64,000 bases of DNA, taken from positions 1 through 64,000 of the forward strand of contig JAJUGR010000004.1 of NCBI GenBank assembly GCA_029265905.1, written 5' to 3'. The translations under genes were made by a program, and so were the position numbers. The stretch is from Sporomusaceae bacterium (GTDB lineage: Bacteria > Bacillota > Negativicutes > Acidaminococcales > JAJUGR01). The notes under the pieces were generated by a model. It saw only the letters and a list, made by a program, of their open reading frames with translations, was not told where the DNA came from and made no database searches. Shown here piece by piece: positions 1-64,000 of this stretch (positions are counted from its first letter, which is position 1; the number at the start of each line of letters is the position of its first letter).

Positions 1-296
1 ACATATGTGCAAACACGAAAAACACGCTCAACTCCTTGCCAAAGCGGAAGGCGTCGCGTGTAAAGGCCATCATATAATAAAAAGAAGTGGTAAATTGCCG
101 GTATGATAGCGAAGATATAAATCGGATTATATGTAAAATAGGGCCATTCTGGAAAGAGCCAGGCAAAAAATCCCGATCGCAAATAGCACGCCATTAAAAG
201 CGCTCCCACAACGGCAAAATAATCACCAAAAACAAGCACTAGAGGGACTAGGAAGCGTGAATAACGCCTTGCACAGAAGGTTTTGACATTCGTCAT
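1..296 (-). CDS. Undecaprenyl-phosphate sugar-1-phosphate transferase, WbaP-like (5' part only)
   Basis: Only about the first 98 codons are inside the window; the gene runs off the left edge. The visible part has hydrophobic segments (around residues 15-38 and 60-75) and the sequence LLYDGLYTRRLPLWQGVERV. These resemble the N-terminal membrane domain of WbaP-type enzymes, which start O-antigen or capsule repeat synthesis by moving a sugar-1-phosphate onto undecaprenyl phosphate. The catalytic C-terminal domain is not visible, so the reaction is inferred from the family. The ATG at 294-296 has a close AAGGA. A stronger GGAGG at 335-339 lies 8 bases before an in-frame CTG (324-326), so the true start may be 30 bases earlier. 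It is last in the LPS core gene block and has its own candidate promoter at 358-386. Confidence 0.6.
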   Translation of the reverse strand, partial: MTNVKTFCARRYSRFLVPLVLVFGDYFAVVGALLMACYLRSGFFAWLFPEWPYFTYNPIYIFAIIPAIYHFFLLYDGLYTRRLPLWQGVERVFRVCTY

Positions 297-357
297 ATTC
301 CTTGCATCAGTAGAGGTAATTTCCAGCGTAAGCACCTCCAATCATTCAATAACATTA

Positions 358-386
358 ATTGTATCTAATTCCCAAGTTATTTACAA
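358..386 (-). promoter_or_regulatory. Candidate promoter for the WbaP-like gene
   Basis: Read on the minus strand, a -35 box TTGTAA (381-386) and a -10 box TACAAT (358-363) are separated by exactly 17 bases, close to the vegetative sigma consensus. A Shine-Dalgarno GGAGG follows at 335-339. The surrounding 177-base gap (297-473) is AT-rich and shows nothing else I can support. It suggests the sugar transferase is transcribed separately from the upstream glycosyltransferase genes. Confidence 0.6.
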
Positions 387-473
387 CCTTGATTATCTGG
401 CGATTTTTAGGTTTTGCGTGGTTTTCTTGCAAAAAAACTGTTTTTCCACACAATTTTATAGCGATTTTAATCT

Positions 474-1202
474 TTACCAACTCTTTAAGTCGTAAAAATG
501 ACATTGGCTAAACCACTTTCTGTACCACTCACGCTGAGGCTGTTTTTTATAGGGCATCCCTGTGCCGGCCTCCATTCCATCAATCAAAGGATAGGTTGGA
601 AAATTTTCAGTTAGTACGTTGTTTTTCAACAGGGCCTGCCGAATCAGTTTTTCGAAAACAATGCCCTGATCGTCCCTAACCTTGCGGAATACCGCCATCA
701 GATATTTTTTATAAATGTCGACATTTACCATGAAAAATACGGTGTTAGCACTTCTCCTACGATCAAAAATTCTGCTGGCATTAAAGTAATTAGCAGGTTT
801 ATTTTGGATGTAAGGATAGAGATCACCAAAATTTTCGACTATGACACGCCCCGTTATTTTTAAAAAATGAGTCTCGCCTTTCAGCAAGTGACTGTTCTCA
901 ATGAAATATTGGATAATTTCCCCCTCACCATATCCCTTGCCGCATTCAATAACCTTTTCCTTATTGCCGCTAAAGCGCAAAAATTCTATCTGCTTGGCAC
1001 AGCGTTGTGCAAGTTGCTCAAATTCCGTAACATCAAATTGATAGTTGCTGTTGTCGCAGAAAACAATCTTTTCAATTGCCGTTTGGGAAATCCAATAAAT
1101 CAGAGCCTTCCGATACTGCTGCAAACGCAACTGGGGATCGCTGATTTTTAACATTGTTATGTTATCATGCGGCTGTATGCAAGCCGTCAACAATATCAAC
1201 AT
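474..1202 (-). CDS. Unrecognised glycan-biosynthesis protein, possible glycosyltransferase
   Basis: This is a 242-residue soluble protein with no signal peptide or membrane span. I do not recognise the family with certainty. It opens with a short hydrophobic strand (LILLTACIQP) followed by an IVFCDNS segment, and has a glycine-rich ECGKGYGEGEI motif near residue 88. That arrangement of an initial beta strand and Asp/Asn-rich turns is seen in GT-A-like sugar transferases of capsule and O-antigen clusters. The ATG at 1200-1202 is well placed after AAGGAG (1209-1214). A nearer ATG at 1204-1206 opens only a short out-of-frame peptide. It lies 24 bases downstream of a GT9 gene in the LPS core block, which suggests a role in decorating or extending the core. 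A function beyond that is not supported. Confidence 0.5.
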   Translation of the reverse strand: MLILLTACIQPHDNITMLKISDPQLRLQQYRKALIYWISQTAIEKIVFCDNSNYQFDVTEFEQLAQRCAKQIEFLRFSGNKEKVIECGKGYGEGEIIQYFIENSHLLKGETHFLKITGRVIVENFGDLYPYIQNKPANYFNASRIFDRRRSANTVFFMVNVDIYKKYLMAVFRKVRDDQGIVFEKLIRQALLKNNVLTENFPTYPLIDGMEAGTGMPYKKQPQREWYRKWFSQCHFYDLKSW

Positions 1203-1226
1203 TCATTTCTCCTTAATTCACACCTT

Positions 1227-2285
1227 TTATTTATTCCAAAATAATTTCTCAGCAGCACACATTACCGACTCTACCGGCAATTTATCCAAACAAGCCTTTT
1301 CCGGGCAAACTTCAGGGGGGCCACTCTGCGGGCACTCCGAAAGTTGAATTGAAACAACCTCGCAACGGTCGCACAGCGGGCGCCATCGTTGCGCCGAAAT
1401 GCAGCGAAAAATTCCGACGACCGGAATGCCCGCTGCAGCGGCAATATGCATAGCTCCCGTATCAACGGTCAAAAGGCCATCCGCGGAGGCCAAGATGGCC
1501 ATTAATTCCTGTAAGGATGTTTCGCCGCAAATGTTATGGACAGCCATAGGCCTCTCCAACATGCCAATCAGTTCTTGCCCGGCCGCACGGTCCTCCGGCA
1601 TGCCGATCAGCAAAAAGGCTACATCATGTTGTTTGACAAGTTTATTAACAACAGCCGCAAACTGATCGACTGGCCAGTTTTTCAACGCATAGGTGCCCCT
1701 AATGCATAACACAAGCTTCTGCTGGGCATTCGGCAGTTGTGCAAATAAAGTTCTGGCATGGTTAAGGTTGTCCATTGATGCCGGTCCGATAATCGGCTTG
1801 ACAAAATCATGCTTTCGCCCAACAAAACCGTTTACAACGGATTGAAAAATAGCCGCTTGGTGCGTGGTGCGAAAATCATCAGGCGTCTTAATCACATGCG
1901 TGTATAATTTGGTGATGAAACTAGACTTCACATCAAATAAACGGTCACCAATAACCCTGGTTGAAATGCCAGCCAATAATCCGATAATTGCCGGCCTTGA
2001 TTTGCGGTCAAGCGCAATGCACAAATCAAAGCGTTGGCGTTTGACATCCGATATTACTGCCACCATTTGCTTCAAAGATTTTTTTTTGCTCTGATACTCT
2101 GGCGTTATTACCTTATCAATATAGGGATGGTTCTCTAAAACTGGCGCGACGCTCTTTTTTACCATATAAGTTACTTTTGCCAATGGGTAATACTCTTTCA
2201 AGAGCTGTGCGCAACTGCTTGCCAACACAACATCCCCCAAATTGACCATGCAGGTAACTAAAATATTTCTGTACTCTTTTGGCAT
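1227..2285 (-). CDS. GT9 family glycosyltransferase (ADP-heptose:LPS heptosyltransferase-like)
   Basis: This 352-residue protein has the GT-B layout of family 9. An N-terminal ILVTCMVNLGDVVLASS carries the conserved catalytic Asp of the GD motif. Near residue 275 there is a donor-site segment TVDTGAMHIAAAAGIPVVGI, and residues RGTYALKNWP match the usual K-x-WP loop. Family members transfer heptose from ADP-heptose to the growing LPS inner core on the cytoplasmic face. The tail has several cysteines (CPQS...CPEKAC) found in similar form in four neighbouring paralogues. It stops one base before the next GT9 start. It is similar across its length to the GT9 at 4539-5597, so the two look like duplicates. 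The exact acceptor cannot be told from sequence. Confidence 0.85.
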   Translation of the reverse strand: MPKEYRNILVTCMVNLGDVVLASSCAQLLKEYYPLAKVTYMVKKSVAPVLENHPYIDKVITPEYQSKKKSLKQMVAVISDVKRQRFDLCIALDRKSRPAIIGLLAGISTRVIGDRLFDVKSSFITKLYTHVIKTPDDFRTTHQAAIFQSVVNGFVGRKHDFVKPIIGPASMDNLNHARTLFAQLPNAQQKLVLCIRGTYALKNWPVDQFAAVVNKLVKQHDVAFLLIGMPEDRAAGQELIGMLERPMAVHNICGETSLQELMAILASADGLLTVDTGAMHIAAAAGIPVVGIFRCISAQRWRPLCDRCEVVSIQLSECPQSGPPEVCPEKACLDKLPVESVMCAAEKLFWNK

Positions 2286-2286
2286 A

Positions 2287-3303
2287 TTATACGCTGCGCT
2301 CCTTACCTTTCACCCACCATTGATGAAAGCTGTTGAATACTTCACCCGGTTCAATGGAACTCATACAGTCTGGATGTCCACATGCCCCTGAATAATACCC
2401 CTCACACGGAGCGCAAGCATGTTTTGTGGCATGCGCGGCCACCAGTTCAGGCGGTGCTCCCTTAGTTACTGGATTCGGCCCGTAAAGGCCGATGGACGGA
2501 ATGTGAAAGGCTCTAGCCACGTGCATGGGCAAACTGCATCCGCCAATGAAAAAAACAGCACGCCGCATGATAAAACCAAGTTCCCTTAAATTTGTTTTAC
2601 ATGCTAAATCAAAAACGCCGACCGGCAAATCAGCCGGCGCCGGTTTGTCGCCCACCAGGATAATGGGAACCGAACTGATTTGCCTGATTTTCTCAAAAAA
2701 CGTGCGCCATTTATCCGCTGGCCAATCTTTGGCGTCGCCTGACGCGTGCAGCGCCGCGACAAGGTATTCCGTTCCCGGACTAACGCCAACGGCGGACAGC
2801 ATGTCACAAACATGTTTTTCTTCCATTGGCGTCGCCTCCGCATAGTGCAACGCTGACCAACCCGATGTTTTGGTTATGTCGATGCCAGTTGCCGTCCGCA
2901 GCCATTGTGCGACCGTTTCCGGGTCATATAGCGAATCCTGGCAAGGCTCCCACTCAATGGGATTGGTTAGCCATTGCCTGCGCTTATGCGCCAAACCGAC
3001 GCGGACAGGAATACGGGCCAAAGCCGATAAAACCGCTGGCCGGTAAGTCACATCAGCGTGCAGAGCCAAATCAAAGCGCCAAATCTTTTTCAGGATGCTA
3101 AGCTGCGTTTTGAGATCCTTCCGAAAAGCGATAACTTCATCAACGCAAGGCAATCCCGCTACCGCATCGACTGCGTTAGGCGCAACAAGATAGGCAATGT
3201 GGCTATTGGGGTATAATTCCTTCAAGCCGGCAATAACAGCAGTTGTCATAACGACATCGCCTATGCCGCCAATTCTCGTTACAAGAATCCTATTCACGCG
3301 CAT
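2287..3303 (-). CDS. GT9 family glycosyltransferase, divergent donor motif
   Basis: This 338-residue family 9 protein has the N-terminal RIGGIGDVVMTTAV motif with its conserved Asp. The usual GG-D-(S/T)-G-P-MH donor loop is here GGCSLPMH (residues 254-261), so the aspartate is replaced by cysteine and the glycine by leucine. The rest of the loop (HVARAFHIPSIGLYGP) is intact. A cysteine-rich tail (CAPCEGYYSGACGHPDC) precedes the conserved SIEPGEV. The ATG follows AAAAGGAGCGC. It overlaps the O-antigen ligase gene upstream by 14 bases. It is probably a heptosyltransferase-like enzyme with altered donor specificity or weakened activity; I cannot tell which from sequence. Confidence 0.8.
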   Translation of the reverse strand: MRVNRILVTRIGGIGDVVMTTAVIAGLKELYPNSHIAYLVAPNAVDAVAGLPCVDEVIAFRKDLKTQLSILKKIWRFDLALHADVTYRPAVLSALARIPVRVGLAHKRRQWLTNPIEWEPCQDSLYDPETVAQWLRTATGIDITKTSGWSALHYAEATPMEEKHVCDMLSAVGVSPGTEYLVAALHASGDAKDWPADKWRTFFEKIRQISSVPIILVGDKPAPADLPVGVFDLACKTNLRELGFIMRRAVFFIGGCSLPMHVARAFHIPSIGLYGPNPVTKGAPPELVAAHATKHACAPCEGYYSGACGHPDCMSSIEPGEVFNSFHQWWVKGKERSV

Positions 3304-4516
3304 GCGCTCCTTTTAACAGACTCGGTTGATCAAGATGAGCCAAAACAAACAAACTGCCGAGCAAAAACCAATATAATCTCATCAACGGTTTGTATCCCAT
3401 CGTGTATTCCGACATTCCTGTCATAAACAAACAGCTGGTTAAAATCAATATCCCCATGCCCCAAAAGGCCTGTTTTGAGTTCATCAATCGTATTCCTGTT
3501 GCAAAAATCCCACCAAATAAAAAGGCCAGTGAAACTAGCCCAACAACCCCTTGTTCGGCAGCTGTCTGCACCACAATATTATGAGAATTAATTAATTGGT
3601 AATTTATAAATACATTGCTGTGGTCCCTTTCCCAGTAAGGATACTTCATTGGTCCATAATTTCCCGGTCCAACTCCCAAAAATGGATGCTTTAAAAAAAG
3701 CTGTTTGCCAATGTCCCATAACACTAGCCGCTCTTCATAGAAGGTGGACGGTTGGTGGACGGCTCGCGCAAAGCGTTGTTGAACATTAGAGGAAAAAGCG
3801 AATGCGCCAACCATGGCGATTAAAACCAGTGGCAGAACCAGCAATTTTTTCTTGTTCTCCATGCGTTTAGAAAAACGGAAAAACCACCAGATAGTAATGA
3901 ATAAAAATGCCAGCGTGGTTACGATCCAAACCATTTTATAGCTATTGGCAATCATCAATATGCTGGTAACGACCACGAGTCCGCCGCTAACAACAGTTGA
4001 AATCCGATTATAGCCACGTAAGAAACATAGGTAAAAAATGGGCAGCAGCAGCGCAATGTATTCGGAGAATAATACCATTGATTGTTTGACAAAACCTGTT
4101 GGTCGATCAGCCCCCAAAAAAGTCCATTGATAAAATGCGTAGGTATCATTTACAAGCAGTCCCATTGCTAAAAGAGTCGCAACGATCGCCATCCGTCGTT
4201 TATTCCATGAAACCACGAGCACCATGACTAAAAGAATGCTGGGCTCGATTTGGCCTTTTGTTAGATCCATTGCAAGCATTTTATCGACTGCGGTTAGGGA
4301 TGTTATACAATATGCCGTTATGTAAATAGCCACGCCAGTCAATAAAATGCGGTGCTCCTGCCACAGTACGTGCCATTTTTTATAAGAAAGCAAAAGCAAG
4401 ACAAGTCCGATAGATTCAATAATATAAGATGCCGCTGTTGATAGCAGTGCTGTAAAAGCATACACGGCGATCAACACAAATAACCCTTTGTCCTTGAAGT
4501 CTTTTTTATCTTGCAT
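3290..4516 (-). CDS. O-antigen ligase family protein (WaaL-like)
   Basis: This is a polytopic membrane protein of about 408 residues with roughly 10-12 hydrophobic spans. A long loop carries WERDHSNVFINYQLINSHNI followed by VQTAAEQGVVGLV, the pattern (histidine-rich loop, then EQG-hG) of the Wzy/WaaL O-antigen ligase superfamily. Such proteins join undecaprenyl-linked O-antigen to lipid A-core in the periplasm. I chose the ATG at 4514-4516 because AAAGGTG lies 8 bases upstream. A TTG 30 bases earlier is also in frame and would overlap the preceding GT9 gene. Its place among core glycosyltransferases fits ligation of O-antigen. A Wzy-type polymerase role cannot be excluded by sequence. Confidence 0.8.
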   Translation of the reverse strand: MQDKKDFKDKGLFVLIAVYAFTALLSTAASYIIESIGLVLLLLSYKKWHVLWQEHRILLTGVAIYITAYCITSLTAVDKMLAMDLTKGQIEPSILLVMVLVVSWNKRRMAIVATLLAMGLLVNDTYAFYQWTFLGADRPTGFVKQSMVLFSEYIALLLPIFYLCFLRGYNRISTVVSGGLVVVTSILMIANSYKMVWIVTTLAFLFITIWWFFRFSKRMENKKKLLVLPLVLIAMVGAFAFSSNVQQRFARAVHQPSTFYEERLVLWDIGKQLFLKHPFLGVGPGNYGPMKYPYWERDHSNVFINYQLINSHNIVVQTAAEQGVVGLVSLAFLFGGIFATGIRLMNSKQAFWGMGILILTSCLFMTGMSEYTMGYKPLMRLYWFLLGSLFVLAHLDQPSLLKGAHARE

Positions 4517-4538
4517 CCGTTCACACCTTTCCGTCCAC

Positions 4539-5597
4539 TCACTCAACCAAGACCTTATTTACCTGCTCAATTACATCTTGACAACTAATTTCTTGTACAA
4601 AAACGCAGTTTGGGCAATCCGCTGCAGATATGTTAAACTGCTCAAGTATCGACGTCCGAACCAATACGGTCGCCTGCTCACTGTCCGGTCCCCATTGAAT
4701 GCAGTTTGTGTTCAAAAACAACGCCAAAATAGGCACAGGCGTCGTCGCAGCTATGTGCATGGCCCCTGTATCAACAGTGATAAACAGGCTGGCCCGCTCA
4801 AACAATACCGGCAAATCCGCCAATCTGGTTTTCCCGCACAAATTGCCAACTGCAACGCCGGACTGCCCTATCACGTTTTCTGCATACGGAAAATCGCCCG
4901 GCGCGCCGATTACATACTGCCGAAGAGAAGGAGTCCTTTCTTGCAGCGACTTCATGACAACGGCAAAATGCTCCGCAGGCCAGTTTTTCCCTTCATGCGT
5001 TCCGCGGACGCAATAAAGGACGATTTTGTTTTCTTTCTCAGCCCCCACCAATGACGCAACCAAAGCTTCGCTATCTTGATGCGGGTTGGGCATTACCGGC
5101 TTTAGCGTTTCTTTGATCCCTGTTAGCTCTTGGACGACCTGTCGAAACATCTCCCCTTGCTGGCAGTGCGTGAACTGTCCCCGCAAAGGGATGCGGTGCG
5201 TAAACAGCACCCTGTGCCAAACCGGATGACTTTGATAAAGATAATCGCCAGACACCCTTTCAGGTATGCCGGACAACCAGGCGATCAAGAGCGGACGCAG
5301 CCGATAATCAAACGAAATGTTCAGGTCAAACTTTTTGCTGCGCACGAGCTTAATGATATCCAGCATTTCCCGCCTGGAAGTTTGCTTCGACTTATATTCA
5401 AAGGTGATTACTTCATCAACCAGCGGGTGATTTTGAAGCAGTTCCGCAACCCGCGGCACTACCATCATGGTGATCTTAGCCTCAGGATATGCCTTTTTCA
5501 ACAATGCCACTCCGCTGGTTGCCAGCAGGACATCGCCGATATTATTCAGTTGATTAATGAGAATATTGCTGTAGGTTCTCTTCGCAGGCCTACCCAT
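4539..5597 (-). CDS. GT9 family glycosyltransferase (heptosyltransferase-like)
   Basis: This 352-residue GT-B protein of family 9 has ILINQLNNIGDVLLATSG at the N-terminus, RGTHEGKNWPAEHF in the middle and TVDTGAMHIAATTPVPILAL near the donor site. The tail has CPNC...C in place of the longer cysteine motif of its neighbours. It aligns over its length with the GT9 at 1227-2285, including the paired ITFEYKSK / ITPEYQSK segment, which suggests an in-cluster duplication followed by divergence. It lies between a GT4 gene (19 bases upstream) and the O-antigen ligase. It is probably a core LPS heptosyltransferase or related hexosyltransferase acting in the cytoplasm. Confidence 0.85.
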   Translation of the reverse strand: MGRPAKRTYSNILINQLNNIGDVLLATSGVALLKKAYPEAKITMMVVPRVAELLQNHPLVDEVITFEYKSKQTSRREMLDIIKLVRSKKFDLNISFDYRLRPLLIAWLSGIPERVSGDYLYQSHPVWHRVLFTHRIPLRGQFTHCQQGEMFRQVVQELTGIKETLKPVMPNPHQDSEALVASLVGAEKENKIVLYCVRGTHEGKNWPAEHFAVVMKSLQERTPSLRQYVIGAPGDFPYAENVIGQSGVAVGNLCGKTRLADLPVLFERASLFITVDTGAMHIAATTPVPILALFLNTNCIQWGPDSEQATVLVRTSILEQFNISAADCPNCVFVQEISCQDVIEQVNKVLVE

Positions 5598-5616
5598 AAT
5601 TCGTCACGCACCATTC

Positions 5617-6756
5617 TTATTGTTGAATATACGCCAGCAACGCACGCACGAAACGGTCGGGCGCATAGCGCCGGTTCGCTTCTTCCAGCCCGCGCTGGTA
5701 AACTTCCTGTTTGGCCGGAAACTCATTCACAAACCGTTCCAGCTGCTCGGCGAACCGCTCGACTGAATCAAGTTCGACCGCCTCGCCGATGGCATACTGT
5801 TGAAGCACTTCGGGGTTCAATTCCGGGGACTGCAGCACCGGCTTGTAAAAGCCGATCGCCGTAAAGAGCATGGCGCCCCAATGGTAGCGGTAACGCTCAG
5901 CGGCATACGGCATCAGAATCACATCTGTGTCCAGCAGGGCCTGCTGCCATTCGCGCCCGATCAGGTTTTTGTGCCAGAATTTGACACCGGCGTGGCCGGC
6001 GTAGGCCTTGGCGAGGCGTTCAAAATCCGCTCCGTCCTCGGGCTTCGCCGTCGCCCCCTGCACCGTCAATTCAACCGGCGTAGTAAAGTTCGCTTGGATA
6101 AACGCATCCAAGAAAAATTCCAGGTTCTTTTCGCGCCGGTACTGGCCGAAAAACCCCAACCGCAGTGGCGAATGGACGGCAAAGCCTGGCGCCACGCCCA
6201 GATCGCGCGGCGTAAAGACAGGCGGGACCAGCAAGTGCAGGTTCGGCAGCTCAACGCCGGCGAAGTCATCGCGCAGCGTCAATATGACAAAGTGAAGATT
6301 GCGATACGGCCTGCAGGCCCTTGCCTCGCGCAAGAATTTCTCTTTTTCGCCGGGGTTGATGCCATGGACGATGAACAGCACTGGCACTGGCGAATTTTTT
6401 AATTTGCTTTTGCGCGCCGTGCGCAAATAGCGGTACGTTGAAGTCGGAATAACAATCGCCTCACACGCGCCCGCTTTCGCTTTTTCATAGGCGTCATTGA
6501 ACCATTTTACGCGCCGCACCTCACGCTGCAGGGAACGCCACAGCTTTGTCAGGCCGCTCGCGCCGGCATAAGTAACCGCTTCGCCGCCCGCCAGGTAATC
6601 GACCGGCACGCCATAATCGATTTTGAACGGAAACCGCTCGGGAACAAAAAAGCGAACCTGATGGCCCTGAGCCCGCAATTCTTCAACAAGAATCCGGTCG
6701 AATTCCACCTCGTGCCCGGCCGGCATGAGAATGGACTCCAGTATTGCGATATTCAT
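5617..6756 (-). CDS. GT4-like glycosyltransferase
   Basis: This 379-residue GT-B glycosyltransferase starts with MNIAILESILMPAGHEVEF, a typical first beta strand and glycine loop. The C-terminal donor domain contains LRLGFFGQYRREKNLEFFLDAF, the usual start of a GT4 nucleotide-sugar domain, then VILMPYAAERYRYHWGAM. The position where GT4 enzymes usually have E-x7-E shows no clear second glutamate, so assignment below family level is not safe. The gene is 3 bases downstream of a GT2 gene and 19 bases upstream of a GT9 gene. Its role is inferred to be adding a sugar to the LPS core. The Shine-Dalgarno is weak (GGAG, 12 bases away), so translation may depend on the preceding gene. Confidence 0.8.
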   Translation of the reverse strand: MNIAILESILMPAGHEVEFDRILVEELRAQGHQVRFFVPERFPFKIDYGVPVDYLAGGEAVTYAGASGLTKLWRSLQREVRRVKWFNDAYEKAKAGACEAIVIPTSTYRYLRTARKSKLKNSPVPVLFIVHGINPGEKEKFLREARACRPYRNLHFVILTLRDDFAGVELPNLHLLVPPVFTPRDLGVAPGFAVHSPLRLGFFGQYRREKNLEFFLDAFIQANFTTPVELTVQGATAKPEDGADFERLAKAYAGHAGVKFWHKNLIGREWQQALLDTDVILMPYAAERYRYHWGAMLFTAIGFYKPVLQSPELNPEVLQQYAIGEAVELDSVERFAEQLERFVNEFPAKQEVYQRGLEEANRRYAPDRFVRALLAYIQQ

Positions 6757-6759
6757 TGC

Positions 6760-7524
6760 TTATCGTTTCTCCTTCAGTTGCCGTTCAAGATCGACTAGCT
6801 TCACGTATTTGGCCAGCGTGTAAGCGAAGTGAAAACAGCACAGCACCAGTCCCAGCCAGCCATCCAAAAAGCCACGTTTTAAAAAATACGTCTGAACGAA
6901 AGCGACTTTTGCATGGACAAACGCGTCAAGCCAGCTCGATCGTTTGCCGCGCGCATGCGCCTCCTGCGCCCATAGCGTCGTATAGTTGTTGAACTTCAGA
7001 AAATAACGATGCCAGTCGCTATAGGTATAGTGCAGCAACGCCCCATGCAAAGGTGAGGTTATCCAGTCGCCTACCGGCCGTTCGTGCACCTGGCCTTCCC
7101 AAACCAAACCGAGGCGCGGGAATATGCGCACCACCCGATCCGGCCTCAACACGCCGTGGTTGACCGGCTGTCCAAAAGCAATGTTCCGGCGCTGGATGGC
7201 ATAAGCCGACTTCCCCGGCTGCTGTGCTCGAATCTGTCTCAACTCATCCGCCAGCTCCGGCGTAACCCGCTCGTCTGCGTCCAGGTAAAACACCCAGTCG
7301 GCCGTCGTCTGCGTCAGTGCAAAGTTGCGCTGCGCCGCAAACCCATCCGTCATCGGGTGGTGCACGACGCGTGCCCCGGCCGACTGCGCCAGGTTCACGG
7401 TGTCGTCCGTGCTGCCCGAATCGATCACGATGATTTCGTCGGCCAAATCAGCTACGCTCCGGATGCAGTCAGTTATCTGGAGCGCTTCATTATAAGTTAG
7501 AATCAATACAGCCAGGGACATCAT
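6760..7524 (-). CDS. GT2 glycosyltransferase, WaaE/KdtX-like
   Basis: This 254-residue GT-A protein has VLILTYNEA at the start, DEIIVIDSGSTDDT, and a DxD motif in FYLDADERV (residues 79-87). These are hallmarks of inverting family 2 enzymes. FPRLGLVWEGQVHERP and the C-terminal hydrophobic segment match the WaaE/KdtX group, which adds beta-1,4-glucose to the first heptose of the LPS core in enterobacteria. The sugar used here is inferred, not shown. A second ATG three bases in has better spacing from GGAGG. The gene sits 9 bases after a GT9 gene, within the core block. Confidence 0.85.
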   Translation of the reverse strand: MMSLAVLILTYNEALQITDCIRSVADLADEIIVIDSGSTDDTVNLAQSAGARVVHHPMTDGFAAQRNFALTQTTADWVFYLDADERVTPELADELRQIRAQQPGKSAYAIQRRNIAFGQPVNHGVLRPDRVVRIFPRLGLVWEGQVHERPVGDWITSPLHGALLHYTYSDWHRYFLKFNNYTTLWAQEAHARGKRSSWLDAFVHAKVAFVQTYFLKRGFLDGWLGLVLCCFHFAYTLAKYVKLVDLERQLKEKR

Positions 7525-7533
7525 GCGCCTCCG

Positions 7534-8571
7534 TTATTTTTGCAGCCATTTGTCAGCCGCGCTCAGCACCTGTTCTACAGTAAGTTCTTTCATGCAGCGC
7601 AAATGCGGGCAAGTATGCTTCATTTGCAGGCCGCAGTCAGGGCAGGGCGGCTGTGCCGTCACCACCGTCGCGCGTTCGGTATAAGGTCCGTACAATTTCG
7701 GGCTGGATGGCCCGTACAGAGCGACGATTGGCACGCGCTGCGAAATCGCCACGTGCATCGGCCCGCTGTCGTTAGTGATAATCAGTGAACAGCGTCGCAT
7801 CGCAGCCGCCAATTCCCCCAAGGAAAAAACGCCGGTCGCAATGATCGGCGAACTTTTCATTTGGCTCGTCGTGGCCTCAACAAGCTCCCTATCCATCGTC
7901 CCGCCAAAAAACACCGTCCGATAGCCGCGCTCTGCCAGCGTATCCGCCACTTTGGCAAAACGCTCGCTCGGCCAGCGCTTTGTCAGCACGGCGCTGCCAA
8001 TATTGAAGCCGACAAGCGGCGCATCACCCAAATCATATTCCGCATAAAAGCGGCGCGCGGCCTCGTCGTGTTCCGGATCCGTCCACATTTCCAGCCCGTT
8101 GTGCGAGCAGTCGGAAACGCCGAGCTTCGCCAGCACCTCCACATACATGTCCGCCGCATGCTTGGTCCTATCCAACCGGAGCGGTTCGTCAAAAAAGGGC
8201 TGCAACAACCGGTGCACCGCACCCACTTTATACTCCGCGCCGCTGGCGGCGCACAAAAAAGAGCAACGCTCGTTGGGGTGCAGGCTGATCAACGCATCGA
8301 ACCGGCGTGCTTTCAGCCCCTGTGCGTAACGCCACAGCGCCCCGAAAGAGTTGTCCCTGCCCTTTTTATCGAGGGTGATCACCTCGTCAATATTGCGGTT
8401 GTACTGCACCACTTCTTTGAGCTTTTCATCAACTAAGTAGGTGATCTTCGCCTGCGGCGCCGCTTTGCGCAAGACATGCAAAAACGGCGTCGTCAACACC
8501 AAATCGCCTAGGTGCATCAAAAAAGTGACGAGAATTGTGTCCGCCTGTTGGATCCGCTCTAACGCCCGCAT
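7534..8571 (-). CDS. GT9 family glycosyltransferase (WaaF/WaaQ-like heptosyltransferase)
   Basis: This is a family 9 protein of about 345 residues. TILVTFLMHLGDLVLTTPFL has the catalytic Asp, FNIGSAVLTKRWPSERF is the mid-protein loop, and TNDSGPMHVAISQRVPIVAL is the canonical donor loop. The tail CPDCGLQMKHTCPHLRCM carries four cysteines in the C-x2-C...C-x4-C arrangement, then LTVEQVL. The ATG at 8569-8571 lies one base after the upstream stop and 7 bases from GGCGG. An alternative start 18 bases earlier would overlap the previous gene. It probably adds a heptose to the inner core. Confidence 0.88.
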   Translation of the reverse strand: MRALERIQQADTILVTFLMHLGDLVLTTPFLHVLRKAAPQAKITYLVDEKLKEVVQYNRNIDEVITLDKKGRDNSFGALWRYAQGLKARRFDALISLHPNERCSFLCAASGAEYKVGAVHRLLQPFFDEPLRLDRTKHAADMYVEVLAKLGVSDCSHNGLEMWTDPEHDEAARRFYAEYDLGDAPLVGFNIGSAVLTKRWPSERFAKVADTLAERGYRTVFFGGTMDRELVEATTSQMKSSPIIATGVFSLGELAAAMRRCSLIITNDSGPMHVAISQRVPIVALYGPSSPKLYGPYTERATVVTAQPPCPDCGLQMKHTCPHLRCMKELTVEQVLSAADKWLQK

Positions 8572-8572
8572 C

Positions 8573-9607
8573 TTATTTCCGCCCATCATTCAAGTAGTCT
8601 AAACATGCATTGTATACTAACCCAGGTTCTATTGAGGCCATGCAGCGCACGTCTGTACAGTCCTTGCGGTTGCATGGTGCACATGGTTCCTTCGTGCGCA
8701 AAATAGTTGTTTTAGCACCATATGGCCCGGTGCGATGCGGATCCGTCGATCCGTACAGCGCCACCGTTGCCACGCCTAACGCCGCGGCTATATGCAAAGG
8801 GCCTGTATCGCCGCCGATAACAACGGCAGCGCCTGCTAAAACCACACTCAGTTCTGTGAGCGTCGTCTGACCGGCTAGGCTGATAATTTTATCCTGGGCG
8901 GCCTGAGCAATAATCGCTTGCCCTTTTGCCAAATCATTCTTATCGCCAACCAGCAAGACATCGATGCCCGATTCCGCTAACCGCTTGGCTAACGCGACGA
9001 AGTGAGCGGCCGGCCAATTCTTCTGCTCCCGGCTTGTTGACGGAACCAATACAGCGTACTTGCCCGCGACGCCCAACTCTTTCAGCCATTGCCTGACCCG
9101 CCCTTCCTCTGTAAAAGAAAGTACTGGGTATCTGGGCGTCTCGCCAATCCAGCCCAATGAGCGAATAACGTCTAAGTATCGCTGCACAACATGATCCTTG
9201 GCATGCGCGCCGCTAACAGACCGGCTGACCAGGCCACTGCCCTCGCGCATTTCCGAGTAGCCGATCCGCTCCGGGCATCCGGTCAACCAAGCGATCAGGG
9301 CGCTTTTTGCCAGGCCTTGCAGATCGATTACCAGGTCAAATTTGCGTTCGCTCAATTGCGCCTTTAATTCTCTGATATAAGCAATACGTTGTCCCAAGCT
9401 GCCATTGCGCAGACGCTTTTTTTCAAACGGCAGAACCTCATCCAACACCGGTGTGTTGCGCAATAAAACAGCATAGACCGGCTCGACGATCCAAGTGATG
9501 CGCGCCGCCGGAAACAGTTCCCGCAAGGCTTGTGCGCAGGGTAAAGCGTGCAGCACATCGCCTAGCGAGCTCGTTTTGACGATCAATATATTCCGATATT
9601 GTTTCAA
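8573..9607 (-). CDS. GT9 family glycosyltransferase (WaaC/WaaF-like heptosyltransferase)
   Basis: This 344-residue family 9 enzyme has ILIVKTSSLGDVLHALPC (WaaC-type SSLGDV), DLVIDLQGLAKSALIAWLTG, and donor loop GGDTGPLHIAAALGVATVAL followed by YGSTDPHRTGPYG. The tail has CAPCNRKDCTDVRCM, then SIEPGLV. It starts with TTG in a TTGA overlap with the preceding GT9, so translation is coupled. It is clearly a tandem duplicate of that gene: both begin [10 protein letters not shown] and share MREGS-LVS--VSGA--KDHV. SSLGDV, DLQG and the G-GDTGP loop fit heptosyltransferase I or II, most likely the enzyme that adds heptose to Kdo or to the first heptose. Confidence 0.9.
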   Translation of the reverse strand: MKQYRNILIVKTSSLGDVLHALPCAQALRELFPAARITWIVEPVYAVLLRNTPVLDEVLPFEKKRLRNGSLGQRIAYIRELKAQLSERKFDLVIDLQGLAKSALIAWLTGCPERIGYSEMREGSGLVSRSVSGAHAKDHVVQRYLDVIRSLGWIGETPRYPVLSFTEEGRVRQWLKELGVAGKYAVLVPSTSREQKNWPAAHFVALAKRLAESGIDVLLVGDKNDLAKGQAIIAQAAQDKIISLAGQTTLTELSVVLAGAAVVIGGDTGPLHIAAALGVATVALYGSTDPHRTGPYGAKTTILRTKEPCAPCNRKDCTDVRCMASIEPGLVYNACLDYLNDGRK

Positions 9608-10626
9608 GCGGATTCCACCTTATCCATTTTTTGTCCGCTTAGTTGCCGCTTGCAGGCGTGATATACTTCTTGAGGCGTGATTGCCGCCATCAAAAAACCG
9701 GCTTCTTCCGGAGCGCGCAAGACAACCGCTTGGGGACCATACGGGCCGGTCAAAGCGGGACGAGTCGGTCCATACAGAGACACGATTGGTATGCCGACCG
9801 CCACCGCAATATGAAGCGGTCCTGTATCGCCGCCAACAAACAACGCCGCATCGCTCAGCAGCGCTGCCAGTTCCTTCAACGTTGTCTTGCCTGTCAAATC
9901 GACGACGCCCGTCTCCGCTTGCTCCGCCAAAAAGCGCCCCTTTGCGGCGTCGCCGCTCGCGCCGACCACGACTATTGTCCAACCATCCTGCCGCAACATG
10001 CGGCTCAGCAAGGCAAAGTGCGATAACGGCCATTCTTTGTTGGCCTTGCTGGTTCCAGGCGCTACAACTATCCGCTTTGCTGACGGCGAGCAGTTGGCAA
10101 GAAGGTGTTTCACGCGCTGCTTTTCTCGTGTCAGGTCAGGCAGCGGAAATGTCGGATTCACCACGGAAGATCCTAAAAACCGAATCACATCCAAATACTG
10201 CTGAATCACATGGTCTTTCGTCCGCGCCCCGGAAACAGCTTTGCTGACAAGCCAGCTTCCCTCTCGCATAATGGCCCGGCCAAAACGCTCCCTGCACCCG
10301 GTCATCCAAACTACAAACGCACTTTTAAAGATTCCATGCAAATCGAGCACCAGGTCAAACTGGCGCATGCGCAGGTCTTTTTTCAGCGTGCGCAAATAGT
10401 TAATCCCATCAAATAAGCTTGCCGATCTCAAGTAATCAAGATCGATCTGAATCACTTCGTCAAGCACCGGGGAGCCAAGCAGCAAGCCGGCAAAATTTTT
10501 CTCGGCAATCCAGGTGATTCGCGCTGTCGGATACAGCTCCCGCAACGCGTGAGCGCACGGCATAACATGGATCACGTCCCCTAACGAGCTCAACCGAACG
10601 ATCAAAATGTTGCGATACTGTTTCAA
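9604..10626 (-). CDS. GT9 family glycosyltransferase (WaaC-like), tandem paralogue
   Basis: This 340-residue family 9 protein has ILIVRLSSLGDVIHVMPCA, DLVLDLHGIFKSAFVVWMTG, and donor loop GGDTGPLHIAVAVGIPIVSL with YGPTRPALTGPYGP. It lacks the cysteine-rich tail present in the five other GT9 proteins of the window; the equivalent region reads LRAPEEAGFLMAAITPQEV. It begins with TTG in a TTGA overlap with gmhB, directly after the ADP-heptose synthesis genes. This suggests it is the first heptosyltransferase to use that donor. The close relationship with the next gene points to tandem duplication. Confidence 0.9.
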   Translation of the reverse strand: MKQYRNILIVRLSSLGDVIHVMPCAHALRELYPTARITWIAEKNFAGLLLGSPVLDEVIQIDLDYLRSASLFDGINYLRTLKKDLRMRQFDLVLDLHGIFKSAFVVWMTGCRERFGRAIMREGSWLVSKAVSGARTKDHVIQQYLDVIRFLGSSVVNPTFPLPDLTREKQRVKHLLANCSPSAKRIVVAPGTSKANKEWPLSHFALLSRMLRQDGWTIVVVGASGDAAKGRFLAEQAETGVVDLTGKTTLKELAALLSDAALFVGGDTGPLHIAVAVGIPIVSLYGPTRPALTGPYGPQAVVLRAPEEAGFLMAAITPQEVYHACKRQLSGQKMDKVESA

Positions 10627-11135
10627 GCCGATTCCGCCTTTTTGATAACATTCCGAACAAAGGCCAAGAGACTGCCGCCTTCATACAGGTAGCCGTCGAT
10701 GCCAGCCGCCTCGGCTGCCTGTACATCCGACACCTTGTCGCCGACCAGAAAAGACCGGCTGCGATCAACCGCATAGTCTGCTAACGCCTGTTCAATCATG
10801 CCCGGTCCCGGCTTTCGGCAGCGGCATTCTTTCGCATAAACGGCGACCTTGCCGTTGGGCAAATGGGGGCAGTAGTAAAATGCGTCAATTGCGGTATTAT
10901 GCTGTTGCAGCAGCACCTGCATGTGGTCATGCAGCGCATGCATGTCCGGCTCTCCGTAATAACCGCGCGCGATGCCGCTCTGGTTGGTCACAACGATCAC
11001 CAAATAGCCTTGTGACTTCAGCCAGGCGATGGCTTCGGGCGCTTCCGGCTGCCAATCAAAGTCCTCGCTTTTGTGCAGGTAGTTTTTTTCGACGTTCAGC
11101 ACGCCGTCGCGGTCAAAGAATACCGCCGGCTTCAC
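10623..11135 (-). CDS. gmhB: D-glycero-beta-D-manno-heptose-1,7-bisphosphate 7-phosphatase
   Basis: This 170-residue HAD-superfamily phosphatase removes the 7-phosphate in ADP-heptose synthesis. FFDRDGVLN (residues 6-14) supplies the nucleophile Asp and acid/base Asp, [11 protein letters not shown] supplies motif II, and FLVGDKVSD supplies the late acidic motif. The cysteines in CPHLPNGK...ECRCRKP form the structural zinc site typical of GmhB. Length matches the family. It starts with GTG in a GTGA overlap with hldD and ends in a TTGA overlap with a heptosyltransferase, so donor synthesis and use are translationally coupled. Confidence 0.95.
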
Positions 11136-12097
11136 TTCAGATACCCGCCTGTCTTCGCCAGGATCGAGCAGTATTCCGCTACGGCCTGCGCGACCGGCGT
11201 AAACGGCTTGCCGTAGCCGACTGCCCGCAGGTTCGCAGCATCAGCCTGGGTGTAGCTTTGGTATTTGCCGCGCAAGTGGTCGGGGAAAGGAATGTATTCG
11301 ATTTCGCCCTTGCCGTAGTGGGCGATGACGGCGGTGGCCACGTCGTTGAAGGTCTGGGCTTTGCCCGTGCCGCAGTTGAAAATGCCGCTTATCTCCGGGT
11401 GCTGCCAGAAGAACAGGTTCACGTCGACCACGTCGCGCACATAGACAAAGTCGCGCAATTGCCCGCCGTTGGCGTAACCGTCAATCCCTTCAAACAAACG
11501 GACCTTGCCTTGTTCCGCAACCTGATGGAAGAAATGGTAGGCCACCGACGCCATGCTGCCTTTGTGGTTTTCCTGCGGACCATAGACATTGAAATAGCGC
11601 AGGCCGACCACCTGGCTGGAAGCCTTGGGCAGCACCTGGCGCACATAGCGGTCAAAAAAAAGCTTGGAAAAAGCATACACGTTGAGTGCTTCTTCGCAGG
11701 CCGGTTCTTCTTTAAAGCCGTTTTTCCCGCCGCCATACGTGGATGCCGACGAGGCATACAGGAAGGGGATGCGGCGCCGCAGGCAAAAGTGCAGCAGCGT
11801 CTTGGAATATTCGTAGTTGTTCTTCATCATGTACAGGGCGTCCTGCTCGGTCGTGCTGGAGCAGGCCCCTTGGTGGAAGAACATTTCAATCGGTTCGCTG
11901 TCATACTTGCCGGCCTCAACCGCCGCCAAAAAGTCGCGCTTGTCGATATAGTCAAGGCATTTGAGGCCCAGGAGATTCTTGAATTTGGCCGCATTGGCCA
12001 GGTTGTCAACAATCAAAATATCTTCGCGCCCAAGTTGATTGAGCTGCCAAACCAGGTTGCTGCCGATAAAGCCGGCGCCGCCGGTAACGATAATCAT
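11132..12097 (-). CDS. hldD: ADP-L-glycero-D-manno-heptose 6-epimerase
   Basis: This 321-residue extended short-chain dehydrogenase/reductase has the NAD(P)-binding [14 protein letters not shown] at residues 6-19 and the catalytic Y-x3-K in [22 protein letters not shown] and [19 protein letters not shown] are diagnostic of HldD. It converts ADP-D-glycero-beta-D-manno-heptose to the L-glycero form used by heptosyltransferases. It overlaps hldE by an ATGA and gmhB by a GTGA. The gmhA-hldE-hldD-gmhB order gives a full pathway from sedoheptulose-7-phosphate. Confidence 0.95.
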
Positions 12098-13572
12098 AAT
12101 TTACCCTCCTTCACCAGCTTCGCGATTTTCTCGACGATGCCGGTTGTCGAATAGCCTTCTTCAAAGGCGATGATCTCTACCCTGCCGGCGTTTTCACGTC
12201 CGACCACCTGCTCAGGCGCGTAGTCGCCCCCCTTGACCAAGACGTCAGGCCGCACCTGGCTGATTAATTCAGCGGGGGTGTCCTCGTCAAACAGCGTGAC
12301 GGCATCAATGCAGGCCAGCGCCGCCATGACGCGCGCCCGATCCATCTCCGCCACAATCGGGCGCGTCTCGCCTTTTAGCCGTCTGACCGAAGCGTCCGTG
12401 TTCAATCCTAAAATAAGCCGGTCGCCCAGCGCCGCCGCCTTCTCCAAGTACGTGACGTGTCCGGTATGCAGGAGGTCAAAGCAGCCGTTGGTGAAAACAA
12501 TTTTGTCGCCGGCGCTGCGCCACTGCTTGACCTTGTGCAAGAGCTCGCTGCGCGACAGCACCTTGTGCGAACGGTGGCCATCGCGCCGCTCGAGCGCCAG
12601 CATCAGTTCCTCATGCGAAATCGCGTAGGTTCCGGTGCGGGCCACAACAACCCCCGCCGCCAGATTGGCCAGGTGGGCCGCCGCCTCGACCGGCAAGCCG
12701 CCGGCCACGCCAGCCAGCAATACAGCCGCCACCGTATCGCCGGCGCCGGAGACGTCAAACACTTCCCGCGCATAGGTCGGCACATGCAGCACCGAGCCGT
12801 CTCCGACGATGGACAGGCCTTTTTCCGACCGTGTGACGACGACGGTGGCGATTTTGTACATGCGCCGCGCTTCCTCGGCCGCTTCCACTACTTGCGCATC
12901 GCCGTTAATGAGGTCAATGCCGACCGCCTCTCCCATCTCTTTAACGTTGGGCGTAATCAAATCGGCGCCTTCGTACTTGTCCCATTGCATGCCCTTGGGG
13001 TCAACCAAAATCGGCACCTGGTGCGCATGGCACTCGGCAATAACCCACTGGCAAAATGCCGGCGTACAGACGCCTTTGGCATAGTCGGACAGAATGACGC
13101 CGTCAAGATCGGTATCCAAAAGACCAGCAAACCAGGCGCGCAAGCCGGTTTCTTCCTCGGCCGACAGCATGCCCGGCTCTTCAAAGTCAAGTCTGACCAT
13201 CTGTTGGCCAGCGCCGACGATGCGCAGCTTCGTCGTCGTCGGACGCTGCGCCGAAATAACCAGACCGCTCGCGTCAGCGCCCACTTCCTCCAGCAGGTTG
13301 ATCAGCTCGTCCCGGTCGTTGTCCGGGCCGGTTATACCGCCCAAAAAAACCTGGCAGCCGAGACGCGCCAGGTTATGCGCCACGTTGGCCGCGCCGCCCA
13401 AGCGGTTTTTCGCCCGCTTCACCCGGTTGACCGGCACCGGCGCTTCCGGCGAAATCCGCCGCACCTCGCCGAAGTAATACCGGTCCAGCATCACGTCGCC
13501 AATCACCGCCAGGCGGAGCTTGGCCGTTCCTTCCTGCATCAGTTCCAATACGCGTTCATTATCCAGCCACAT
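12094..13572 (-). CDS. hldE: Bifunctional heptose-7-phosphate kinase / heptose-1-phosphate adenylyltransferase
   Basis: This is a two-domain enzyme of about 492 residues. The N-terminal PfkB-type kinase contains [16 protein letters not shown] and the catalytic [16 protein letters not shown]. The C-terminal cytidylyltransferase-fold domain begins at about residue 350 with [20 protein letters not shown] (the HxGH motif) and ends near LVKGGDY. It phosphorylates heptose-7-phosphate at C1 and later activates heptose-1-phosphate with ATP. I chose the ATG at 13570-13572, 9 bases after GAGG. A TTG 18 bases earlier is also in frame. The start overlaps the end of gmhA by 14 bases. Confidence 0.95.
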
Positions 13573-14128
13573 GCTCAGTCGCCTCGTCAATCCATTCGCA
13601 CAGTATATGTCCGATTAAAATATGCATTTCCTGAATCCGCGCCGTTTTATCGGCCGGCACCGTAATCGTGCAGTCCGCCACCTCTTTCATTTTGCCGCCG
13701 GTCCGACCGGCGAAGGCGATCGTCGCCGCCCCCTGCTTTTGGGCCGCCGCAAAAGCAGCCAGCACGTTCGGGCTGTTGCCGGACGTCGACAAGCCGATGA
13801 CCAAGTCGCCGGGGCGGGCAAGCGCCTGCACTTGGCGGGCGAAGACCGTGTCGAACCCATAGTCATTGCCAACGGCGGTCAAAATCGACGTATCCGTCGT
13901 CAACGCCACGGCCGGCAGACCATCCCGCTCGCGCACAAAGCGACCGACGAATTCCGCCGCCAGATGCTGGGCATCCGCCGCACTGCCGCCGTTGCCGCAG
14001 AAGAAAACCGTGCGGCCGCTTTTCACCGTCTGCGCGGTCATTTCCAGTGCCTGTTCAATCATTTTTGTGTCGGCCAACACTTGTTTGGCCACCTCGATAT
14101 GTTCCTCTATCCGTTGTTTGATATTCAT
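13559..14128 (-). CDS. gmhA: Phosphoheptose isomerase
   Basis: This 189-residue SIS-domain protein converts sedoheptulose-7-phosphate to D-glycero-D-manno-heptose-7-phosphate, the first committed step to ADP-heptose. FFCGNGGSAADAQHLAAEF (residues 42-60) and GLSTSGNSPNVL are the phosphosugar-binding loops. ALTTDTSILTAVGNDYGFD and EMHILIGHILCEWI carry conserved active-site residues of the GmhA family. Length matches the family. It lies between lptD (29 bases upstream) and hldE. Confidence 0.95.
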   Translation of the reverse strand: MNIKQRIEEHIEVAKQVLADTKMIEQALEMTAQTVKSGRTVFFCGNGGSAADAQHLAAEFVGRFVRERDGLPAVALTTDTSILTAVGNDYGFDTVFARQVQALARPGDLVIGLSTSGNSPNVLAAFAAAQKQGAATIAFAGRTGGKMKEVADCTITVPADKTARIQEMHILIGHILCEWIDEATEHVAG

Positions 14129-14157
14129 TCAAACAATGCCTCCATCGACATATAAAA

Positions 14158-15567
14158 TTACCACCGCGTCAAATGGACTTGCGCGCTAATTTCCCCGCGC
14201 TTTGCCCGATATTCCAGCACAGCCTGCCAGCAGTGCAGATCGCGAATCCAGTAATAGTCCAGATCATACAAGCGATCATTTTCCAGGTCATAGCTGGTGA
14301 CAACTTGGACCGTGTTTTTGCGATCCAACTTGACGCGCACGCCGGTTTCCAGATTTTTCGCCAAATCGACGGCGTCAAAGTCGAACAGTTGCTGGTTGTT
14401 TTGTGTGTAATGATAGCCCGTCCAGGCGTAAACCTTATCCTGCCACTGTTTGCCCAAGGTAATGTCGTAGTTCCAACTGCGCGCTGAACTATCGTTATAG
14501 CTTTCCGTCACCCACTTCATGCCTGTTCCCAGATATAGGTTCAGGCTCTTATCTTTCGACAAATGGATCGGATCGCGCCATAGGTTAACTTTATATTCCG
14601 TATGCCAGCTTGTCTTGTAGTCATCGGTCCATTGTCCGCGAAGGGCGTAAGCAGAATAGTTCAGCGGTTCCCCATCCAATTTATGCGGGAAGTAATCGAT
14701 TCTTAGCTCCGGTTCTTTTGCAACCCAGTTACCGTCATCGTCCTTCGTGTCCCCCTCAACAGCACGCACCCTGAAATTCCGCTCGTCGCGCTCTGCGCCT
14801 ACCATCGCTTTAAAGCCGCTCTGCGAGTAATAGGCCCAGTCGAGAAAAGCCGCACTCTTGTCGTCCAGCGGATAGGCCAAGTGTTGGGCTATATAGGCGC
14901 CGTCATCATTGTTGTAGCCAATCCGCGGGAAAGCGCTTTTATCTTCACCCGGCTTTATCGACTGCGTATAGCGTGCCTGCTGATAGATTAGCTTATCCCT
15001 GATCCAAAATTTAACATTATAGGCAACCATTTTATCATTCGGCCAGATTTCAACCCGGTCGGCGCTAATGTGGTAATCCGGCACCTTGGCCGGGCAGCGC
15101 GTTATGGTGCCCTCTTCAAGCACATACTTGTCTGGAAAAATACGAACAGTTTGCCCCTTGACCAATTGCGCCCCAATTTTCCCATGCGCCTCGTGAATTT
15201 CGCCTTTTTTGTCACCCCAGTTGTAATGGGTATTGTCCCCAACCAAGAGGGTGTTCGGTTCTTGGTACTCGGCTTCATCCGTAATCCACACGTCCATGGT
15301 TTTGCTATTGGCTTGCAACAGTGCCGTGCGTAATGTCTGCTTGTTTTGAATCATTCGCACGCTGCCGCGCGCTAAAATATCGCCGGTATCACTATTGAAA
15401 GACAAATGGTCGGCATAAACCGTAATTGGCGTCGGCGCCGCCGGGGCTTCTGTTTTTTTGGCTTCTTTGGCTAACGCCGGCGCGTTGCTTATTAAAGTAC
15501 ACAACGTTGCCAGCGCCATAGTTATACAGAGTTTTTGGGACTGCGGCGCGAGAAAAAATCTACTCAT
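14158..15567 (-). CDS. lptD: LPS-assembly outer-membrane protein, short LptD-like
   Basis: This is a secreted protein of about 469 residues. After a signal peptide (hydrophobic stretch ending in NAPALAKEA) there is an OstA/LptA-type jellyroll region, roughly residues 47-200, with repeated motifs such as ADHLSFNSDTGDILARGSVR. A C-terminal part is rich in alternating aromatic and polar residues, as in a barrel, and ends DLHCWQAVLEYRAKRGEIS...W. It would place LPS in the outer leaflet. It is much shorter than the roughly 780-residue proteobacterial LptD. Only two cysteines are evident in the mature part, so the two-disulfide arrangement of E. coli LptD cannot form. No LptE partner is evident nearby. 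It leads the operon that continues into ADP-heptose synthesis. Confidence 0.8.
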   Translation of the reverse strand: MSRFFLAPQSQKLCITMALATLCTLISNAPALAKEAKKTEAPAAPTPITVYADHLSFNSDTGDILARGSVRMIQNKQTLRTALLQANSKTMDVWITDEAEYQEPNTLLVGDNTHYNWGDKKGEIHEAHGKIGAQLVKGQTVRIFPDKYVLEEGTITRCPAKVPDYHISADRVEIWPNDKMVAYNVKFWIRDKLIYQQARYTQSIKPGEDKSAFPRIGYNNDDGAYIAQHLAYPLDDKSAAFLDWAYYSQSGFKAMVGAERDERNFRVRAVEGDTKDDDGNWVAKEPELRIDYFPHKLDGEPLNYSAYALRGQWTDDYKTSWHTEYKVNLWRDPIHLSKDKSLNLYLGTGMKWVTESYNDSSARSWNYDITLGKQWQDKVYAWTGYHYTQNNQQLFDFDAVDLAKNLETGVRVKLDRKNTVQVVTSYDLENDRLYDLDYYWIRDLHCWQAVLEYRAKRGEISAQVHLTRW

Positions 15568-15599
15568 CACAAGACGCTCCTATGCACACAAATTCACCC

Positions 15600-15622
15600 A
15601 TTATACGCCCCCTATTATAGCA
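15600..15622 (-). promoter_or_regulatory. Candidate promoter for lptD and the heptose/core operon
   Basis: On the minus strand there is an extended -10 element TGC-TATAAT (15614-15622) and a second TATAAT (15600-15605). No good -35 is visible, but the extended -10 could compensate. It lies immediately downstream of the terminator at 15622-15650 and 30-50 bases before the lptD start. This suggests lptD and the following heptose and glycosyltransferase genes form their own transcription unit. Confidence 0.55.
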
Positions 15623-15650
15623 CAAAATCCGCCATTATGGCGGATTTTGT
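15622..15650 (-). terminator. Hairpin terminator after the 15669-16589 gene
   Basis: A perfect 13-base inverted repeat (ACAAAATCCGCCA at 15622-15634 and its complement at 15638-15650, 3-base loop) follows the stop codon of the secreted-protein gene. The A/T ends of the stem supply a short U stretch in either direction. It separates the porin-associated unit from the lptD unit. Confidence 0.7.
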
Positions 15651-15668
15651 TGCTACGCAGTCATTCGG

Positions 15669-16589
15669 TTATTGGTTCACTAAACCATACATCTCAACGT
15701 CGTCCTTTACCTGCACAAAGAGCGTTGATCCTGCCGGCACAGTCAGCTCCTTGCCATGGACAAACGCACCGGTCACAGCGCCAACCGGTCCGAGTACAAT
15801 CATCCCCGCGACAGTAGCGCCTGCAGCCTTAGCTTCCGACTTCGCCGCTTCTTTCGCCAGTTCGCCCTGGTAGGTGTTCACGCTTGTGCCATCCATGCCA
15901 AGGATGCGCTCGAATTCGACCTTGATTTTGGCGTCGCGGCCGAAGTTCTTCGCTTGGTCAACGTCCTGCACAATCCCATAGCCAACCGCGCCTTTCGGGA
16001 TCACCAGCGCATTGCCTACATAGAGGTTATCAACCGCCTGTATGGTGACTTTATCGCCTGGGCGAGTCGTTTTACTGTCCAGCGCTTGCATCAGTTTAAT
16101 TTTGATGAGCGTATCTTTCGCCACAGCGGCTTTTGCCGTTTGAATGGCGCCATTGCGGAAAGCCATCGCCATAAACGTGTTCAGCCGGCCGTCCAAGCCA
16201 CCGTTGCCAGCCGCACCGTTCAACAGCTTCTCGACATTCTCCAGCCGCGTCTTAGCCGGCGTATCGGTCAGTTGCTGCGTAAATGTCCATTCTACCGCGT
16301 TCAGCCTTGTTACAAACGACGGTGCCGTTTCGGAACCATTGAGCAGATACGCATACAAACGATCGATCTTGACTAAAATCGGATCGGTAGTCGTATGCTC
16401 ATTAATATCCATTTCCAGCTTGTCAGCTCGTTCTACAAGCGAGCCACTTTGAACCGTTCCATACAACAACGTTTCCATTGCATCCATCTTGCCGATCGCC
16501 GTCGTCGGCACGGCGGCAATGCCGACTGAAGCCACTGACAACAGCAAAGTCACGACTAATAATGCCGCCAAAACCTGTAATCGTTTCAC
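15669..16589 (-). CDS. Secreted protein of unknown function
   Basis: I do not recognise this family. The protein is about 306 residues with an N-terminal signal peptide (VKRLQVLAALLVVTLLLSVA...GIAA). The middle (residues 30-150) is predicted helical. The C-terminal half, from about residue 170, has a beta-rich segment with LDSKTTRPGDKVTIQA and NALVIPKGAVGYGIV. Similar 'made large by default, keep at a set value' loops occur in secreted beta-barrel-like or SH3-like domains, but that is only a resemblance. A glycine-rich segment (GMIVLGPVGAVTGAFVHG) could insert in a membrane. The GTG at 16587-16589 is chosen because GGGGAGGG precedes it. It lies downstream of another secreted protein and the SLH porin. 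Confidence 0.65.
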   Translation of the reverse strand: MKRLQVLAALLVVTLLLSVASVGIAAVPTTAIGKMDAMETLLYGTVQSGSLVERADKLEMDINEHTTTDPILVKIDRLYAYLLNGSETAPSFVTRLNAVEWTFTQQLTDTPAKTRLENVEKLLNGAAGNGGLDGRLNTFMAMAFRNGAIQTAKAAVAKDTLIKIKLMQALDSKTTRPGDKVTIQAVDNLYVGNALVIPKGAVGYGIVQDVDQAKNFGRDAKIKVEFERILGMDGTSVNTYQGELAKEAAKSEAKAAGATVAGMIVLGPVGAVTGAFVHGKELTVPAGSTLFVQVKDDVEMYGLVNQ

Positions 16590-16626
16590 AAGCGCCCTCC
16601 CCTCGCGATACCGGTGCAAATTGTGA

Positions 16627-17202
16627 TTATATCTTTTTCAGCTCACCAACAAATTTGTTTATTGTTCTCTTGAACAGGTTGATCGCGCCTTTATCACCGA
16701 CTACGGCATAATCCGCTCGCTCTTCCCGATCAGCGCTAAGGCTGACCGGCTGTTTCCAGGAATACACGCCCATAGCCCTGGCCTTCACCCGCGATTCCTC
16801 TACTGCCTCTTCACCCAGGATCGTGTTTTGCGTTATCTCCTCGACAAAAAACATAACCACCATGTCAACTCCGCTTTGCTTGCGAATTTCTTCCAGCAGT
16901 TGCTTGTCCGGCCCATTTTTTGCCGCTTCATAGTAGTTCAACTTCGTCAAAACCGGCAACAACACATCGTCCGAGATCATTTCGAACTCAGGATACCGAA
17001 ACGCTTCAACCGTTTTTTCCAAAACAATCTGCGTCACTGCTGGATCATCATTGGCAACATTGACCACCGGCAAGACCGCCACCTTCGGCGCTGTTCCCCA
17101 CATCGATTTAGGCAGTGCCGCCTCAGCAGGGTTCACGGCGACGAAGCCAAGAACAACCACTAATAAGGCGCACCATTGAAACCATTTCTTCGCAACATGC
17201 AT
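16627..17202 (-). CDS. Secreted protein of unknown function, possible LpoB/CsgG-like fold
   Basis: This 191-residue protein has a signal peptide (WCALLVVVLGFVAVNPAEA) and no lipobox. After cleavage it reads KVAVLPVVNVANDDPAV, then ISDDVLLPVLTKLNY and QSGVDMVVMFFVEEIT. Such 'KVAVLPV...', later 'GVDMVV' strands occur in the nucleotide-free alpha/beta fold of LpoB, CsgG and TolB-N type envelope proteins. The comparison is structural guesswork. The ATG follows GGAGG by 8 bases. It lies between the SLH porin terminator and the next secreted gene, and has a candidate extended -10 (TGG-TAAAAT, 17238-17246), so the two secreted proteins are likely co-transcribed. Confidence 0.65.
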   Translation of the reverse strand: MHVAKKWFQWCALLVVVLGFVAVNPAEAALPKSMWGTAPKVAVLPVVNVANDDPAVTQIVLEKTVEAFRYPEFEMISDDVLLPVLTKLNYYEAAKNGPDKQLLEEIRKQSGVDMVVMFFVEEITQNTILGEEAVEESRVKARAMGVYSWKQPVSLSADREERADYAVVGDKGAINLFKRTINKFVGELKKI

Positions 17203-17237
17203 GCTTTCATCCTCCTGTTATTTTACTACATGCGTAC

Positions 17238-17246
17238 ATTTTACCA
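17238..17246 (-). promoter_or_regulatory. Candidate extended -10 promoter for the secreted-protein pair
   Basis: Minus-strand TGG-TAAAAT lies about 36 bases before the ATG at 17202. A convincing -35 at the right distance is not present. It lies just downstream of the porin terminator, which makes a new start here plausible. Confidence 0.35.
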
Positions 17247-17280
17247 TAATGCGTCGTCAAAATCAGCCATGCCTAAGTAA

Positions 17281-17318
17281 AATAAAAAGAAAAACCCCGC
17301 AGCTGTTGCCGCGGGGTT
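17281..17318 (-). terminator. Rho-independent terminator of the SLH porin gene
   Basis: On the minus strand an 8-base stem AACCCCGC (17311-17318) / GCGGGGTT (17293-17300) with a 10-base loop is followed by a U-rich tract (complement of 17281-17294). It starts 14 bases after the porin stop codon. It is a strong, classical terminator for a highly expressed gene. Confidence 0.85.
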
Positions 17319-17331
17319 ACGCATTTTGCGA

Positions 17332-18561
17332 TTAGAAGTACATTGCAACGTAGGTGTAAGCCATGGATTTGTCAACGCCGAGTTGGTTTTCGCCGTCAGC
17401 ATAAGCAACGTGGAGTTGGACGTTTTTCAACATAGCGTAGTCGAAGCCGACTTCATAGCCTTTGATGCCGGAGTCGCCGAACGTGTCAAGGTCGAACGTG
17501 GTGTTCAAGCCAGCACCGGTCGGGATGTCATAGGCCGAAGCGTATGCGCCCCATGAACCTTTTTTCGCCAGGTTCATGCCTTTGTAGAACACTTTGCCGT
17601 AATAGCCGTCTTTGCCGGTGTCGTCAAAGTCTTCGGAAGAACCGATGTACTGAGCCAAAGCTGCCCAGTTTTTGTCGAACTTGTAGGAAACGCCTGCTTC
17701 GTACACATCGTTGTTCGCAGAGGCATCAGCAGTTTTTTCGACATAGTAGTAGCCTGCTTTGGCAGCCCATTTCTTGCTGTTGCCAAAGTTATAGGCCAAT
17801 TCAGCGCCGTATGCGTCGGTTTTGTCAGCGTCATAGCCGCCTTTAGTATTAACAGCCATACGGCCAGCAAAAACGTTGACTTTCAGGTCTTTGCCGAAGC
17901 CGACGAGCAAGCCATCCATATCGTCATCGAACGCGGCGCCCCAAACCGGTTTGTAATCGAAGCGACCAGCTTTGATAGCTACGTCGCCAACTTTGCCGTC
18001 AGCATAGGCGCGAGCCATGAACACATCAGTGTCGGCGGTGCCGTTGTCCTTCAAGTCTTGGATGTCCTCGATCATGTTGACGAATTTCCAGTCGTCATTG
18101 ACCGTCGAAGTCAGCCACAGGCGGGTACGCAGTTGCGCGTTGCTGCTGTTGTTGTCGCTGGAATCAGCATCAAAATCTTGATAACGCATACGCGCTTGAC
18201 CAGTGATTTTCACATTGTCGGTTTTCTTTTCGAGCGCCGACACGCGAACGCCGAGGTTGTTCAATTCTGCGCTGTATTCAGCAGCCAGTTTTTCGATCAT
18301 GGCTTTTTGAGCAGCGTCAGCTTTGTCGGAGCGAGCCATAGCCTTCGCGACCATTTGCGCCATTTCGTAACGGGTGATGGAGTTGTTGCCGCGGAAGGTG
18401 CCGTCGCCGTAACCTTCGATGATGCCCGCTTGCGCCAATTTGGAGACGGAAGCGTAGGACCAGTGGTTAGCCGGTACGTCGGTGAAGGGGTTTGCTGCCA
18501 TAGCGGTGCCGGCAACGCCGAGCACGGTAGCCATAGCCAATGCGATAGCTGTCTTTTTCAT
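17332..18561 (-). CDS. SLH-domain outer-membrane porin (OmpM-type)
   Basis: This 409-residue protein has a signal peptide (KKTAIALAMATVLGVAGTAMA). One SLH domain follows, starting with NPFTDVPANHWSYASVSKLA and containing GYGDGTFRGNNSITRYE. Then come a short coiled coil (residues about 80-115, LGVRVSALEKK) and a beta-barrel with alternating strands ending in an aromatic (VAMYF). In Negativicutes such proteins are the main porins, and the SLH domain binds modified peptidoglycan to tether the outer membrane. It has a consensus Shine-Dalgarno (AAGGAGG) and a strong terminator, both expected of an abundant protein. Paralogues are usual in the class; only one is in this window. It follows the LPS transport genes. 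Confidence 0.92.
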   Translation of the reverse strand: MKKTAIALAMATVLGVAGTAMAANPFTDVPANHWSYASVSKLAQAGIIEGYGDGTFRGNNSITRYEMAQMVAKAMARSDKADAAQKAMIEKLAAEYSAELNNLGVRVSALEKKTDNVKITGQARMRYQDFDADSSDNNSSNAQLRTRLWLTSTVNDDWKFVNMIEDIQDLKDNGTADTDVFMARAYADGKVGDVAIKAGRFDYKPVWGAAFDDDMDGLLVGFGKDLKVNVFAGRMAVNTKGGYDADKTDAYGAELAYNFGNSKKWAAKAGYYYVEKTADASANNDVYEAGVSYKFDKNWAALAQYIGSSEDFDDTGKDGYYGKVFYKGMNLAKKGSWGAYASAYDIPTGAGLNTTFDLDTFGDSGIKGYEVGFDYAMLKNVQLHVAYADGENQLGVDKSMAYTYVAMYF

Positions 18562-18740
18562 GTTTGTTTCCTCCTTAAGATTTTGTTTTTTATAGACAAC
18601 GAAATCCTAAGGCAGGGGCAAATGACTGAGTGTCCACGTTTCCTCAAGCTTTGCCGTCCGCCGCTCGGTTTTCGCTTCTACCAAAAGAACCTTACGATGA
18701 TATGTATTCGCGGCCGAAGAAAAATCTCCTGCCGTCGTGG
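18562..18740 (-). promoter_or_regulatory. 179-base leader region of the SLH porin gene
   Basis: This is a gene-free stretch between the RuvC-like gene and the porin. It holds AAGGAGG just before the porin ATG and a TCTATAAA box at about 18588-18596 that may be a -10. Upstream is a GC-rich segment with several short complementary runs (for example GGTAGAAGCGAAAACC). It could be a structured 5' leader. I could not match it to a known riboswitch class. Confidence 0.35.
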
Positions 18741-19160
18741 TTAACTTTTTTTCAGCCAGCGTCGCGCCATCACCACGGCCGCCCAATCATCGACGGGCTC
18801 CGGCGGCACCAACAGGCTTACAGGTAGCCACTTGCGCCAGCCGCGGGGCGGATTGGCTTCCCAATAAAGCGCCCGGGCCTGTTCGGTCGTTGACGCCTCA
18901 TCGATTGTGATCATATCACAGTTGTTTGATTTTTGCAACAATTTTTCTATTCTTTCCCTGACCGGTGCACTGCCAGTACCGTCGCCAACCAGGCAGCCGG
19001 CAAATTCATGCTTAACCAGCAGGTCCGACACGGCCGCTTCCAATGCATTCGTGTCGCAGCGCTGCCGCTCAACGACCGCGCCGTCATCCCGCAATACCGC
19101 CAGCCCGCACTTTTCCCGTCCGGGATCAATCGCCAAGTAGTGTTTCATCCTCCGCCTCAC
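18741..19160 (-). CDS. RuvC/YqgF-like RNase H-fold protein
   Basis: This is a small soluble protein of about 139 residues. HYLAIDPGREKCGLAVLRDDG is the first strand pair of the RuvC/YqgF RNase H fold with its catalytic-type Asp. GCLVGDGTGSAPVRERIEKL and ITIDEASTTEQARALYW correspond to later core strands, with an acidic residue at DE. VDDWAAVVMARRWL gives the terminal Asp. It may be a nuclease or a resolvase-like protein; the target is unknown. It is not the canonical YqgF, because the loops differ. It begins with GTG in a GTGA overlap with the DUF3084 gene, or with ATG 12 bases later after GGAGG. Its presence between LPS transport and porin genes is unexplained. Confidence 0.65.
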   Translation of the reverse strand: MRRRMKHYLAIDPGREKCGLAVLRDDGAVVERQRCDTNALEAAVSDLLVKHEFAGCLVGDGTGSAPVRERIEKLLQKSNNCDMITIDEASTTEQARALYWEANPPRGWRKWLPVSLLVPPEPVDDWAAVVMARRWLKKS

Positions 19161-20362
19161 TCCGCCGCCGAGACGCGGAGCGCGACTTCCAGCGGGCCAA
19201 TGGTATAGATGTCATACTTCGCGGTGATGGTCAGCTTTACCGGCCCTTTTTCCCGCTCCGCCGCCTGCACGGCTTCCACCACATCGACCGCGCGCACGGA
19301 GCCGACCGTTCCCGCCAAGGGATCGGCCAACACGCCGTCTTTTACGGCGCGTTCATTCACCTTGGCCAAAAAGAGCATGATCGTCCCTTCGCTGCGTTTG
19401 TCCGCCCCGGCTTCCAGCCGTTCCTCATGCAGCACCGTGCCCTTTTTATAAACCAATCGGTTCGGGTACAGCTGCAGCTCGCTGATAACCGGCTCGCCGT
19501 AGACGATGTTGCCTGACGCAACCACGCGCACGACCTGGTCGGTCTTGGCGGCCGCCAGGGCCGCCGCCGCCTGGTCGTAGTCGCGCTGCGCAACCCACAG
19601 CACCATAAGTTCCTTGTTCTCGACCTTGAGCCGGTTGATGATATTGTCATTCGCCGCCAACAGAAAGCTGTTCAAAATCCGCTTGGACTCCGCCAGCGTT
19701 TTGCCGCCCGGCAAGACGTTATGGGCCACGACTTCGCCGGCGCGGTAGATGACCTGCCCTTCGCGCACGGTGACCAGGCCTTTGCGCAACTGCTCGGCGG
19801 TTTCTTCCAACCGTTTCAGGTCAGCTTCCAGCTCTTTTTTATTCGCCTCCAGCTTCGTTACGGCCGCTTCCGCGTGGCCAAGCTTCGCCTGAGCCTCTTC
19901 ATAGCGTTGCGAAGCATCGGCCAGTTCGAGGCTGATGCGGTCGCGCTCCGCCATGACCGTCTCCAGTTCGTCTGCCACATCAGCCAGCCGCTGGCGTGTC
20001 TCGGCAATGCTGTTGTCGAGCAGGGCCACTTCTTGCGCCTTGTTTTTCAGCGCGTCGCGCGCCTGGTCAAGCTCCCGGCTTTTGACCTGCGTGTCTTGCG
20101 CCAAGGAGGCGAGCTCCACCTTTAACTTTTCCATACCGAACAGCGCCGTGCGCACGTCCTTTGACGCAGCGGCCATCACGCCCAGCGTCACGGTTACGAT
20201 CAGAATCCCGCTTATCACCGTAAACAGAATCGACGTATGCTTGGGCCGCATGCCGAATACGCTGATTCGTTTTTTGCCGACCTTGGTGCCGAGCCGGTCG
20301 CCGATAAAAGCGATCGCTCCGCCCATCAGGGCCAATATCAGAATCAACGTTAATCCATACAT
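19157..20362 (-). CDS. DUF3084 membrane-anchored coiled-coil protein
   Basis: This 401-residue protein has two N-terminal membrane spans (residues 3-19 and 45-65) flanking GDRLGTKVGKKRISVFGMRP. A long coiled coil (about 80-200, rich in E, K, L, A) and a globular C-terminal domain follow. The first 65 residues and overall plan match the DUF3084 family known from cyanobacteria and diderm Firmicutes, whose function is not established. The ATG follows GGAGGGAATGGC. It lies 43 bases downstream of the LptF/G permease gene, so a role in envelope organisation is an inference from context. The coiled coil probably extends from the inner membrane. Confidence 0.75.
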   Translation of the reverse strand: MYGLTLILILALMGGAIAFIGDRLGTKVGKKRISVFGMRPKHTSILFTVISGILIVTVTLGVMAAASKDVRTALFGMEKLKVELASLAQDTQVKSRELDQARDALKNKAQEVALLDNSIAETRQRLADVADELETVMAERDRISLELADASQRYEEAQAKLGHAEAAVTKLEANKKELEADLKRLEETAEQLRKGLVTVREGQVIYRAGEVVAHNVLPGGKTLAESKRILNSFLLAANDNIINRLKVENKELMVLWVAQRDYDQAAAALAAAKTDQVVRVVASGNIVYGEPVISELQLYPNRLVYKKGTVLHEERLEAGADKRSEGTIMLFLAKVNERAVKDGVLADPLAGTVGSVRAVDVVEAVQAAEREKGPVKLTITAKYDIYTIGPLEVALRVSAAE

Positions 20363-20404
20363 GCCATTCCCTCCTGGTTATCATCACATCACTACGTCCT
20401 GGCG

Positions 20405-21493
20405 TTAAGCCGCTTTGGAACGAATCAGCCACCAACCGGCAGCTGTGCCAATTATATTCGGCATCCAAGCCGCCAGCATCGGTGGTATCGTACCGCCTTG
20501 GCCGAGCGTCGTTCCCACCGTCATAATCGCGTAATAAATAAAGATTACAATAATGCTGAGTCCAAACCCGATCGAAGAGCTCGCCCGCTGCGGCTGAAGC
20601 CCCAAGGGCGTACCGATTAAAGCAAAGACAAAGCAGGCCATGGGAATGGCCACTCGCTGATGCAGTTCCACCTGATAATTCTTCGATGACACCGACTGCC
20701 TATCCAGAACGGCAATGTGCTGTTTCAGCTCGCGAATCGTCATTTCCTCTTCTTTTTTCTGCTCCCTGCCAATATCCTTGGGGGAGGATTGGATCGGCAA
20801 CACTTGCTTGTCAAACTGGAGTGTCCGGGTTTCCCCTTCCGCTCCGGATAAGTCGTAAATCAAGCCATTTTTTAACACCCAGGCATTTTGGCTCCAAATG
20901 CCTTCCTCGGCATGCTGTACGCGAATCAGCCTGTCTTTTTCAAACTCTTCCACCGTCACCCCGATCATGCGCCCGTCTTCCTCGTCAAACCGGCGCGCAT
21001 AAGTCAGGCGTTCGATGTTACCATCCTTGACGTCCTTGATGATAATATGCTCCTGCGCCCGCGGCTTGGTGTTGCGCTCAATTTCATAATGTACGACCCT
21101 GTAGTAGGCGGTCGACGCCGCCGGCACAACCTTCTCATTAAACACCACGGCAAAAATGCTCACGGCCAAAGCCATGGCAAAAACAGGTGCCGCAAGACGA
21201 TAAAAGCTTAGGCCACCCGATTTCATCGCCGTAATCTCGCTATTGGCCGACATCCGGTTAAACGCCATCAGCGCCGCCAGCAGCATGGCCATCGGGAAGG
21301 TCAGACTGATGATTTTAGGCAAGCTATAAATAAAAAGCCTTGTAACCGCGGAAGTCGAAGCACCATATTTTGTCACGTATTGGGCAATGCGGACCAATGT
21401 GCTTGTGCCGATAAACACGCTGGAAAACGCGCAGACGCCGAAGACAAAGGGTCCGATCAGTTCTTTTAAAATATACCGGTCTAAAATGCGCAT
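20405..21493 (-). CDS. LPS export permease, LptF/LptG family
   Basis: This is a membrane protein of about 362 residues of the YjgP/YjgQ family. MRILDRYILKELIGPFVFG is the typical N-terminal amphipathic helix and first span. Three spans are followed by a periplasmic beta-jellyroll (about residues 130-260) and three C-terminal spans including PLGLQPQRASSSIGFGLSI. In the LptB2FG complex it extracts LPS from the inner membrane and passes it to LptC. The start at 21491-21493 is supported by TAAGGAGACCGCG; an in-frame start 57 bases earlier lies inside lptB. E. coli needs two different permeases. Only one gene is here, so this one may form a homodimer or pair with a distant gene. Confidence 0.92.
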   Translation of the reverse strand: MRILDRYILKELIGPFVFGVCAFSSVFIGTSTLVRIAQYVTKYGASTSAVTRLFIYSLPKIISLTFPMAMLLAALMAFNRMSANSEITAMKSGGLSFYRLAAPVFAMALAVSIFAVVFNEKVVPAASTAYYRVVHYEIERNTKPRAQEHIIIKDVKDGNIERLTYARRFDEEDGRMIGVTVEEFEKDRLIRVQHAEEGIWSQNAWVLKNGLIYDLSGAEGETRTLQFDKQVLPIQSSPKDIGREQKKEEEMTIRELKQHIAVLDRQSVSSKNYQVELHQRVAIPMACFVFALIGTPLGLQPQRASSSIGFGLSIIVIFIYYAIMTVGTTLGQGGTIPPMLAAWMPNIIGTAAGWWLIRSKAA

Positions 21494-21503
21494 CGCGGTC
21501 TCC

Positions 21504-22226
21504 TTACAAGCTAAAGTTTTCGCCCAAGTAGAACCGGCGCGCCAGTTCATTCTCGGCTATGGTTTCGCTATCGCCGGACAACAGAATTTCCCCATTGTTC
21601 AAAATATAGGCCGTGTCAACAATGGATAGTGTTTCCCGTACATTATGGTCTGTAATCAATACCCCGATGCCCCGCTTCTTGGCCAGATAGGCAATCATGT
21701 TTTGAATGTCGGCCACGGCGATAGGGTCAATGCCGGCAAACGGTTCATCAAGCAGAATAAAGGCCGGCTCCGTCGCCAAAGCGCGGGCGATTTCCACCCG
21801 GCGCCGCTCGCCGCCCGACAGTTCCGATCCCTTGCGATTGCGCACATGGTTAATATGGAATTCCGCCAGCAGTTCTTCCATTTTGGCCTGCCGGGCAGCC
21901 CTGTCAAGCGATGTTGTTTCCAATATCGCCAATAAGTTTTCCTCTACGGTCAGCTTGCGGAAAATCGACGCTTCCTGCGGCAAATAGCCAATGCCAAGCC
22001 GCGCCCGAAGGTGCATCGGCAAGGCAGTAATATCTTTGCCGTCTAAAAACACCTGCCCTTCATCCGGCGTTTCCAGGCCAACGATCATATAGAAGGTTGT
22101 CGTCTTGCCGGCGCCATTGGGACCAAGCAAGCCCACAACGCGTCCAGTGTCGACGCGCACGCTGACGCCATTGACGACTTTCCTGCCTTTGAAGCTTTTG
22201 ACCAGCATTTTTGTCTCGATCTGCAT
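21504..22226 (-). CDS. lptB: LPS export ABC transporter ATPase
   Basis: This 240-residue ABC ATPase has Walker [10 protein letters not shown] (residues 35-43), Q-loop region, signature [15 protein letters not shown], Walker [14 protein letters not shown] and switch histidine in ITDHNVRET. The run [22 protein letters not shown] is typical of LptB. It powers LPS extraction with the LptF/G permease encoded next. Its ATG overlaps the lptA stop as TAATG. Confidence 0.96.
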
Positions 22227-22969
22227 TATCGATCCTCTTTTTTCGTTGCCGGTTTCGGCGTAATCACTAACTTTGCATTGCCATCAGCCACGCTGGTGCG
22301 ATCATCCAAGGACATGATCAACTGGTTGCCTGTCAGCACATTGCCGTCTTGCACCGCCCGGGCATTGCCGACGAGCACCACTTCCGCCCGCTTGTCAGCA
22401 GTTGCGCCCTGGTAATCCGCCCGATCCGACGTCGCTTCCAGTTTGCGGCTATCGCTCTTGATGTAAACATTCCCTGTCGCCGCTGCCCGGCTTTCCTTTA
22501 GGAATGACTCGATCACATCCGCCAACAGCAGGCCTTCGGCTGAGTCAAGCCGTGCCCGTCCGCCGCTGGTAATGGCCCGCTCCTCAGCACTAAAGTAGCT
22601 GATGGACGGCGCTGCCAGGCGGTCTTGCCCGCGCGTGAGCACTGCATTGCCGGTTGCGATCATATTGTCGCCCTTGTTTTTAATGATTAAACGCGGGGCG
22701 GTCAAACCCACTTCACCGCGGTTAGCGACAACGTTGCCGCTGATTTCACCATCACCACTTTTCATGTTGTAAACGGCCTTATCGCCGCTGACAGTGGCAT
22801 CCGGTCGGCTGATCACCGCTCTTCCCGTAATGACGGCCTCACCAGTCTTGCTGTCGTACGTCACAACATCCCCCTTGACAGTGACAGGCTCCTGCGCGGC
22901 CAAAGCCTGCAGGCTGCCAGCCACTAGCAACAGAGCCGCCAAGAAAATAAAACGCTTCTTCATGGTCAT
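22226..22969 (-). CDS. lptA: Periplasmic LPS transport protein, LptA/OstA family
   Basis: This is a 247-residue secreted protein with a signal peptide ([18 protein letters not shown]). The mature part is made of OstA-type beta-jellyroll repeats: [21 protein letters not shown], then [20 protein letters not shown] and several similar units. LptA forms the periplasmic bridge carrying LPS from LptC to LptD. It is longer than E. coli LptA (185 residues), which could mean a longer bridge segment per molecule. Two start codons (ATG at 22969 and 22963) are possible; the second has better spacing from GGGGAGG. It overlaps lptC and lptB. Confidence 0.85.
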
Positions 22970-23517
22970 CTACCTCCCCTAACGATCACAGCATTACCGG
23001 ATAAACGTATTTTCTCCAATGCGCGGTCGGTTTGCATTTCATCCGCCGTTGCCACAATATCGGGTTTTTCCAGCCGCGCCTTGCCCTTGACCATTATTAG
23101 CTCTTCCTTTTGCTGCCAGGACGCGGCATCGGCCGTTAGCTTCGCACCATCCGTAGAGGAGGCGACCACATCGCCAACTAGTTGCAGGTTTTTTGTTTTG
23201 CTGTCAAACTGGCCGTTTTTCGCGACAACATTTAATTTTGTACCATCTTCGCGGTGAAAAACAGCCCGCACATCAAGCAGTACAACCTGTCCGGTTGTCT
23301 TTTCTACAGAAATGTTCGTCGCTTCCATTTCCCACAGAACTTTACCATTCTTTTTTTCTACCAGCCGGTTCCCTTCAAATAGGGCGGCAGGGCCGGTGAC
23401 TTCAACAGGCTTCGGTTCTTGCATAGGCGGTTCGGGACGGACAAAATAATAGACGCCACCCGCCAGCAACAACAACAAGGCCAAGGCTGCCAACCCAGCT
23501 TTAGGCGTTATTTTCAT
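22966..23517 (-). CDS. lptC: LPS export protein LptC
   Basis: This 183-residue protein has one N-terminal membrane span (AGLAALALLLLLAGGVYYFV) and a periplasmic jellyroll with VTGPAALFEGNRLVEKKNGKVLWEMEA, followed by repeats similar to LptA (QFDSKTKNLQLVGDV...). LptC accepts LPS from the LptB2FG complex. The ATG at 23515-23517 forms an ATGA overlap with the upstream acyltransferase gene and has a G-rich Shine-Dalgarno. The alternative start 57 bases earlier would lie inside that gene and has no membrane-like sequence. Confidence 0.9.
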   Translation of the reverse strand: MKITPKAGLAALALLLLLAGGVYYFVRPEPPMQEPKPVEVTGPAALFEGNRLVEKKNGKVLWEMEATNISVEKTTGQVVLLDVRAVFHREDGTKLNVVAKNGQFDSKTKNLQLVGDVVASSTDGAKLTADAASWQQKEELIMVKGKARLEKPDIVATADEMQTDRALEKIRLSGNAVIVRGGR

Positions 23518-24404
23518 GGTACGGCCCCCCCTTTTGTCTCGGGCGCCGGTGTCGACCAGCGCTTTTGGAACCAAAGCCAGTTGTCCGGATAGCGCCGGAT
23601 CATGTCCTCCACCGTTCTTGTCATGCGCTCCGTCAGGCGGTAGATATCGCCGTCCTGGTCGCCTGTATCCTCATAGTAAAAAGGCGGCAGCAGATGCACC
23701 TGATGGCCGCCTTCAGCTTTCCTGGTAATAAAAGCCGGCACGACGGGAGCCTTGAACTTGCGGGCAAAAAAAGCCGGGCCCATCGGCGTAGAGGCCATTT
23801 TTCCCAAAAAGGGCATGAACAGCCCGTCTTTTCCGGCATCCTGGTCGGCCACGAAGCCGAGGATCTTGCCGGCTTTCAGCGCCCGCGCGGCACCGACCAT
23901 TTCCGAGGTGCCGCGCGCAAAAATTTCAATGCCGGCCGCTTCCCGGTATTCGTTCAAAATGCGGGTGTGCTGGTCATTGGGCTGTCGTTTGATGACGCTG
24001 GTCAAGGGATAGCCGTTCATCGCCAGCGAAGCGCCGAGCCATTCCCAATTGCTCATATGCGCGGTCAGCAGCACCACGCCATGTCCTTCCCGGACTGCGT
24101 CCCACAAGTACTCGGGATGGTCGATCGTAACGAGTTCGTTCATTTTTTCTTTTGTCAGGCTGGGCGTGTACAGCACTTCAAGAAAGGTTTGCCCAATTTT
24201 GACGCACATGGAGCGCGCAATGCGCTCCGCCGATTCGGGATCGACTTCGAGCCGTTCTCGAATCGCCGCTTCAGCGCGCAGTCGCTGTTTTTTGGCGGCA
24301 TAGTAATAAATATGCCCCAAGCCGCACCCTAGCGCAAGCAGCAGCCGATACGGCAAAAGACATATAATGCGGCTCAATAGTTTCAAAAAATGGTATTGCC
24401 ACAT
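23514..24404 (-). CDS. Lipid A late acyltransferase, LpxL/HtrB family (copy 1)
   Basis: This is a 296-residue membrane-associated acyltransferase. The catalytic H-x4-E lies in AHMSNWEWLGASLAMNG (about residues 117-133). VADQDAGKDGLFMPFLGK and PVVPAFITRK are family motifs, and the C-terminal DNWLWFQKRW is diagnostic. It adds secondary acyl chains to Kdo2-lipid A on the cytoplasmic side before MsbA transport. Its ATG touches the kdsC stop and it overlaps lptC by ATGA. A second family member lies at 36028-36903. Which one is primary cannot be decided from sequence. Confidence 0.92.
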   Translation of the reverse strand: MWQYHFLKLLSRIICLLPYRLLLALGCGLGHIYYYAAKKQRLRAEAAIRERLEVDPESAERIARSMCVKIGQTFLEVLYTPSLTKEKMNELVTIDHPEYLWDAVREGHGVVLLTAHMSNWEWLGASLAMNGYPLTSVIKRQPNDQHTRILNEYREAAGIEIFARGTSEMVGAARALKAGKILGFVADQDAGKDGLFMPFLGKMASTPMGPAFFARKFKAPVVPAFITRKAEGGHQVHLLPPFYYEDTGDQDGDIYRLTERMTRTVEDMIRRYPDNWLWFQKRWSTPAPETKGGAVP

Positions 24405-24949
24405 TACTGTTGATCTCCTTGTCCTTGTTCAAGATACCCGGCAATAATCGCTTCCCATTTTCCCTGCGCCTTTAAAATCAGTTCAGCGACTTCACGCACG
24501 GCACCGTGGCCACCGGGAGAGGCAGTAATAAAATGAACGCGCGACTTCAGATCTTCGACGGCATCCGCCACAGCGCAGGCCAGTCCCACCTGGCACAGAG
24601 CCGGCAGGTCGATCAGATCATCGCCAATATAAGCAATCTCGTCCGCCGTCAATTGGAAACGTTCCATTAGTTCGACAATGGCCGCCCCTTTATCCTGCTG
24701 TCCTTGGCAGACGGCGTCAAGCTTCAGTTCTTCCGCCCGCATGCGCACCATATCGCTGAAGCGTCCGGTGACAAGGGCGCAGGCAATTCCCATGCGACGC
24801 AAGAGCGAGATGCCCATACCGTCGCGCACGTGGAAATGCTTGAAGGCGTCGCCCTCGCGGCCGAAGACAAGCGCGCCGTCGGTGAGAACGCCGTCCACGT
24901 CAAGCGCCAGAAGACGAATCCGTTGGGCGCGTTGAGTTATATCTATCAT
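24404..24949 (-). CDS. kdsC: 3-deoxy-D-manno-octulosonate-8-phosphate phosphatase
   Basis: This is a 181-residue HAD phosphatase of the cap-less KdsC type. LLALDVDGVLTDGALVFG carries the two catalytic aspartates, VTGRFSDMVRMRAEEL is motif II and AYIGDDLIDLPALCQVG is the late acidic motif. It hydrolyses Kdo-8-phosphate to Kdo. It starts at a TAATG junction with kdsD. The four Kdo genes kdsB-kdsA-kdsD-kdsC are contiguous here. Confidence 0.95.
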   Translation of the reverse strand: MIDITQRAQRIRLLALDVDGVLTDGALVFGREGDAFKHFHVRDGMGISLLRRMGIACALVTGRFSDMVRMRAEELKLDAVCQGQQDKGAAIVELMERFQLTADEIAYIGDDLIDLPALCQVGLACAVADAVEDLKSRVHFITASPGGHGAVREVAELILKAQGKWEAIIAGYLEQGQGDQQ

Positions 24950-25914
24950 TATACCACTCCTTGCCGCACAAGGTCAGTCATATGCACCATGCCGATCGCG
25001 CGGCCCGCCTCATCCACAACTGGCAACACCGTAATCGGACGCGGCTGGTTTTTCTCCATCAAATGCAACGCTTCGGCCGCCAGCCGGCCGCTGGTAATGG
25101 TCTTGGGCTTGGGCGTCATCAATTCTTGCACCGGACGCTCCAAAAAGGCCAGACCTTGCCCAAGGCCGCGGCGGATGTCGCCATCCGTCAGAATGCCGAT
25201 CAGGCGGCCGGCCTCATCAACGACCGTTGCCGCGCCGAGGCCTTTGGCGGTTATGACAAACAACGCATCCTTCACAGCCATGTCGGCCGTCACCACCGGG
25301 TTGTCCTCACCTTGGTGCATCACGTCAGCCACAGTCAAAAGCAGCTTACGCCCCAGCGAACCGCCGGGGTGGAAAACGGCAAACTCTTCCGGCGTAAAAT
25401 GGCGCGCCGACAAGAGCGCCAGCGCCAGGGCATCGCCGTAGGCCAGCAGGGCCGTCGTGCTCGCCGTCGGCGCCAGCCCGAGCGGGCAGGCTTCCTTGGC
25501 GACGCCGACATCCAAGAAGAGGTCGGCGTTCTTCGCCAAGGTCGACTGCGGCGCGCCGGACAGCGCGATGACCGCCGCCCCGATCCGGCGCAAGGACGGC
25601 AAAATGCCCAGCACTTCCGCCGTCTCGCCGCTGTTGGACAGGGCCAGCACCACGTCATGGCTCGTCACCATGCCCAGGTCGCCGTGGATGCCTTCGGCCG
25701 GGTGCAGGAAAAAGGACGGCGTGCCCGTACTCGCCAAAGTCGCCGAAATTTTACGGCCGATAATGCCTGATTTCCCCATGCCGGTTATAACAATGCGACC
25801 TTCACAGGCTTTCATCATTTCAACGGCCTTTGTAAAATCGCCGTTCAAGCGTTCCGCCAAGGCCAAAATGGCCTCCGCCTCAATTTTCAGCACTTCTTTT
25901 GCTTCTTTGAGCAC
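24949..25914 (-). CDS. kdsD: D-arabinose-5-phosphate isomerase
   Basis: This protein of about 321 residues has an N-terminal SIS domain (GMGKSGIIGRKISATLASTG; HPAEGIHGDLGMV; ALSNSGETAEVL) and two C-terminal CBS domains (about 195-320). It converts ribulose-5-phosphate to arabinose-5-phosphate for Kdo synthesis. I chose the GTG at 25912-25914, 8 bases after a perfect AAGGAGG. The longer reading frame would run into kdsA. Length matches E. coli KdsD (328). Confidence 0.94.
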   Translation of the reverse strand: MLKEAKEVLKIEAEAILALAERLNGDFTKAVEMMKACEGRIVITGMGKSGIIGRKISATLASTGTPSFFLHPAEGIHGDLGMVTSHDVVLALSNSGETAEVLGILPSLRRIGAAVIALSGAPQSTLAKNADLFLDVGVAKEACPLGLAPTASTTALLAYGDALALALLSARHFTPEEFAVFHPGGSLGRKLLLTVADVMHQGEDNPVVTADMAVKDALFVITAKGLGAATVVDEAGRLIGILTDGDIRRGLGQGLAFLERPVQELMTPKPKTITSGRLAAEALHLMEKNQPRPITVLPVVDEAGRAIGMVHMTDLVRQGVV

Positions 25915-25927
25915 AACCGCTTCCTCC

Positions 25928-26749
25928 TTAACGCCGGCGCACCAGCGCGTCAATAGTCAAGACGTCTTTCAAGAGGGTTTCCAGGTCATCCAGCTTCACC
26001 ATGTTCGGGCCGTCCGACAAGGCTTCGGCCGGGTTGTCATGCACTTCCAAAAACAGGGCATCGATGCCGACTGCCGCCGCCGCCCGGGCCATGTGCGGCA
26101 CGAACTCACTATTTCCGCCGGAAGTCGTCCCTTGTCCGCCGGGAATCTGCACGCTGTGGGTCGCATCCATGACCACCGGGTAGCCGAAGGATCGCATGAT
26201 CGCCAGCGACCGCATGTCCGTCACCAGGTTGTTGTAGCCAAAGCTCGCGCCGCGCTCAGTGAGCATGATTTTTTCGTTGCCCGTTTCCAGCAGCTTGTTG
26301 ATGACGTTTTTCATATCCCAAGGGGCCAAAAACTGGCCTTTTTTCACGTTGACGACTTTGCCCGTCTGCCCGGCGCTGTTCAACAGATCCGTCTGCCGGC
26401 ACAGGAAGGCCGGAATCTGCAGCACGTCGAGCACTTCGGCCGCCGGCGCAGTTTGAATCGTCTCATGCACGTCGCTCAATACGGGAACGCGCAGCTCGTT
26501 TTTGATTTTTTGCAGGATCGCCAACCCTTCCGTCAGACCGGGGCCGCGGAAGGAATGGAACGAGGAACGGTTGGCCTTATCGTAGGAAGCCTTGAAAATA
26601 TAAGGGATGCCCAAACGGTCCGTAATCTCCTTGACGGCCTTGCCGATCGCCAGGGTCCGTTCATACCCCTCAATCACACACGGCCCGGCAATCAGGACGA
26701 GCGGCTCTTTGCCGCCAATTTGGTAGTCGCCTACGGCTACTGTTTTCAT
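25928..26749 (-). CDS. kdsA: 3-deoxy-8-phosphooctulonate synthase
   Basis: This is a 273-residue TIM-barrel enzyme condensing arabinose-5-phosphate with phosphoenolpyruvate. Motifs [41 protein letters not shown] and [17 protein letters not shown] are characteristic. The cysteine in IAGPC (residue 24) is at the position that binds metal in the Aquifex-type enzyme, where E. coli has asparagine. This copy is therefore predicted to be metal-dependent. It is joined to kdsB by an ATGA overlap. Confidence 0.96.
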
Positions 26750-27489
26750 CGGTTGGTCTCCCCTTTCTTTTTGAACAATCGATTAACCCGCTCTAAATCT
26801 TCCGGCGTGTCAACGCCGATGCTGACAAAATCCGTGTTCAACACCTTGATCCGGTAGCCGTGCTCTAAGGCGCGCAGCTGCTCAAGGCTCTCCACTTTTT
26901 CCAGCGGCGTCGGCGCCAATTCGGCAAAGGCCAGCAAAAAGTCCCGCCGGTAGGCGTAAATGCCGATATGCTGCCAAACCGGAACGTCCGGGTCCGCCTG
27001 CCGGGGATATGGGATCCGCGAGCGGGAAAAATACAGCGCAAAGCCGGACAGGTCCGTTACCACCTTGACCGCGCTGGGTTTGTCGTAATCTTCGCTGTGC
27101 ATGGGCGTCGCCAACGTTGCCATGGCAACGGACGGGTCGTCCAAAAGCGCTTGGGCCAGCCGGTCAATGACCGACGGCTCGATCAAGGGCTCATCCCCCT
27201 GTACGTTGACGATGATCTCGGCCTCCGGGTGACGCTTGGCCACTTCCGCCAGGCGATCCGTACCGCTGGGATGGTCGGCGGCGGTCATGACGGCTTCGCC
27301 GCCAAACGCCGCGACGGCGTCGCGGACAAGCTCATGGTCAGTTGCAATCAGCACTTTTTCGGGCAGGGCTGCTTGGCAGGCGCGTTCGTAAACGCGCTGG
27401 ATCATCGGCTTGCCGGCGATGTCGGCCAGCGGCTTGCCGGGCAGACGCGTAGAAGAGTAACGGGCTGGAATGACGCATAAGACCCTCAT
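26746..27489 (-). CDS. kdsB: CMP-Kdo synthetase
   Basis: This 247-residue cytidylyltransferase has [20 protein letters not shown] at the start (nucleotide-binding), [12 protein letters not shown] and [11 protein letters not shown]-like [10 protein letters not shown]. It activates Kdo as CMP-Kdo, the donor for WaaA. The gene overlaps the WaaA-LpxK fusion gene by ATGA at its 5' end and kdsA at its 3' end. Confidence 0.96.
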
Positions 27490-29960
27490 TTTCGTTCTCC
27501 TTTTTCAATCGCCTCAAGGATTCGTTGGCGCAAGGCCTCCGCACCGTTGGTGATTTTTATTTCCATGCCGAGCACGTACAGCGGCTTATCACGGTCGGAA
27601 TAAATAAATTCAGACGGGATTTTGACGGCGTCCTTCTCCGTCGTCACCAGCGCGTGGGCGTTCTTGGCAACCGCCCGCTCAGTCACGGACTGCATCTCCA
27701 AGACGCCGTAATCATGGTGGTCCGGGTAGCGAACGGAATCGACAATACGCAGGCCTTTATCGGACAACGTCTGTTCGAAAGAGGAAGGATTGCCGATCGC
27801 CGAAAAGGCAACTACGTCCCGCCCCTGCAATTCCGTCAGCGGCAGGTTCTTTTCCTTAAGACCCTTGTACCAGTCGGCGATTTCGACAAAGTAGCAGGGG
27901 TTATGGATGCTCTCGGCCACGAGCGCGGTCGGATTGTGCTGTTTAAGAACGTTCTCCAGGTGTTCGCGCGCCGCTTCCGAAGCCTGGTCGGTCTTGGTCA
28001 ACAAGAAGACGTCAGCCCGGTCTAGGTGCTCTAGCGGTTCCCGCAACGTGCCGCGCGGCAGCAGGTGGTTGTTGCCGAAAACATTCAGGCTGTCGATCAA
28101 AACAATATCCAGATCGCGGGCCAGTTGCCAATGCTGATAGCCGTCATCCAAAACGATGACTTCCGCGCCTAAATTTTCTACGGCATAGCGTCCGCTGATC
28201 GAGCGGTCCTTGCCAATCACAACCGGGATGCCTGGGAGCGTCTTGGCCATCAAATACGCCTCGTCACCCGCCTCGTAGGCCGTCATATAAATCTTGCGGC
28301 CGTCGGAAACCAGCCCCACGGCTTTTTTCCAATGGGCGCGGTAGCCGCGGTTCAAGATGACCACCTTGTAGCCCATTTCGCGGATCATCGGCGCCATCAT
28401 TTGCGCCGTCGGGGTTTTGCCGGTGCCGCCGACCGTTATGTTGCCCAAGCTAATTACCGTCGCCGGCAGGCGGTGCTGCGTCAACAGACCCCGGCGGTAA
28501 AGCGCCAGTTTGACGCGGACGCCCCAGCCGTATAAGACCGAACTGGCCCTGAGCAGGCCCAGCACCAAAACATCAAAAGGCCCGCCTGTTTCGTCATGGA
28601 TCAGGCGGAATAAGTATTGCCGCACCGCTTCATTGCGGGCGCAAGGATTATCCGGTATAAGGCCGGCATCCGCCTCAAGCACCTCGCGCAAATGCACAAT
28701 GCTGCGCTCAGCGGCGCCGCGGTTGTCTAAAATGACCTGAAGGGCGGCCTGTCCCATCTTCAGGCGCAAGTCTTTATCCTGCAGCACCCTGTCCATCGCT
28801 GACTGGATTTCCGCCTCATTTTGCACCGTCAGGCAGGCACCGCAGTTCGTCAGCAATTGGTACGAGTCCTTGAAATTGAACATATGCGGTCCGACTAAAA
28901 TCGGCTTGCCGTGCGCCGCCGGTTCAAGGACGTTATGCCCGCCATGCGCGATCAGGCTGCCGCCAATGAAAACGAGATCGCCCAACGCATAGACGCGCCC
29001 CAGTTCGCCGATTGTGTCCAGCAACATGACTGGCGCATTAGACGACGCGTCCGTTTCCTTTATCTGAGAACGGCGGGCCGTTTCAAAGCCATATTTTTTT
29101 GCCAAAGCAGCCAATTCATCAGCCCGCTGCACCTTGCGCGGCGCCAAGATGAGGCGCGCGCCTGGATAGCGTTCACGCAAGCCGGCAAAGGCGGTTAACA
29201 GCGGTTCCTCCTCGCCCGGATGCGTGCTGCCGGCCACAATGACCGGCCAGTCGCCGCCCAAGCCCATCTCCTGGCGGTAGCGCGCCTTGTCTGCCTCTGT
29301 CACCTCAGCATAAGTCTGATCGAATTTCGTATTGCCAGTCACCACGACCAGCTTGGGGTCGGCGCCCAAACGAATGATGTATTCCGCATCAAGGGCGGAC
29401 TGCATGCAAAAGCGCCGAACGCTGCGCAGCATATCGTGCAGGATCGTAAACAGATACCGGTAGCGCTTTACGCTTTTGTCGCTGATGCGTCCGTTCACCA
29501 TCATGACCGGGATGCCGGCCTTGGCCACAGCTTGCAAAAAATTAGGCCATAATTCTGTTTCAACCGGCAAAAACGCGCGCGGTTGGATGCGCGCCAGCAC
29601 TTTGGCCACGACCCAGGGCAAATCTAGGGGGAAATAAATAATCGCGTCGGCTTCCGGCATCACGCGCTTGGCCATTTCGTAGCCGGCGGTCGTGACGGCC
29701 GACACCAAGATCGGGCGCTCCGGCCACTCGGCTCGCATCTCTTTGACGATCGGGCTGGCGGCCACGATTTCGCCCACCGAAGCGCCGTGTATCCAGATGC
29801 AGCCCGTGCCGGCCACTTTTTTAATATCTTCCGCTGACAAATTGCCGAAGCTTTCACGCAGACGGCGGTCAAACCCCGGCACAGTCGCCATACGGTATAG
29901 AAAGACTGGCAGCATGCCAAGTACGGCAAGCACAGCCAACAAGTTATAGAGTACGTACAT
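27486..29960 (-). CDS. Fused Kdo transferase (WaaA) and lipid A 4'-kinase (LpxK)
   Basis: This is one 824-residue open frame with two complete enzyme domains. Residues 1 to about 430 are a WaaA-type GT30: a membrane anchor, IHGASVGEI with the catalytic-type Glu64, VETELWPNFL, FIGGSLIAHGGHNVLEP and GPHMFNF. From about residue 445 to the end is LpxK: an N-terminal hydrophobic helix (PFDVLVLGLLRASSVLYGWG), the Walker A GNITVGGTGKT (506-516), NRGYRAHWKK, DEAYLMAK and VLDDGYQHW. The order LpxK then WaaA of the E. coli pathway is reversed in the chain. I see no frameshift or stop at the junction, so the fusion is real in this sequence. It lies between msbA and kdsB. Confidence 0.95.
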   Translation of the reverse strand: MYVLYNLLAVLAVLGMLPVFLYRMATVPGFDRRLRESFGNLSAEDIKKVAGTGCIWIHGASVGEIVAASPIVKEMRAEWPERPILVSAVTTAGYEMAKRVMPEADAIIYFPLDLPWVVAKVLARIQPRAFLPVETELWPNFLQAVAKAGIPVMMVNGRISDKSVKRYRYLFTILHDMLRSVRRFCMQSALDAEYIIRLGADPKLVVVTGNTKFDQTYAEVTEADKARYRQEMGLGGDWPVIVAGSTHPGEEEPLLTAFAGLRERYPGARLILAPRKVQRADELAALAKKYGFETARRSQIKETDASSNAPVMLLDTIGELGRVYALGDLVFIGGSLIAHGGHNVLEPAAHGKPILVGPHMFNFKDSYQLLTNCGACLTVQNEAEIQSAMDRVLQDKDLRLKMGQAALQVILDNRGAAERSIVHLREVLEADAGLIPDNPCARNEAVRQYLFRLIHDETGGPFDVLVLGLLRASSVLYGWGVRVKLALYRRGLLTQHRLPATVISLGNITVGGTGKTPTAQMMAPMIREMGYKVVILNRGYRAHWKKAVGLVSDGRKIYMTAYEAGDEAYLMAKTLPGIPVVIGKDRSISGRYAVENLGAEVIVLDDGYQHWQLARDLDIVLIDSLNVFGNNHLLPRGTLREPLEHLDRADVFLLTKTDQASEAAREHLENVLKQHNPTALVAESIHNPCYFVEIADWYKGLKEKNLPLTELQGRDVVAFSAIGNPSSFEQTLSDKGLRIVDSVRYPDHHDYGVLEMQSVTERAVAKNAHALVTTEKDAVKIPSEFIYSDRDKPLYVLGMEIKITNGAEALRQRILEAIEKGERK

Positions 29961-29969
29961 GCCTCATCC

Positions 29970-31703
29970 TCATTTCGCCGCTTGATCGCGGAATTGCAAG
30001 TGATACAGCTGCGCATACAAGCCGCCTTTTGCCAACAACGCTTCATGCGTTCCCTGCTCGACCAACTCGCCTTGCTCCAACACCAAAATACAGTCAGCCG
30101 CCTGAATCGTCGACAGGCGGTGCGCAATAACAAACGATGTGCGCCCTTGCATCAGCCGGTCCAGGGCCTCCTGCACGATTTTTTCACTTTCCGTATCCAA
30201 AGCCGAAGTCGCTTCGTCCAAAATCAAAATGCGCGGGTTTTTCAATATTGCCCGGGCAATAGCGATGCGTTGGCGCTGCCCGCCGGACAAATTCGCGCCC
30301 CGGTCGCCAATCTGGGTTTGGTAGCCGTTCGGCAGGTTTTCAATAAAGCTGTGGGCATTGGCCGCTTGGGCCGCAGCCTGCACCTCATTAGGCGTTGCAT
30401 CCAACCGCCCATATAAAATGTTATCATACACGGTCCCGTTAAAAAGCATTGTTTCCTGCGGGACGATGCCGATTTGCTCGCGCAGCGAGGCAAGGGTCAC
30501 GTCCCGGATATCCAGTCCGTCGATTGAAACCGCGCCGCCGGTCACATCATAAAACCGCGGCAGCAGATTGGCTATCGTCGACTTGCCGGCGCCGCTCGGC
30601 CCGACAATGGCGATCATCTGCCCCGGTTCAGCCGTCAAGGATAAATCCTTCAGCACCGCTTCGCCGTGATTATAAGCAAAAGAAACATGGTCAAAGACAA
30701 CTTTGCCGCTGATTGGCGGCAGGACCGCCGCACCGGATTTTTCCTTCACATCCGGCGCCAAGTCAAGAATGTCAAACACGCGCTGCGCAGCCGCCAAAGC
30801 GCGCTGGATATTGGCATACACGCGGCTCAAACGCTTGAGCGGATTGGAAAGGTTGACCGCATAAACCAAGAAGGCGATCAGCGAACCAGCCGTTAGCGAA
30901 CCCTTGATCACTTCGCGCCCGCCATACCAAATGATCGCCGTCACACCAAGTGCGGCGACGAATTCTATAGCCGGGGTCAAAATCGCTGACAGCTGGGCGT
31001 TCTTCATCGTCGCCCGGAAATTTTTGTAGTTTTGCTGTTCAAAGCGCTCCGCTTCATACTCTTCACGCACAAACGATTTGACGACCCGCGCCGAAGACAC
31101 TGTCTCCTGCAGCACGGAGGTAATGTCGGCCGAGCTTTCCTGGATGCGATGCGCCGATTGGCGGATTTTGCCGCCGAAAAATTTGACCAGTTTCAGCACA
31201 ATGGGCGAAGTGGCAAACGTAAACAAGGTCAGCTGCCAGTGCAAATAGACCATCGCCGCAACCGAACCGATCAAAATAACGCTCTCCGTAACCATTTCGA
31301 TGACGTTTTCAATCAGCGCGCTCTGCAGGGCGCCGACGTCATTGGTCACGTAGCTCATGATCGTGCCTGTCTTGCGCTTGTCATAAAAGGACAAGCTGAG
31401 GCGCTGGAGCTGGCGGTACATTGCCGAGCGGATGTCGATGACTACCCGCTGGCCGACATAGGACATCAGGTAGTTTTGACCGTAGAAAAAGACGCCGCGG
31501 GCAAAGAAAATGACGACGATGCCGGCGGCAATCATATTAAGCAAAAAGGCATCCTTGTTCGCCAGCACATTGTCAATTACATCGCGCATGATCCAAGGGA
31601 CGTATAAATTGCCGGCCGCTGCCAGCATTGTGCAAAAAATTGCCACGCCGAGACGGGGAAGATACGGCTTTAGGTAGCGTAGCAAGCGCAAATACATATC
31701 CAA
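29970..31703 (-). CDS. msbA: Lipid A flippase MsbA
   Basis: This 577-residue half-transporter has an N-terminal six-span ABC exporter domain (about 1-310) and a C-terminal ATPase: Walker A GPSGAGKST, signature LSGGQRQRIAIARAIL, Walker B ILILDEATSALD, switch AHRLSTI. As a homodimer it moves lipid A-core across the inner membrane. Such ABC exporters are hard to separate from drug exporters by sequence, but its place between lpxB and waaA-lpxK supports MsbA. The start is TTG, 8 bases after GAGGGG; an ATG two codons later is possible. Confidence 0.92.
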   Translation of the reverse strand: MDMYLRLLRYLKPYLPRLGVAIFCTMLAAAGNLYVPWIMRDVIDNVLANKDAFLLNMIAAGIVVIFFARGVFFYGQNYLMSYVGQRVVIDIRSAMYRQLQRLSLSFYDKRKTGTIMSYVTNDVGALQSALIENVIEMVTESVILIGSVAAMVYLHWQLTLFTFATSPIVLKLVKFFGGKIRQSAHRIQESSADITSVLQETVSSARVVKSFVREEYEAERFEQQNYKNFRATMKNAQLSAILTPAIEFVAALGVTAIIWYGGREVIKGSLTAGSLIAFLVYAVNLSNPLKRLSRVYANIQRALAAAQRVFDILDLAPDVKEKSGAAVLPPISGKVVFDHVSFAYNHGEAVLKDLSLTAEPGQMIAIVGPSGAGKSTIANLLPRFYDVTGGAVSIDGLDIRDVTLASLREQIGIVPQETMLFNGTVYDNILYGRLDATPNEVQAAAQAANAHSFIENLPNGYQTQIGDRGANLSGGQRQRIAIARAILKNPRILILDEATSALDTESEKIVQEALDRLMQGRTSFVIAHRLSTIQAADCILVLEQGELVEQGTHEALLAKGGLYAQLYHLQFRDQAAK

Positions 31704-31715
31704 GTTGTTTACCCC

Positions 31716-32858
31716 TCACTTTTTCTGCGCCAATTGAATCGCAAGTCCGGCGACGCGCCCGACGGCGCCGGGCTCGCCCAGCCGCTTGCGAACCAGCTGC
31801 AAGTCTGCCAGCACTTGCTCGTGCCGCACTTTATCCAAAAAGACCGCCGCTTCAGCGGCCAAGTTCTCCGGCGTCACCTGCTCCTGCAGCAATTCCGGAA
31901 AAATACGTTTGTCCGCCACGATATTTGGCAGACCGATGTGGGCAATCCTCAAAACGCGCCGCGCAATCCAGGCGGTCAGAGGCGAGGTGCGATAAACGAT
32001 CACCGTCGGCAGGCCGCACAAAGCGGCTTCCAAGGTGACGGTCCCGCTGGTAGCGATGGCCGCATCCGCCAGGCGCATCAAGTCATAGACAGCGCTGCCG
32101 GAGGCCTGGACCAGCCGGGTTTCCGGCAAAATCCGCTTGATTGACGGTTCTAGCTCGTCTGTGGCAATAGTGGACGCCTGCAAGAGCAGCACCACCAACT
32201 CCGTCCGCTTCGCCTTGAGCAAGGCAGCCGCTTCCAGCATCGGCTCCAACTGCCGGACGATTTCCTGCTTGCGACTGCCCGGCAGCAGCAATAAAACCGG
32301 CGCCGCCGCCGCAATCCCCATTTCCTGCCGCAGCACGGCAATCGGCTTATCAGTTGGCTTAACAACGTCTAATAGCGGATGCCCCACGAAAACCGTGTCC
32401 GCACCCGCTTCCCGGTAAATGTCATATTCAAACGGAAAAATAGCCGCCACCTGATCCACAATGGCAGCCGTCTTTTTCGCCCGCCCCGGACGCCAAGCCC
32501 AGGCCGCCGGGCTGATAAAGGACAACACCGGAATCCCCAGTTTTTTTGCCTCTTTCGCCAGGCGCTGATTAAAGCCGGGGTAATCAATCACAACCAGCGC
32601 ATCCGGCCGTTCCGCCGCCATCGCCGCCGTTATCTCCGCCTTGAGGCGAAAAAGCGCCGGCAGGTGCGTCACGATCTCCCAAATGCCCATTACGCTGTGT
32701 TCGCGAATATGCCAGCGCACATCGACGCCGGCCGCCAGCATGGCGTCGCCGCCCATGCCAACCAGTTCAATGGCGGGATCTTGCCGGAGCAGTTCCGCGG
32801 CCAACGCGGCGCCGTGCAGGTCGCCCGAAGCCTCGCCCGCCGTAATCCAAATCTTCAT
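31716..32858 (-). CDS. lpxB: Lipid-A-disaccharide synthase
   Basis: This 380-residue GT19 enzyme has the diagnostic AGEASGDLHGAALAAELL, IDYPGFNQRLAKEAKKLG, YISPAAWAWRPGR-like FISPAAWAWRPGR, FVGHPLLDVV, LLPGSRKQEI and ATSGTVTLEAALCGLP. It joins lipid X to UDP-diacylglucosamine to form the lipid A disaccharide. It is followed after 12 bases by msbA and preceded by lpxI, whose product is its substrate. Confidence 0.97.
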   Translation of the reverse strand: MKIWITAGEASGDLHGAALAAELLRQDPAIELVGMGGDAMLAAGVDVRWHIREHSVMGIWEIVTHLPALFRLKAEITAAMAAERPDALVVIDYPGFNQRLAKEAKKLGIPVLSFISPAAWAWRPGRAKKTAAIVDQVAAIFPFEYDIYREAGADTVFVGHPLLDVVKPTDKPIAVLRQEMGIAAAAPVLLLLPGSRKQEIVRQLEPMLEAAALLKAKRTELVVLLLQASTIATDELEPSIKRILPETRLVQASGSAVYDLMRLADAAIATSGTVTLEAALCGLPTVIVYRTSPLTAWIARRVLRIAHIGLPNIVADKRIFPELLQEQVTPENLAAEAAVFLDKVRHEQVLADLQLVRKRLGEPGAVGRVAGLAIQLAQKK

Positions 32859-32873
32859 TTGCTTCCCCGCCCT

Positions 32874-33689
32874 TCAAGCGCGGGACAAAATGGCAATATT
32901 GTTCGCATCCGCCAGCGCCAACGTCTTTTCCCGTTCGATCAATAGCGTGCGCCCTGCTTCCAGAACCAGCGCCGTCGCCCCAGCCTCAATCATGGCCTGC
33001 AGCGTGTCCGGCCCGACGCTCGGCATGTCAAAGCGAATATCCTGCTGCGGTTTGGCCGTTTTGGCCACTACCACTTCGCCGCGCCCCAGTTGCCCGCCGC
33101 GGCGGATGCACGCATCCGTGCCTTCGATCGCTTCCACGGCCATAACGGCGCCGTTTTTGACCACGACCGTCTGTCCGATGTCCAGTCGGCCGATTTCCTT
33201 GGCCATGGCGAAACCGTATTCCATATCCGCAGCTTCCGCCTCGCTCGGCGCGCGCTTGGTCAGCACGCCCGGCGCGGGCAACAGCAGGCGGATCAACTGC
33301 GTCTGATCCAGGACACGGATGCCGTCTTGCCCCAGCTCCCGCACGATCGCCATTAAAATCGTATCGTCGTTTCGGTCCGGCAGACCGGCCAGCAGGCGCA
33401 TCGCCCGATTGTCCAGTTTCGTGCTGCCGTCAAACAGACGCTCCTTCGTCACCTTGCCGATCATAACAACTTCAGCCGCGCCTTCGGCTTTGAGCAGGCC
33501 GATGACCTGGTCAAGCTGTCCCACGTTCACCCGCTGGTGTTTGTGGCAAATCGCCGCCAATTCTTCGTCCGTGCCCGGCACCAAAGACAGGGCCACCACG
33601 GCAAAGCCCATGCCGCGAGCGGCACGGGCGACGTCTACCGGCAAGCGGCCGAGTCCGGCCAGCAATCCGATTGTCTTATTCACAGTCAT
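32874..33689 (-). CDS. lpxI: UDP-2,3-diacylglucosamine diphosphatase, LpxI type
   Basis: This is a protein of about 271 residues of the DUF1009/LpxI family: IGLLAGLGRLPVDVARAARG at the N-terminus, VMIGKVTKERLFDGS in the middle, and DMPSVGPDTLQAMIEAGATA at the end. It cleaves UDP-diacylglucosamine to lipid X, the step done by LpxH in E. coli. No LpxH is present in the window. Of several close starts, ATG at 33687-33689 has the best Shine-Dalgarno spacing; one at 33695 makes an ATGA overlap with lpxA. Confidence 0.94.
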   Translation of the reverse strand: MTVNKTIGLLAGLGRLPVDVARAARGMGFAVVALSLVPGTDEELAAICHKHQRVNVGQLDQVIGLLKAEGAAEVVMIGKVTKERLFDGSTKLDNRAMRLLAGLPDRNDDTILMAIVRELGQDGIRVLDQTQLIRLLLPAPGVLTKRAPSEAEAADMEYGFAMAKEIGRLDIGQTVVVKNGAVMAVEAIEGTDACIRRGGQLGRGEVVVAKTAKPQQDIRFDMPSVGPDTLQAMIEAGATALVLEAGRTLLIEREKTLALADANNIAILSRA

Positions 33690-33691
33690 AG

Positions 33692-34513
33692 TCATCCTTC
33701 CCCATCGCGGCGAGAACGGCAAATCCCCCGTTCAACGTTGCGCAAGAAACGCAGCAAATGCTCAACTTCCTCACCGGATTCGAGTTCTTGTTCCATTGCT
33801 TCAATCGCCTGTTCCAGCGAATAGCCGGAACGGTACAGCAGCCTGTATGCTTTCTTCAATTGACGGCGCATTTGCGGCGCAACGCCCGCCCGGGCGATGC
33901 CGACATTGTTCAAGCCAGCCACGCGGGCCGGATGGCCGTCGACAATCATAAACGGCGGCACGTCCTGAACGACCTTTGAAGCACCGCCGATCATGGCATT
34001 GCGGCCGATCTTCACAAATTGGTGCACGCCGGCCAAACCGCCGATGACTGCGCGATCTTCCACAACTACATGGCCGGCCAAAGTCGCCGCATTAGACATG
34101 ATGACATGGTTGCCAACCGTGCAATTGTGGGCCACATGGGTATAGGCCATCATCAAGCAATGGGAGCCGATGCGCGTTTCTTCGCCTTCACCGGTTGCCC
34201 GGTTGACCGTAGCGCATTCGCGAATCTTCGTGTGATCGCCAATGAATACATAGCTTTTTTCACCGATGAATTTCAAATCCTGCGGCTCAGCGCCAATTGA
34301 AACCCCCGGGAAAAAGACGCAATGCTTGCCGATGCTCGTCCATCCGTCAATCACCACATGGGGGTATATTTTCGTGCCTTCGCCGATGATGACGTGCTCG
34401 CCAATCACTGCGTACGGGCCGATTTCAACATCCGGGCCGATTTGGGCGCCGGGATGAATAACCGCCGTTTCATGTATTTTCCGCAGAGGAACCACCACCG
34501 CTTCTGGTTTCAT
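33692..34513 (-). CDS. lpxA: UDP-N-acetylglucosamine acyltransferase
   Basis: This is a left-handed beta-helix acyltransferase of about 273 residues. Hexapeptide repeats (IHPGAQIGPDVEIGPYAVIG...) span the first two thirds. THVAHNCTVGNHVIMS holds the catalytic histidine. GGLAGVHQFVKIGRNAMIGG and the C-terminal helical domain complete the family. It adds a hydroxyacyl chain from acyl-ACP to UDP-GlcNAc, the first lipid A step. ATG at 34511-34513 lies 8 bases after AGGAG. It has its own candidate promoter and operator upstream. Confidence 0.97.
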   Translation of the reverse strand: MKPEAVVVPLRKIHETAVIHPGAQIGPDVEIGPYAVIGEHVIIGEGTKIYPHVVIDGWTSIGKHCVFFPGVSIGAEPQDLKFIGEKSYVFIGDHTKIRECATVNRATGEGEETRIGSHCLMMAYTHVAHNCTVGNHVIMSNAATLAGHVVVEDRAVIGGLAGVHQFVKIGRNAMIGGASKVVQDVPPFMIVDGHPARVAGLNNVGIARAGVAPQMRRQLKKAYRLLYRSGYSLEQAIEAMEQELESGEEVEHLLRFLRNVERGICRSRRDGEG

Positions 34514-34570
34514 ATCTTTCACTCCTGTTCGCCGGCGCCGGGACCGGCTACCGATCTATTCCACTCTTGT

Positions 34571-34601
34571 ACATTATCCGACTAGTCGGTCTGTTTTTAA
34601 C
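34571..34601 (-). promoter_or_regulatory. Candidate promoter and operator palindrome upstream of lpxA
   Basis: In the 165-base gap between fabZ and lpxA, a minus-strand -10-like GATAAT (34573-34578) abuts a perfect 12-base palindrome CCGACTAGTCGG (34578-34589). A weak -35 (TTAAAA or GTTAAA) lies at about 34595-34601. A palindrome filling the promoter spacer is the usual layout of a repressor site. The sequence resembles operators of TetR-type regulators, but no regulator gene is nearby. The rest of the gap holds a 10-base palindrome TTAGTACTAA at 34669-34678 next to the fabZ stop. Confidence 0.45.
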
Positions 34602-34678
34602 CTGGCAAAACAGGCGATCAACGACATTGAAACCTGATTTACTCATTTTTGCCCGTAAATGCTAGTCCTTAGTACTAA

Positions 34679-35119
34679 TTACGATTTTTTTCTCGACAAA
34701 GCGAAAGTAAATTCGCCTTCCGCCGCCAACTCCCCGTCAACAAACGCCTTCGCCATCAGTCGTCCGATGGAACCGCGCACTTTGGTCAATTCCGCTTCCA
34801 TGCGCACTTGGTCTCCTGGCACAACCGGACGCCGAAAGCGTACGTTTTCCATACCGGCAAAATAGGCAATCTTGCCCCGATTTTCTTCCGGGTACAGCAT
34901 TGCTACGCCGCCAACCTGCGCCATCGCTTCCAAGAGCAATACGCCAGGCATTACTGGCTCTTCCGGAAAATGTCCTTGGAAAAAGGCTTCATTAATCGTC
35001 AGGTTCTTGATGCCAACGGCCCGCTTCATCGGTTCCAGTTCCAGAATCCGATCAACGAGCAGCATCGGATATCGATGCGGAATAACTTCCTGAATTTGCT
35101 TTGTATCCAACGTAATCAC
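34679..35119 (-). CDS. fabZ: 3-hydroxyacyl-ACP dehydratase
   Basis: This hot-dog-fold protein of about 146 residues has [12 protein letters not shown] with the catalytic His, [20 protein letters not shown] with the catalytic Glu, and [11 protein letters not shown]. It dehydrates beta-hydroxyacyl-ACP in fatty acid synthesis and draws on the same pool LpxA and LpxD use, hence its usual place by lpx genes. GTG at 35117-35119 is 8 bases after AAAAGGAG and is preferred to a GTG nine bases earlier that overlaps the Shine-Dalgarno. Confidence 0.95.
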
Positions 35120-35134
35120 GTCTACCACTCCTTT

Positions 35135-35956
35135 TCAGCGTGCCCTGCCGGCAATCTGCCGCGCCAGAGCTGTGTTCAGGGCATGACTCGATTTTACAGC
35201 TATGATATGTCCGCGAACCGGACCCGCTAAAAAAATGTCGCCCAATATATCCAGCACTTTGTGACGGACAAGCTCATCCGGGTATCGAAGCGGCGTCAGC
35301 ACCGCGTCGTCACTGTACACAACCACGTTTTCCAAGCTGCCGCCCAGCCCAAGCCCCTTCTTTTGCAGGGCTTCCACTTCGTGCAAAAAGCCAATCGTTC
35401 TGGCCGGGGCAATCTCGCGCAAAAAGGTCTCTTCATCTAGCTCAAAGTCGATGTACTGTATGCCCAGAAGCGGGTGGGGATTGACCGATGTAAAGGACAC
35501 CCGCAGGCCATCATAAGGTAAAATCGTAATAAAGCGGTCCGCGTCGCGAACCGTTATCGCTTCCTGCAGCCTGACTTCATTACGTTCAGCCTGCTGTTGA
35601 AGCCGGCCCGCACGCAGAATCAGTTCCGCAAATTCCTTGGCGCTGCCATCCAAAACCGGCGGTTCCGGTGCGTCCATCTCCACCCGGCAGTTGTCGACGC
35701 CAAGCATGTGCAAGGCCGACAACAAATGTTCGATCGTATAGACAGTGGCGTCGCCACTGCTCAACGTCGTTGCCCGCATAACGGAAGTGACAAGTTCCGC
35801 CCGCGCTGGTATCTGCGGGTGACCAGGCAAATCCATCCGAACAAAGCAAATACCGCTATTGGGCGGTGCCGGCACCAGCCGTAACGAAACAGGCTTGCCG
35901 GAGTGCAGCCCGATGCCAGTGCATTGAACCGCTTCGGCCAGCGTTTGTTGTTGCAT
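35135..35956 (-). CDS. lpxC: UDP-3-O-acyl-N-acetylglucosamine deacetylase
   Basis: This 273-residue zinc enzyme is the committed step of lipid A synthesis. Motifs: TGIGLHSGKPVSLRL, YTIEHLLSALHMLGVDN (Glu-His zinc/catalytic pair), VLDGSAKEFAE, GLGLGGSLENVVVY and VRHKVLDILGDIFLAG (zinc-binding His and Asp). It lacks the long C-terminal tail of E. coli LpxC that controls FtsH degradation. It leads the lpxC-fabZ pair and has a promoter just upstream. Confidence 0.97.
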   Translation of the reverse strand: MQQQTLAEAVQCTGIGLHSGKPVSLRLVPAPPNSGICFVRMDLPGHPQIPARAELVTSVMRATTLSSGDATVYTIEHLLSALHMLGVDNCRVEMDAPEPPVLDGSAKEFAELILRAGRLQQQAERNEVRLQEAITVRDADRFITILPYDGLRVSFTSVNPHPLLGIQYIDFELDEETFLREIAPARTIGFLHEVEALQKKGLGLGGSLENVVVYSDDAVLTPLRYPDELVRHKVLDILGDIFLAGPVRGHIIAVKSSHALNTALARQIAGRAR

Positions 35957-35988
35957 TCCTGGCGCCTCCTTTTTTCTAATCGTATCTT

Positions 35989-36017
35989 ATTTTACAGGAA
36001 AAGCCGCCGGCCTGCAA
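35989..36017 (-). promoter_or_regulatory. Candidate promoter of lpxC
   Basis: Minus-strand TTGCAG (36012-36017) and TAAAAT (35989-35994) are separated by 17 bases. They lie 33 bases before the lpxC ATG and overlap the terminator of the preceding gene. Together they mark the border between the lpxD unit and the lpxC-lpt unit. Confidence 0.6.
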
Positions 36018-36043
36018 GAAAAACGTCTTACATGCCCGGCGGC
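35997..36043 (-). terminator. Probable terminator after the second acyltransferase gene
   Basis: Minus-strand GCCGCCGGGC (36034-36043) can pair with GCCGGCGGC (36003-36011) with one bulged G and a 22-base loop, followed by TTTTCC. The 5' arm overlaps the end of the coding region (Pro-Pro-Gly-Met). The long loop makes it less certain than the other terminators in the window. Confidence 0.5.
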
Positions 36044-36903
36044 TGGGTTTTCCAGCGATTATGCAGCCAAAACCAGAGGTCCGGCCGGTCTGAGATAACT
36101 TCTTCCAACCAACGCACTAGCCGCTCTGTCATTTGCCGGATATCCTGCTCCTTATCGCTGCTGCGCGCAACATGCAAGACCGGCCAGCACTTCATGACAT
36201 ACGTCCCATCCGCCTGGTCAATAATGACGCAGGGCACGATCGGTGCCTGCTTAAGCCTTGCCAAAGCCGCCGGTCCCTGCGGCACATAGGACGGTTTGTT
36301 GAAAAAGTGCGTCGCCAAACCATCCGTGCCTGCATCCTGATCCATTAGCAGGCCAACTACATGTCCTTGTCCCAGCATGCGCGCCATTTCCAGCACGCCC
36401 GTCTTATAGGTGACATGCACGCCGACAGCATTGCGCAACTCCCTGATCAATCGGTCCATATCCGGATTGTTTTGTTTTCTTCCCACTGCCACGGACTGAT
36501 AGCCGGATAGCCCCATCGCAGCTGCCAGTATTTCCCAGTTGCCAAAATGGGCAGTCGCCATGACGACGCCCTTGCCTTCCGCAACGGCGGCATCGATATG
36601 TTCCCTACCTTCCCACTTGACGATTCGTTCCATCTTCTCTTTCGTCAACGAAGTGAACCCTAGCACCTCTAAAATCATCGGGCCGAAACGCACCACGCTC
36701 GCTTTGACAGCCGCCTCCGCTCGCGCGCGCGTCGCTTGCAATGCGAACTGCGCATTATCAATGGCCATTTTTTTGCGCCACTGCGGTGTGACAAGCCAGG
36801 CTACCTGTCCCAAGCCTCGCCCCAGCGCCAATTGCACCGAACGCGGCAGGAAGGAAACCGCCCGTCCGATTAGTTTCAATAATGGTACTGCTATTTTCGC
36901 CAA
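36028..36903 (-). CDS. Lipid A late acyltransferase, LpxL/LpxM family (copy 2)
   Basis: This is an acyltransferase of about 291 residues with one N-terminal membrane-associated helix. H-x4-E lies in TAHFGNWEILAAAMGLSG; LLMDQDAGTDGLATHFFNK, PIVPCVIIDQ and LWFWLHNRWKTQPP are family motifs. It is a distant paralogue of the copy at 23514-24404 and probably adds a different secondary acyl chain. The best start is TTG at 36901-36903, 7 bases after GGAGG; an ATG 45 bases earlier would overlap the previous gene. It ends the lpxD transcription unit. Confidence 0.92.
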   Translation of the reverse strand: MAKIAVPLLKLIGRAVSFLPRSVQLALGRGLGQVAWLVTPQWRKKMAIDNAQFALQATRARAEAAVKASVVRFGPMILEVLGFTSLTKEKMERIVKWEGREHIDAAVAEGKGVVMATAHFGNWEILAAAMGLSGYQSVAVGRKQNNPDMDRLIRELRNAVGVHVTYKTGVLEMARMLGQGHVVGLLMDQDAGTDGLATHFFNKPSYVPQGPAALARLKQAPIVPCVIIDQADGTYVMKCWPVLHVARSSDKEQDIRQMTERLVRWLEEVISDRPDLWFWLHNRWKTQPPGM

Positions 36904-36917
36904 GCTGCCGCCTCCAT

Positions 36918-37544
36918 TTATCTCATGACTGATACGCCGGCGTACCACTGCCCGTGTTGCCGATAGCCACCTTCGATTTTGACACCGTCCCCGACATCGA
37001 CTCTCGCACCATAATTCATATCCCGCCCGTCATATTCGAGCAGCAGCGTCGTCGGCGCGAACTTTTTGGCGTGCCGATGCCGCGAGGGGCGATAGGTTTT
37101 CTCCAGCGCCGCAAAAACCCCGTCAAAGCGACCGCCGCCAACACCTAAATGCAGGCGGAACCCCATCGGGCCGGTTTTGGATACGGCCATATAAGGCGAG
37201 CGCTCACGTTCGCCCGTCACATCCTCCACGCCGATGACAACGCCAGGCAGCATAATCGCCTCCGACAGCAGACTGGTCTTTAAGTCAAGGCGCGCTGCGG
37301 AGGCGTATCCGTTCCCTTCCGGCAACCAAGCCACGCCAAGCTCCAGCCCCTGCAGCGGCGCTGCCGCCACTTGGGAAACAACGCCATCCTGCACGGCATA
37401 AAGACCAGCCGCAATCTGCCCCGGCCGCAATACATCGGCCGAAGGCGTGTTGATGTTTCCCATGACGCCAGCGGGAGACGGCCCTGCCCAGACCGCAACC
37501 GGAAATAGACAACAAAAAGTCAACAAGCAGGCAACCGCTCTCAT
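36918..37544 (-). CDS. Small YjbH-like secreted outer-membrane protein
   Basis: This is a 208-residue protein with a signal peptide (LLTFCCLFPVAVWA). The mature start, GPSPAGVMGNINTPSADVL, followed by PGQIAAGLYAVQDG, resembles YjbH-type proteins (GLIETPSA...G..S.G), which are outer-membrane lipoprotein or barrel proteins linked to exopolysaccharide. Later segments (YMAVSKTGPMGFRLHLGVGG; PTTLLLEYDGRDMNYGARV) have the alternating pattern of beta strands. At this length it could make only a small barrel of roughly 8-10 strands. It sits between a small secreted protein and an acyltransferase in the lpxD unit. Its function is unknown. Confidence 0.7.
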   Translation of the reverse strand: MRAVACLLTFCCLFPVAVWAGPSPAGVMGNINTPSADVLRPGQIAAGLYAVQDGVVSQVAAAPLQGLELGVAWLPEGNGYASAARLDLKTSLLSEAIMLPGVVIGVEDVTGERERSPYMAVSKTGPMGFRLHLGVGGGRFDGVFAALEKTYRPSRHRHAKKFAPTTLLLEYDGRDMNYGARVDVGDGVKIEGGYRQHGQWYAGVSVMR

Positions 37545-37566
37545 CCGCCAACGCCCCTATTCCTGC

Positions 37567-38013
37567 TTAAATTTTTACATCGATTACTGCAGATATGCCA
37601 ACACCGTTCACGCGCGTGAAGTTAACCGGATTTTTGCTGTCAATCGGAACCAGCGCCTTGACGCGGAAATTACTGCCAAAATCGCCCTCAATTTGAATAA
37701 CCGATTGCGTCTGCGCCACTAAATCCTCCGGCCCCATGACCTGGGCGGCGCCAATATGGCCCCCTTTGCCGAAAGAGAGAATTGGCACAACTTTCGTCGC
37801 ATAACCCACTTCCGCTTTGTTACGGATCAATAACGTGTTAATAAAGTTGTTCAACGGTTCAGCGAAACGATCGACCAAAAAACCGATCCCGCCAACTTTG
37901 AACACGTCGCCGACACTGATCGCATTTACCGGCTGAACGGCAACCCCAGTCGCCAGCAGCATGCCGAGCGCACCAACCAGCAGGCTTTTCTTTACTTTGT
38001 TTCGCATCATCAT
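37567..38013 (-). CDS. Small secreted protein of unknown function
   Basis: This 148-residue protein has a signal peptide (KSLLVGALGMLLATGVAVQPVNA) and no lipobox. The mature part starts ISVGDVFKVGGIGFLVDRF and has a helix (LNNFINTLLI), then a beta-rich half (VVPILSFGKGGHIGAAQV, VIQIEGDF, FRVKALVPID). I do not recognise the family. Three successive ATGs follow GGGGG; the annotated start is the first. It lies 33 bases downstream of lpxD, and its location among outer-membrane genes suggests a periplasmic or outer-membrane role. Confidence 0.65.
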   Translation of the reverse strand: MMMRNKVKKSLLVGALGMLLATGVAVQPVNAISVGDVFKVGGIGFLVDRFAEPLNNFINTLLIRNKAEVGYATKVVPILSFGKGGHIGAAQVMGPEDLVAQTQSVIQIEGDFGSNFRVKALVPIDSKNPVNFTRVNGVGISAVIDVKI

Positions 38014-38046
38014 GACCCCCTTTATATCATGTTATAACCACCGCTG

Positions 38047-39072
38047 TTATTCCTGATCCCGTTCCACCTTCGCCAGCCGCGCCTCCAGCGTCTTAAGACG
38101 TTTTGCCATATCGGCCAGCTTATTAACGTGCGCCTCGGCTTTAAGCCATTCCTTGTGCGGCTTAGCCGGGAAGCCGGCATAAAAAGATCCGGCCGGCACA
38201 TCGCTGATAATGCCCGCTTTGGCGGCGAAAACACAATTGTCGCCAATCGTCAGGTGGCCGGCCGCACCACTTTGCCCGGCAAAGGTGACGTTGTCGCCAA
38301 TCGTAACGCTGCCGGAAATACCGGTTAGCGCGACAAAAAAGCAATTTTCCCCTACCACGTCATTATGCGCCAGGTGAACGAGGTTGTCGATCTTCGTTCC
38401 GCGCCCGATGATCGTGCTCCCGGTTGTCGCCCGGTCAATGCACGCATTGCAGCCTACTTCCACATCATCATGCAAAATGACATTGCCGACCTGGGGCACC
38501 TTATAGTGGCGTCCTTCAACAGTCACATAGCCGAAACCATCGCCGCCGATGACTGCGCCTGGTTGCAGTGTCACCCGGTCGCCCAGCACGCAATCCTCAC
38601 GGACGACGCTCTGCGGATAGAGACGGCAATGACTGCCAACAACCGCCCGCGGCCCCACATAGGCCTGCGGATAAACGACGGTGCCTTCGCCAATGACCGC
38701 GCCTGACTCAACGCAGGCGCCGGCTAAAACAGCTGCCGTAGGATGAACCGTTGCATCGGCCGCCACAAACGCCCGAGCGTCGACGCCAGGCGCATAGGAA
38801 GCAGACGGCGCAAACAAATTCAACAGGCGGGCGAAGGCAAGACGGGGATCGCGAACGCGTATGCACGGTTTGGCGAACTGTTTGACGTTCTCCGGAATAA
38901 TAACCGCCGCCGCCGCGCAGGCCTCCGCCTTTTCCAGGTGGGGCGGCACAGCGAAGGTTATTTCCGAAGCCGAAGCCGCTTCAATATTGGTCGCCCCATT
39001 GATGACAAGATCAGCAGGGCCATCGAGCAGTCCGCCCAGCAGTTCCGCAATTTCCCCGAGTTGTTTCCCCAT
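38047..39072 (-). CDS. lpxD: UDP-3-O-acylglucosamine N-acyltransferase
   Basis: This 341-residue enzyme has an N-terminal uridine-binding domain (residues 1-100), then a left-handed beta-helix with hexapeptide repeats and catalytic histidine in HLAHNDVVGENC. GDGFGYVTVEGRHYKVPQVG and GGQSGAAGHL-like FAGQSGAAGHLTIGD are diagnostic. It adds the second hydroxyacyl chain in lipid A synthesis. The C-terminal helix runs to the end. It follows three Skp-like genes, as in many diderms. Confidence 0.96.
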   Translation of the reverse strand: MGKQLGEIAELLGGLLDGPADLVINGATNIEAASASEITFAVPPHLEKAEACAAAAVIIPENVKQFAKPCIRVRDPRLAFARLLNLFAPSASYAPGVDARAFVAADATVHPTAAVLAGACVESGAVIGEGTVVYPQAYVGPRAVVGSHCRLYPQSVVREDCVLGDRVTLQPGAVIGGDGFGYVTVEGRHYKVPQVGNVILHDDVEVGCNACIDRATTGSTIIGRGTKIDNLVHLAHNDVVGENCFFVALTGISGSVTIGDNVTFAGQSGAAGHLTIGDNCVFAAKAGIISDVPAGSFYAGFPAKPHKEWLKAEAHVNKLADMAKRLKTLEARLAKVERDQE

Positions 39073-39088
39073 GTATACCCCTCCGTCC

Positions 39089-39505
39089 CTAGTTCATCTT
39101 TTTCAATACGTCTTCCGTCACGTCAACGCCGCCTTGCGCAACACCTTGCTTGTAGAGAATGGCGCCCAGCTTCTTCTCTTTCTGCACATCCTCCATGGCC
39201 TGCTTCAGGCTGCTTTCCACCTGCGCCTCGAGCTCCTGACGCAGTTGCATGAACTCGCCATATTTAGCCTGTTGTTTTTTGTCGAAGTCTTCTTTGCTCA
39301 TCGTTTTCTGGTCTTTATCCAGTTCTTCCTGGATGGCTTTCCCTTTAGCAGCCAACTGATCCTGCAGTCCTTGGATCTTGACGCTGTCTTTCATGACTTT
39401 TTCCAAATCAACGACGCCAATCGCTGCGGACTTGCCCGCACAACCGGTCAGCAATAAACTAAGCCCCATCATAATGGCCATGAGCCACACTAATTTCTTT
39501 TTCAT
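39089..39505 (-). CDS. Skp/OmpH-like lipoprotein (copy 3)
   Basis: This is a lipoprotein of about 138 residues: signal sequence with lipobox LLTGC near residue 22, then GVVDLEKVMKDSVKIQGLQ, a long charged coiled coil, and GAILYKQGVAQGGVDVTEDV at the end. This plan matches Skp/OmpH periplasmic chaperones that hold unfolded outer-membrane proteins. The lipid anchor is unlike soluble E. coli Skp. The ATG at 39503-39505 is 8 bases after GGAGG. It is followed by lpxD after 16 bases. Confidence 0.85.
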   Translation of the reverse strand: MKKKLVWLMAIMMGLSLLLTGCAGKSAAIGVVDLEKVMKDSVKIQGLQDQLAAKGKAIQEELDKDQKTMSKEDFDKKQQAKYGEFMQLRQELEAQVESSLKQAMEDVQKEKKLGAILYKQGVAQGGVDVTEDVLKKMN

Positions 39506-39527
39506 TCGCACTACCTCCATTTTATCC

Positions 39528-40463
39528 TTATTTAGCTTGCCGTTGTTGCACCGCCCGAATCAAATCAGACGTCAAATCAACAGCTTTCACATTGGCAATT
39601 GCCTGCCGAAACACAACGCCGATCTTCCGTTCCACTGCCAGACGTTCGGTCTCGGAGCGTATGTCGTTTTCGATTTGTTCCGCCAAACGCGTCTCTTGCC
39701 GCTGCAGCTCATGAATATGCGCCAGCAGTTCACCTTGGTTTTTAGACAATTCCGCCGCAACTTGCTTGTCCGAAGCCGCATCTGCCTGCAATTTTTTCTG
39801 TTCTTCAACTCGCAGCGCCTGCATAATTTTTTCCGACTCGGCGTTCGCTTGCGCGGCAAGACGCGCTTGTTCGGCCGCGCGGTTTTCATTGAACTGCCGC
39901 TCCAAGCCGCGCCGCGCTTCTAACAGTTCCTGATCGCGGCGCTGAAGCGTCCGGGCGTGAATCTCCTCCAGGCGCTGCCTGTCCGTTGCCGGCAAATGCA
40001 GCACCGCCAGCTTAAGTTGCAGATTAATTAATTCCGGCTGATGCCGCGCCTCTATGTCCGAACGCGCCTGTTCCCAGGCCCTTTCCAATTTCCCACGTTC
40101 CGCCTGCTCCCACACCAGTAAGCTTTCCCGATTTTTCGCTTCCAGCTCGGCCATCCGCGTCCGGAAGGCAACGTCAAAATAACCGTGCTGGCCGGCGGCA
40201 AGCAACTTACCGGACTGACTGGAAAAAGCCTGCTGCCTGGCCAGCAGCTCCGCTTTCAATTCAAAAGCGCGCTCCGCAGCTTGTCGGTCTTTTTTCGTTT
40301 GCTCCTGCTCACCAGCCAACGGATGTACCCGCCAAACAGCATTCCAGTCCACTACAGCAATCGACGGCGGAGGCGGTTCTGCCGGCGGTTTGGCCGTCTT
40401 GGCGCAACCGACAAATAGTAAGCTCAAAAAAAGCGCTAGACATATAAACGTTCGCCGTTTCAT
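39528..40463 (-). CDS. Large Skp/OmpH-related coiled-coil lipoprotein (copy 2)
   Basis: This is a protein of about 311 residues with a lipobox (LLFVGC, about residue 20), a proline-rich linker (AKPPAEPPPPS), a Skp-like strand IAVVDWNAVWRVHPL, then about 230 residues of highly charged coiled coil (E, K, R, Q, A). The end reads IGVVFRQAIANVKAVDLTSDLIRAV, comparable to the second Skp strand and helix. The coiled coil is more than twice the length of standard Skp, so the prongs would be longer. The ATG at 40461-40463 follows GAGGAG. It lies between two other Skp-like genes and follows a terminator at 40486-40512, so its expression may be reduced relative to the first. Confidence 0.8.
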   Translation of the reverse strand: MKRRTFICLALFLSLLFVGCAKTAKPPAEPPPPSIAVVDWNAVWRVHPLAGEQEQTKKDRQAAERAFELKAELLARQQAFSSQSGKLLAAGQHGYFDVAFRTRMAELEAKNRESLLVWEQAERGKLERAWEQARSDIEARHQPELINLQLKLAVLHLPATDRQRLEEIHARTLQRRDQELLEARRGLERQFNENRAAEQARLAAQANAESEKIMQALRVEEQKKLQADAASDKQVAAELSKNQGELLAHIHELQRQETRLAEQIENDIRSETERLAVERKIGVVFRQAIANVKAVDLTSDLIRAVQQRQAK

Positions 40464-40485
40464 CAGCCGCTCCTCTCGCAATAGG

Positions 40486-40512
40486 AAAAACGGGCCCGGC
40501 AAACCGGGCCCG
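40486..40512 (-). terminator. Terminator between Skp-like genes
   Basis: Minus-strand CGGGCCCGG (40504-40512) / CCGGGCCCG (40491-40499) forms a perfect 9-base GC stem with a 4-base loop, followed by five U's (40486-40490). It lies 16 bases after the stop of the first Skp-like gene and 23 bases before the start of the second. It probably lets most transcripts end after the first gene, with readthrough supplying the rest. Confidence 0.85.
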
Positions 40513-40527
40513 GCATCCTCTCACAGG

Positions 40528-41001
40528 TTATTTAGAAAGGCTTTTTACGACCTCATCCGTAATATCAACGCCGCCGTAAATGACAGTCTGTTTGTCAACG
40601 ACAATCGTCAGCCCCTTGGCGTCAGCTACCTTTTTAATCGCCGCCGTCACTTTGTCCAATACCGGCGTCATCAATTCTCTTTCTTTTTGCCCCAATCGCT
40701 CTTGTAGCTGCGCATAATAGCGCTGTTTTTCCTGATCAGACATAGCTTTTGATTTTTCTTCGAACTCTTTCTTCACGGTTTCCACTTCAGTCTGCATGGA
40801 AGCCTTAACGTTCGCCAACTCAGGATGGGATACAACCACCAATTGATAGTTGACAACGCCAACCGCTGAATTGTTGGCCGGCGCTGCATGGCCAATGCTG
40901 CTTTGCGACAAGGAAATCCCCACTATGCCCAGTACAAAAAACGCGGCAATGATCAAAGACACCAACTTAACATTTTTTTTGTTCCGCAGTTGATTTAACA
41001 C
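40528..41001 (-). CDS. Periplasmic chaperone Skp/OmpH (copy 1)
   Basis: This is a 157-residue protein with an N-terminal signal or anchor (LVSLIIAAFFVLGIVGISL), the Skp-type strand VGVVNYQLVVVSHPELANV, a charged coiled coil (about residues 65-115) and GLTIVVDKQTVIYGGVDITDEV, all in Skp/OmpH order. It holds unfolded outer-membrane proteins between Sec and BamA. It starts with GTG after GAGG. There is a good promoter 37-65 bases upstream and a strong terminator downstream, so it is the most strongly expressed of the three paralogues. Confidence 0.9.
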   Translation of the reverse strand: MLNQLRNKKNVKLVSLIIAAFFVLGIVGISLSQSSIGHAAPANNSAVGVVNYQLVVVSHPELANVKASMQTEVETVKKEFEEKSKAMSDQEKQRYYAQLQERLGQKERELMTPVLDKVTAAIKKVADAKGLTIVVDKQTVIYGGVDITDEVVKSLSK

Positions 41002-41037
41002 TTATTCCATTCCTCACTTTCGTTAATCCTAGTTTTA

Positions 41038-41066
41038 ATTATATCAGCGGCGGTTCCGCCACGCAA
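41038..41066 (-). promoter_or_regulatory. Strong candidate promoter of the skp-lpxD unit
   Basis: Minus-strand TTGCGT (41061-41066) and TATAAT (41038-41043) are separated by exactly 17 bases. The spacer contains the near-palindrome GGCGGAACCGCC. It is the closest match to a vegetative promoter in this part of the window. It starts a unit running through three skp genes and lpxD. Confidence 0.7.
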
Positions 41067-41071
41067 CTTGC

Positions 41072-42346
41072 TTACAAATTGCCGACCACCCGCAGGAACT
41101 GCTCGTGCCGCCCTGCCACATACTCCACGCTCAAAAACTCGTGCAGTCTGTAGCGCAGAGTGATATCACGGTCGTTATCATGCGGATGAACTTGCGCGCG
41201 GACCCTCCAGGTATTAGCAAAACTACGCTCTACCCACCAGTACGTCTCCTGATCGCCCAATTCAACTTGCGCGCCAAACAGCCAGGGACCATTATGCCAG
41301 GCATAGCCGGGCTCCACGGTCCAGTCCATCTCTGTCGGCCGCAATGTTATTTCCACAAATGCCTCATTCTGGGGGCTGAAGAATTTTCCGGCATGCAGGC
41401 GACCAGAAATATTGTCATCCTTCCGGTCCACATCCACATACCCTTCCGCCCAAAAGCGGTAACGATCTGACTCCAAGCGAATTTGCACCTGTGTGTCTGC
41501 ATCCGCCTTGACAGACACGTCCGGCGTCAGTCGATAACGCTTCGCCACGGAAGTATCTGCGGTTTTCGTCGCCAGCCACTGCGTCAATTCCGGCGCATGC
41601 CGCGCGGCGTATTGTACCGGCAATCCGCGGATCGACTGGGCCAAACGACCGATTTGCTCTTTTTCTTCCAACATCAATACATTGGGGATCGAGAGAGAAA
41701 ACAGCTGGTACTGCACGCGCTGCACCGTCTGACCGATCGGCAACAGCACGATATTCACCTTCGGCACGGACTCGGCGCTGATGTCGACCGTCGTTTGAAA
41801 CTCCGGCACACGCGTTTCCACGCGCCGCCGGATTTCCGCCTTGACCGCCCCGCTGCTCCAATCGATTGCATCCCGGGACAAGCCCAAAAACAGGGCTTGC
41901 ACTTCTGCTTCAAGCGGTCCTAAATCAGCCCGCAACAGTGGCAGCATGTCGGTTGATACCCCTGACAATGTCAGCCGCACATCCGCGCGTTCCACAACCG
42001 GCCCCCATGGGCGCACCGTAAGCTTAACCAGCGTTTCCGGCCCCACCACCAGCGCCACTTGTTCAACGCTGTAGCCGGTCAGCACCCGCTCCGCTACTTC
42101 ACCAATGAGGCGTCGATAATCGGCTTGCCGATCGGCAACCAACTCGCTCGGCCGTTCCTTGAGCAAATGCTCGCTGATGACCGATAGGCTGGCGTTCATG
42201 CGCTCCATCAGCACTGGCGATGGACGTCCTTGAGGAAAATCAAGTTCGACCCGCACTTTTTCCACCAGCGGCGCTGCTTGAGCAACCAAGGGCAGGAGCC
42301 AGATCGCCAACACCAACAGACACCAAGATACGAACCGCTTGTTCAT
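41072..42346 (-). CDS. Outer-membrane protein of unknown family next to bamA
   Basis: I do not recognise the family. The protein is about 424 residues with a signal peptide (SWCLLVLAIWLLPLVAQA). The N-terminal part (25-260) has mixed alpha/beta segments, some reminiscent of POTRA-like repeats (VEKVRVELDFPQGRPSP...; LVKLTVRPWGPVVERADV). The C-terminal 150 residues alternate aromatic and polar residues in strands (YRFWAEGYVDVDRKDD; EAFVEITLRPTEMDW; WLFGAQVELGDQETYWW) and look like a barrel. Its position directly after bamA suggests a BamA partner or substrate. Either of two adjacent ATGs after AGGGGGG is possible. Confidence 0.65.
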   Translation of the reverse strand: MNKRFVSWCLLVLAIWLLPLVAQAAPLVEKVRVELDFPQGRPSPVLMERMNASLSVISEHLLKERPSELVADRQADYRRLIGEVAERVLTGYSVEQVALVVGPETLVKLTVRPWGPVVERADVRLTLSGVSTDMLPLLRADLGPLEAEVQALFLGLSRDAIDWSSGAVKAEIRRRVETRVPEFQTTVDISAESVPKVNIVLLPIGQTVQRVQYQLFSLSIPNVLMLEEKEQIGRLAQSIRGLPVQYAARHAPELTQWLATKTADTSVAKRYRLTPDVSVKADADTQVQIRLESDRYRFWAEGYVDVDRKDDNISGRLHAGKFFSPQNEAFVEITLRPTEMDWTVEPGYAWHNGPWLFGAQVELGDQETYWWVERSFANTWRVRAQVHPHDNDRDITLRYRLHEFLSVEYVAGRHEQFLRVVGNL

Positions 42347-42367
42347 CATTTCCCCCCTGGCAAGCAA

Positions 42368-42390
42368 CAGGCCGGCATCACGCCGGCCTG
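42368..42390 (-). terminator. GC-rich hairpin after bamA
   Basis: Minus-strand CAGGCCGGC (42382-42390) pairs perfectly with GCCGGCCTG (42368-42376) around a 5-base loop. It follows the bamA stop by 23 bases. The run after it (TTGCTTGCC) is not a proper U tract, so it may slow or partly stop transcription, or protect the bamA mRNA end. Confidence 0.4.
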
Positions 42391-42413
42391 CGTTACCTCA
42401 TTCGATCACAGCA

Positions 42414-44153
42414 TTAGAATTGACCGCCAAAGCTGAAATGGAAGCGGCTTTCTTGCTCGCCCATAGCATAATCCAACCGCACAGCACCAAGCGGCGTGCC
42501 GACACGCACACCCACACCTACGCTCGTTTTGAAGTCAGCAAGATCAAAAGGCTCGCCCTTGTCCCAAGCATAACCGGTGTCAGAGAAAACAACGCCGTCA
42601 AACTTCTTCGCCAGCGGGAAGCGATATTCCGCAGTGGCGCACAGCATTTTATAGCCTCTAAATTGATCGTCCTTATAACCGCGCAGGTTGTCGCTGCCGC
42701 CTAAGGAAAAACGCTGGCTGAGCGGCATCGTACCGTTAGCATAGCCGCCGTTCAGTCGTACGGCGATTGTCTGCGCATGGCCAACTTTGAAGTATTGCCG
42801 CGCTTCCGCGTTATACTTGTTGAAGCTAAAATCGCCGCCCAAGCCATGACCGGCGAACTCCGACGACAGCAGGTAACGTTTCCCCGCTGTCGGGTTGTGC
42901 ACGCTATCGCGCGTATCGATGACCCGCTGCAAGAGAACGCTTCTGGTCAAACCAAAATTTTTGCTTTTTTCATCCGGGTTGTTGTCGTAAAAATTCGTCG
43001 TTTCATCCTCAACGCCTGCTACATACGTATCTTCCCGGTTCTTGAGCGTAATCGAATTCGTGATATATTCGCCCTGCGCGCGTCCGAGCGTCAAATCCCA
43101 GCCTTCCCGGCGCTTGTCGTACACGTCTTTTACTGAGGTGTCGTCATTGTACTCGGTGTACTCGTTTGTCATGCGGTAAACATTCAGCCCCAGGTAGGTT
43201 TCCTTGCTGTCAAGCCAAGGGTGTACGTAACCGAACTCATAGTTTCTAGCATCGGCGCCGCCAAACTCCCAACGGACGTTCACCTTGTCACCTGTCCCGC
43301 GAAAATTTTTGTCGCCGAGCGACAAAATGCCGACCATACCGTCATCTTTGCTGTAGCCAGCACCAATGCCGAAGGTACCGGTTTTTTGCTCGACAACGGT
43401 GATTTCCACTTCCACGCCGTTGGGCGCTTTTCCCGGGTTCAGTTTGACATTGACGTCTTCAAAATAACCCAGGTTGTAAAGCCGCTGCAAACTGCGGCGG
43501 GCATCCTTGACATTAAATGGCTCGCCTTTTTTGAGACGCATTTCCCGCAAAATGACGTAATCCTTTGTCTTTTCGTTGCCTTTTACAGAAAAGCCTTCGA
43601 CAATGCCTTCGTTGATCACTAGGTTGAGGGTGCCATCCGGACGCAAATTAATGTCGCTTACCCGCGCCAGTATGTACCCATCCTTATGATAGCGCTCTTC
43701 AAGCTTGCGCACCCGCTCACTGAGCGTCTTGCCGTTGATCATCGCCTCTTTTTTCAACTCCAGCAACGCCAGAATGTCCGCTGTGGAAACCTTAGTGTTG
43801 CCCTGAACTTCAAGTTTTTTGAACACGGGGTTTTCCCGTACGCGGTACATGACCTGCACGCCCTCCGGCACTTCGGCAAAATCCGTGCCGACGTCATAAA
43901 ACCAGCCGAGTTCGTAAATCCCCTGTAAGTCGGCCCGAATTGCCTCCGCAGTTAGCGATTGCCCCGCTTTCAATTTTACAACGGCCATGATTTCCGGATC
44001 AGTGATGAGGCGGTTGCCGGTCACAGTCACTTTTGTCACTGTCCTGCCAATAAAGCTGTTCTCCTCCGCCAGCGCCGTGCCCTGGCCTACGAGCAGAAAC
44101 AACGTCATCAGGCAACTCACCAGCACACTCATCAGTTTCGTTCGTTTCTTCAT
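42414..44153 (-). CDS. bamA: Outer-membrane protein assembly factor BamA, three POTRA domains
   Basis: This is a 579-residue Omp85 protein. After the signal peptide, three POTRA domains can be counted: from about residue 35 (VTKVTVTGNRLITDPEI), about 110 (FKKLEVQGNTKVSTADI) and about 190 (VEGFSVKGNEKTKDYVIL). The C-terminal barrel contains GGSDNLRGYKDDQFRGYKM, the conserved RGY/F motif of loop L6, and ends in FHFSFGGQF with an aromatic C-terminus. It inserts barrel proteins into the outer membrane. E. coli BamA has five POTRAs (810 residues). No bamB-E genes are seen nearby. Confidence 0.93.
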   Translation of the reverse strand: MKKRTKLMSVLVSCLMTLFLLVGQGTALAEENSFIGRTVTKVTVTGNRLITDPEIMAVVKLKAGQSLTAEAIRADLQGIYELGWFYDVGTDFAEVPEGVQVMYRVRENPVFKKLEVQGNTKVSTADILALLELKKEAMINGKTLSERVRKLEERYHKDGYILARVSDINLRPDGTLNLVINEGIVEGFSVKGNEKTKDYVILREMRLKKGEPFNVKDARRSLQRLYNLGYFEDVNVKLNPGKAPNGVEVEITVVEQKTGTFGIGAGYSKDDGMVGILSLGDKNFRGTGDKVNVRWEFGGADARNYEFGYVHPWLDSKETYLGLNVYRMTNEYTEYNDDTSVKDVYDKRREGWDLTLGRAQGEYITNSITLKNREDTYVAGVEDETTNFYDNNPDEKSKNFGLTRSVLLQRVIDTRDSVHNPTAGKRYLLSSEFAGHGLGGDFSFNKYNAEARQYFKVGHAQTIAVRLNGGYANGTMPLSQRFSLGGSDNLRGYKDDQFRGYKMLCATAEYRFPLAKKFDGVVFSDTGYAWDKGEPFDLADFKTSVGVGVRVGTPLGAVRLDYAMGEQESRFHFSFGGQF

Positions 44154-44165
44154 TCACAACCCCCT

Positions 44166-44702
44166 CTATTGCTGTCCGCGCAATGTCTGTCCGGCTTTGC
44201 GCACGAGTTGCCGCACCTCATCGTCGGATATACCCACCCCAGCGGGTTTACTCGACGGCACGACTGCTTGCTGCTTGTCGGCCGGATTTTCAGTCTTTTC
44301 CAAGCGTGCAGATGGCGCCACCCGCGCCTCCGGTATCGGAACCTGTTGCAAAGGATGTGCCACTGTTTGCACAAGCGGCCGTTCAGACGGAAATTCTGGC
44401 TTCAATGCCACGCGCGGCTGTGCCACGGTCAGCACCGGCTCAACGGGTGCACGCAATGACCACCAGATGCCAGCGCCAGCGCCGGCGATCACCAGCGCAG
44501 CTAGCACGGCTGCGCCATGGCGCAGCCAACGGCGCGACGCTGACGGTTCGCTTTCTTTCAAGCGTTTCAATTCCGCTTCGGCCAGCAACAAGTTCAACTC
44601 CCCGCGCACTGGCCGCTCGCGGCTGAACTCTTCCTCCGCCTTCGCCAGCCAGCGTTTTGCGGCGCCAACCCGTTGTCCTGCCAATTTCCATTTGCTTTGC
44701 AT
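44166..44702 (-). CDS. Single-span membrane protein of unknown function
   Basis: This is a protein of about 178 residues. The first 65 residues are helical and charged (VGAAKRWLAKAEEEFSRERP, LNLLLAEAELKRLKE) and should be cytoplasmic. One span follows (HGAAVLAALVIAGAGAGIWW). The periplasmic part is about 100 residues, rich in proline, and ends GISDDEVRQLVRKAGQTLRG. I do not recognise the family. The topology (cytoplasmic helices, one span, periplasmic tail) next to a sigma-factor gene would suit a membrane anti-sigma factor, and the proline-rich tail would also suit a TonB-like or Bam-associated protein. The start at 44702 (ATG after GAGG) is preferred over a GTG 18 bases upstream. It is 12 bases before bamA. 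Confidence 0.6.
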   Translation of the reverse strand: MQSKWKLAGQRVGAAKRWLAKAEEEFSRERPVRGELNLLLAEAELKRLKESEPSASRRWLRHGAAVLAALVIAGAGAGIWWSLRAPVEPVLTVAQPRVALKPEFPSERPLVQTVAHPLQQVPIPEARVAPSARLEKTENPADKQQAVVPSSKPAGVGISDDEVRQLVRKAGQTLRGQQ

Positions 44703-44739
44703 ATTCCTCACCTCGGCCACGTACCTATATAGTCATCTC

Positions 44740-44778
44740 TGAATTAGCTTTTTTCACAGAGCAAAAAAAGCTAATTCA
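44740..44778. repeat. Perfect 15-base inverted repeat between the sigma factor and the membrane protein
   Basis: TGAATTAGCTTTTTT (44740-44754) and its exact complement (44764-44778) flank a 9-base spacer. As RNA it would form a 15-pair, A/U-rich hairpin. No U tract follows the stem in the direction of transcription, which is unlike the clear terminators elsewhere in the window. It may be a weak terminator, an mRNA processing site or a protein-binding site. The remaining gap (44703-44844, 142 bases) has a TATATAG at about 44725-44731 that could be a -10, without a matching -35. Confidence 0.6.
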
Positions 44779-44844
44779 GGCGGCTTGGTGTGTTTATTGG
44801 CAATTTATAAGGAAATAGACCATTAAATCGCCGATTTTCTCCGG

Positions 44845-45492
44845 TTACCATTCTTTCATCTCATGTATCAGGCGGGACAGCATCCCTCTGACACGCCGGA
44901 CGCCCTGTTTTTGCAGTCGGTAAATGTGCGTCAGGCTCACATCGATCATCCGCGCCAATTCGGCAGGTTGGGCATCGTCAACATACAGGCCGCACAACAC
45001 TTGCTGCTCCTTGGCCGGCAGCCGCTCAAGCGCTTTTTTCACCTCAGCATGCAGGAACCGCTCCTCCGCTACCAAATCCGGCGGCAACCCTTCATCCACC
45101 AGAAAATCCACCCAGGCCGCCTCTTCCCGCCAGGCCGGCGCGTCGAGCAGCAATTGCCCAGCTCCAGATTCGCGCTTCAAATAATCCATCATGCGCCCGC
45201 GAATCCGATGCAGGGCAAACAGGCTGAAGGCAACGCCGCGCTGCGGCTCATACCGCTCGAGCGCCTCGATCAGCCCCACCGTGCCTTCTTGAATCAGGTC
45301 AAGCGCCAGCGCTTCCTGCAGCCCGAAGGACAAAGCCGTCTTGAACACGAGCGGCTGGTAGCTGGTAATCAGTTGGTCGCGGCTCTCACTACTGCCAGCC
45401 TTGCACGCCTGCCAGAGCGCCGCCTCTTCGGTGCGCTCCAATAACGGCCGCTTCTTCAATTCACTAATTAAGGCCTGCAGTTGCGATTGCAT
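44845..45492 (-). CDS. RNA polymerase sigma factor, sigma-70 family
   Basis: This 215-residue sigma factor has region 2 in LVFKTALSFGLQEALALDLI with QEGTVGLIEALERYEPQRGV and FALHRIRGRMMDYLKRE, and region 4 in ALERLPAKEQQVLCGLY followed by the helix-turn-helix PAELARMIDVSLTHIYRLQK. The region between is short and acidic. It is related to the FliA/sporulation-type group more than to the primary sigma factor. It lies 18 bases downstream of tamB and upstream of a membrane protein and bamA. This suggests control of envelope genes, but no target promoter can be proven here. The Shine-Dalgarno is weak (GGCCGG), so translation may be coupled to tamB. Confidence 0.9.
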   Translation of the reverse strand: MQSQLQALISELKKRPLLERTEEAALWQACKAGSSESRDQLITSYQPLVFKTALSFGLQEALALDLIQEGTVGLIEALERYEPQRGVAFSLFALHRIRGRMMDYLKRESGAGQLLLDAPAWREEAAWVDFLVDEGLPPDLVAEERFLHAEVKKALERLPAKEQQVLCGLYVDDAQPAELARMIDVSLTHIYRLQKQGVRRVRGMLSRLIHEMKEW

Positions 45493-45510
45493 CCGGCCGT
45501 ACCCCCGTCG

Positions 45511-48500
45511 TTAAAATGAAAACCGCATTTCCACACCATACCAGCGGTCATTGTCTTTGTCGACCGTGGCAGCAAAGTTGATCCGATGCGAAAAATCGTA
45601 TTGCAGTTTGTAGTGGTAATACTCACGGTTCGTCGTCGTCGTATAACCGATTTTAATGCGATCGGTCACATACTTGCCGACTTCCAGGTTGTAAATCTGT
45701 TCATTATCAGACCGCTGCAATTTTTGCGTCTTCCCAGAGGCATCAGTCGGCGGACCGCTAAAGAGCCGGAATTCATCGAGGCCCAGCGCTGTGCGGATCG
45801 TGTATTCCAGTTCGCTCAAAAACCGCGCCTGCAAGCCAACCTCCAGCAGCCCCATTGCCTCTGTCCGGCCAAATTCCGGCGCACCGCCGCCTTTGTCGCG
45901 CGCGTCCTGGTAGCGCTGCCGCATGGTCAAGAGATAAATGATTTCCTGCTGGCTCATCGGCGGGTCGGCGGACAGTTTCAAGTCGAGTTCATCGATCGTA
46001 CCGTTCACGCCTAAGTTAATCATTGTTTCACTCAGGCGTGCCTCGCCTTCCAGGTTGATCATCGGTAAAAAGCTGCCCGGCTTTGGCCAGGTGGCCAGCG
46101 CTTTATGGATTTTAAACGGCGTCCGCAGGTACGTGACCGTGCCCTTGGTCGCCTCAACCCGCCCGCCGATCCGAGGGAAGCGGGTGCTGCCCTTGACGTC
46201 GATCTGACCGACAATCGGCAGATCATACAAATACGGGTTGTACAACCGCGTCTTCGGGCCGATCTTCACGAGGGCGTCCAGGTAGGCAAACGGCAGCGCC
46301 GTTTCCCCCTGCGCCACGAGCGGGATGTTGATCGTCGCGTTGTCAACCAAAACTTCGCCTTGCAGAGCGGGATTGCCGTTGCGCTGGTAGAGGCGCAACG
46401 AACCGTCAAGCATGCCCTTAAACAAACTGCTGTCAAGCATCGCCTTGTTCAAAGCCAGCTTCACATCATAGTTCGCCAGTTCCAGTCCGGCAATCACGGC
46501 CTCGCCGCCCAAGCGCCAGCTGCCGGTTCCCATATTGCCCGAAAAGTCCCGTATCACTATTCTATCATCTTGCAGAGTTATGGCAATATTTACTTTTTCA
46601 ATCGGCTGCCTGAGCTTGGCGAGGCGAATCACGCCGTCTTGCACCTGAAACTCCCCATAGGCCTTCAGGTCACCTAACGTGCCTCGAAGCGCGACTTCGC
46701 CCGTCGTCTTGCCCGTACCCCATTCGATCTCGCGCGAAAACAGGGGCAAAATGGAGAGGTCGGCGCGGTCAAGCTTGAAGCGCAAATCAATCGGATTATC
46801 TCGTGCTTCCTGCGAGCCGGATTTGGCGGTAACGGCCGCCAGCGGCACCGTGCCATAGGCGCTCGCCTGGTATTCGCCCTTGCGGACGAACAGCTGGTTT
46901 ACTTTAAAGATTTTATTTTCCAAGGTGGCCATGGCATACAAGTTGTCGAAAGTCCCCGGCCCCACGCGGCCAGGCGAAATTTCCAGCGACATGGCCATGT
47001 TGGGATTTTGCGTCTTGCCGGACACTTGGACGAACAGGTTCATGTCGCCGCCAAACGGCACCTGCGTCTTGCGCGCCGCCGCCAGGAGCGCAGCGTCGAG
47101 CTTGTTGCCGCCCAGCTCCACATTAATTTCGCCGTCCAGATCGGCCGTTCCGCGCGCCACCAAGAATCCTGCGCCCTGGCGGGCCTCAAACTTGTTGATC
47201 GTCCAGCGGCGATCCTTGAGCGCCACGGCCAACTCGACCTGCTGGATAGGCAGGCCGCGCCAGCTGCCGTCTTTAATATTGCCTTCAATGGACACGCCCA
47301 CGTTTTTCGGCTGGACATCAAACGTGACGTCGCCGTTAAGGGTCCCTTTAACCGCCTGCTCCTGCAGCTTGGCAATCTGGAAAATGGGGGTCAGGTCTCC
47401 GTCCACCGCCGACATGCGTCCCACCAGTTGATCCTCTTTGCTGTAGTAGGTGGCATTGAGCTCGTATTTGCCCCGGCCGATCTGAAAAGCAAAGGAGGGG
47501 ACGTGCGTAATCCCAGCCCGGTGATGGAGTTCGCTGTTAACGTCGTTGATGTCTTGTCCGTTCAAATTGAGTTTGTGCGCGCGCAGGCGTCCGTCAAACA
47601 CCGGCTGCGCCAGGCTTCCCGTCAGCAACCCGTCAAACTGCATGATGCCTGTCAATCCGATCTCGGGCGGCAGCAGCAGCCGGGCAAGATCAATGTCCTG
47701 CGCGCTTAGCTTCAGGTTGCAGGCGCCGGACAGGGCGAGGTCGCCGGCAAAGTCGAGGCGCGTGTCAAGCGAGACAATCTGCCCTTCCGCCAAGCGCAAG
47801 GTGCCGTTTTCATACGTGTAGTCGACCTGCGCCCGGGCGATCAGCTGCTTGTAGGCGCTGCCGTCCGTCAGGCGCAGTTTTCCCGTCGCCGAGGGGTTCG
47901 ACAGCGGACCGGCTATATGCACCGTTTGGCTGAGGTTGCCGGTCAGCGGCGTGCCGGGCGCCAGCAACGCCGCCACCGGCTCAAGGCGCACGCCGGAGCT
48001 GGCAAGCGTCAGGTCCACAACCGGCTCCGCGCCCTGCAGATTGACGCTGCCCTGCAACTGGTGCCCGGATGCAACATCGCCCAGCCAAGCGCGATGAATC
48101 CGAAGCACCCGTTCGTCAAAGGTCAACTCCGCCCGCGCCAAGGTAAAGGGCTGCCCGAGCGCATTGCCGTCCTGCGCCGCCAGTTCAACGGCGGCGCGCG
48201 GCAAAGCCGGCGTGCCGCCCACATCAGCCGTCAGCCGGCCCGTTCCGCCGGCGCGGACGCCAAACGGCGCCGCCAGTTGTTCAATCTGCACGCCGGAGGC
48301 CTCCAGGTGGCCGGCCATCGACGTCGGCGAAGCCTGTCCGCTGGCAAAGAAACTGCCGCCGGCCAAATTGCCGAACGCGGCCCCGGATACGGCCTTGCTC
48401 GGGAGCAGATGAAACTCTGCTGTCAGCGCCGAGGCGGCAACGCCATAGACGTTCGCCTGTCCGGCCGTTACGCTGGCCTGCCCCTGCCAGGTGTTTGTTT

Positions 48501-49761
48501 TGACATTCCCATTCGCCGTCATCCGGCCGCTGGTGGCGCCGGACCAGATCCGCCCGTCCGCGCCACGCCAGAACTGCATCGGATCAAGATTCGACCATTG
48601 GCCGGAGGCCTGCAAACCGCCCTGCTCCCATTGGTAGACGCCGGAAGCCGAAAGGCTGCCGCCGGCCGTCTGCGCTTGCAGAACCGGAACGGTGATCGTA
48701 TCCCCCTGCCAGTCAACGGACACAATCAGTTGGTCGAGCGTCGCCTCCAGCAGCAAGTCGCTTGTAATTGTTTCCGGCAGCCACGGCGCCAGCGCCGCCA
48801 GCGGGAAAGCCTTGCCCGCAACGTCGAGCGCCGCCCCCGCAATCTCGCCCCGCAGCACGCCATTGATGCGTCCCCGCACGTCAAGCGCCTGTGCCATGCC
48901 GGGCTGGCTGACAGCCGCTTGGGTCAGCAGCAGGTCATGTCCTTCCAGGGCGATGCGCCCCTCCGCCATCACCTGATGCCCACCATATTCCGCCTGGAGC
49001 TGTTCCACCAGCGCCTTGCCCCGCCAGTCAACCTGCCCGTCCCGGCGCAGCAGCCTGACCTGGGCGTTGCGCACGCTGCCTTGCGTCAGCTTAAGCGGCA
49101 GCTTGTCCTGCACCAGCTTGATGACCCGCGCAACGTCCAGCCGCTCGGTCTGGGCGCTTAGTTCGCCGCTGCCGGAGCGGTCGATCCGCCCGCTGACAGC
49201 AATCACGTCGCCGTCAATTCCCAGCTTGGCCTCAACGCCGTATTCCGGCCACACGCCGGCATCGATGCTGCCGTCTAAGGTAAAAGCTTGGTCGGCGGTC
49301 TCCGTGACAACCCGCCCCTGCCCGTTATGGACATAAACGCGCCCGTAAAAAACAGGCTCCGCCACTTCCTGCGGCTTGATCAAGCCCTCCGTGTTCCACC
49401 GCCCTGCTTTTTCCACCAGCGAAAAAGCGGGCTGCTCCACATGCACGGCCCGCACGGCGGCCATCGGCTCGTGCCCGACGAGCAAGCGGTAATAGTTCAA
49501 ATCCACCGAGACGTCCGGCGACTCCGCTACCACCCCGCCCTGCTTGTCGAGCAGACGCACCTGCTTGAAATGTATTCCGCTGTGCCAAGTTACATCTATC
49601 CTGTCAATGACGATCTTGCCGTCAATTTTCGCTTCCGCCGCCTGGATAACCGCATTCTTTGCCGTCTCCAGCCAGGCAGGCCCCTTCACGGCAACGACAG
49701 AGGCCAGCAAGAGGGCCAACACAGTCAAGCCGACAACAAGCCGGGCGAATAACTTCCGCAT
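45511..49761 (-). CDS. tamB: TamB-like inter-membrane protein (DUF490)
   Basis: This is a very large protein of about 1416 residues with an N-terminal membrane anchor (LFARLVVGLTVLALLLASVVAV) and otherwise almost entirely repeated beta strands of the AsmA/TamB beta-groove type. The C-terminal DUF490 domain (about the last 350 residues) has LDGSLRLYQRNGNPALQGE, VEATKGTVTYLRTPFKI and the end VDKDNDRWYGVEMRFSF. TamB-family proteins span the periplasm and are implicated in lipid transport to, or protein insertion in, the outer membrane. No TamA is nearby, so BamA may be its partner. The ATG at 49759-49761 follows GAGGAGGGG. It leads the sigma-factor and bamA genes. Confidence 0.9.
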   Translation of the reverse strand: MRKLFARLVVGLTVLALLLASVVAVKGPAWLETAKNAVIQAAEAKIDGKIVIDRIDVTWHSGIHFKQVRLLDKQGGVVAESPDVSVDLNYYRLLVGHEPMAAVRAVHVEQPAFSLVEKAGRWNTEGLIKPQEVAEPVFYGRVYVHNGQGRVVTETADQAFTLDGSIDAGVWPEYGVEAKLGIDGDVIAVSGRIDRSGSGELSAQTERLDVARVIKLVQDKLPLKLTQGSVRNAQVRLLRRDGQVDWRGKALVEQLQAEYGGHQVMAEGRIALEGHDLLLTQAAVSQPGMAQALDVRGRINGVLRGEIAGAALDVAGKAFPLAALAPWLPETITSDLLLEATLDQLIVSVDWQGDTITVPVLQAQTAGGSLSASGVYQWEQGGLQASGQWSNLDPMQFWRGADGRIWSGATSGRMTANGNVKTNTWQGQASVTAGQANVYGVAASALTAEFHLLPSKAVSGAAFGNLAGGSFFASGQASPTSMAGHLEASGVQIEQLAAPFGVRAGGTGRLTADVGGTPALPRAAVELAAQDGNALGQPFTLARAELTFDERVLRIHRAWLGDVASGHQLQGSVNLQGAEPVVDLTLASSGVRLEPVAALLAPGTPLTGNLSQTVHIAGPLSNPSATGKLRLTDGSAYKQLIARAQVDYTYENGTLRLAEGQIVSLDTRLDFAGDLALSGACNLKLSAQDIDLARLLLPPEIGLTGIMQFDGLLTGSLAQPVFDGRLRAHKLNLNGQDINDVNSELHHRAGITHVPSFAFQIGRGKYELNATYYSKEDQLVGRMSAVDGDLTPIFQIAKLQEQAVKGTLNGDVTFDVQPKNVGVSIEGNIKDGSWRGLPIQQVELAVALKDRRWTINKFEARQGAGFLVARGTADLDGEINVELGGNKLDAALLAAARKTQVPFGGDMNLFVQVSGKTQNPNMAMSLEISPGRVGPGTFDNLYAMATLENKIFKVNQLFVRKGEYQASAYGTVPLAAVTAKSGSQEARDNPIDLRFKLDRADLSILPLFSREIEWGTGKTTGEVALRGTLGDLKAYGEFQVQDGVIRLAKLRQPIEKVNIAITLQDDRIVIRDFSGNMGTGSWRLGGEAVIAGLELANYDVKLALNKAMLDSSLFKGMLDGSLRLYQRNGNPALQGEVLVDNATINIPLVAQGETALPFAYLDALVKIGPKTRLYNPYLYDLPIVGQIDVKGSTRFPRIGGRVEATKGTVTYLRTPFKIHKALATWPKPGSFLPMINLEGEARLSETMINLGVNGTIDELDLKLSADPPMSQQEIIYLLTMRQRYQDARDKGGGAPEFGRTEAMGLLEVGLQARFLSELEYTIRTALGLDEFRLFSGPPTDASGKTQKLQRSDNEQIYNLEVGKYVTDRIKIGYTTTTNREYYHYKLQYDFSHRINFAATVDKDNDRWYGVEMRFSF

Positions 49762-49824
49762 AGTACCCCTCCTCAGCATGTCTCTACCTGCAAGTTATTC
49801 GGCAAAAAATGAAAATATCCTTTC

Positions 49825-49853
49825 AAAAAAAGAGCCGGGTCGCAGCCCGGCTC
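49825..49853 (-). terminator. Rho-independent terminator after tolC
   Basis: Minus-strand GAGCCGGG (49846-49853) / CCCGGCTC (49832-49839) forms a perfect 8-base stem with a 6-base loop, followed by seven U's (49825-49831). It lies 18 bases after the tolC stop and so separates the mla-tolC unit from tamB. Confidence 0.9.
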
Positions 49854-49871
49854 CATCTTGTCAGCATCCTG

Positions 49872-51149
49872 TCAGTTGATTGTCACCGCTATGCCCATCG
49901 CCTTGTCGAGCTCGGCCCGCGAGGTGTTGTAGTCATAGAGCGCCTGCACGTAGTTCGTTTTAGCCGTGGTCAGCGACACCTGCGAGTCAATGACGTCGAT
50001 GTTGGTGCCCACGCCCGCCTGATAGCGGACCTGCGCGATTTTGTAGTCTTCTTCCGCCTTGACCACCGCAACCTGCGAAGTGGCGATCCGTTTTTCCGCC
50101 TCCCGCAGATTCAAGTAGGCATTCCGGACGTCAAGCTGCACCGAGTCCTGCGTCTGGCGCTGCGCCTCCCGCGCTTTCACGAGCGAGGCCTCTGCCTGTT
50201 TGATCTGGCCGCTCGTCACGCCGGAGTCGAACACATTGAAGTTTGTCTGCAGGCCGATGCTCCAGGTATTGTTTTCATCGCCCGGGAAGGTGTCGTCCGA
50301 CCAGCCTTCCGAACCGGTCAAGGAAACCGACGGCAGCCGGCCGCTCTTGGCGACCTTGACGCCGGCCTTGGCGGCATCAACGCTGTTTTGCGCCTGCAGC
50401 ACCTCCGGCCGGTTTGCCAAGGCAAAGGCGATGCACTCGTCCAGTTGGCGCGGGTCTTGGGCGTAGGCCAACTGCTCGCGCACATCCAGCTCCGTGCCCA
50501 AGGGCAGGCCGATAATATTGTTCAGGGAAGCGACAGCCAGGTCGTAGGCGTTGTGGGCCTTGATCAGGTCCTGCTCGGCCTGGGCCAGCTCCACTTCCGA
50601 GCGGAGCACGTCGACCTTGGCCACAGTGCCGACGGAAAACTGCGCCTGCACATTCTTCAAGTGCGCCTGCAGCCGATCCACCGACTCCTGCTTCAGCACA
50701 ACCACGTTGCGGGTCTGAAGCACGCTGTAGTAGCCGTTGGTAGCATCCAGCTTGATCTGCTGCAGCGCCTTGTCGACGCCCAACTCGCTGGATGCATATT
50801 CCTCTTTCGCTTGCGTCACCTTGCCGCTGTAGTAGCCGCCGCTGTACAGGCTGTAGGAGACGCTCAGGCTGTTGCCATAAGTCTCGCCCGTCACGCCCGT
50901 TGACGCTTTCGCCCGCCTGTCCGTATGGTTGAAGTCGAGCGAGGGACCAGCGCCGCCTCTTGCCGAACGCAGTGCGCCGGACGCTTTTTCCCGGTCGGCG
51001 ACCGCCATTTTAACGATCGGATTGGTGTGAAGGGCCATCCGGACGCTCTCTTCCAGCGTCAGCGCTACCGGCGCCGCTTGAGCCTGCGCCGTCAGCAGCA
51101 GGCCAGCCAGCAGAAACGTGCCGGTTTTTTGCCGCCATGCTCTTTTCAT
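49872..51149 (-). CDS. tolC: TolC-family outer-membrane efflux channel
   Basis: This is a protein of about 425 residues: signal peptide (FLLAGLLLTAQAQA), then two TolC/OEP repeats. APVALTLEESVRMALHTNPIV and CIAFALANRPEVLQAQNSV begin the repeats. Long helices rich in A, Q, E follow, ending VRYQAGVGTNIDVIDSQVSL, YVQALYDYN. Three such molecules form a barrel plus periplasmic tunnel that exports drugs or proteins. No inner-membrane pump or adaptor is encoded beside it; the mla genes precede it. The ATG at 51147-51149 follows GGGAGG. Confidence 0.9.
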   Translation of the reverse strand: MKRAWRQKTGTFLLAGLLLTAQAQAAPVALTLEESVRMALHTNPIVKMAVADREKASGALRSARGGAGPSLDFNHTDRRAKASTGVTGETYGNSLSVSYSLYSGGYYSGKVTQAKEEYASSELGVDKALQQIKLDATNGYYSVLQTRNVVVLKQESVDRLQAHLKNVQAQFSVGTVAKVDVLRSEVELAQAEQDLIKAHNAYDLAVASLNNIIGLPLGTELDVREQLAYAQDPRQLDECIAFALANRPEVLQAQNSVDAAKAGVKVAKSGRLPSVSLTGSEGWSDDTFPGDENNTWSIGLQTNFNVFDSGVTSGQIKQAEASLVKAREAQRQTQDSVQLDVRNAYLNLREAEKRIATSQVAVVKAEEDYKIAQVRYQAGVGTNIDVIDSQVSLTTAKTNYVQALYDYNTSRAELDKAMGIAVTIN

Positions 51150-51186
51150 AGTTACGCCTCCCATTCAGGATTCATCGATCAGTTTC

Positions 51187-51215
51187 ATTGTAATCCACCG
51201 CGCCAGGATAGAAAA
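51187..51215 (-). promoter_or_regulatory. Possible promoter of tolC
   Basis: Minus-strand TACAAT (51187-51192) has a weak TTTTCT (51210-51215) 17 bases upstream. It lies about 38 bases before the tolC start in the 107-base gap after mlaD. It would allow tolC expression independent of the mla genes. Confidence 0.35.
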
Positions 51216-51256
51216 CCCCTTCTTTGCCGCGCCAACGTTTGGCCGGCAGGCACCCG

Positions 51257-52528
51257 TCAAAACTGATACTTCACGCCCATATAGGCGTCGCGCGCCTCCC
51301 TGCGGTTAATGCCATAGGACTGCCCGACAAACGAAAAATCGTCGCTGAGCTTCAGCTCGCCCCGCAGCCTGACTTTGAACGCATTGAAGTCGTACGCGTC
51401 TGCGCCAAGGGTGAAATCGCCGAATTTTTTCTCCGCCCCGATGCCGGATTCGCCCTCGACTACACCAGCCCGCACGGAAAAATCGTCGCCGAGCTGCCGC
51501 CCTAATAGGAAGTTGAAGCGGTCGCCGTCGCCAATCGCGGACACGCCGATATCCGCGTAGCCGCTGCCGGAAGCGAGGCGAAAGGCGGCCGAGGAGCGGT
51601 AGTCGCGTTCCGACGGACTATACAGGGTTTCCACGCCGCCCGTGACCTTCACGTCCGTCACCCGGCTCAGCATGCGGTTGGCGCGCTCGCTCGCCTGACG
51701 GGTGTTTTTCAAGGTCGCCTTGATGTTGGCCGTGGTCTCCGGATCGGTGGCAACGCCTTCAAGCGATTTGGTGATGTTTTCAACGCGCCCGCTGGCGCTG
51801 CGGAGATTTTCCAGCATCGCCACCACGTCGCGCGACGTCTGCCCGTTGTTGTCAACTTCCATCAGCATGGTGTCCATGCGTCCGGCCACGCTGTTCAAGC
51901 GCACCGCCATCTGGCTGAGCTGCGACACCATGGTGTCCAGTTCCCCCTCGTTGCGCACTGCCACCCGCGCCATCACCCGGCTGAAGTCATTCAGGTTCGC
52001 CGTTATTTCTTCGGTGTTGTAAATGGACTGCTTGATCGACTCCTGGACTTTTTTGTCGCCGATGATGTTATTAAATGAGTCAGCCATCGTCTCCATCTTG
52101 TTCAGCACCTTGGATGACGCGTCCATAAACTGCTCCAGGCCGTTGGGCGCTTCGCCCGTGACTCGGCTGTTTGCAGCTAGCATCTTCGTCGAATCGCCGG
52201 GCTTGATGTCGACAAACTTTTCCCCCAACAGGCCTTCCGAACCGATGGTGAATTTCGCATCCTCCGGGATTTCGACGCCTTTGTTCAGCTTCACCCGCAC
52301 GGCCACAACCTTGCCCTTGGCCGCCACCGTATCCACCAAACCAACATCGACGCCGGCATAGCGCACGGCATTGCCCGGCTTCAAGCCGTCAACGCGCGGA
52401 AAATCGACGGTCAGCGCGGAACCGCCGCCGCTAAACGAAAAAGCGCCCAAAAAAGTGATGATGCCGGCTAATATAATGATGGCGACAAACGCGACTGCCC
52501 CCACTTTTGCTTCATTGCTGAGCTTCAT
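51257..52528 (-). CDS. mlaD: MCE-domain phospholipid transport protein MlaD with C-terminal barrel-like domain
   Basis: This is a protein of about 423 residues. A membrane span (8-30, AVAFVAIIILAGIITFLGAF) is followed by an MCE domain (about 38-118, with VRYAGVDVGLVDTV and GEKFVDIKPGD). A long helical segment (about 125-290) and a C-terminal segment (about 295-423) of alternating strands (AAFRLASGSGYADIGV, FNFLLGRQLGDDFSVRAGV) end in GVKYQF. In Veillonella, MlaD of this plan has been described as spanning the envelope with a barrel in the outer membrane; the same architecture is visible here. The ATG at 52526-52528 follows GGAGG; the longer frame upstream runs antiparallel to nothing and lies inside mlaF. 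Confidence 0.93.
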   Translation of the reverse strand: MKLSNEAKVGAVAFVAIIILAGIITFLGAFSFSGGGSALTVDFPRVDGLKPGNAVRYAGVDVGLVDTVAAKGKVVAVRVKLNKGVEIPEDAKFTIGSEGLLGEKFVDIKPGDSTKMLAANSRVTGEAPNGLEQFMDASSKVLNKMETMADSFNNIIGDKKVQESIKQSIYNTEEITANLNDFSRVMARVAVRNEGELDTMVSQLSQMAVRLNSVAGRMDTMLMEVDNNGQTSRDVVAMLENLRSASGRVENITKSLEGVATDPETTANIKATLKNTRQASERANRMLSRVTDVKVTGGVETLYSPSERDYRSSAAFRLASGSGYADIGVSAIGDGDRFNFLLGRQLGDDFSVRAGVVEGESGIGAEKKFGDFTLGADAYDFNAFKVRLRGELKLSDDFSFVGQSYGINRREARDAYMGVKYQF

Positions 52529-53294
52529 GCCTATCCTCCTCTGTGTTTGCAGCTGTTTCCCGGCCGGCATGCACAAACCGATGCACCCGCTCGTCAGTCG
52601 AGCGGCTGATTTCCGACGGCGTGCCCACGGCGATAATCTGTCCGTCATACAGCATGGCAATCCGGTCCGCCACCTGAAAAGCGCTGTCCATGTCATGCGT
52701 GACGACAACGGAGGTCACGCCGAACTCGTCGCGCGCCTGCACGATCAGATTATTGATCACTTCGGACATGATCGGGTCGAGGCCGGCGGTCGGCTCGTCG
52801 TACAGCACAATATCCGGCTGCACGGCAATCGCCCGGGCCAAACTGACGCGCTTTTTCATGCCGCCGGACAAATTAGCCGGCATCACATTTTCCTGCCCGG
52901 CCAGGCCGACTCTTTCCAACATATGTAGAACAATAGCCTCGATCTCGGCTTCCGTTTTATCGGTATGCTGCCGCAGGCCAAAGGCAATGTTTTCGCCCAC
53001 GGTCATGAAATCAAACAGGGCCGAGTACTGGAAAACCATGCCCATGCGCTTGCGCAGGCGGTTCCAGTCCTCTTCGCCGTAGGAAGCGACATCCTCGCCG
53101 TGCACGCTGATTCGTCCGGCCGTTGGTTTTAACAAGCCGATGATCAGGCGCAAAATCGTGCTTTTCCCCGATCCGCTCGGGCCGATGACGACCATCGTCT
53201 CGCCTTTTTCGACGGCAAGCGAGACATCCTGCAAAACGGTTTTAGCGCCGAATGCCAGCCGCACCTGCTCCAATTCAATCAACGGTTTCGCCAA
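52512..53294 (-). CDS. mlaF: Phospholipid transport ABC ATPase MlaF
   Basis: This 260-residue ABC ATPase has Walker A GPSGSGKST, signature NLSGGMKKRVSLARAIA, Walker B IVLYDEPTAGLDP and VVTHDMDSAF, the pattern of the Mla/Ttg2A group. It powers phospholipid movement between membranes with the permease encoded just upstream. It starts with TTG after GGAGG and overlaps mlaD by 17 bases. Confidence 0.95.
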   Translation of the reverse strand: MAKPLIELEQVRLAFGAKTVLQDVSLAVEKGETMVVIGPSGSGKSTILRLIIGLLKPTAGRISVHGEDVASYGEEDWNRLRKRMGMVFQYSALFDFMTVGENIAFGLRQHTDKTEAEIEAIVLHMLERVGLAGQENVMPANLSGGMKKRVSLARAIAVQPDIVLYDEPTAGLDPIMSEVINNLIVQARDEFGVTSVVVTHDMDSAFQVADRIAMLYDGQIIAVGTPSEISRSTDERVHRFVHAGRETAANTEEDRHEAQQ

Positions 53295-53312
53295 AGCGCT
53301 GCCTCCCCCCGA

Positions 53313-54086
53313 TCAGTAAATGAGCAACGATAAAAAGTAGTTGCTCAGGAAAATCAAAATAATGGACAAAACGACGGAAGCGGTTGTCGACACGCCGACG
53401 CCTTCCGCCCCCTGCTCCGTAGTCAGGCCCTTGTAGCAGCCGACCGTGGCAATAATGGCGCCAAACACCATGCTTTTGAGCAAGCCGCCGGTAATGTCAA
53501 GCGTTTCGGCAAACACTTTAATTGAGTGAACGTAGGTGTAGTTGCTGATCCCGGCATAATAGGTCGCCACAAAGTAGCCGCCCAGATTGCCGATCGCATT
53601 GGCGAACACGACCAAAACCGGCATCATCAACACGCACGCCAAAAACCGCGGCGCCACGAGGTAGGTCACTGGGTTGGTCGCCATCACCCGCAGTGCATCG
53701 ACCTGTTCGGTCACCTTCATCGTGCCTATTTCCGCGGCAATCGCCGCACCAACCCGCCCGGCAACCACGACGCCGGTCAGCGCCGGGCACAGCTCCCGCC
53801 CCATCGCAATGGCCACGACGCCGCCGGCTGAAGCCTGGGCGCCGTATTTGACAAATTCCCGCGACGTCTGGATAGAAAAAACCATCCCAGTCGCCAGCAG
53901 CGTCAAGAGCACGATGGGCAATGAATCAACCCCTAGACGGGCCATCTGGCGGAAGGTTTCAGCCCAGCTGACATCCTTGATCCGCTTGCAAGTCTCCCAA
54001 AACAGCAGCACCAAGCTGCCGGTTTGCTCACAGTTGCTAATCAGACGCCGGCCGAAACCAGCCAGCATTGTTTCCATCCAGTCCAT
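53313..54086 (-). CDS. mlaE: Phospholipid transport permease MlaE
   Basis: This 257-residue membrane protein of the MlaE/Ttg2B family has about five or six spans. LATGMVFSIQTSREFVKYGA, GRELCPALTGVVVAGRVGAA and AAEIGTMKVTEQVDALRVM are the conserved core of the family. It forms the inner-membrane core of the Mla complex with MlaF and MlaD. The order E-F-D is the usual one. No mlaA, mlaB or mlaC gene is present, consistent with a direct bridge by MlaD. Confidence 0.95.
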   Translation of the reverse strand: MDWMETMLAGFGRRLISNCEQTGSLVLLFWETCKRIKDVSWAETFRQMARLGVDSLPIVLLTLLATGMVFSIQTSREFVKYGAQASAGGVVAIAMGRELCPALTGVVVAGRVGAAIAAEIGTMKVTEQVDALRVMATNPVTYLVAPRFLACVLMMPVLVVFANAIGNLGGYFVATYYAGISNYTYVHSIKVFAETLDITGGLLKSMVFGAIIATVGCYKGLTTEQGAEGVGVSTTASVVLSIILIFLSNYFLSLLIY

Positions 54087-54217
54087 AAACGCCTCCCCCG
54101 CACCGGCCTCGCCGACAATTCAGGCCGTCTGGTTCCGCACACAGCGGATTAGTTATTATTCCATATTTGCAGCCGCAATCCCTGCTTTTTAAACCTTCGC
54201 CATTGGGAAATAACGTC

Positions 54218-54247
54218 AAAAAGGTGACAAGGGCCGCTTGTCACCTT
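54218..54247 (-). terminator. Rho-independent terminator after the S55 protease gene
   Basis: Minus-strand AAGGTGACAAG (54237-54247) / CTTGTCACCTT (54221-54231) gives a perfect 11-base stem with a 5-base loop and ends in a five-U run (54218-54222). It starts four bases after the stop codon. The rest of the gap to mlaE (54087-54217) shows AATAAT at about 54155 as a possible mlaE -10, with no good -35. Confidence 0.85.
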
Positions 54248-54250
54248 CTC

Positions 54251-55993
54251 TTACTTTACAACCGTAATATTGGCGTAGGCTTCGCCATCGATGACGTAAT
54301 CAATCGTCGTGGCCTGTTTGTACTTGCTGCCCTTGATTGCGCCCAGCGCGGCCCCTTCCGCCACTTCCTCCTCACCGGCAGGCGCCGCCGATGCGGCCGA
54401 CTGCGCGGCGGTTGCGGCGGCCGGCTGCTTGTCCGCCACGTCAACCAACAAGTCATTGTTACGGTCACGCTTCAGAAAATCGTTCATGATCTCCGCGAAG
54501 GATTTTTCCTTCTTTTTAGCCTTGCGCAACACGTTTTGCTCCTGCTGCTTCATCAACTGCTGGAGCCAGGACGTCCCCGCCCCGCCGCGCACGACCAGGC
54601 GCAGTTCGCCAGGTTCCCGCTCCTTGGGAATCGTAAAGACGGCCTGGCGAGTTTCCTTGCCGCCGCGCCAGGTGTCGAAGGCGACCTCAAGCGTCACGGT
54701 TTCCCCTGGCCGGGCCTGCTTTTCCAGCGCGCGGGCCGAAACAATCGTGCCGGTTTTGCGGGCGCCGCCCACTTCAATTTCGACGCCCACATCCATAATC
54801 GTCACGGGCTGAAAGCGATTGGTCAGCAGCAGGTTGACCGCCTCATTGAGTTCCTCGGTAATCGCACTCGCGATATTGGCCTCGTTGTAGTACATGTTGG
54901 AGCGCTCAATCTGCTTGTCGTCCGGCGTCCCCACGGCTGAAACGTGAAACTTGATGTTTGCCGTACCGGGGCCGACGCGGTCGACTACCCGATCAATCAC
55001 GTTGAACACTGCGGTTTCCGTCAGCATCGCCCCCAGTTGCTGGTCCTGGACAACCTGAATGGCGGCTTCCTGCGCCACGCCGCGGTCAAGGTCCTTGACC
55101 TTCACCAGCATGGGAATAATTTTCGGATAATGCTTCGTCTCGCCGGCCAAGCCCGCCTGCCGGTCATCGGTAATCCGCCCCAGGAGCTCTCCCGGCGCGC
55201 CGACTTTAAACGGACTGGAAATGGACGGAATGGTTGCATAGACCCACGCGTTGCTCAAAAAGTAATCCGACGCGCCCCGCCGCAAAAAAGGATGCCCAAA
55301 CGCCCAGATGCGGTTGCCGTCAACCCACGTGACCGTTCCCAGCGCCCCCAGCGACACATCGCCGCGAATCAATTCCGCGCTCAACGCCGAACCCGGTTCC
55401 AGCTCAGTGCCGGCCAATGCGCCCGGCGCCGCCCCCACCGCCATCGGCTCAAGGCCGTAAGTAGAGAGCGCGCCACGCAGTTTTTCCAGGCCGCGCTCCG
55501 TAAAGCCGGACGCCATCAGCGGCGTTCCTTTGGGCAGCAAGGCCGGCGTTTCGGCCGCCGGCGCAGCGGTTGCGTCACTTGCCGGCGCAGCGCCCAGCTT
55601 CAGCATGCTTTCAATCGGAGTCAGCATGCCCACCCGGCTGTCTGACAGCTTCCAGCCATAGGCGATGGCGCCGACCAAGCGCCCATCGACAAACACCGGA
55701 CTGCCGCTCATGCCCTGGGCGATGCCGCCGCTGCGCTCGATCGCCGCGCCGGAAGTCCTGACCAAAATCAAATCGTTGCCGCCGGGCTGGCGCATGACAT
55801 CGATAATTTCCACATCGAACGGTTCAATGGTTGTTCCTGCTACGACCGTCTTGCCAATGCCTTTCATGCCGGGACGCACTTCGTCAATGCCCATAAAAAG
55901 CGAGGCGGCCTGCGCCACGGAAGCAGCCGAGAGGCTGATCATCACCATGGCCAGGCACAGCCAGCGCCAATATCGCTTATTCGTCAACCGCAC
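54251..55993 (-). CDS. Secreted SpoIVB-type serine peptidase (S55 family)
   Basis: This 580-residue protein has a signal peptide (WLCLAMVMISLSAASVAQA). The mature start, FMGIDEVRPGMKGIGKTVV, and GGIAQGMSGSPVFVDGRLVG with the catalytic-type serine in GMSGSP are characteristic of S55 (SpoIVB) domains. A region rich in alanine and proline joins this to a longer C-terminal part with a WVDGNRIWAFGHPFL histidine motif typical of the family. SpoIVB in Bacillus is a forespore-secreted protease that triggers sigma-K activation. This version lacks a visible PDZ domain at the N-terminus and is longer, so it belongs to the broader S55 group of unknown target. It starts with GTG and ends a three-gene unit. 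Confidence 0.85.
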   Translation of the reverse strand: MRLTNKRYWRWLCLAMVMISLSAASVAQAASLFMGIDEVRPGMKGIGKTVVAGTTIEPFDVEIIDVMRQPGGNDLILVRTSGAAIERSGGIAQGMSGSPVFVDGRLVGAIAYGWKLSDSRVGMLTPIESMLKLGAAPASDATAAPAAETPALLPKGTPLMASGFTERGLEKLRGALSTYGLEPMAVGAAPGALAGTELEPGSALSAELIRGDVSLGALGTVTWVDGNRIWAFGHPFLRRGASDYFLSNAWVYATIPSISSPFKVGAPGELLGRITDDRQAGLAGETKHYPKIIPMLVKVKDLDRGVAQEAAIQVVQDQQLGAMLTETAVFNVIDRVVDRVGPGTANIKFHVSAVGTPDDKQIERSNMYYNEANIASAITEELNEAVNLLLTNRFQPVTIMDVGVEIEVGGARKTGTIVSARALEKQARPGETVTLEVAFDTWRGGKETRQAVFTIPKEREPGELRLVVRGGAGTSWLQQLMKQQEQNVLRKAKKKEKSFAEIMNDFLKRDRNNDLLVDVADKQPAAATAAQSAASAAPAGEEEVAEGAALGAIKGSKYKQATTIDYVIDGEAYANITVVK

Positions 55994-56006
55994 TCATCCT
56001 CTCTCT

Positions 56007-56312
56007 TCAGCGGGCGCTTTCCAACCGGACAAGCACTTGCCCGACGGCGACTTTATCGCCCGGTTTCACCAGCACGCTCGCTACGCGGCCATCGACGGTC
56101 GCCCGCGCCGCCGGCGCCGGACCGGCAATCGTCATCACTTTCACCAGAACCTGGCCTTCTTTCACCAGGTCGCCTTCTTTCACAAGCGAATCGGATAACA
56201 CGATGCCGCTCAAGCTGCTGGTCTGCTCAACAGGCGCCGCAGCGGCTGAAAGCATGGCCACAAGCCCCACTAATACCAACGTCAGCATAAAGATTCTTTT
56301 TATCTTAAGCAT
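56007..56312 (-). CDS. Small secreted lipoyl/biotinyl-like domain protein
   Basis: This is a protein of about 101 residues with a signal peptide (RIFMLTLVLVGLVAMLSAAAA). An 80-residue beta-rich domain follows, where LVKEGDLVKEGQVLVKVM and VLVKPGDKVAVGQVLVRLE are the two symmetrical halves of a lipoyl/HlyD-like hairpin domain. The turn that carries the lysine of true biotinyl or lipoyl carriers is missing, so it is unlikely to carry a cofactor. No membrane-fusion partner is encoded. It lies 13 bases before the S55 protease gene. Function unknown. ATG at 56310-56312 after AAGGTGG. Confidence 0.7.
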   Translation of the reverse strand: MLKIKRIFMLTLVLVGLVAMLSAAAAPVEQTSSLSGIVLSDSLVKEGDLVKEGQVLVKVMTIAGPAPAARATVDGRVASVLVKPGDKVAVGQVLVRLESAR

Positions 56313-56375
56313 ATTATCCACCACCTTCTATCATCATTATAAGGCTTGCCGCGGCTTTCCACAAGTTGCCTGATT

Positions 56376-57851
56376 TCAGCGCCCTTCCGTGGGAAAAACA
56401 GCCAGGGCGGCCGCCACCGGCCTCTCTTGGCCGTCGGAAGGCGTATTCATGATGTCGCGCCGGTAAACCAGTTCGCTCGAGCCGCCGCCATCCAGATTCA
56501 TTGCCGCCTCCGCCCCCAGCGATTGCATGAACTCCGCCAGCTCCAGGAGCGTCAGGCCGACGCTGTTCCATTGGCGTCCGTCAACAACCACCAGCATGAT
56601 TTCACCGGTTTTGCTGATGCCGACTGCGGTTCGCGGCGCGCGACCGTTCACAACATCCGGACCGAATTCCTCCCGGTCGGCCGGCAGCGCAAGGTTGCCC
56701 TGGCTGACCAGCAGCGGGCCAGCGCCCAGGACGTATTGGGCCTGGTCTTCGACGCCGCATAAGCTCTCCGTGATCAACAGGCGCTGCCCGGGCTTGACGC
56801 CCGCCAATTGCCGGGCCGCCTGCCCGTGAGCGGAAAGGACATAGCTTCCGGGCGCCAGGCGGGTGTTGCCCCGGGGATTGACCGCCTCAACCCGGCCGTT
56901 TTTCACCAGGTATTCGACGCCATTTCTCATGCCGGTGCTGGCGCCGTAATAGTGGTTGTAAAGCACGGTTTCATCCGTCAGCCGCGGCCGGTTGACGCCG
57001 CCGATCGGCAAGACTCCGCCCGTCGGCAAGATGGCGCGTCCCTCATAGCGTATTTGTCCGACGCGGTAGCGGCCGTCGCCAAAAGCGCTGAACGCACTGC
57101 GCAGCTTTTGCTCGGCGCTGACAATTTCCCCTTCGAGCATCAGGTTGCCGACGATCCAGCCGGTAGTGTCGAAATAGGAAGCGTTGACGGCCGCCAGCGC
57201 GCCCGTGCGGTTCGTCATTTCCGTCAGCGGCTCGCGGCCGTTGGCGATTGCGCCGCGCGCCAAAACCGGCCTGACCGTGTAGCCGCACCGCGGATCGACT
57301 GTCAGGATGTGCAGCCAAACCGGCCCGGCGCGCAGGCTTTCGCGCCAGGAGGTGTAGCGGAGGCCCGGCGCCAAATCGTACTCCACCTTCTCCCGGTGGT
57401 CTTTAATGATGTCGATGACAAGCCGGTTTGGCGAGGGCAGGCGGAAGGTACGGTAAACCGCCTTGCGCGATAATTCGATTGTCACGCGCGTCTTCCCCTC
57501 GTCCGGCTCGGACAATTGCCAGCCCCTGACCAGCGGGTCTTTCGTTACGAAAGCCTGCGTGCCGCTGCGGTTGATCGCCGCCACTTCCAGCACGATGCGG
57601 TCGCCCTCGGTCGACTCCGTAAACGACACAGGGGCGCTTGCATCCAGGACAAGCCTCAATTTGCCCGGCGCGTTGCTGAACCTCACGCCCGTGATCGCCG
57701 GCGGCTGATTTGCCGCAGTGGCAGCCGTACTGGCCGCGCCGCCCGCGGCTGGGGGAGCCGCGGCCGCCTCTCCTGCCGAAAAGACCGCACTCGCCAACAA
57801 ACAAACAATCATTCCTGAAAAAAGCCCTTGTCTCACCCTGTTCCATTGCAT
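56376..57851 (-). CDS. Secreted phosphodiester glycosidase-family protein with AMIN domain
   Basis: This 491-residue protein has a signal peptide and an alanine-rich linker. An AMIN-like domain (about 50-150: GVRFSNAPGKLRLVLDAS, TRVTIELSRKAVYRTF) binds peptidoglycan or envelope targets in other proteins. A phosphodiester glycosidase (NAGPA, DUF2233) domain covers the C-terminal 300 residues: ALAAVNASYFDTTGWIVG, PRTAVGISKTGEIMLVVVDG and AMNLDGGGSSELVYR are the family motifs. The domain may cleave glycan phosphodiesters in the envelope. The substrate is unknown. It starts 21 bases after a strong terminator, so its promoter must overlap that region or it depends on readthrough. Confidence 0.85.
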   Translation of the reverse strand: MQWNRVRQGLFSGMIVCLLASAVFSAGEAAAAPPAAGGAASTAATAANQPPAITGVRFSNAPGKLRLVLDASAPVSFTESTEGDRIVLEVAAINRSGTQAFVTKDPLVRGWQLSEPDEGKTRVTIELSRKAVYRTFRLPSPNRLVIDIIKDHREKVEYDLAPGLRYTSWRESLRAGPVWLHILTVDPRCGYTVRPVLARGAIANGREPLTEMTNRTGALAAVNASYFDTTGWIVGNLMLEGEIVSAEQKLRSAFSAFGDGRYRVGQIRYEGRAILPTGGVLPIGGVNRPRLTDETVLYNHYYGASTGMRNGVEYLVKNGRVEAVNPRGNTRLAPGSYVLSAHGQAARQLAGVKPGQRLLITESLCGVEDQAQYVLGAGPLLVSQGNLALPADREEFGPDVVNGRAPRTAVGISKTGEIMLVVVDGRQWNSVGLTLLELAEFMQSLGAEAAMNLDGGGSSELVYRRDIMNTPSDGQERPVAAALAVFPTEGR

Positions 57852-57871
57852 GCGCCCTGCGCCTCCTCGTC

Positions 57872-57909
57872 AAAAAAAGAGAATCCCGCCAGCCAGGCAG
57901 GATTCTCTT
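57872..57909 (-). terminator. Rho-independent terminator of the flagellar operon
   Basis: Minus-strand AAGAGAATCC (57900-57909) / GGATTCTCTT (57877-57886) forms a perfect 10-base stem with a 13-base loop, followed by a seven-U run (57872-57878). It begins directly after the flgJ stop codon. Confidence 0.9.
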
Positions 57910-57911
57910 GG

Positions 57912-58322
57912 TCAGCTATTCTTCGGCTCTGCAACTGTTTTATAAGCCTGCGCGGAGAGCTGCCGGTAGAGCAAATCGCCCAAGCCGATGCCGCCCGCCT
58001 TGGCCATGTTGCCGGCCAATTCCCTGTCCAGCATGGATTGCATCACTTTTTCCCCGGAAGACTTCTCCACCAAGCCGCCTTCGGCAACCGTCGAGCGCAT
58101 CGTGGTCAGCATCATGTTGATGAATACCGCTTCCAGGTCGCGGCAGGCCGCCCGCAGCTTTTTATCGTCCGCCTGCCGGCCGGCGCCGGCGCTCTCCGCC
58201 TTTTCAGCGGCGGCCTGCGCACGGGACAGCTTCGCTTTGAAGTTTTGCTCGTCCGCCACGGCTTTCGCCGTCGCTGTCATTTGCCGGGCCGGCTCCGCGC
58301 CGCTGATTCGCTCCGTTCGCAT
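57912..58322 (-). CDS. flgJ: Flagellar rod-binding protein, FlgJ N-terminal type
   Basis: This is a protein of about 136 residues whose C-terminal half (LRAACRDLEAVFINMMLTTM; LLYRQLSAQ) is the rod-binding domain of FlgJ. The muramidase half of enterobacterial FlgJ is absent, as in many Gram-positive and Negativicute versions. It would cap the growing rod. The ATG at 58320-58322 follows GGGAGG. It ends the flagellar operon, directly before its terminator. Confidence 0.88.
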   Translation of the reverse strand: MRTERISGAEPARQMTATAKAVADEQNFKAKLSRAQAAAEKAESAGAGRQADDKKLRAACRDLEAVFINMMLTTMRSTVAEGGLVEKSSGEKVMQSMLDRELAGNMAKAGGIGLGDLLYRQLSAQAYKTVAEPKNS

Positions 58323-58336
58323 CGCTTTACCTCCCG

Positions 58337-59440
58337 TCAAATCAGTTCCAGATCGGCACGCAGCGCGCCCGCGGCCTTGATCGCCTGCAAGATCGAGATA
58401 ACGTCCGCCGGCGACGCGCCCACGGCATTCAGGGCCGACACGACCTCCGTCACGCTGGACGCTGCCGGCAGCACAAGAAGGTTGGCGTCTTTTTCCTGCG
58501 CCTCCACCTTGGGTTGCTGCGTCACCACCGTCCGCCCGTTTGAAAACGGCTCCGGCTGGGAGACGCTCACCTCACGGCTGATTTTGACGGTCAGCCCGCC
58601 TTGGGCGACCGCCACCTCATCAATCGTCACATTGCCGCCCATCACCACCGTGCCGGTCCGCTCATTGACAACCACGCGCGCCGCGCTGTCCGGATTGATC
58701 GTCAGCTCCTCCACGCGGGCGATGAAGGAAACAAGCTCCGTTTCATAAGCCGGCGGAACAATGACATTCACCGTCGCCGCATCCGCCGCCGAGGCAACCG
58801 GGCCAAACCGCTGGTTGATGCTTGCGGCCATGCGGCTGGCCGTAGTGAAGTCAGGCTGCAGCAGGCACAGGCGCACGACGCCGCCCGGCGCCAACTCCGT
58901 CATGGTGCCGCGTTCGACAATGCCGCCGTTCGGCACATGCCCGGCCGTAGGGAAATTCTTGCGCTGGCTGGCGCCGCCGGTTCCGACGGCAAAACCGCCG
59001 GTGGAAATCGGTCCCTGGCCGGCCGCATAAACCTGTCCGTTCGCCGCCCGCAGCGGCGTCTGCAGCAGCGTGCCGCCGGCAATGCTCTTGGCGTCGCCCA
59101 TGGAGGAAACCGTCATGTCGATCGTGTCCCCCTCCTTGGCAAACGCCGGCAGCTTCGCCGTCACCATCACCGCCGCTACGTTTTTGAGCTTGATATCGTT
59201 GGAGGAGACGGTGATGCCGAACCGCTCCAGCATGTTGGCCGCCGCCTGATTGGTGAACAGGCTCTTGTTCGAATCGCCCGTGCCGGCCAGGCCGACCACC
59301 AGGCCGTAACCGATCAATTGGTTGTCGCGCACGCCCTGCACCTTGGCGATATCCTTAATCCGCGTTGGCGCCGCATCAGCCGCCAGGGAAGCCCCCAGCG
59401 CCAGACAGCACGCCAGCACCGCGCTAAACAGTTTTTTCAT
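58337..59440 (-). CDS. flgI: Flagellar P-ring protein FlgI
   Basis: This is a 367-residue secreted protein: signal peptide (LFSAVLACCLALGASLAADA), then TRIKDIAKVQGVRDNQLIGY and GLVVGLAGTGD, the diagnostic FlgI start. Later NVAAVMVTAKLPAFAKEGD and IRVTVSS-like DMTVSSMGDAKS support it. FlgI forms the P ring around the rod in the peptidoglycan layer, which exists only in diderm flagella. It is followed by flgJ with a short overlap. Confidence 0.96.
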   Translation of the reverse strand: MKKLFSAVLACCLALGASLAADAAPTRIKDIAKVQGVRDNQLIGYGLVVGLAGTGDSNKSLFTNQAAANMLERFGITVSSNDIKLKNVAAVMVTAKLPAFAKEGDTIDMTVSSMGDAKSIAGGTLLQTPLRAANGQVYAAGQGPISTGGFAVGTGGASQRKNFPTAGHVPNGGIVERGTMTELAPGGVVRLCLLQPDFTTASRMAASINQRFGPVASAADAATVNVIVPPAYETELVSFIARVEELTINPDSAARVVVNERTGTVVMGGNVTIDEVAVAQGGLTVKISREVSVSQPEPFSNGRTVVTQQPKVEAQEKDANLLVLPAASSVTEVVSALNAVGASPADVISILQAIKAAGALRADLELI

Positions 59441-59453
59441 GATTGCCTCCAGA

Positions 59454-60032
59454 CTAGAAAATAATGTTCCATATCTGGGTCAGAATGCCTTGCTTTTGTT
59501 TGTTGGCGATCGGCCCTTTGCCGTCCACCTGGATGCGGGCGTTGGCCACGTAAGAGGAAAGCACCGTATTGCTCTTCGTCACGTCCCGCGGCCGGACCTC
59601 GCCGGTCAAAGTGATCTTCTGCTCTTCTTTGTTTTGCTTAATGGTCTGCGTGCCGGAAACGATCAGGTTGCCGTTCGGCTTCACTTCCGTCACCTGCACG
59701 GTGATTTTCGCCGTCACCTTGTTCGTGTTGGTTACAGACCCTTTGGCCGAAAAGCTGTCCGAGCCGCCGCCGAGCTGCGCATTCAAAAAAGTGGCCAGAC
59801 CCGTTCCGGCGCTGATGTTGTACTCAGCCTCTTTTGAATTGGAAGCTGAACCCGTGCGCGCCGCACTCGAGGATTCGCTGATAATGATCGTCAGAACATC
59901 CCCGACCTGCCGGGCCTTCTGGTCGCCATACAGGCCGCCGTTGTCGGCCCACAGCGACTCGGCGCCGGCCAAGCCCGGCGCACACAACAAGCAAAACGTC
60001 AGCAGCAAAACCGCCAGCATGCGTCTTTTCAT
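59454..60032 (-). CDS. flgH: Flagellar L-ring protein FlgH
   Basis: This 192-residue protein has SLWADNGGLYGDQKARQVGD then VLTIIISESSSAA, the family signature, and NLIVSGTQTIKQNKEEQKI. FlgH forms the outer-membrane L ring. The signal sequence (LAVLLLTFCLLCAPGLAGA) has cysteines but not in a proper lipobox; a cut at AGA-ES is more likely. E. coli FlgH is a lipoprotein, so this version may be anchored otherwise. Confidence 0.94.
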   Translation of the reverse strand: MKRRMLAVLLLTFCLLCAPGLAGAESLWADNGGLYGDQKARQVGDVLTIIISESSSAARTGSASNSKEAEYNISAGTGLATFLNAQLGGGSDSFSAKGSVTNTNKVTAKITVQVTEVKPNGNLIVSGTQTIKQNKEEQKITLTGEVRPRDVTKSNTVLSSYVANARIQVDGKGPIANKQKQGILTQIWNIIF

Positions 60033-60048
60033 CTTCCCGCCACCTCAT

Positions 60049-60789
60049 TCACCGGGCCAGCGCTTCGACGACGCCCCGCGCAGACACGCGGGCAACAAGC
60101 ACCTTGCCGGTGGCTAAATTTTTAACCCGCACCAGGGCGCCGCTCCGGCCGCCGGTCAGCGCTTCCGCGGTCGTTTCCACCGCGACGGCGCCATGACGGG
60201 CCAGAAGCCGCACCGTTTCACCTTGCCGGACTAGCGGCGGCTGTTTGACCAGCGACTCGCCAACAACGCTTCCGACCGGCAAGTTCCGCGCCGTTTCCAG
60301 GCCGAGCGCTTCCTCGACCGAATCGTACAGCGCGCCGCGCACCCGCGTCACATCACACTCAGCCAAGCGCAAATCTCCCGCCGCCAGCAGCGTGCCGGCC
60401 GGCAAATCGCGCGCCGCCACAACCGTGCGGGCATAACGCTTCACTTGAAACGTCAGCTGCCAGTCATACAGCCGCGTTTCGCCCTGCTTCACCAAAACCC
60501 GCACCGCCGTCGGCACGCCGTAGTGAACGCCGCGCGGCAAGCTCGCCTCCAGGGCAACGCCGTCCTCGGGGACGTCAATTGCCTCCGGCAAGGCGCTGAA
60601 GCGCTCCCAGCGGTAGGATACGTTTTTTTCTCCGGTCGCCAGCCGCTCGGACAAAACTGCCTCCGCCGCCGCCCAAACAGTATCGGCTTCCAGCACCGCC
60701 GCCTCCGCCGACGAGGCGCACGCCAGACACCCGGCCAGCAACGCGACACGCAGCCAGCCGCACCATCTCTTTTCCCACGCCCGCCGCAT
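60049..60789 (-). CDS. flgA: Flagellar P-ring chaperone FlgA
   Basis: This 246-residue protein has a signal peptide (LLAGCLACASSAEA) and a C-terminal SAF/FlgA domain with VVAARDLPAGTLLAAGDLRL, NLPVGSVVGESLVKQPP and GALVRVKNLATGKVLVARV. FlgA helps FlgI assemble into the P ring. It is 6 bases from the flgG stop and 16 bases from flgH, in the normal order. Confidence 0.93.
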   Translation of the reverse strand: MRRAWEKRWCGWLRVALLAGCLACASSAEAAVLEADTVWAAAEAVLSERLATGEKNVSYRWERFSALPEAIDVPEDGVALEASLPRGVHYGVPTAVRVLVKQGETRLYDWQLTFQVKRYARTVVAARDLPAGTLLAAGDLRLAECDVTRVRGALYDSVEEALGLETARNLPVGSVVGESLVKQPPLVRQGETVRLLARHGAVAVETTAEALTGGRSGALVRVKNLATGKVLVARVSARGVVEALAR

Positions 60790-60795
60790 CGCTTA

Positions 60796-61584
60796 TTACC
60801 GTTTCAAGCCGGCGGCGACTTCAAGCATCTCGTCGGAGGTGGTGATCGCCTTGGAATTGATCTCGTAGGCCCGTTGCGCCACAATCATGTTGACCATTTC
60901 CTCCACCACCTGAACGTTGGACATTTCTATATAGCGCTGCTGAACCGTGCCTGCGCCGTCGGTTCCGGCATTGCTCTCGGTCGGAGCGCCGGAAGCTTCC
61001 GTCTCTTTTAATAGGTTGCCGCCCAGCGCCGCCAGTCCGGCCGGATTGACAAAACGGGACAGGGTAATCTGCCCGATCTCCTGCGCCTGCGTCTGATTGG
61101 GAATCGTAACCGTCACGAGGCCGGTTGTGGCAATGTTGACCGCCGTCGCATCAGTCGGAATGGTGATTTCCGGCTCGAGCGGGTAGCCCTCTGATGTGAC
61201 GATCCGGCCCTGCTCGTCGCGCTTGAACGTGCCGTCGCGCGTGTACGCCGCCGTGCCGTCCGGCATGGTGATCTGGAAGAAGCCGTCGCCCTGAATCGCC
61301 AAATCAAGGTCATTGCCAGTTTCCTGCATTGACCCTTGCAAATAAATCCGTTGCGTCGCCACCTGCTTGACGCCGTGGCCCATTTCGACGCCCGACGGCA
61401 ATTTGGAATCGGGCCCGGTCGCCGCCCCGGCAGAGCGGATTGTCTGGTACATCAGGTCCTGAAAGTCAGTGCGGCTTTTTTTGAAGCCGGTCGTGTTCAC
61501 ATTCGAAAGGTTGTTTGAAATCACATCGATATTCGCCTGCTGGGCTTTCATGCCCGTGCCAGCCGTCCACAAGGAACGCATCAT
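60796..61584 (-). CDS. flgG: Flagellar distal rod protein FlgG
   Basis: This is a 262-residue rod protein. The N-terminal helix (SLWTAGTGMKAQQANIDVIS; NNLSNVNTTGFKK) and C-terminal MVNMIVAQRAYEINSKAI followed by EMLEVAAG are hallmarks of FlgG. Other landmarks are GDGFFQITMPDG and AYTRDGTFKRDEQGRIV. Length matches E. coli FlgG (260). It forms the distal rod passing through P and L rings. It is the B. subtilis FlhP/FlhO counterpart by position. Confidence 0.94.
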   Translation of the reverse strand: MMRSLWTAGTGMKAQQANIDVISNNLSNVNTTGFKKSRTDFQDLMYQTIRSAGAATGPDSKLPSGVEMGHGVKQVATQRIYLQGSMQETGNDLDLAIQGDGFFQITMPDGTAAYTRDGTFKRDEQGRIVTSEGYPLEPEITIPTDATAVNIATTGLVTVTIPNQTQAQEIGQITLSRFVNPAGLAALGGNLLKETEASGAPTESNAGTDGAGTVQQRYIEMSNVQVVEEMVNMIVAQRAYEINSKAITTSDEMLEVAAGLKR

Positions 61585-61681
61585 CGCTAACGACCCCTTT
61601 CTTTTTCGCCGGAAGCCGCTTCGTCATTCGCACAAAGCAGCCGCGCCTCCCGAACGGGTCCGGCGCTCTTTCCGGTCACGC

Positions 61682-62440
61682 TTAAGCTTTCGCCACGTCA
61701 TTGACCGCCTTGTCGGCCAGCGCATCTTGCGTTTGGACCGCTTTGGCGTGAATCTCATAAGCCCTGTAGCTGGTGATCAGGTTGACCATTTCCTGGACAA
61801 CATTGACGTTGGAACCCTCCAGCATCCCCTGCCGCACTTTGCCGGTGAAAGGCTCCGCCTGCAGGCTGCCATTGTCCGGCGCTTTAAACAGGTTGCCGCC
61901 CTCTTTCAGTAGTTGACCGCGGTTGGCGAAGGAAACCGTCTCGAGCCGTCCCACTTCCTGCGCGCCGCTGAAAACGCGCCCGGCCTGGTCAATCGTGAGC
62001 GAACCCGTCGGATTCACCGCGACAATCGCCGCGCCGTTTTGGCCGCGCACGCGATAACCGTCGGCCGTAACGAGCTGATTCTGGTCATTGAGTCGGAAGG
62101 AGCCGTCCCGCGTGTAGCGGACGCCTTGCGGCGCATCAACGCCGAAAAAGCCATCCCCTTCGATGGCCACATTCAACGGATTTTCAGTTGTTTTCAAGGT
62201 GCCGGCGGCATGGCTGGCCACGTTGGCGACCACTTCCGCTCCCCCGCCCATGCGTCCGATCGCCGGCTGCTCGGCGCCGTCATTGATGCGCTGCAGCAAG
62301 ATATTGTGAAACTCCGAAGTGACGGTCGCGTCCTTTTTATAACCGGCCGTATCCGCATTGGCCAAATTATTGGCAATGGTGTCCGTACGAAGGCCCTCGG
62401 CAATCATGCCGGAAGCAGCTGTATACAGTCCTCGCAGCAA
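61682..62440 (-). CDS. flgF: Flagellar rod protein FlgF (FlhO-like)
   Basis: This 252-residue rod protein starts with RGLYTAASGMIAEGLRTDTI, ANNLANADTAGYKKD and ends with QEMVNLITSYRAYEIHAKAV. GDGFFGVDAPQGVRYTRDGS lies between. It is shorter and more divergent than FlgG, fitting FlgF of the proximal rod. It begins with TTG after AAGGAAGG. It lies between mbl and flgG; the gap to flgG (61585-61681, 97 bases) shows no clear element. Confidence 0.9.
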   Translation of the reverse strand: MLRGLYTAASGMIAEGLRTDTIANNLANADTAGYKKDATVTSEFHNILLQRINDGAEQPAIGRMGGGAEVVANVASHAAGTLKTTENPLNVAIEGDGFFGVDAPQGVRYTRDGSFRLNDQNQLVTADGYRVRGQNGAAIVAVNPTGSLTIDQAGRVFSGAQEVGRLETVSFANRGQLLKEGGNLFKAPDNGSLQAEPFTGKVRQGMLEGSNVNVVQEMVNLITSYRAYEIHAKAVQTQDALADKAVNDVAKA

Positions 62441-62470
62441 AGAAGCACCTTCCTTCTATGTAAATCGTTC

Positions 62471-62489
62471 GCGGGCCGAGCCGGCCCGC
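62471..62489. repeat. GC-rich hairpin between mbl and flgF
   Basis: GCGGGCCG and CGGCCCGC form a perfect 8-base stem with a 3-base loop. No U tract follows, so it is not a convincing terminator. Nearby is a palindrome CGATATATATCG (about 62492-62503) that could contain the -10 of a flagellar promoter, but no -35 is evident. Confidence 0.35.
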
Positions 62490-62521
62490 TACGATATATA
62501 TCGACAAAATCGGATCAACAG

Positions 62522-63553
62522 TTAAGGGTGGGATACGCTATTTTTTTGCAGCGTGGACAGGCTGTCCTGCAATTTCCCCAGCGAATCAAGCGCTTTGCCC
62601 GCGCCGAGCGCGACGCAGGAGAGCGGATCTTCCGCCAGGTAAGTGGGGATGCCCGTCGCATCGTTGATCAAGCGGTCAAGCCCTTCCAAGAGAGCGCCGC
62701 CGCCCGTCATGACAATGCCGCGGTCAACAATGTCGGCGGCCAGTTCCGGCGGGGTCTTTTCCAGCACGGACTTCACGCACTCGACGATGAGGGAAACCGG
62801 CTCCGCCAAGGCATCGCGCGTTTCATCCGAGTTGATCCGGATCGTTTTCGGCAGGCCGGAAACGAGATCGCGGCCGCGAATTTCAATCGTCTCGTTGCGG
62901 CCGCGCGGATAAGCGCTGCCCACGCTGATTTTGATTTCCTCCGCCGTACGCTCGCCGATCAGGATGTTATACTCCTTTTTGACGTAGCGGACAATCGCCT
63001 CATCAAACTTATCGCCGCCGATGCGCAGCGAATCGCTGACGACGATGCCGCCCAGGCTCAATACCGCCACGTCCGTGGTGCCGCCGCCAATGTCAACCAC
63101 CATGGAGCCGCACGGTTCGGCAATGTCAAGGCCGGCGCCCAGCGCGGCCGCCAGCGGCTCTTCAATCAGGTAGGTTTTTGCCGCACCGGCTTGCATCGCC
63201 GCTTCCAACACAGCGCGTTTTTCCACGGTCGTTACGCCCGAGGGAATGCAAATCATGATGCGCGGCTTAAAGAACATGCTCTTTCCCGCCACCTTTTGAA
63301 TGAAGTGGCGCAGCATGCTTTCCGTCGTGTCGTAATCGGCAATAACGCCTTCGCGCAGCGGGCGGATGGCAATGATGTTGCCGGGCGTTCTGCCCAGCAT
63401 GCGCCGCGCTTCCTCGCCAATCGCCAGCACGCGGTTCGTGTCGCGGTCAAGCGCGACAACCGACGGTTCGCGCAGCACAATGCCTTTGCCTTTTATATAG
63501 ACCAATACGTTGGCCGTTCCCAAGTCAACCCCGATATCCATACTCCGAAACAT
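62522..63553 (-). CDS. mbl: Rod-shape protein MreB/Mbl
   Basis: This actin-like protein of about 343 residues has [20 protein letters not shown] (phosphate 1), [18 protein letters not shown] (phosphate 2) and [14 protein letters not shown] (adenosine loop). [14 protein letters not shown] is typical of MreB/Mbl. It forms cytoskeletal filaments that guide cell-wall synthesis. Its place between murA and flgF/flgG matches the mbl locus of Bacillus (spoIIID-mbl-flhO-flhP). The ATG at 63551-63553 after AGGAG is preferred to a longer frame; an ATG 12 bases on is also possible. Confidence 0.94.
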
Positions 63554-63619
63554 AACTGGGTGCTCCTCTCCTATTTGCCCATGCTTTAATTTGATTTTGC
63601 CCAAAAACAACCGTTTTTG

Positions 63620-64000
63620 CTAGCCTTTGACCCGCGTGATGTCGGCGCCAAGCGAGCGGAACTTGTCAACCAAGCCCTCATAGCCCCGGTCGATATGGTG
63701 GATGCAGCCGATCTCCGTTTCGCCCTCGGCGACCAGTCCGGCCAAAACCATCGCCGCGCCGGCGCGCAAGTCCGTCGCTTTCACCGGACAGCCGGTCAGC
63801 TTCTTTACGCCTTCGATCACGGCGCTGCGGCCGTCGACCTTGATATTGGCGCCCATGCGCTTCAATTCGTCGACATGCATGAACCGGTTTTCAAACACCG
63901 TTTCCGTGATCAGGCCCGTGCCCTCGGCCATCGTCGCCATGGCCATCATTTGGGCCTGCATATCGGTCGGAAAGCCAGGATAGGGAAGGGTTTTGATATC
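63620..64000 (-). CDS. murA: UDP-N-acetylglucosamine 1-carboxyvinyltransferase (3' part only)
   Basis: The C-terminal 126 residues of MurA are visible; the gene continues past the right edge. [55 protein letters not shown] and [20 protein letters not shown] are classic MurA motifs. MurA starts peptidoglycan precursor synthesis by joining enolpyruvate to UDP-GlcNAc. The fosfomycin-binding cysteine lies outside the window. It precedes mbl by 66 bases. Confidence 0.95.

Follow-up and report, generated by a model that had tools for sequence, protein, structure and literature searches.

A putative sigma factor and membrane anti-sigma factor pair encoded between tamB and bamA in Negativicutes and other diderm Firmicutes

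Results

Between tamB and bamA of the window (the whole 64,000-nucleotide stretch of DNA analyzed here), we found genes for a sigma-70-family factor, here called SIG, and a one-span membrane protein, here called MEM. Comparison of genomes lends good support to the reading that they are a co-inherited sigma factor and membrane partner controlling the MEM-bamA unit. We consider it fairly probable that SIG is a dedicated sigma factor driving MEM-bamA-u431, and that MEM is an anti-sigma factor providing feedback on bamA. The open literature that we searched contained no matching description of the pair.

Organization of the locus

The genes on the minus strand were arranged in the order mlaE, ABC subunit, mlaD, tolC, tamB, SIG, MEM, bamA, u431, three ompH-like genes, lpxD, and more lipid A genes. 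The genes around the pair were:

45511-49779, minus strand: tamB, directly upstream of SIG (PF04357, 2e-33)
44845-45492, minus strand: SIG, sigma-70-family factor of 215 aa (Pfam, PDB profile search, fold search, alignment)
44166-44702, minus strand: MEM, one-span membrane protein of 178 aa and probable anti-sigma factor; starts at 44711 and 44720 are alternatives (alignments, start codon and Shine-Dalgarno site)
42414-44153, minus strand: bamA, the gene directly after MEM and the predicted target of the proposed switch (PF01103, 6e-51)
41072-42367, minus strand: u431, located after bamA in nearly all loci

The spacing was 18 bp between tamB and SIG, 142 bp between SIG and MEM (with the ATG at 44702 as the start), and 12 bp between MEM and bamA. 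The u431 gene is probably part of one transcription unit with bamA. It matched no Pfam family, yet was present behind bamA almost throughout the class and in most loci from outside it.

Co-inheritance and gene order

Among 60 genomes of the same order, SIG was detected in 43 and MEM in 44, and the two were always paired and adjacent except at contig ends. In the class Negativicutes (381 genomes), 268 genomes possessed both genes, four possessed SIG alone, four possessed MEM alone, and about 105 possessed neither (MEM at E < 1e-4, SIG at E < 1e-40; counts tallied by hand from two tables). Three of the SIG-only genomes (G126, G134, and G129) contained a diverged MEM after all. The MEM-only genomes included two with SIG fragments or assembly cuts (G004, where SIG was cut by the contig end, and G086), one with tamB directly before bamA (G284), and one with a fragmented assembly (G178). 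MEM was thus co-inherited with one sigma factor and encoded next to it, as is expected in general of a membrane anti-sigma system. The earlier note on this DNA, made from the sequence alone, had proposed both the pairing of a sigma factor with a membrane partner and its link to outer-membrane biogenesis, and comparative genomics strongly backed the two proposals; MEM homologues mostly lacking a nearby sigma gene would have spoken against them, and the opposite was observed.

The order tamB-SIG-MEM-bamA was found in 39 of 40 loci picked from diverse families of Negativicutes and in all 49 named loci, including those of Pelosinus, Succiniclasticum, and Phascolarctobacterium (some of the named loci are from the same species as genomes of the class set, and two or three stop before bamA at a contig end). 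As this order is common throughout the class and also occurs outside it, the earlier description of the pair as inserted between tamB and bamA was misleading. When the pair was absent, tamB abutted bamA in 10 of the 10 such loci with both genes readable. The genes for TamB and BamA of Veillonella parvula are numbered Vpar_0526 and Vpar_0527 (PMC5491611), and these consecutive numbers fit a pair-less tamB-bamA state in that species.

In one genus (g100), the pair was split, with tamB-SIG and MEM-bamA located at separate sites. Both halves were retained, as was the promoter-like element before MEM (GATTATATA; see below) though SIG had moved away, which points to action in trans. Two loci of another genus (g62; L190 and L192) had SIG and MEM only 18 nt apart, near gene fusion, and the usual promoter gap was gone. 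In L302, from a complete genome with an otherwise standard locus, 3.2 kb with other reading frames separated SIG and MEM.

When 399 genomes of the phylum were searched with a class-wide MEM profile, 16 non-class genomes were detected at E < 1e-9. All 16 carried SIG (E 1e-53 to 1e-71), and the order was tamB-SIG-MEM-bamA, one of the 16 having 3.2 kb between SIG and MEM. Overall, MEM was present in 28 of the 102 Omp85-positive genomes of the phylum and in none of the 297 others (E < 1e-9). No SIG orthologue was detected in 70 further non-class Omp85-positive genomes, where the best matches (~1e-23) were paralogues. The pair, therefore, tracks the outer membrane, and is not universal in diderm Firmicutes.

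Characteristics of SIG

SIG was found to consist of region 1.2, region 2, a linker similar to region 3.2, and region 4, with region 3 absent (Pfam and PDB profile search). The Pfam matches were to Sigma70_r2 (4e-17) and Sigma70_r4 (3e-7), and the scores of 62 bits for PF04542 (cut-off 24) and 30 bits for PF04545 (cut-off 24.1) place the protein in the sigma-70 family. Its nearest NCBIfam relatives below the superfamily model were WhiG/FliA, SigB/F/G, and RpoS. Two assignments were not supported. ECF (group 4) factors have regions 2 and 4 without region 1.2, whereas the first 35 residues of SIG could be aligned with region 1.2 of SigA/RpoS. For FliA/WhiG factors, SIG scored 78 bits with TIGR02479, below the curated cut-off of 189.6. 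SIG also differed from the other four sigma factors that the genome encodes. On a phylogenetic tree, the SIG proteins of the class clustered together (86/89); with paralogues forming long branches and the non-class SIG proteins not placed with confidence, the monophyly of SIG was beyond the reach of this tree. A fold search matched sigma factors only, with poor superposition of the whole chain, and yielded no anti-sigma information.

Characteristics of MEM

The best start of MEM was the ATG at 44702 (178 aa, ribosome-binding site GAGGTGAGG) rather than the GTG at 44720 implied by the list of open reading frames. In the numbering of the 181-aa version (start at 44711), the positive-inside rule predicted residues 1-62 to be cytoplasmic, residues ~63-84 to span the membrane, and residues 85-181 to be extra-cytoplasmic. 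The following parts were distinguished:

44553-44675, minus strand: cytoplasmic two-helix hairpin, the most conserved part (...WL..AE..F.....RGEL.L.LA.AE...), helical in both AF2 models
44460-44525, minus strand: transmembrane segment, hydropathy peak at residue 68 in the 181-aa numbering
44169-44231, minus strand: extra-cytoplasmic C-terminal helix (..EVRQLVRKAGQTLRGQQ), conserved across the class

The mean column identity was 0.62 for the hairpin, 0.45 for the span, 0.18 for the linker rich in Pro, Ala, and Gln, and 0.53 for the C-terminal 21 residues. Non-class MEM proteins had similar amphipathic C-terminal ends (LxxLxxxAxxxL). The concentration of conservation in the cytoplasmic hairpin fits the expectation for a partner-binding domain, and the combination of two conserved ends with a free linker suggests that MEM has a partner on either side of the membrane. 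SIG would be the natural candidate on the cytoplasmic side; the outer partner may be BamA, TamB, or a different protein of the envelope.

Searches of 29 MEM members in Pfam and 37 in NCBIfam gave no match above cut-off, and comparisons with Pfam, NCBIfam, and PDB sequences produced low-complexity matches only. Weak matches to NCBIfam models named 'antisigma' were obtained for two of the 37 members (0.004). No recognizable anti-sigma domain was found in these searches and no HxxxCxxC motif in the alignment, which sets MEM apart from class I (RseA or zinc) anti-sigma factors. The layout of class II (CnrY-like) factors, two cytoplasmic helices before one span, was found both in the alignment and in the two AF2 models. 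The helices of class II factors clamp regions 2 and 4 of the sigma factor and thereby keep it from binding RNA polymerase. The MEM models were of chains reading through SIG, a linker, and MEM (L156 and L019); their helices were confident (pLDDT 86, pTM 0.61 and 0.60), and they inform on the folds and not on docking. Direct coupling analysis of SIG and MEM, of low power at a Neff of 72, gave a top inter-protein score of 6.9 versus 5.4 or less in shuffled pairings, a difference that we do not use as evidence because shuffling also removes phylogeny. The descriptions of both proteins in the earlier note were correct.

A promoter-like element upstream of MEM

Alignment of the gaps between SIG and MEM revealed a conserved GAYTATA word. 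Across the class, a putative SIG-dependent promoter, consisting of TGNNAAAA, ~14 nt, and GAYTATA, was located in front of MEM. In the window, the sequences concerned were:

44750-44758, minus strand: -35-like block TGTGAAAAA of the putative promoter (two-block EM on 68 distinct regions)
44726-44734, minus strand: -10-like block GACTATATA of the putative promoter (gap alignment, EM, word count in upstream regions)
44739-44779, no strand assigned: perfect 16-bp inverted repeat, AT-rich, with a 9-nt loop (arms 44739-44754 and 44764-44779), overlapping the -35-like block

No run of T follows the repeat, which may be an operator or a hairpin.

The two-block EM on the 68 distinct regions recovered the blocks TGNNAAAAW and GAYTATAWA, mostly separated by 11-15 nt, at a log-likelihood of 253 compared to 113-124 in five shuffles; the search was seeded with the -10 word for real and shuffled sequences alike. 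The strict -10 word was present upstream of MEM in 34 of the 68 regions (1.3 expected) and in none of the regions upstream of tolC (19), tamB (31), SIG (75), bamA (63), u431 (49), and ompH (28). TATAAT, as in SigA-type boxes, was found upstream of tolC (16 of 19) and ompH (21 of 28). The element was absent from nine of ten tamB-bamA gaps without SIG. It was missing or diverged in a minority of the class, for example in g62, where SIG and MEM nearly touch. Outside the class, some loci possessed a looser GGATATTAT-like word.

We searched for further members of the regulon by pattern. In the genome from which the window originates, the full pattern occurred twice: before MEM, the sole intergenic match, and in the coding region of cheD, where it was rejected as a promoter. 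In nine genomes, matches to the full pattern were not clearly above the reversed control and are thus uninformative on other targets there. We also scored 59 loci, each up to 16 kb long, with a position weight matrix (PWM). The strong matches were located almost exclusively before MEM; since part of these loci had served to train the PWM, only the rarity elsewhere is informative. The restriction of the element to the region before MEM-bamA argues for a narrow target. The broad regulon suggested earlier (skp, lpx, and ompM) lost ground; tolC and ompH carry TATAAT instead. The suggested regulation of barrel assembly gained backing from a sigma-like promoter found only before MEM-bamA.

Discussion

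Proposed mechanism and alternatives

Sequence comparison establishes the existence of the pair, where it is located, that it is co-inherited, and that the element is conserved. We infer that SIG reads the element and that MEM inhibits SIG, as well as the signal and the mechanism of release. SIG probably drives MEM-bamA, and MEM is probably a membrane anti-sigma factor of SIG. In the proposed mechanism, tolC-tamB-SIG would be made from a housekeeping promoter, and SIG would recognize the promoter directly before MEM, switching on MEM-bamA-u431. The two-helix hairpin of MEM would then keep SIG off RNA polymerase from its position at the membrane, presumably through direct contact between the proteins, while the extra-cytoplasmic tail and C-terminal helix would read the state of outer-membrane assembly. 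Under envelope stress, a poor state of assembly would lead to inactivation of MEM, perhaps by regulated proteolysis, and the released SIG would allow bamA and fresh MEM to be made, closing a negative feedback loop. The genome encodes an RseP-like M50 protease and the locus an S55 peptidase, so regulated proteolysis could serve release. The peptidase gene (54254-55993; SpoIVB-type, PF05580, 3e-14, partial match) lies upstream of mlaE and may encode a signaling protease. A similar protein with a SpoIVB domain, Vpar_0521 (PMC5491611), is encoded in V. parvula, which does not have the pair, and we treat this link as a lead only.

Promoter control of MEM-bamA by SIG could also hold with another role for MEM, which would be an inner-membrane part of BAM/TAM, an assembly partner of that machine, or a positive membrane co-regulator required by SIG, and simply the first target. 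The position of MEM directly before bamA agrees with such a role, as do its staying with bamA and not with SIG at the break in g100, its confinement to Omp85-positive genomes, and its lack of an anti-sigma family match. We nevertheless regard it as unlikely, as MEM is gone whenever SIG is gone though BamA and TamB persist, which need not be the case for a BAM component, and the conservation of MEM is strongest on the cytoplasmic side. It is less credible still, and in our view improbable, that the element is a housekeeping sigma promoter or the site of another regulator and that the pair is an anti-sigma system with targets elsewhere. The element does resemble an AT-rich -10 box, and TATAAT was also present in 20 of the 68 regions upstream of MEM, but neither the GA that invariably precedes YTATA nor the -35-like TGNNAAAA corresponds to TTGACA/TATAAT, the tolC and ompH regions have TATAAT and never the strict GAYTATA, and the element disappears from nearly all tamB-bamA gaps along with SIG. 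Conserved clusters can hold passengers, but that SIG and MEM are unrelated genes of an old cluster, neighbors by chance, is very hard to reconcile with their repeated joint loss while neighboring genes stay and with their joint retention after separation.

Comparison with known systems

The reading of SIG and MEM as a sigma factor and its anti-sigma factor invites comparison with sigma-E/RseA of Escherichia coli, which shares a sigma gene beside a one-span membrane protein, a link to outer-membrane assembly, and feedback on assembly genes. Unlike sigma-E, SIG is not ECF-like and has region 1.2; unlike RseA, MEM has a short two-helix domain without the RseA fold or sequence homology to it. Moreover, no RseB gene adjoins the pair, and the predicted target is one operon. 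SigI/RsgI of Bacillus and Clostridium has the same layout as SIG-MEM, the sigma factor being combined with a one-span protein whose cytoplasmic N-terminus is small and whose outer tail is long, but no RsgI domain was found in MEM (Pfam, NCBIfam) and the gene context differs. With regard to sigma-28 (FliA)/FlgM, FliA/WhiG factors are among the best profile relatives of SIG, and the anti-sigma partners of group 3 sigma factors are small; SIG, however, is without region 3, MEM is membrane-bound, and the genome has its own FliA-like factor in the chemotaxis region (C27). In CnrY of Cupriavidus, the cytoplasmic anti-sigma domain is very small and made up of two helices (PMC4598750, PMC7406223). The CnrH/CnrY system shares with MEM this small domain in a membrane protein (class II anti-sigma) and differs in sensing metal with CnrX; no sequence relation to MEM was found, the likeness being one of layout.

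The control of outer-membrane biogenesis in diderm Firmicutes is an open question, and the ancestral status of their outer membrane is debated. A regulator located between tamB and bamA and common to several diderm classes would be a new character for this debate. It would also suggest, in a form that can be tested, how one Omp85 protein acting in both BAM and TAM can be controlled when RseA is absent, and the reading predicts a sigma factor devoted to one operon and an anti-sigma family that is both new and minimal. More tentatively, and with slightly more doubt than confidence, we propose that the pair is an ancestral dedicated sigma/anti-sigma circuit of diderm Firmicutes that predates the split of several classes, with MEM-bamA as essentially its only target. 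If so, the circuit's having been missed so far would be explained by the loss of both genes from lineages such as Veillonella, which serves as a main genetic model.

Elsewhere in the window, a single reading frame (27489-29963, 825 aa) contained both a Kdo-transferase domain and an LpxK domain, an apparent WaaA-LpxK fusion.
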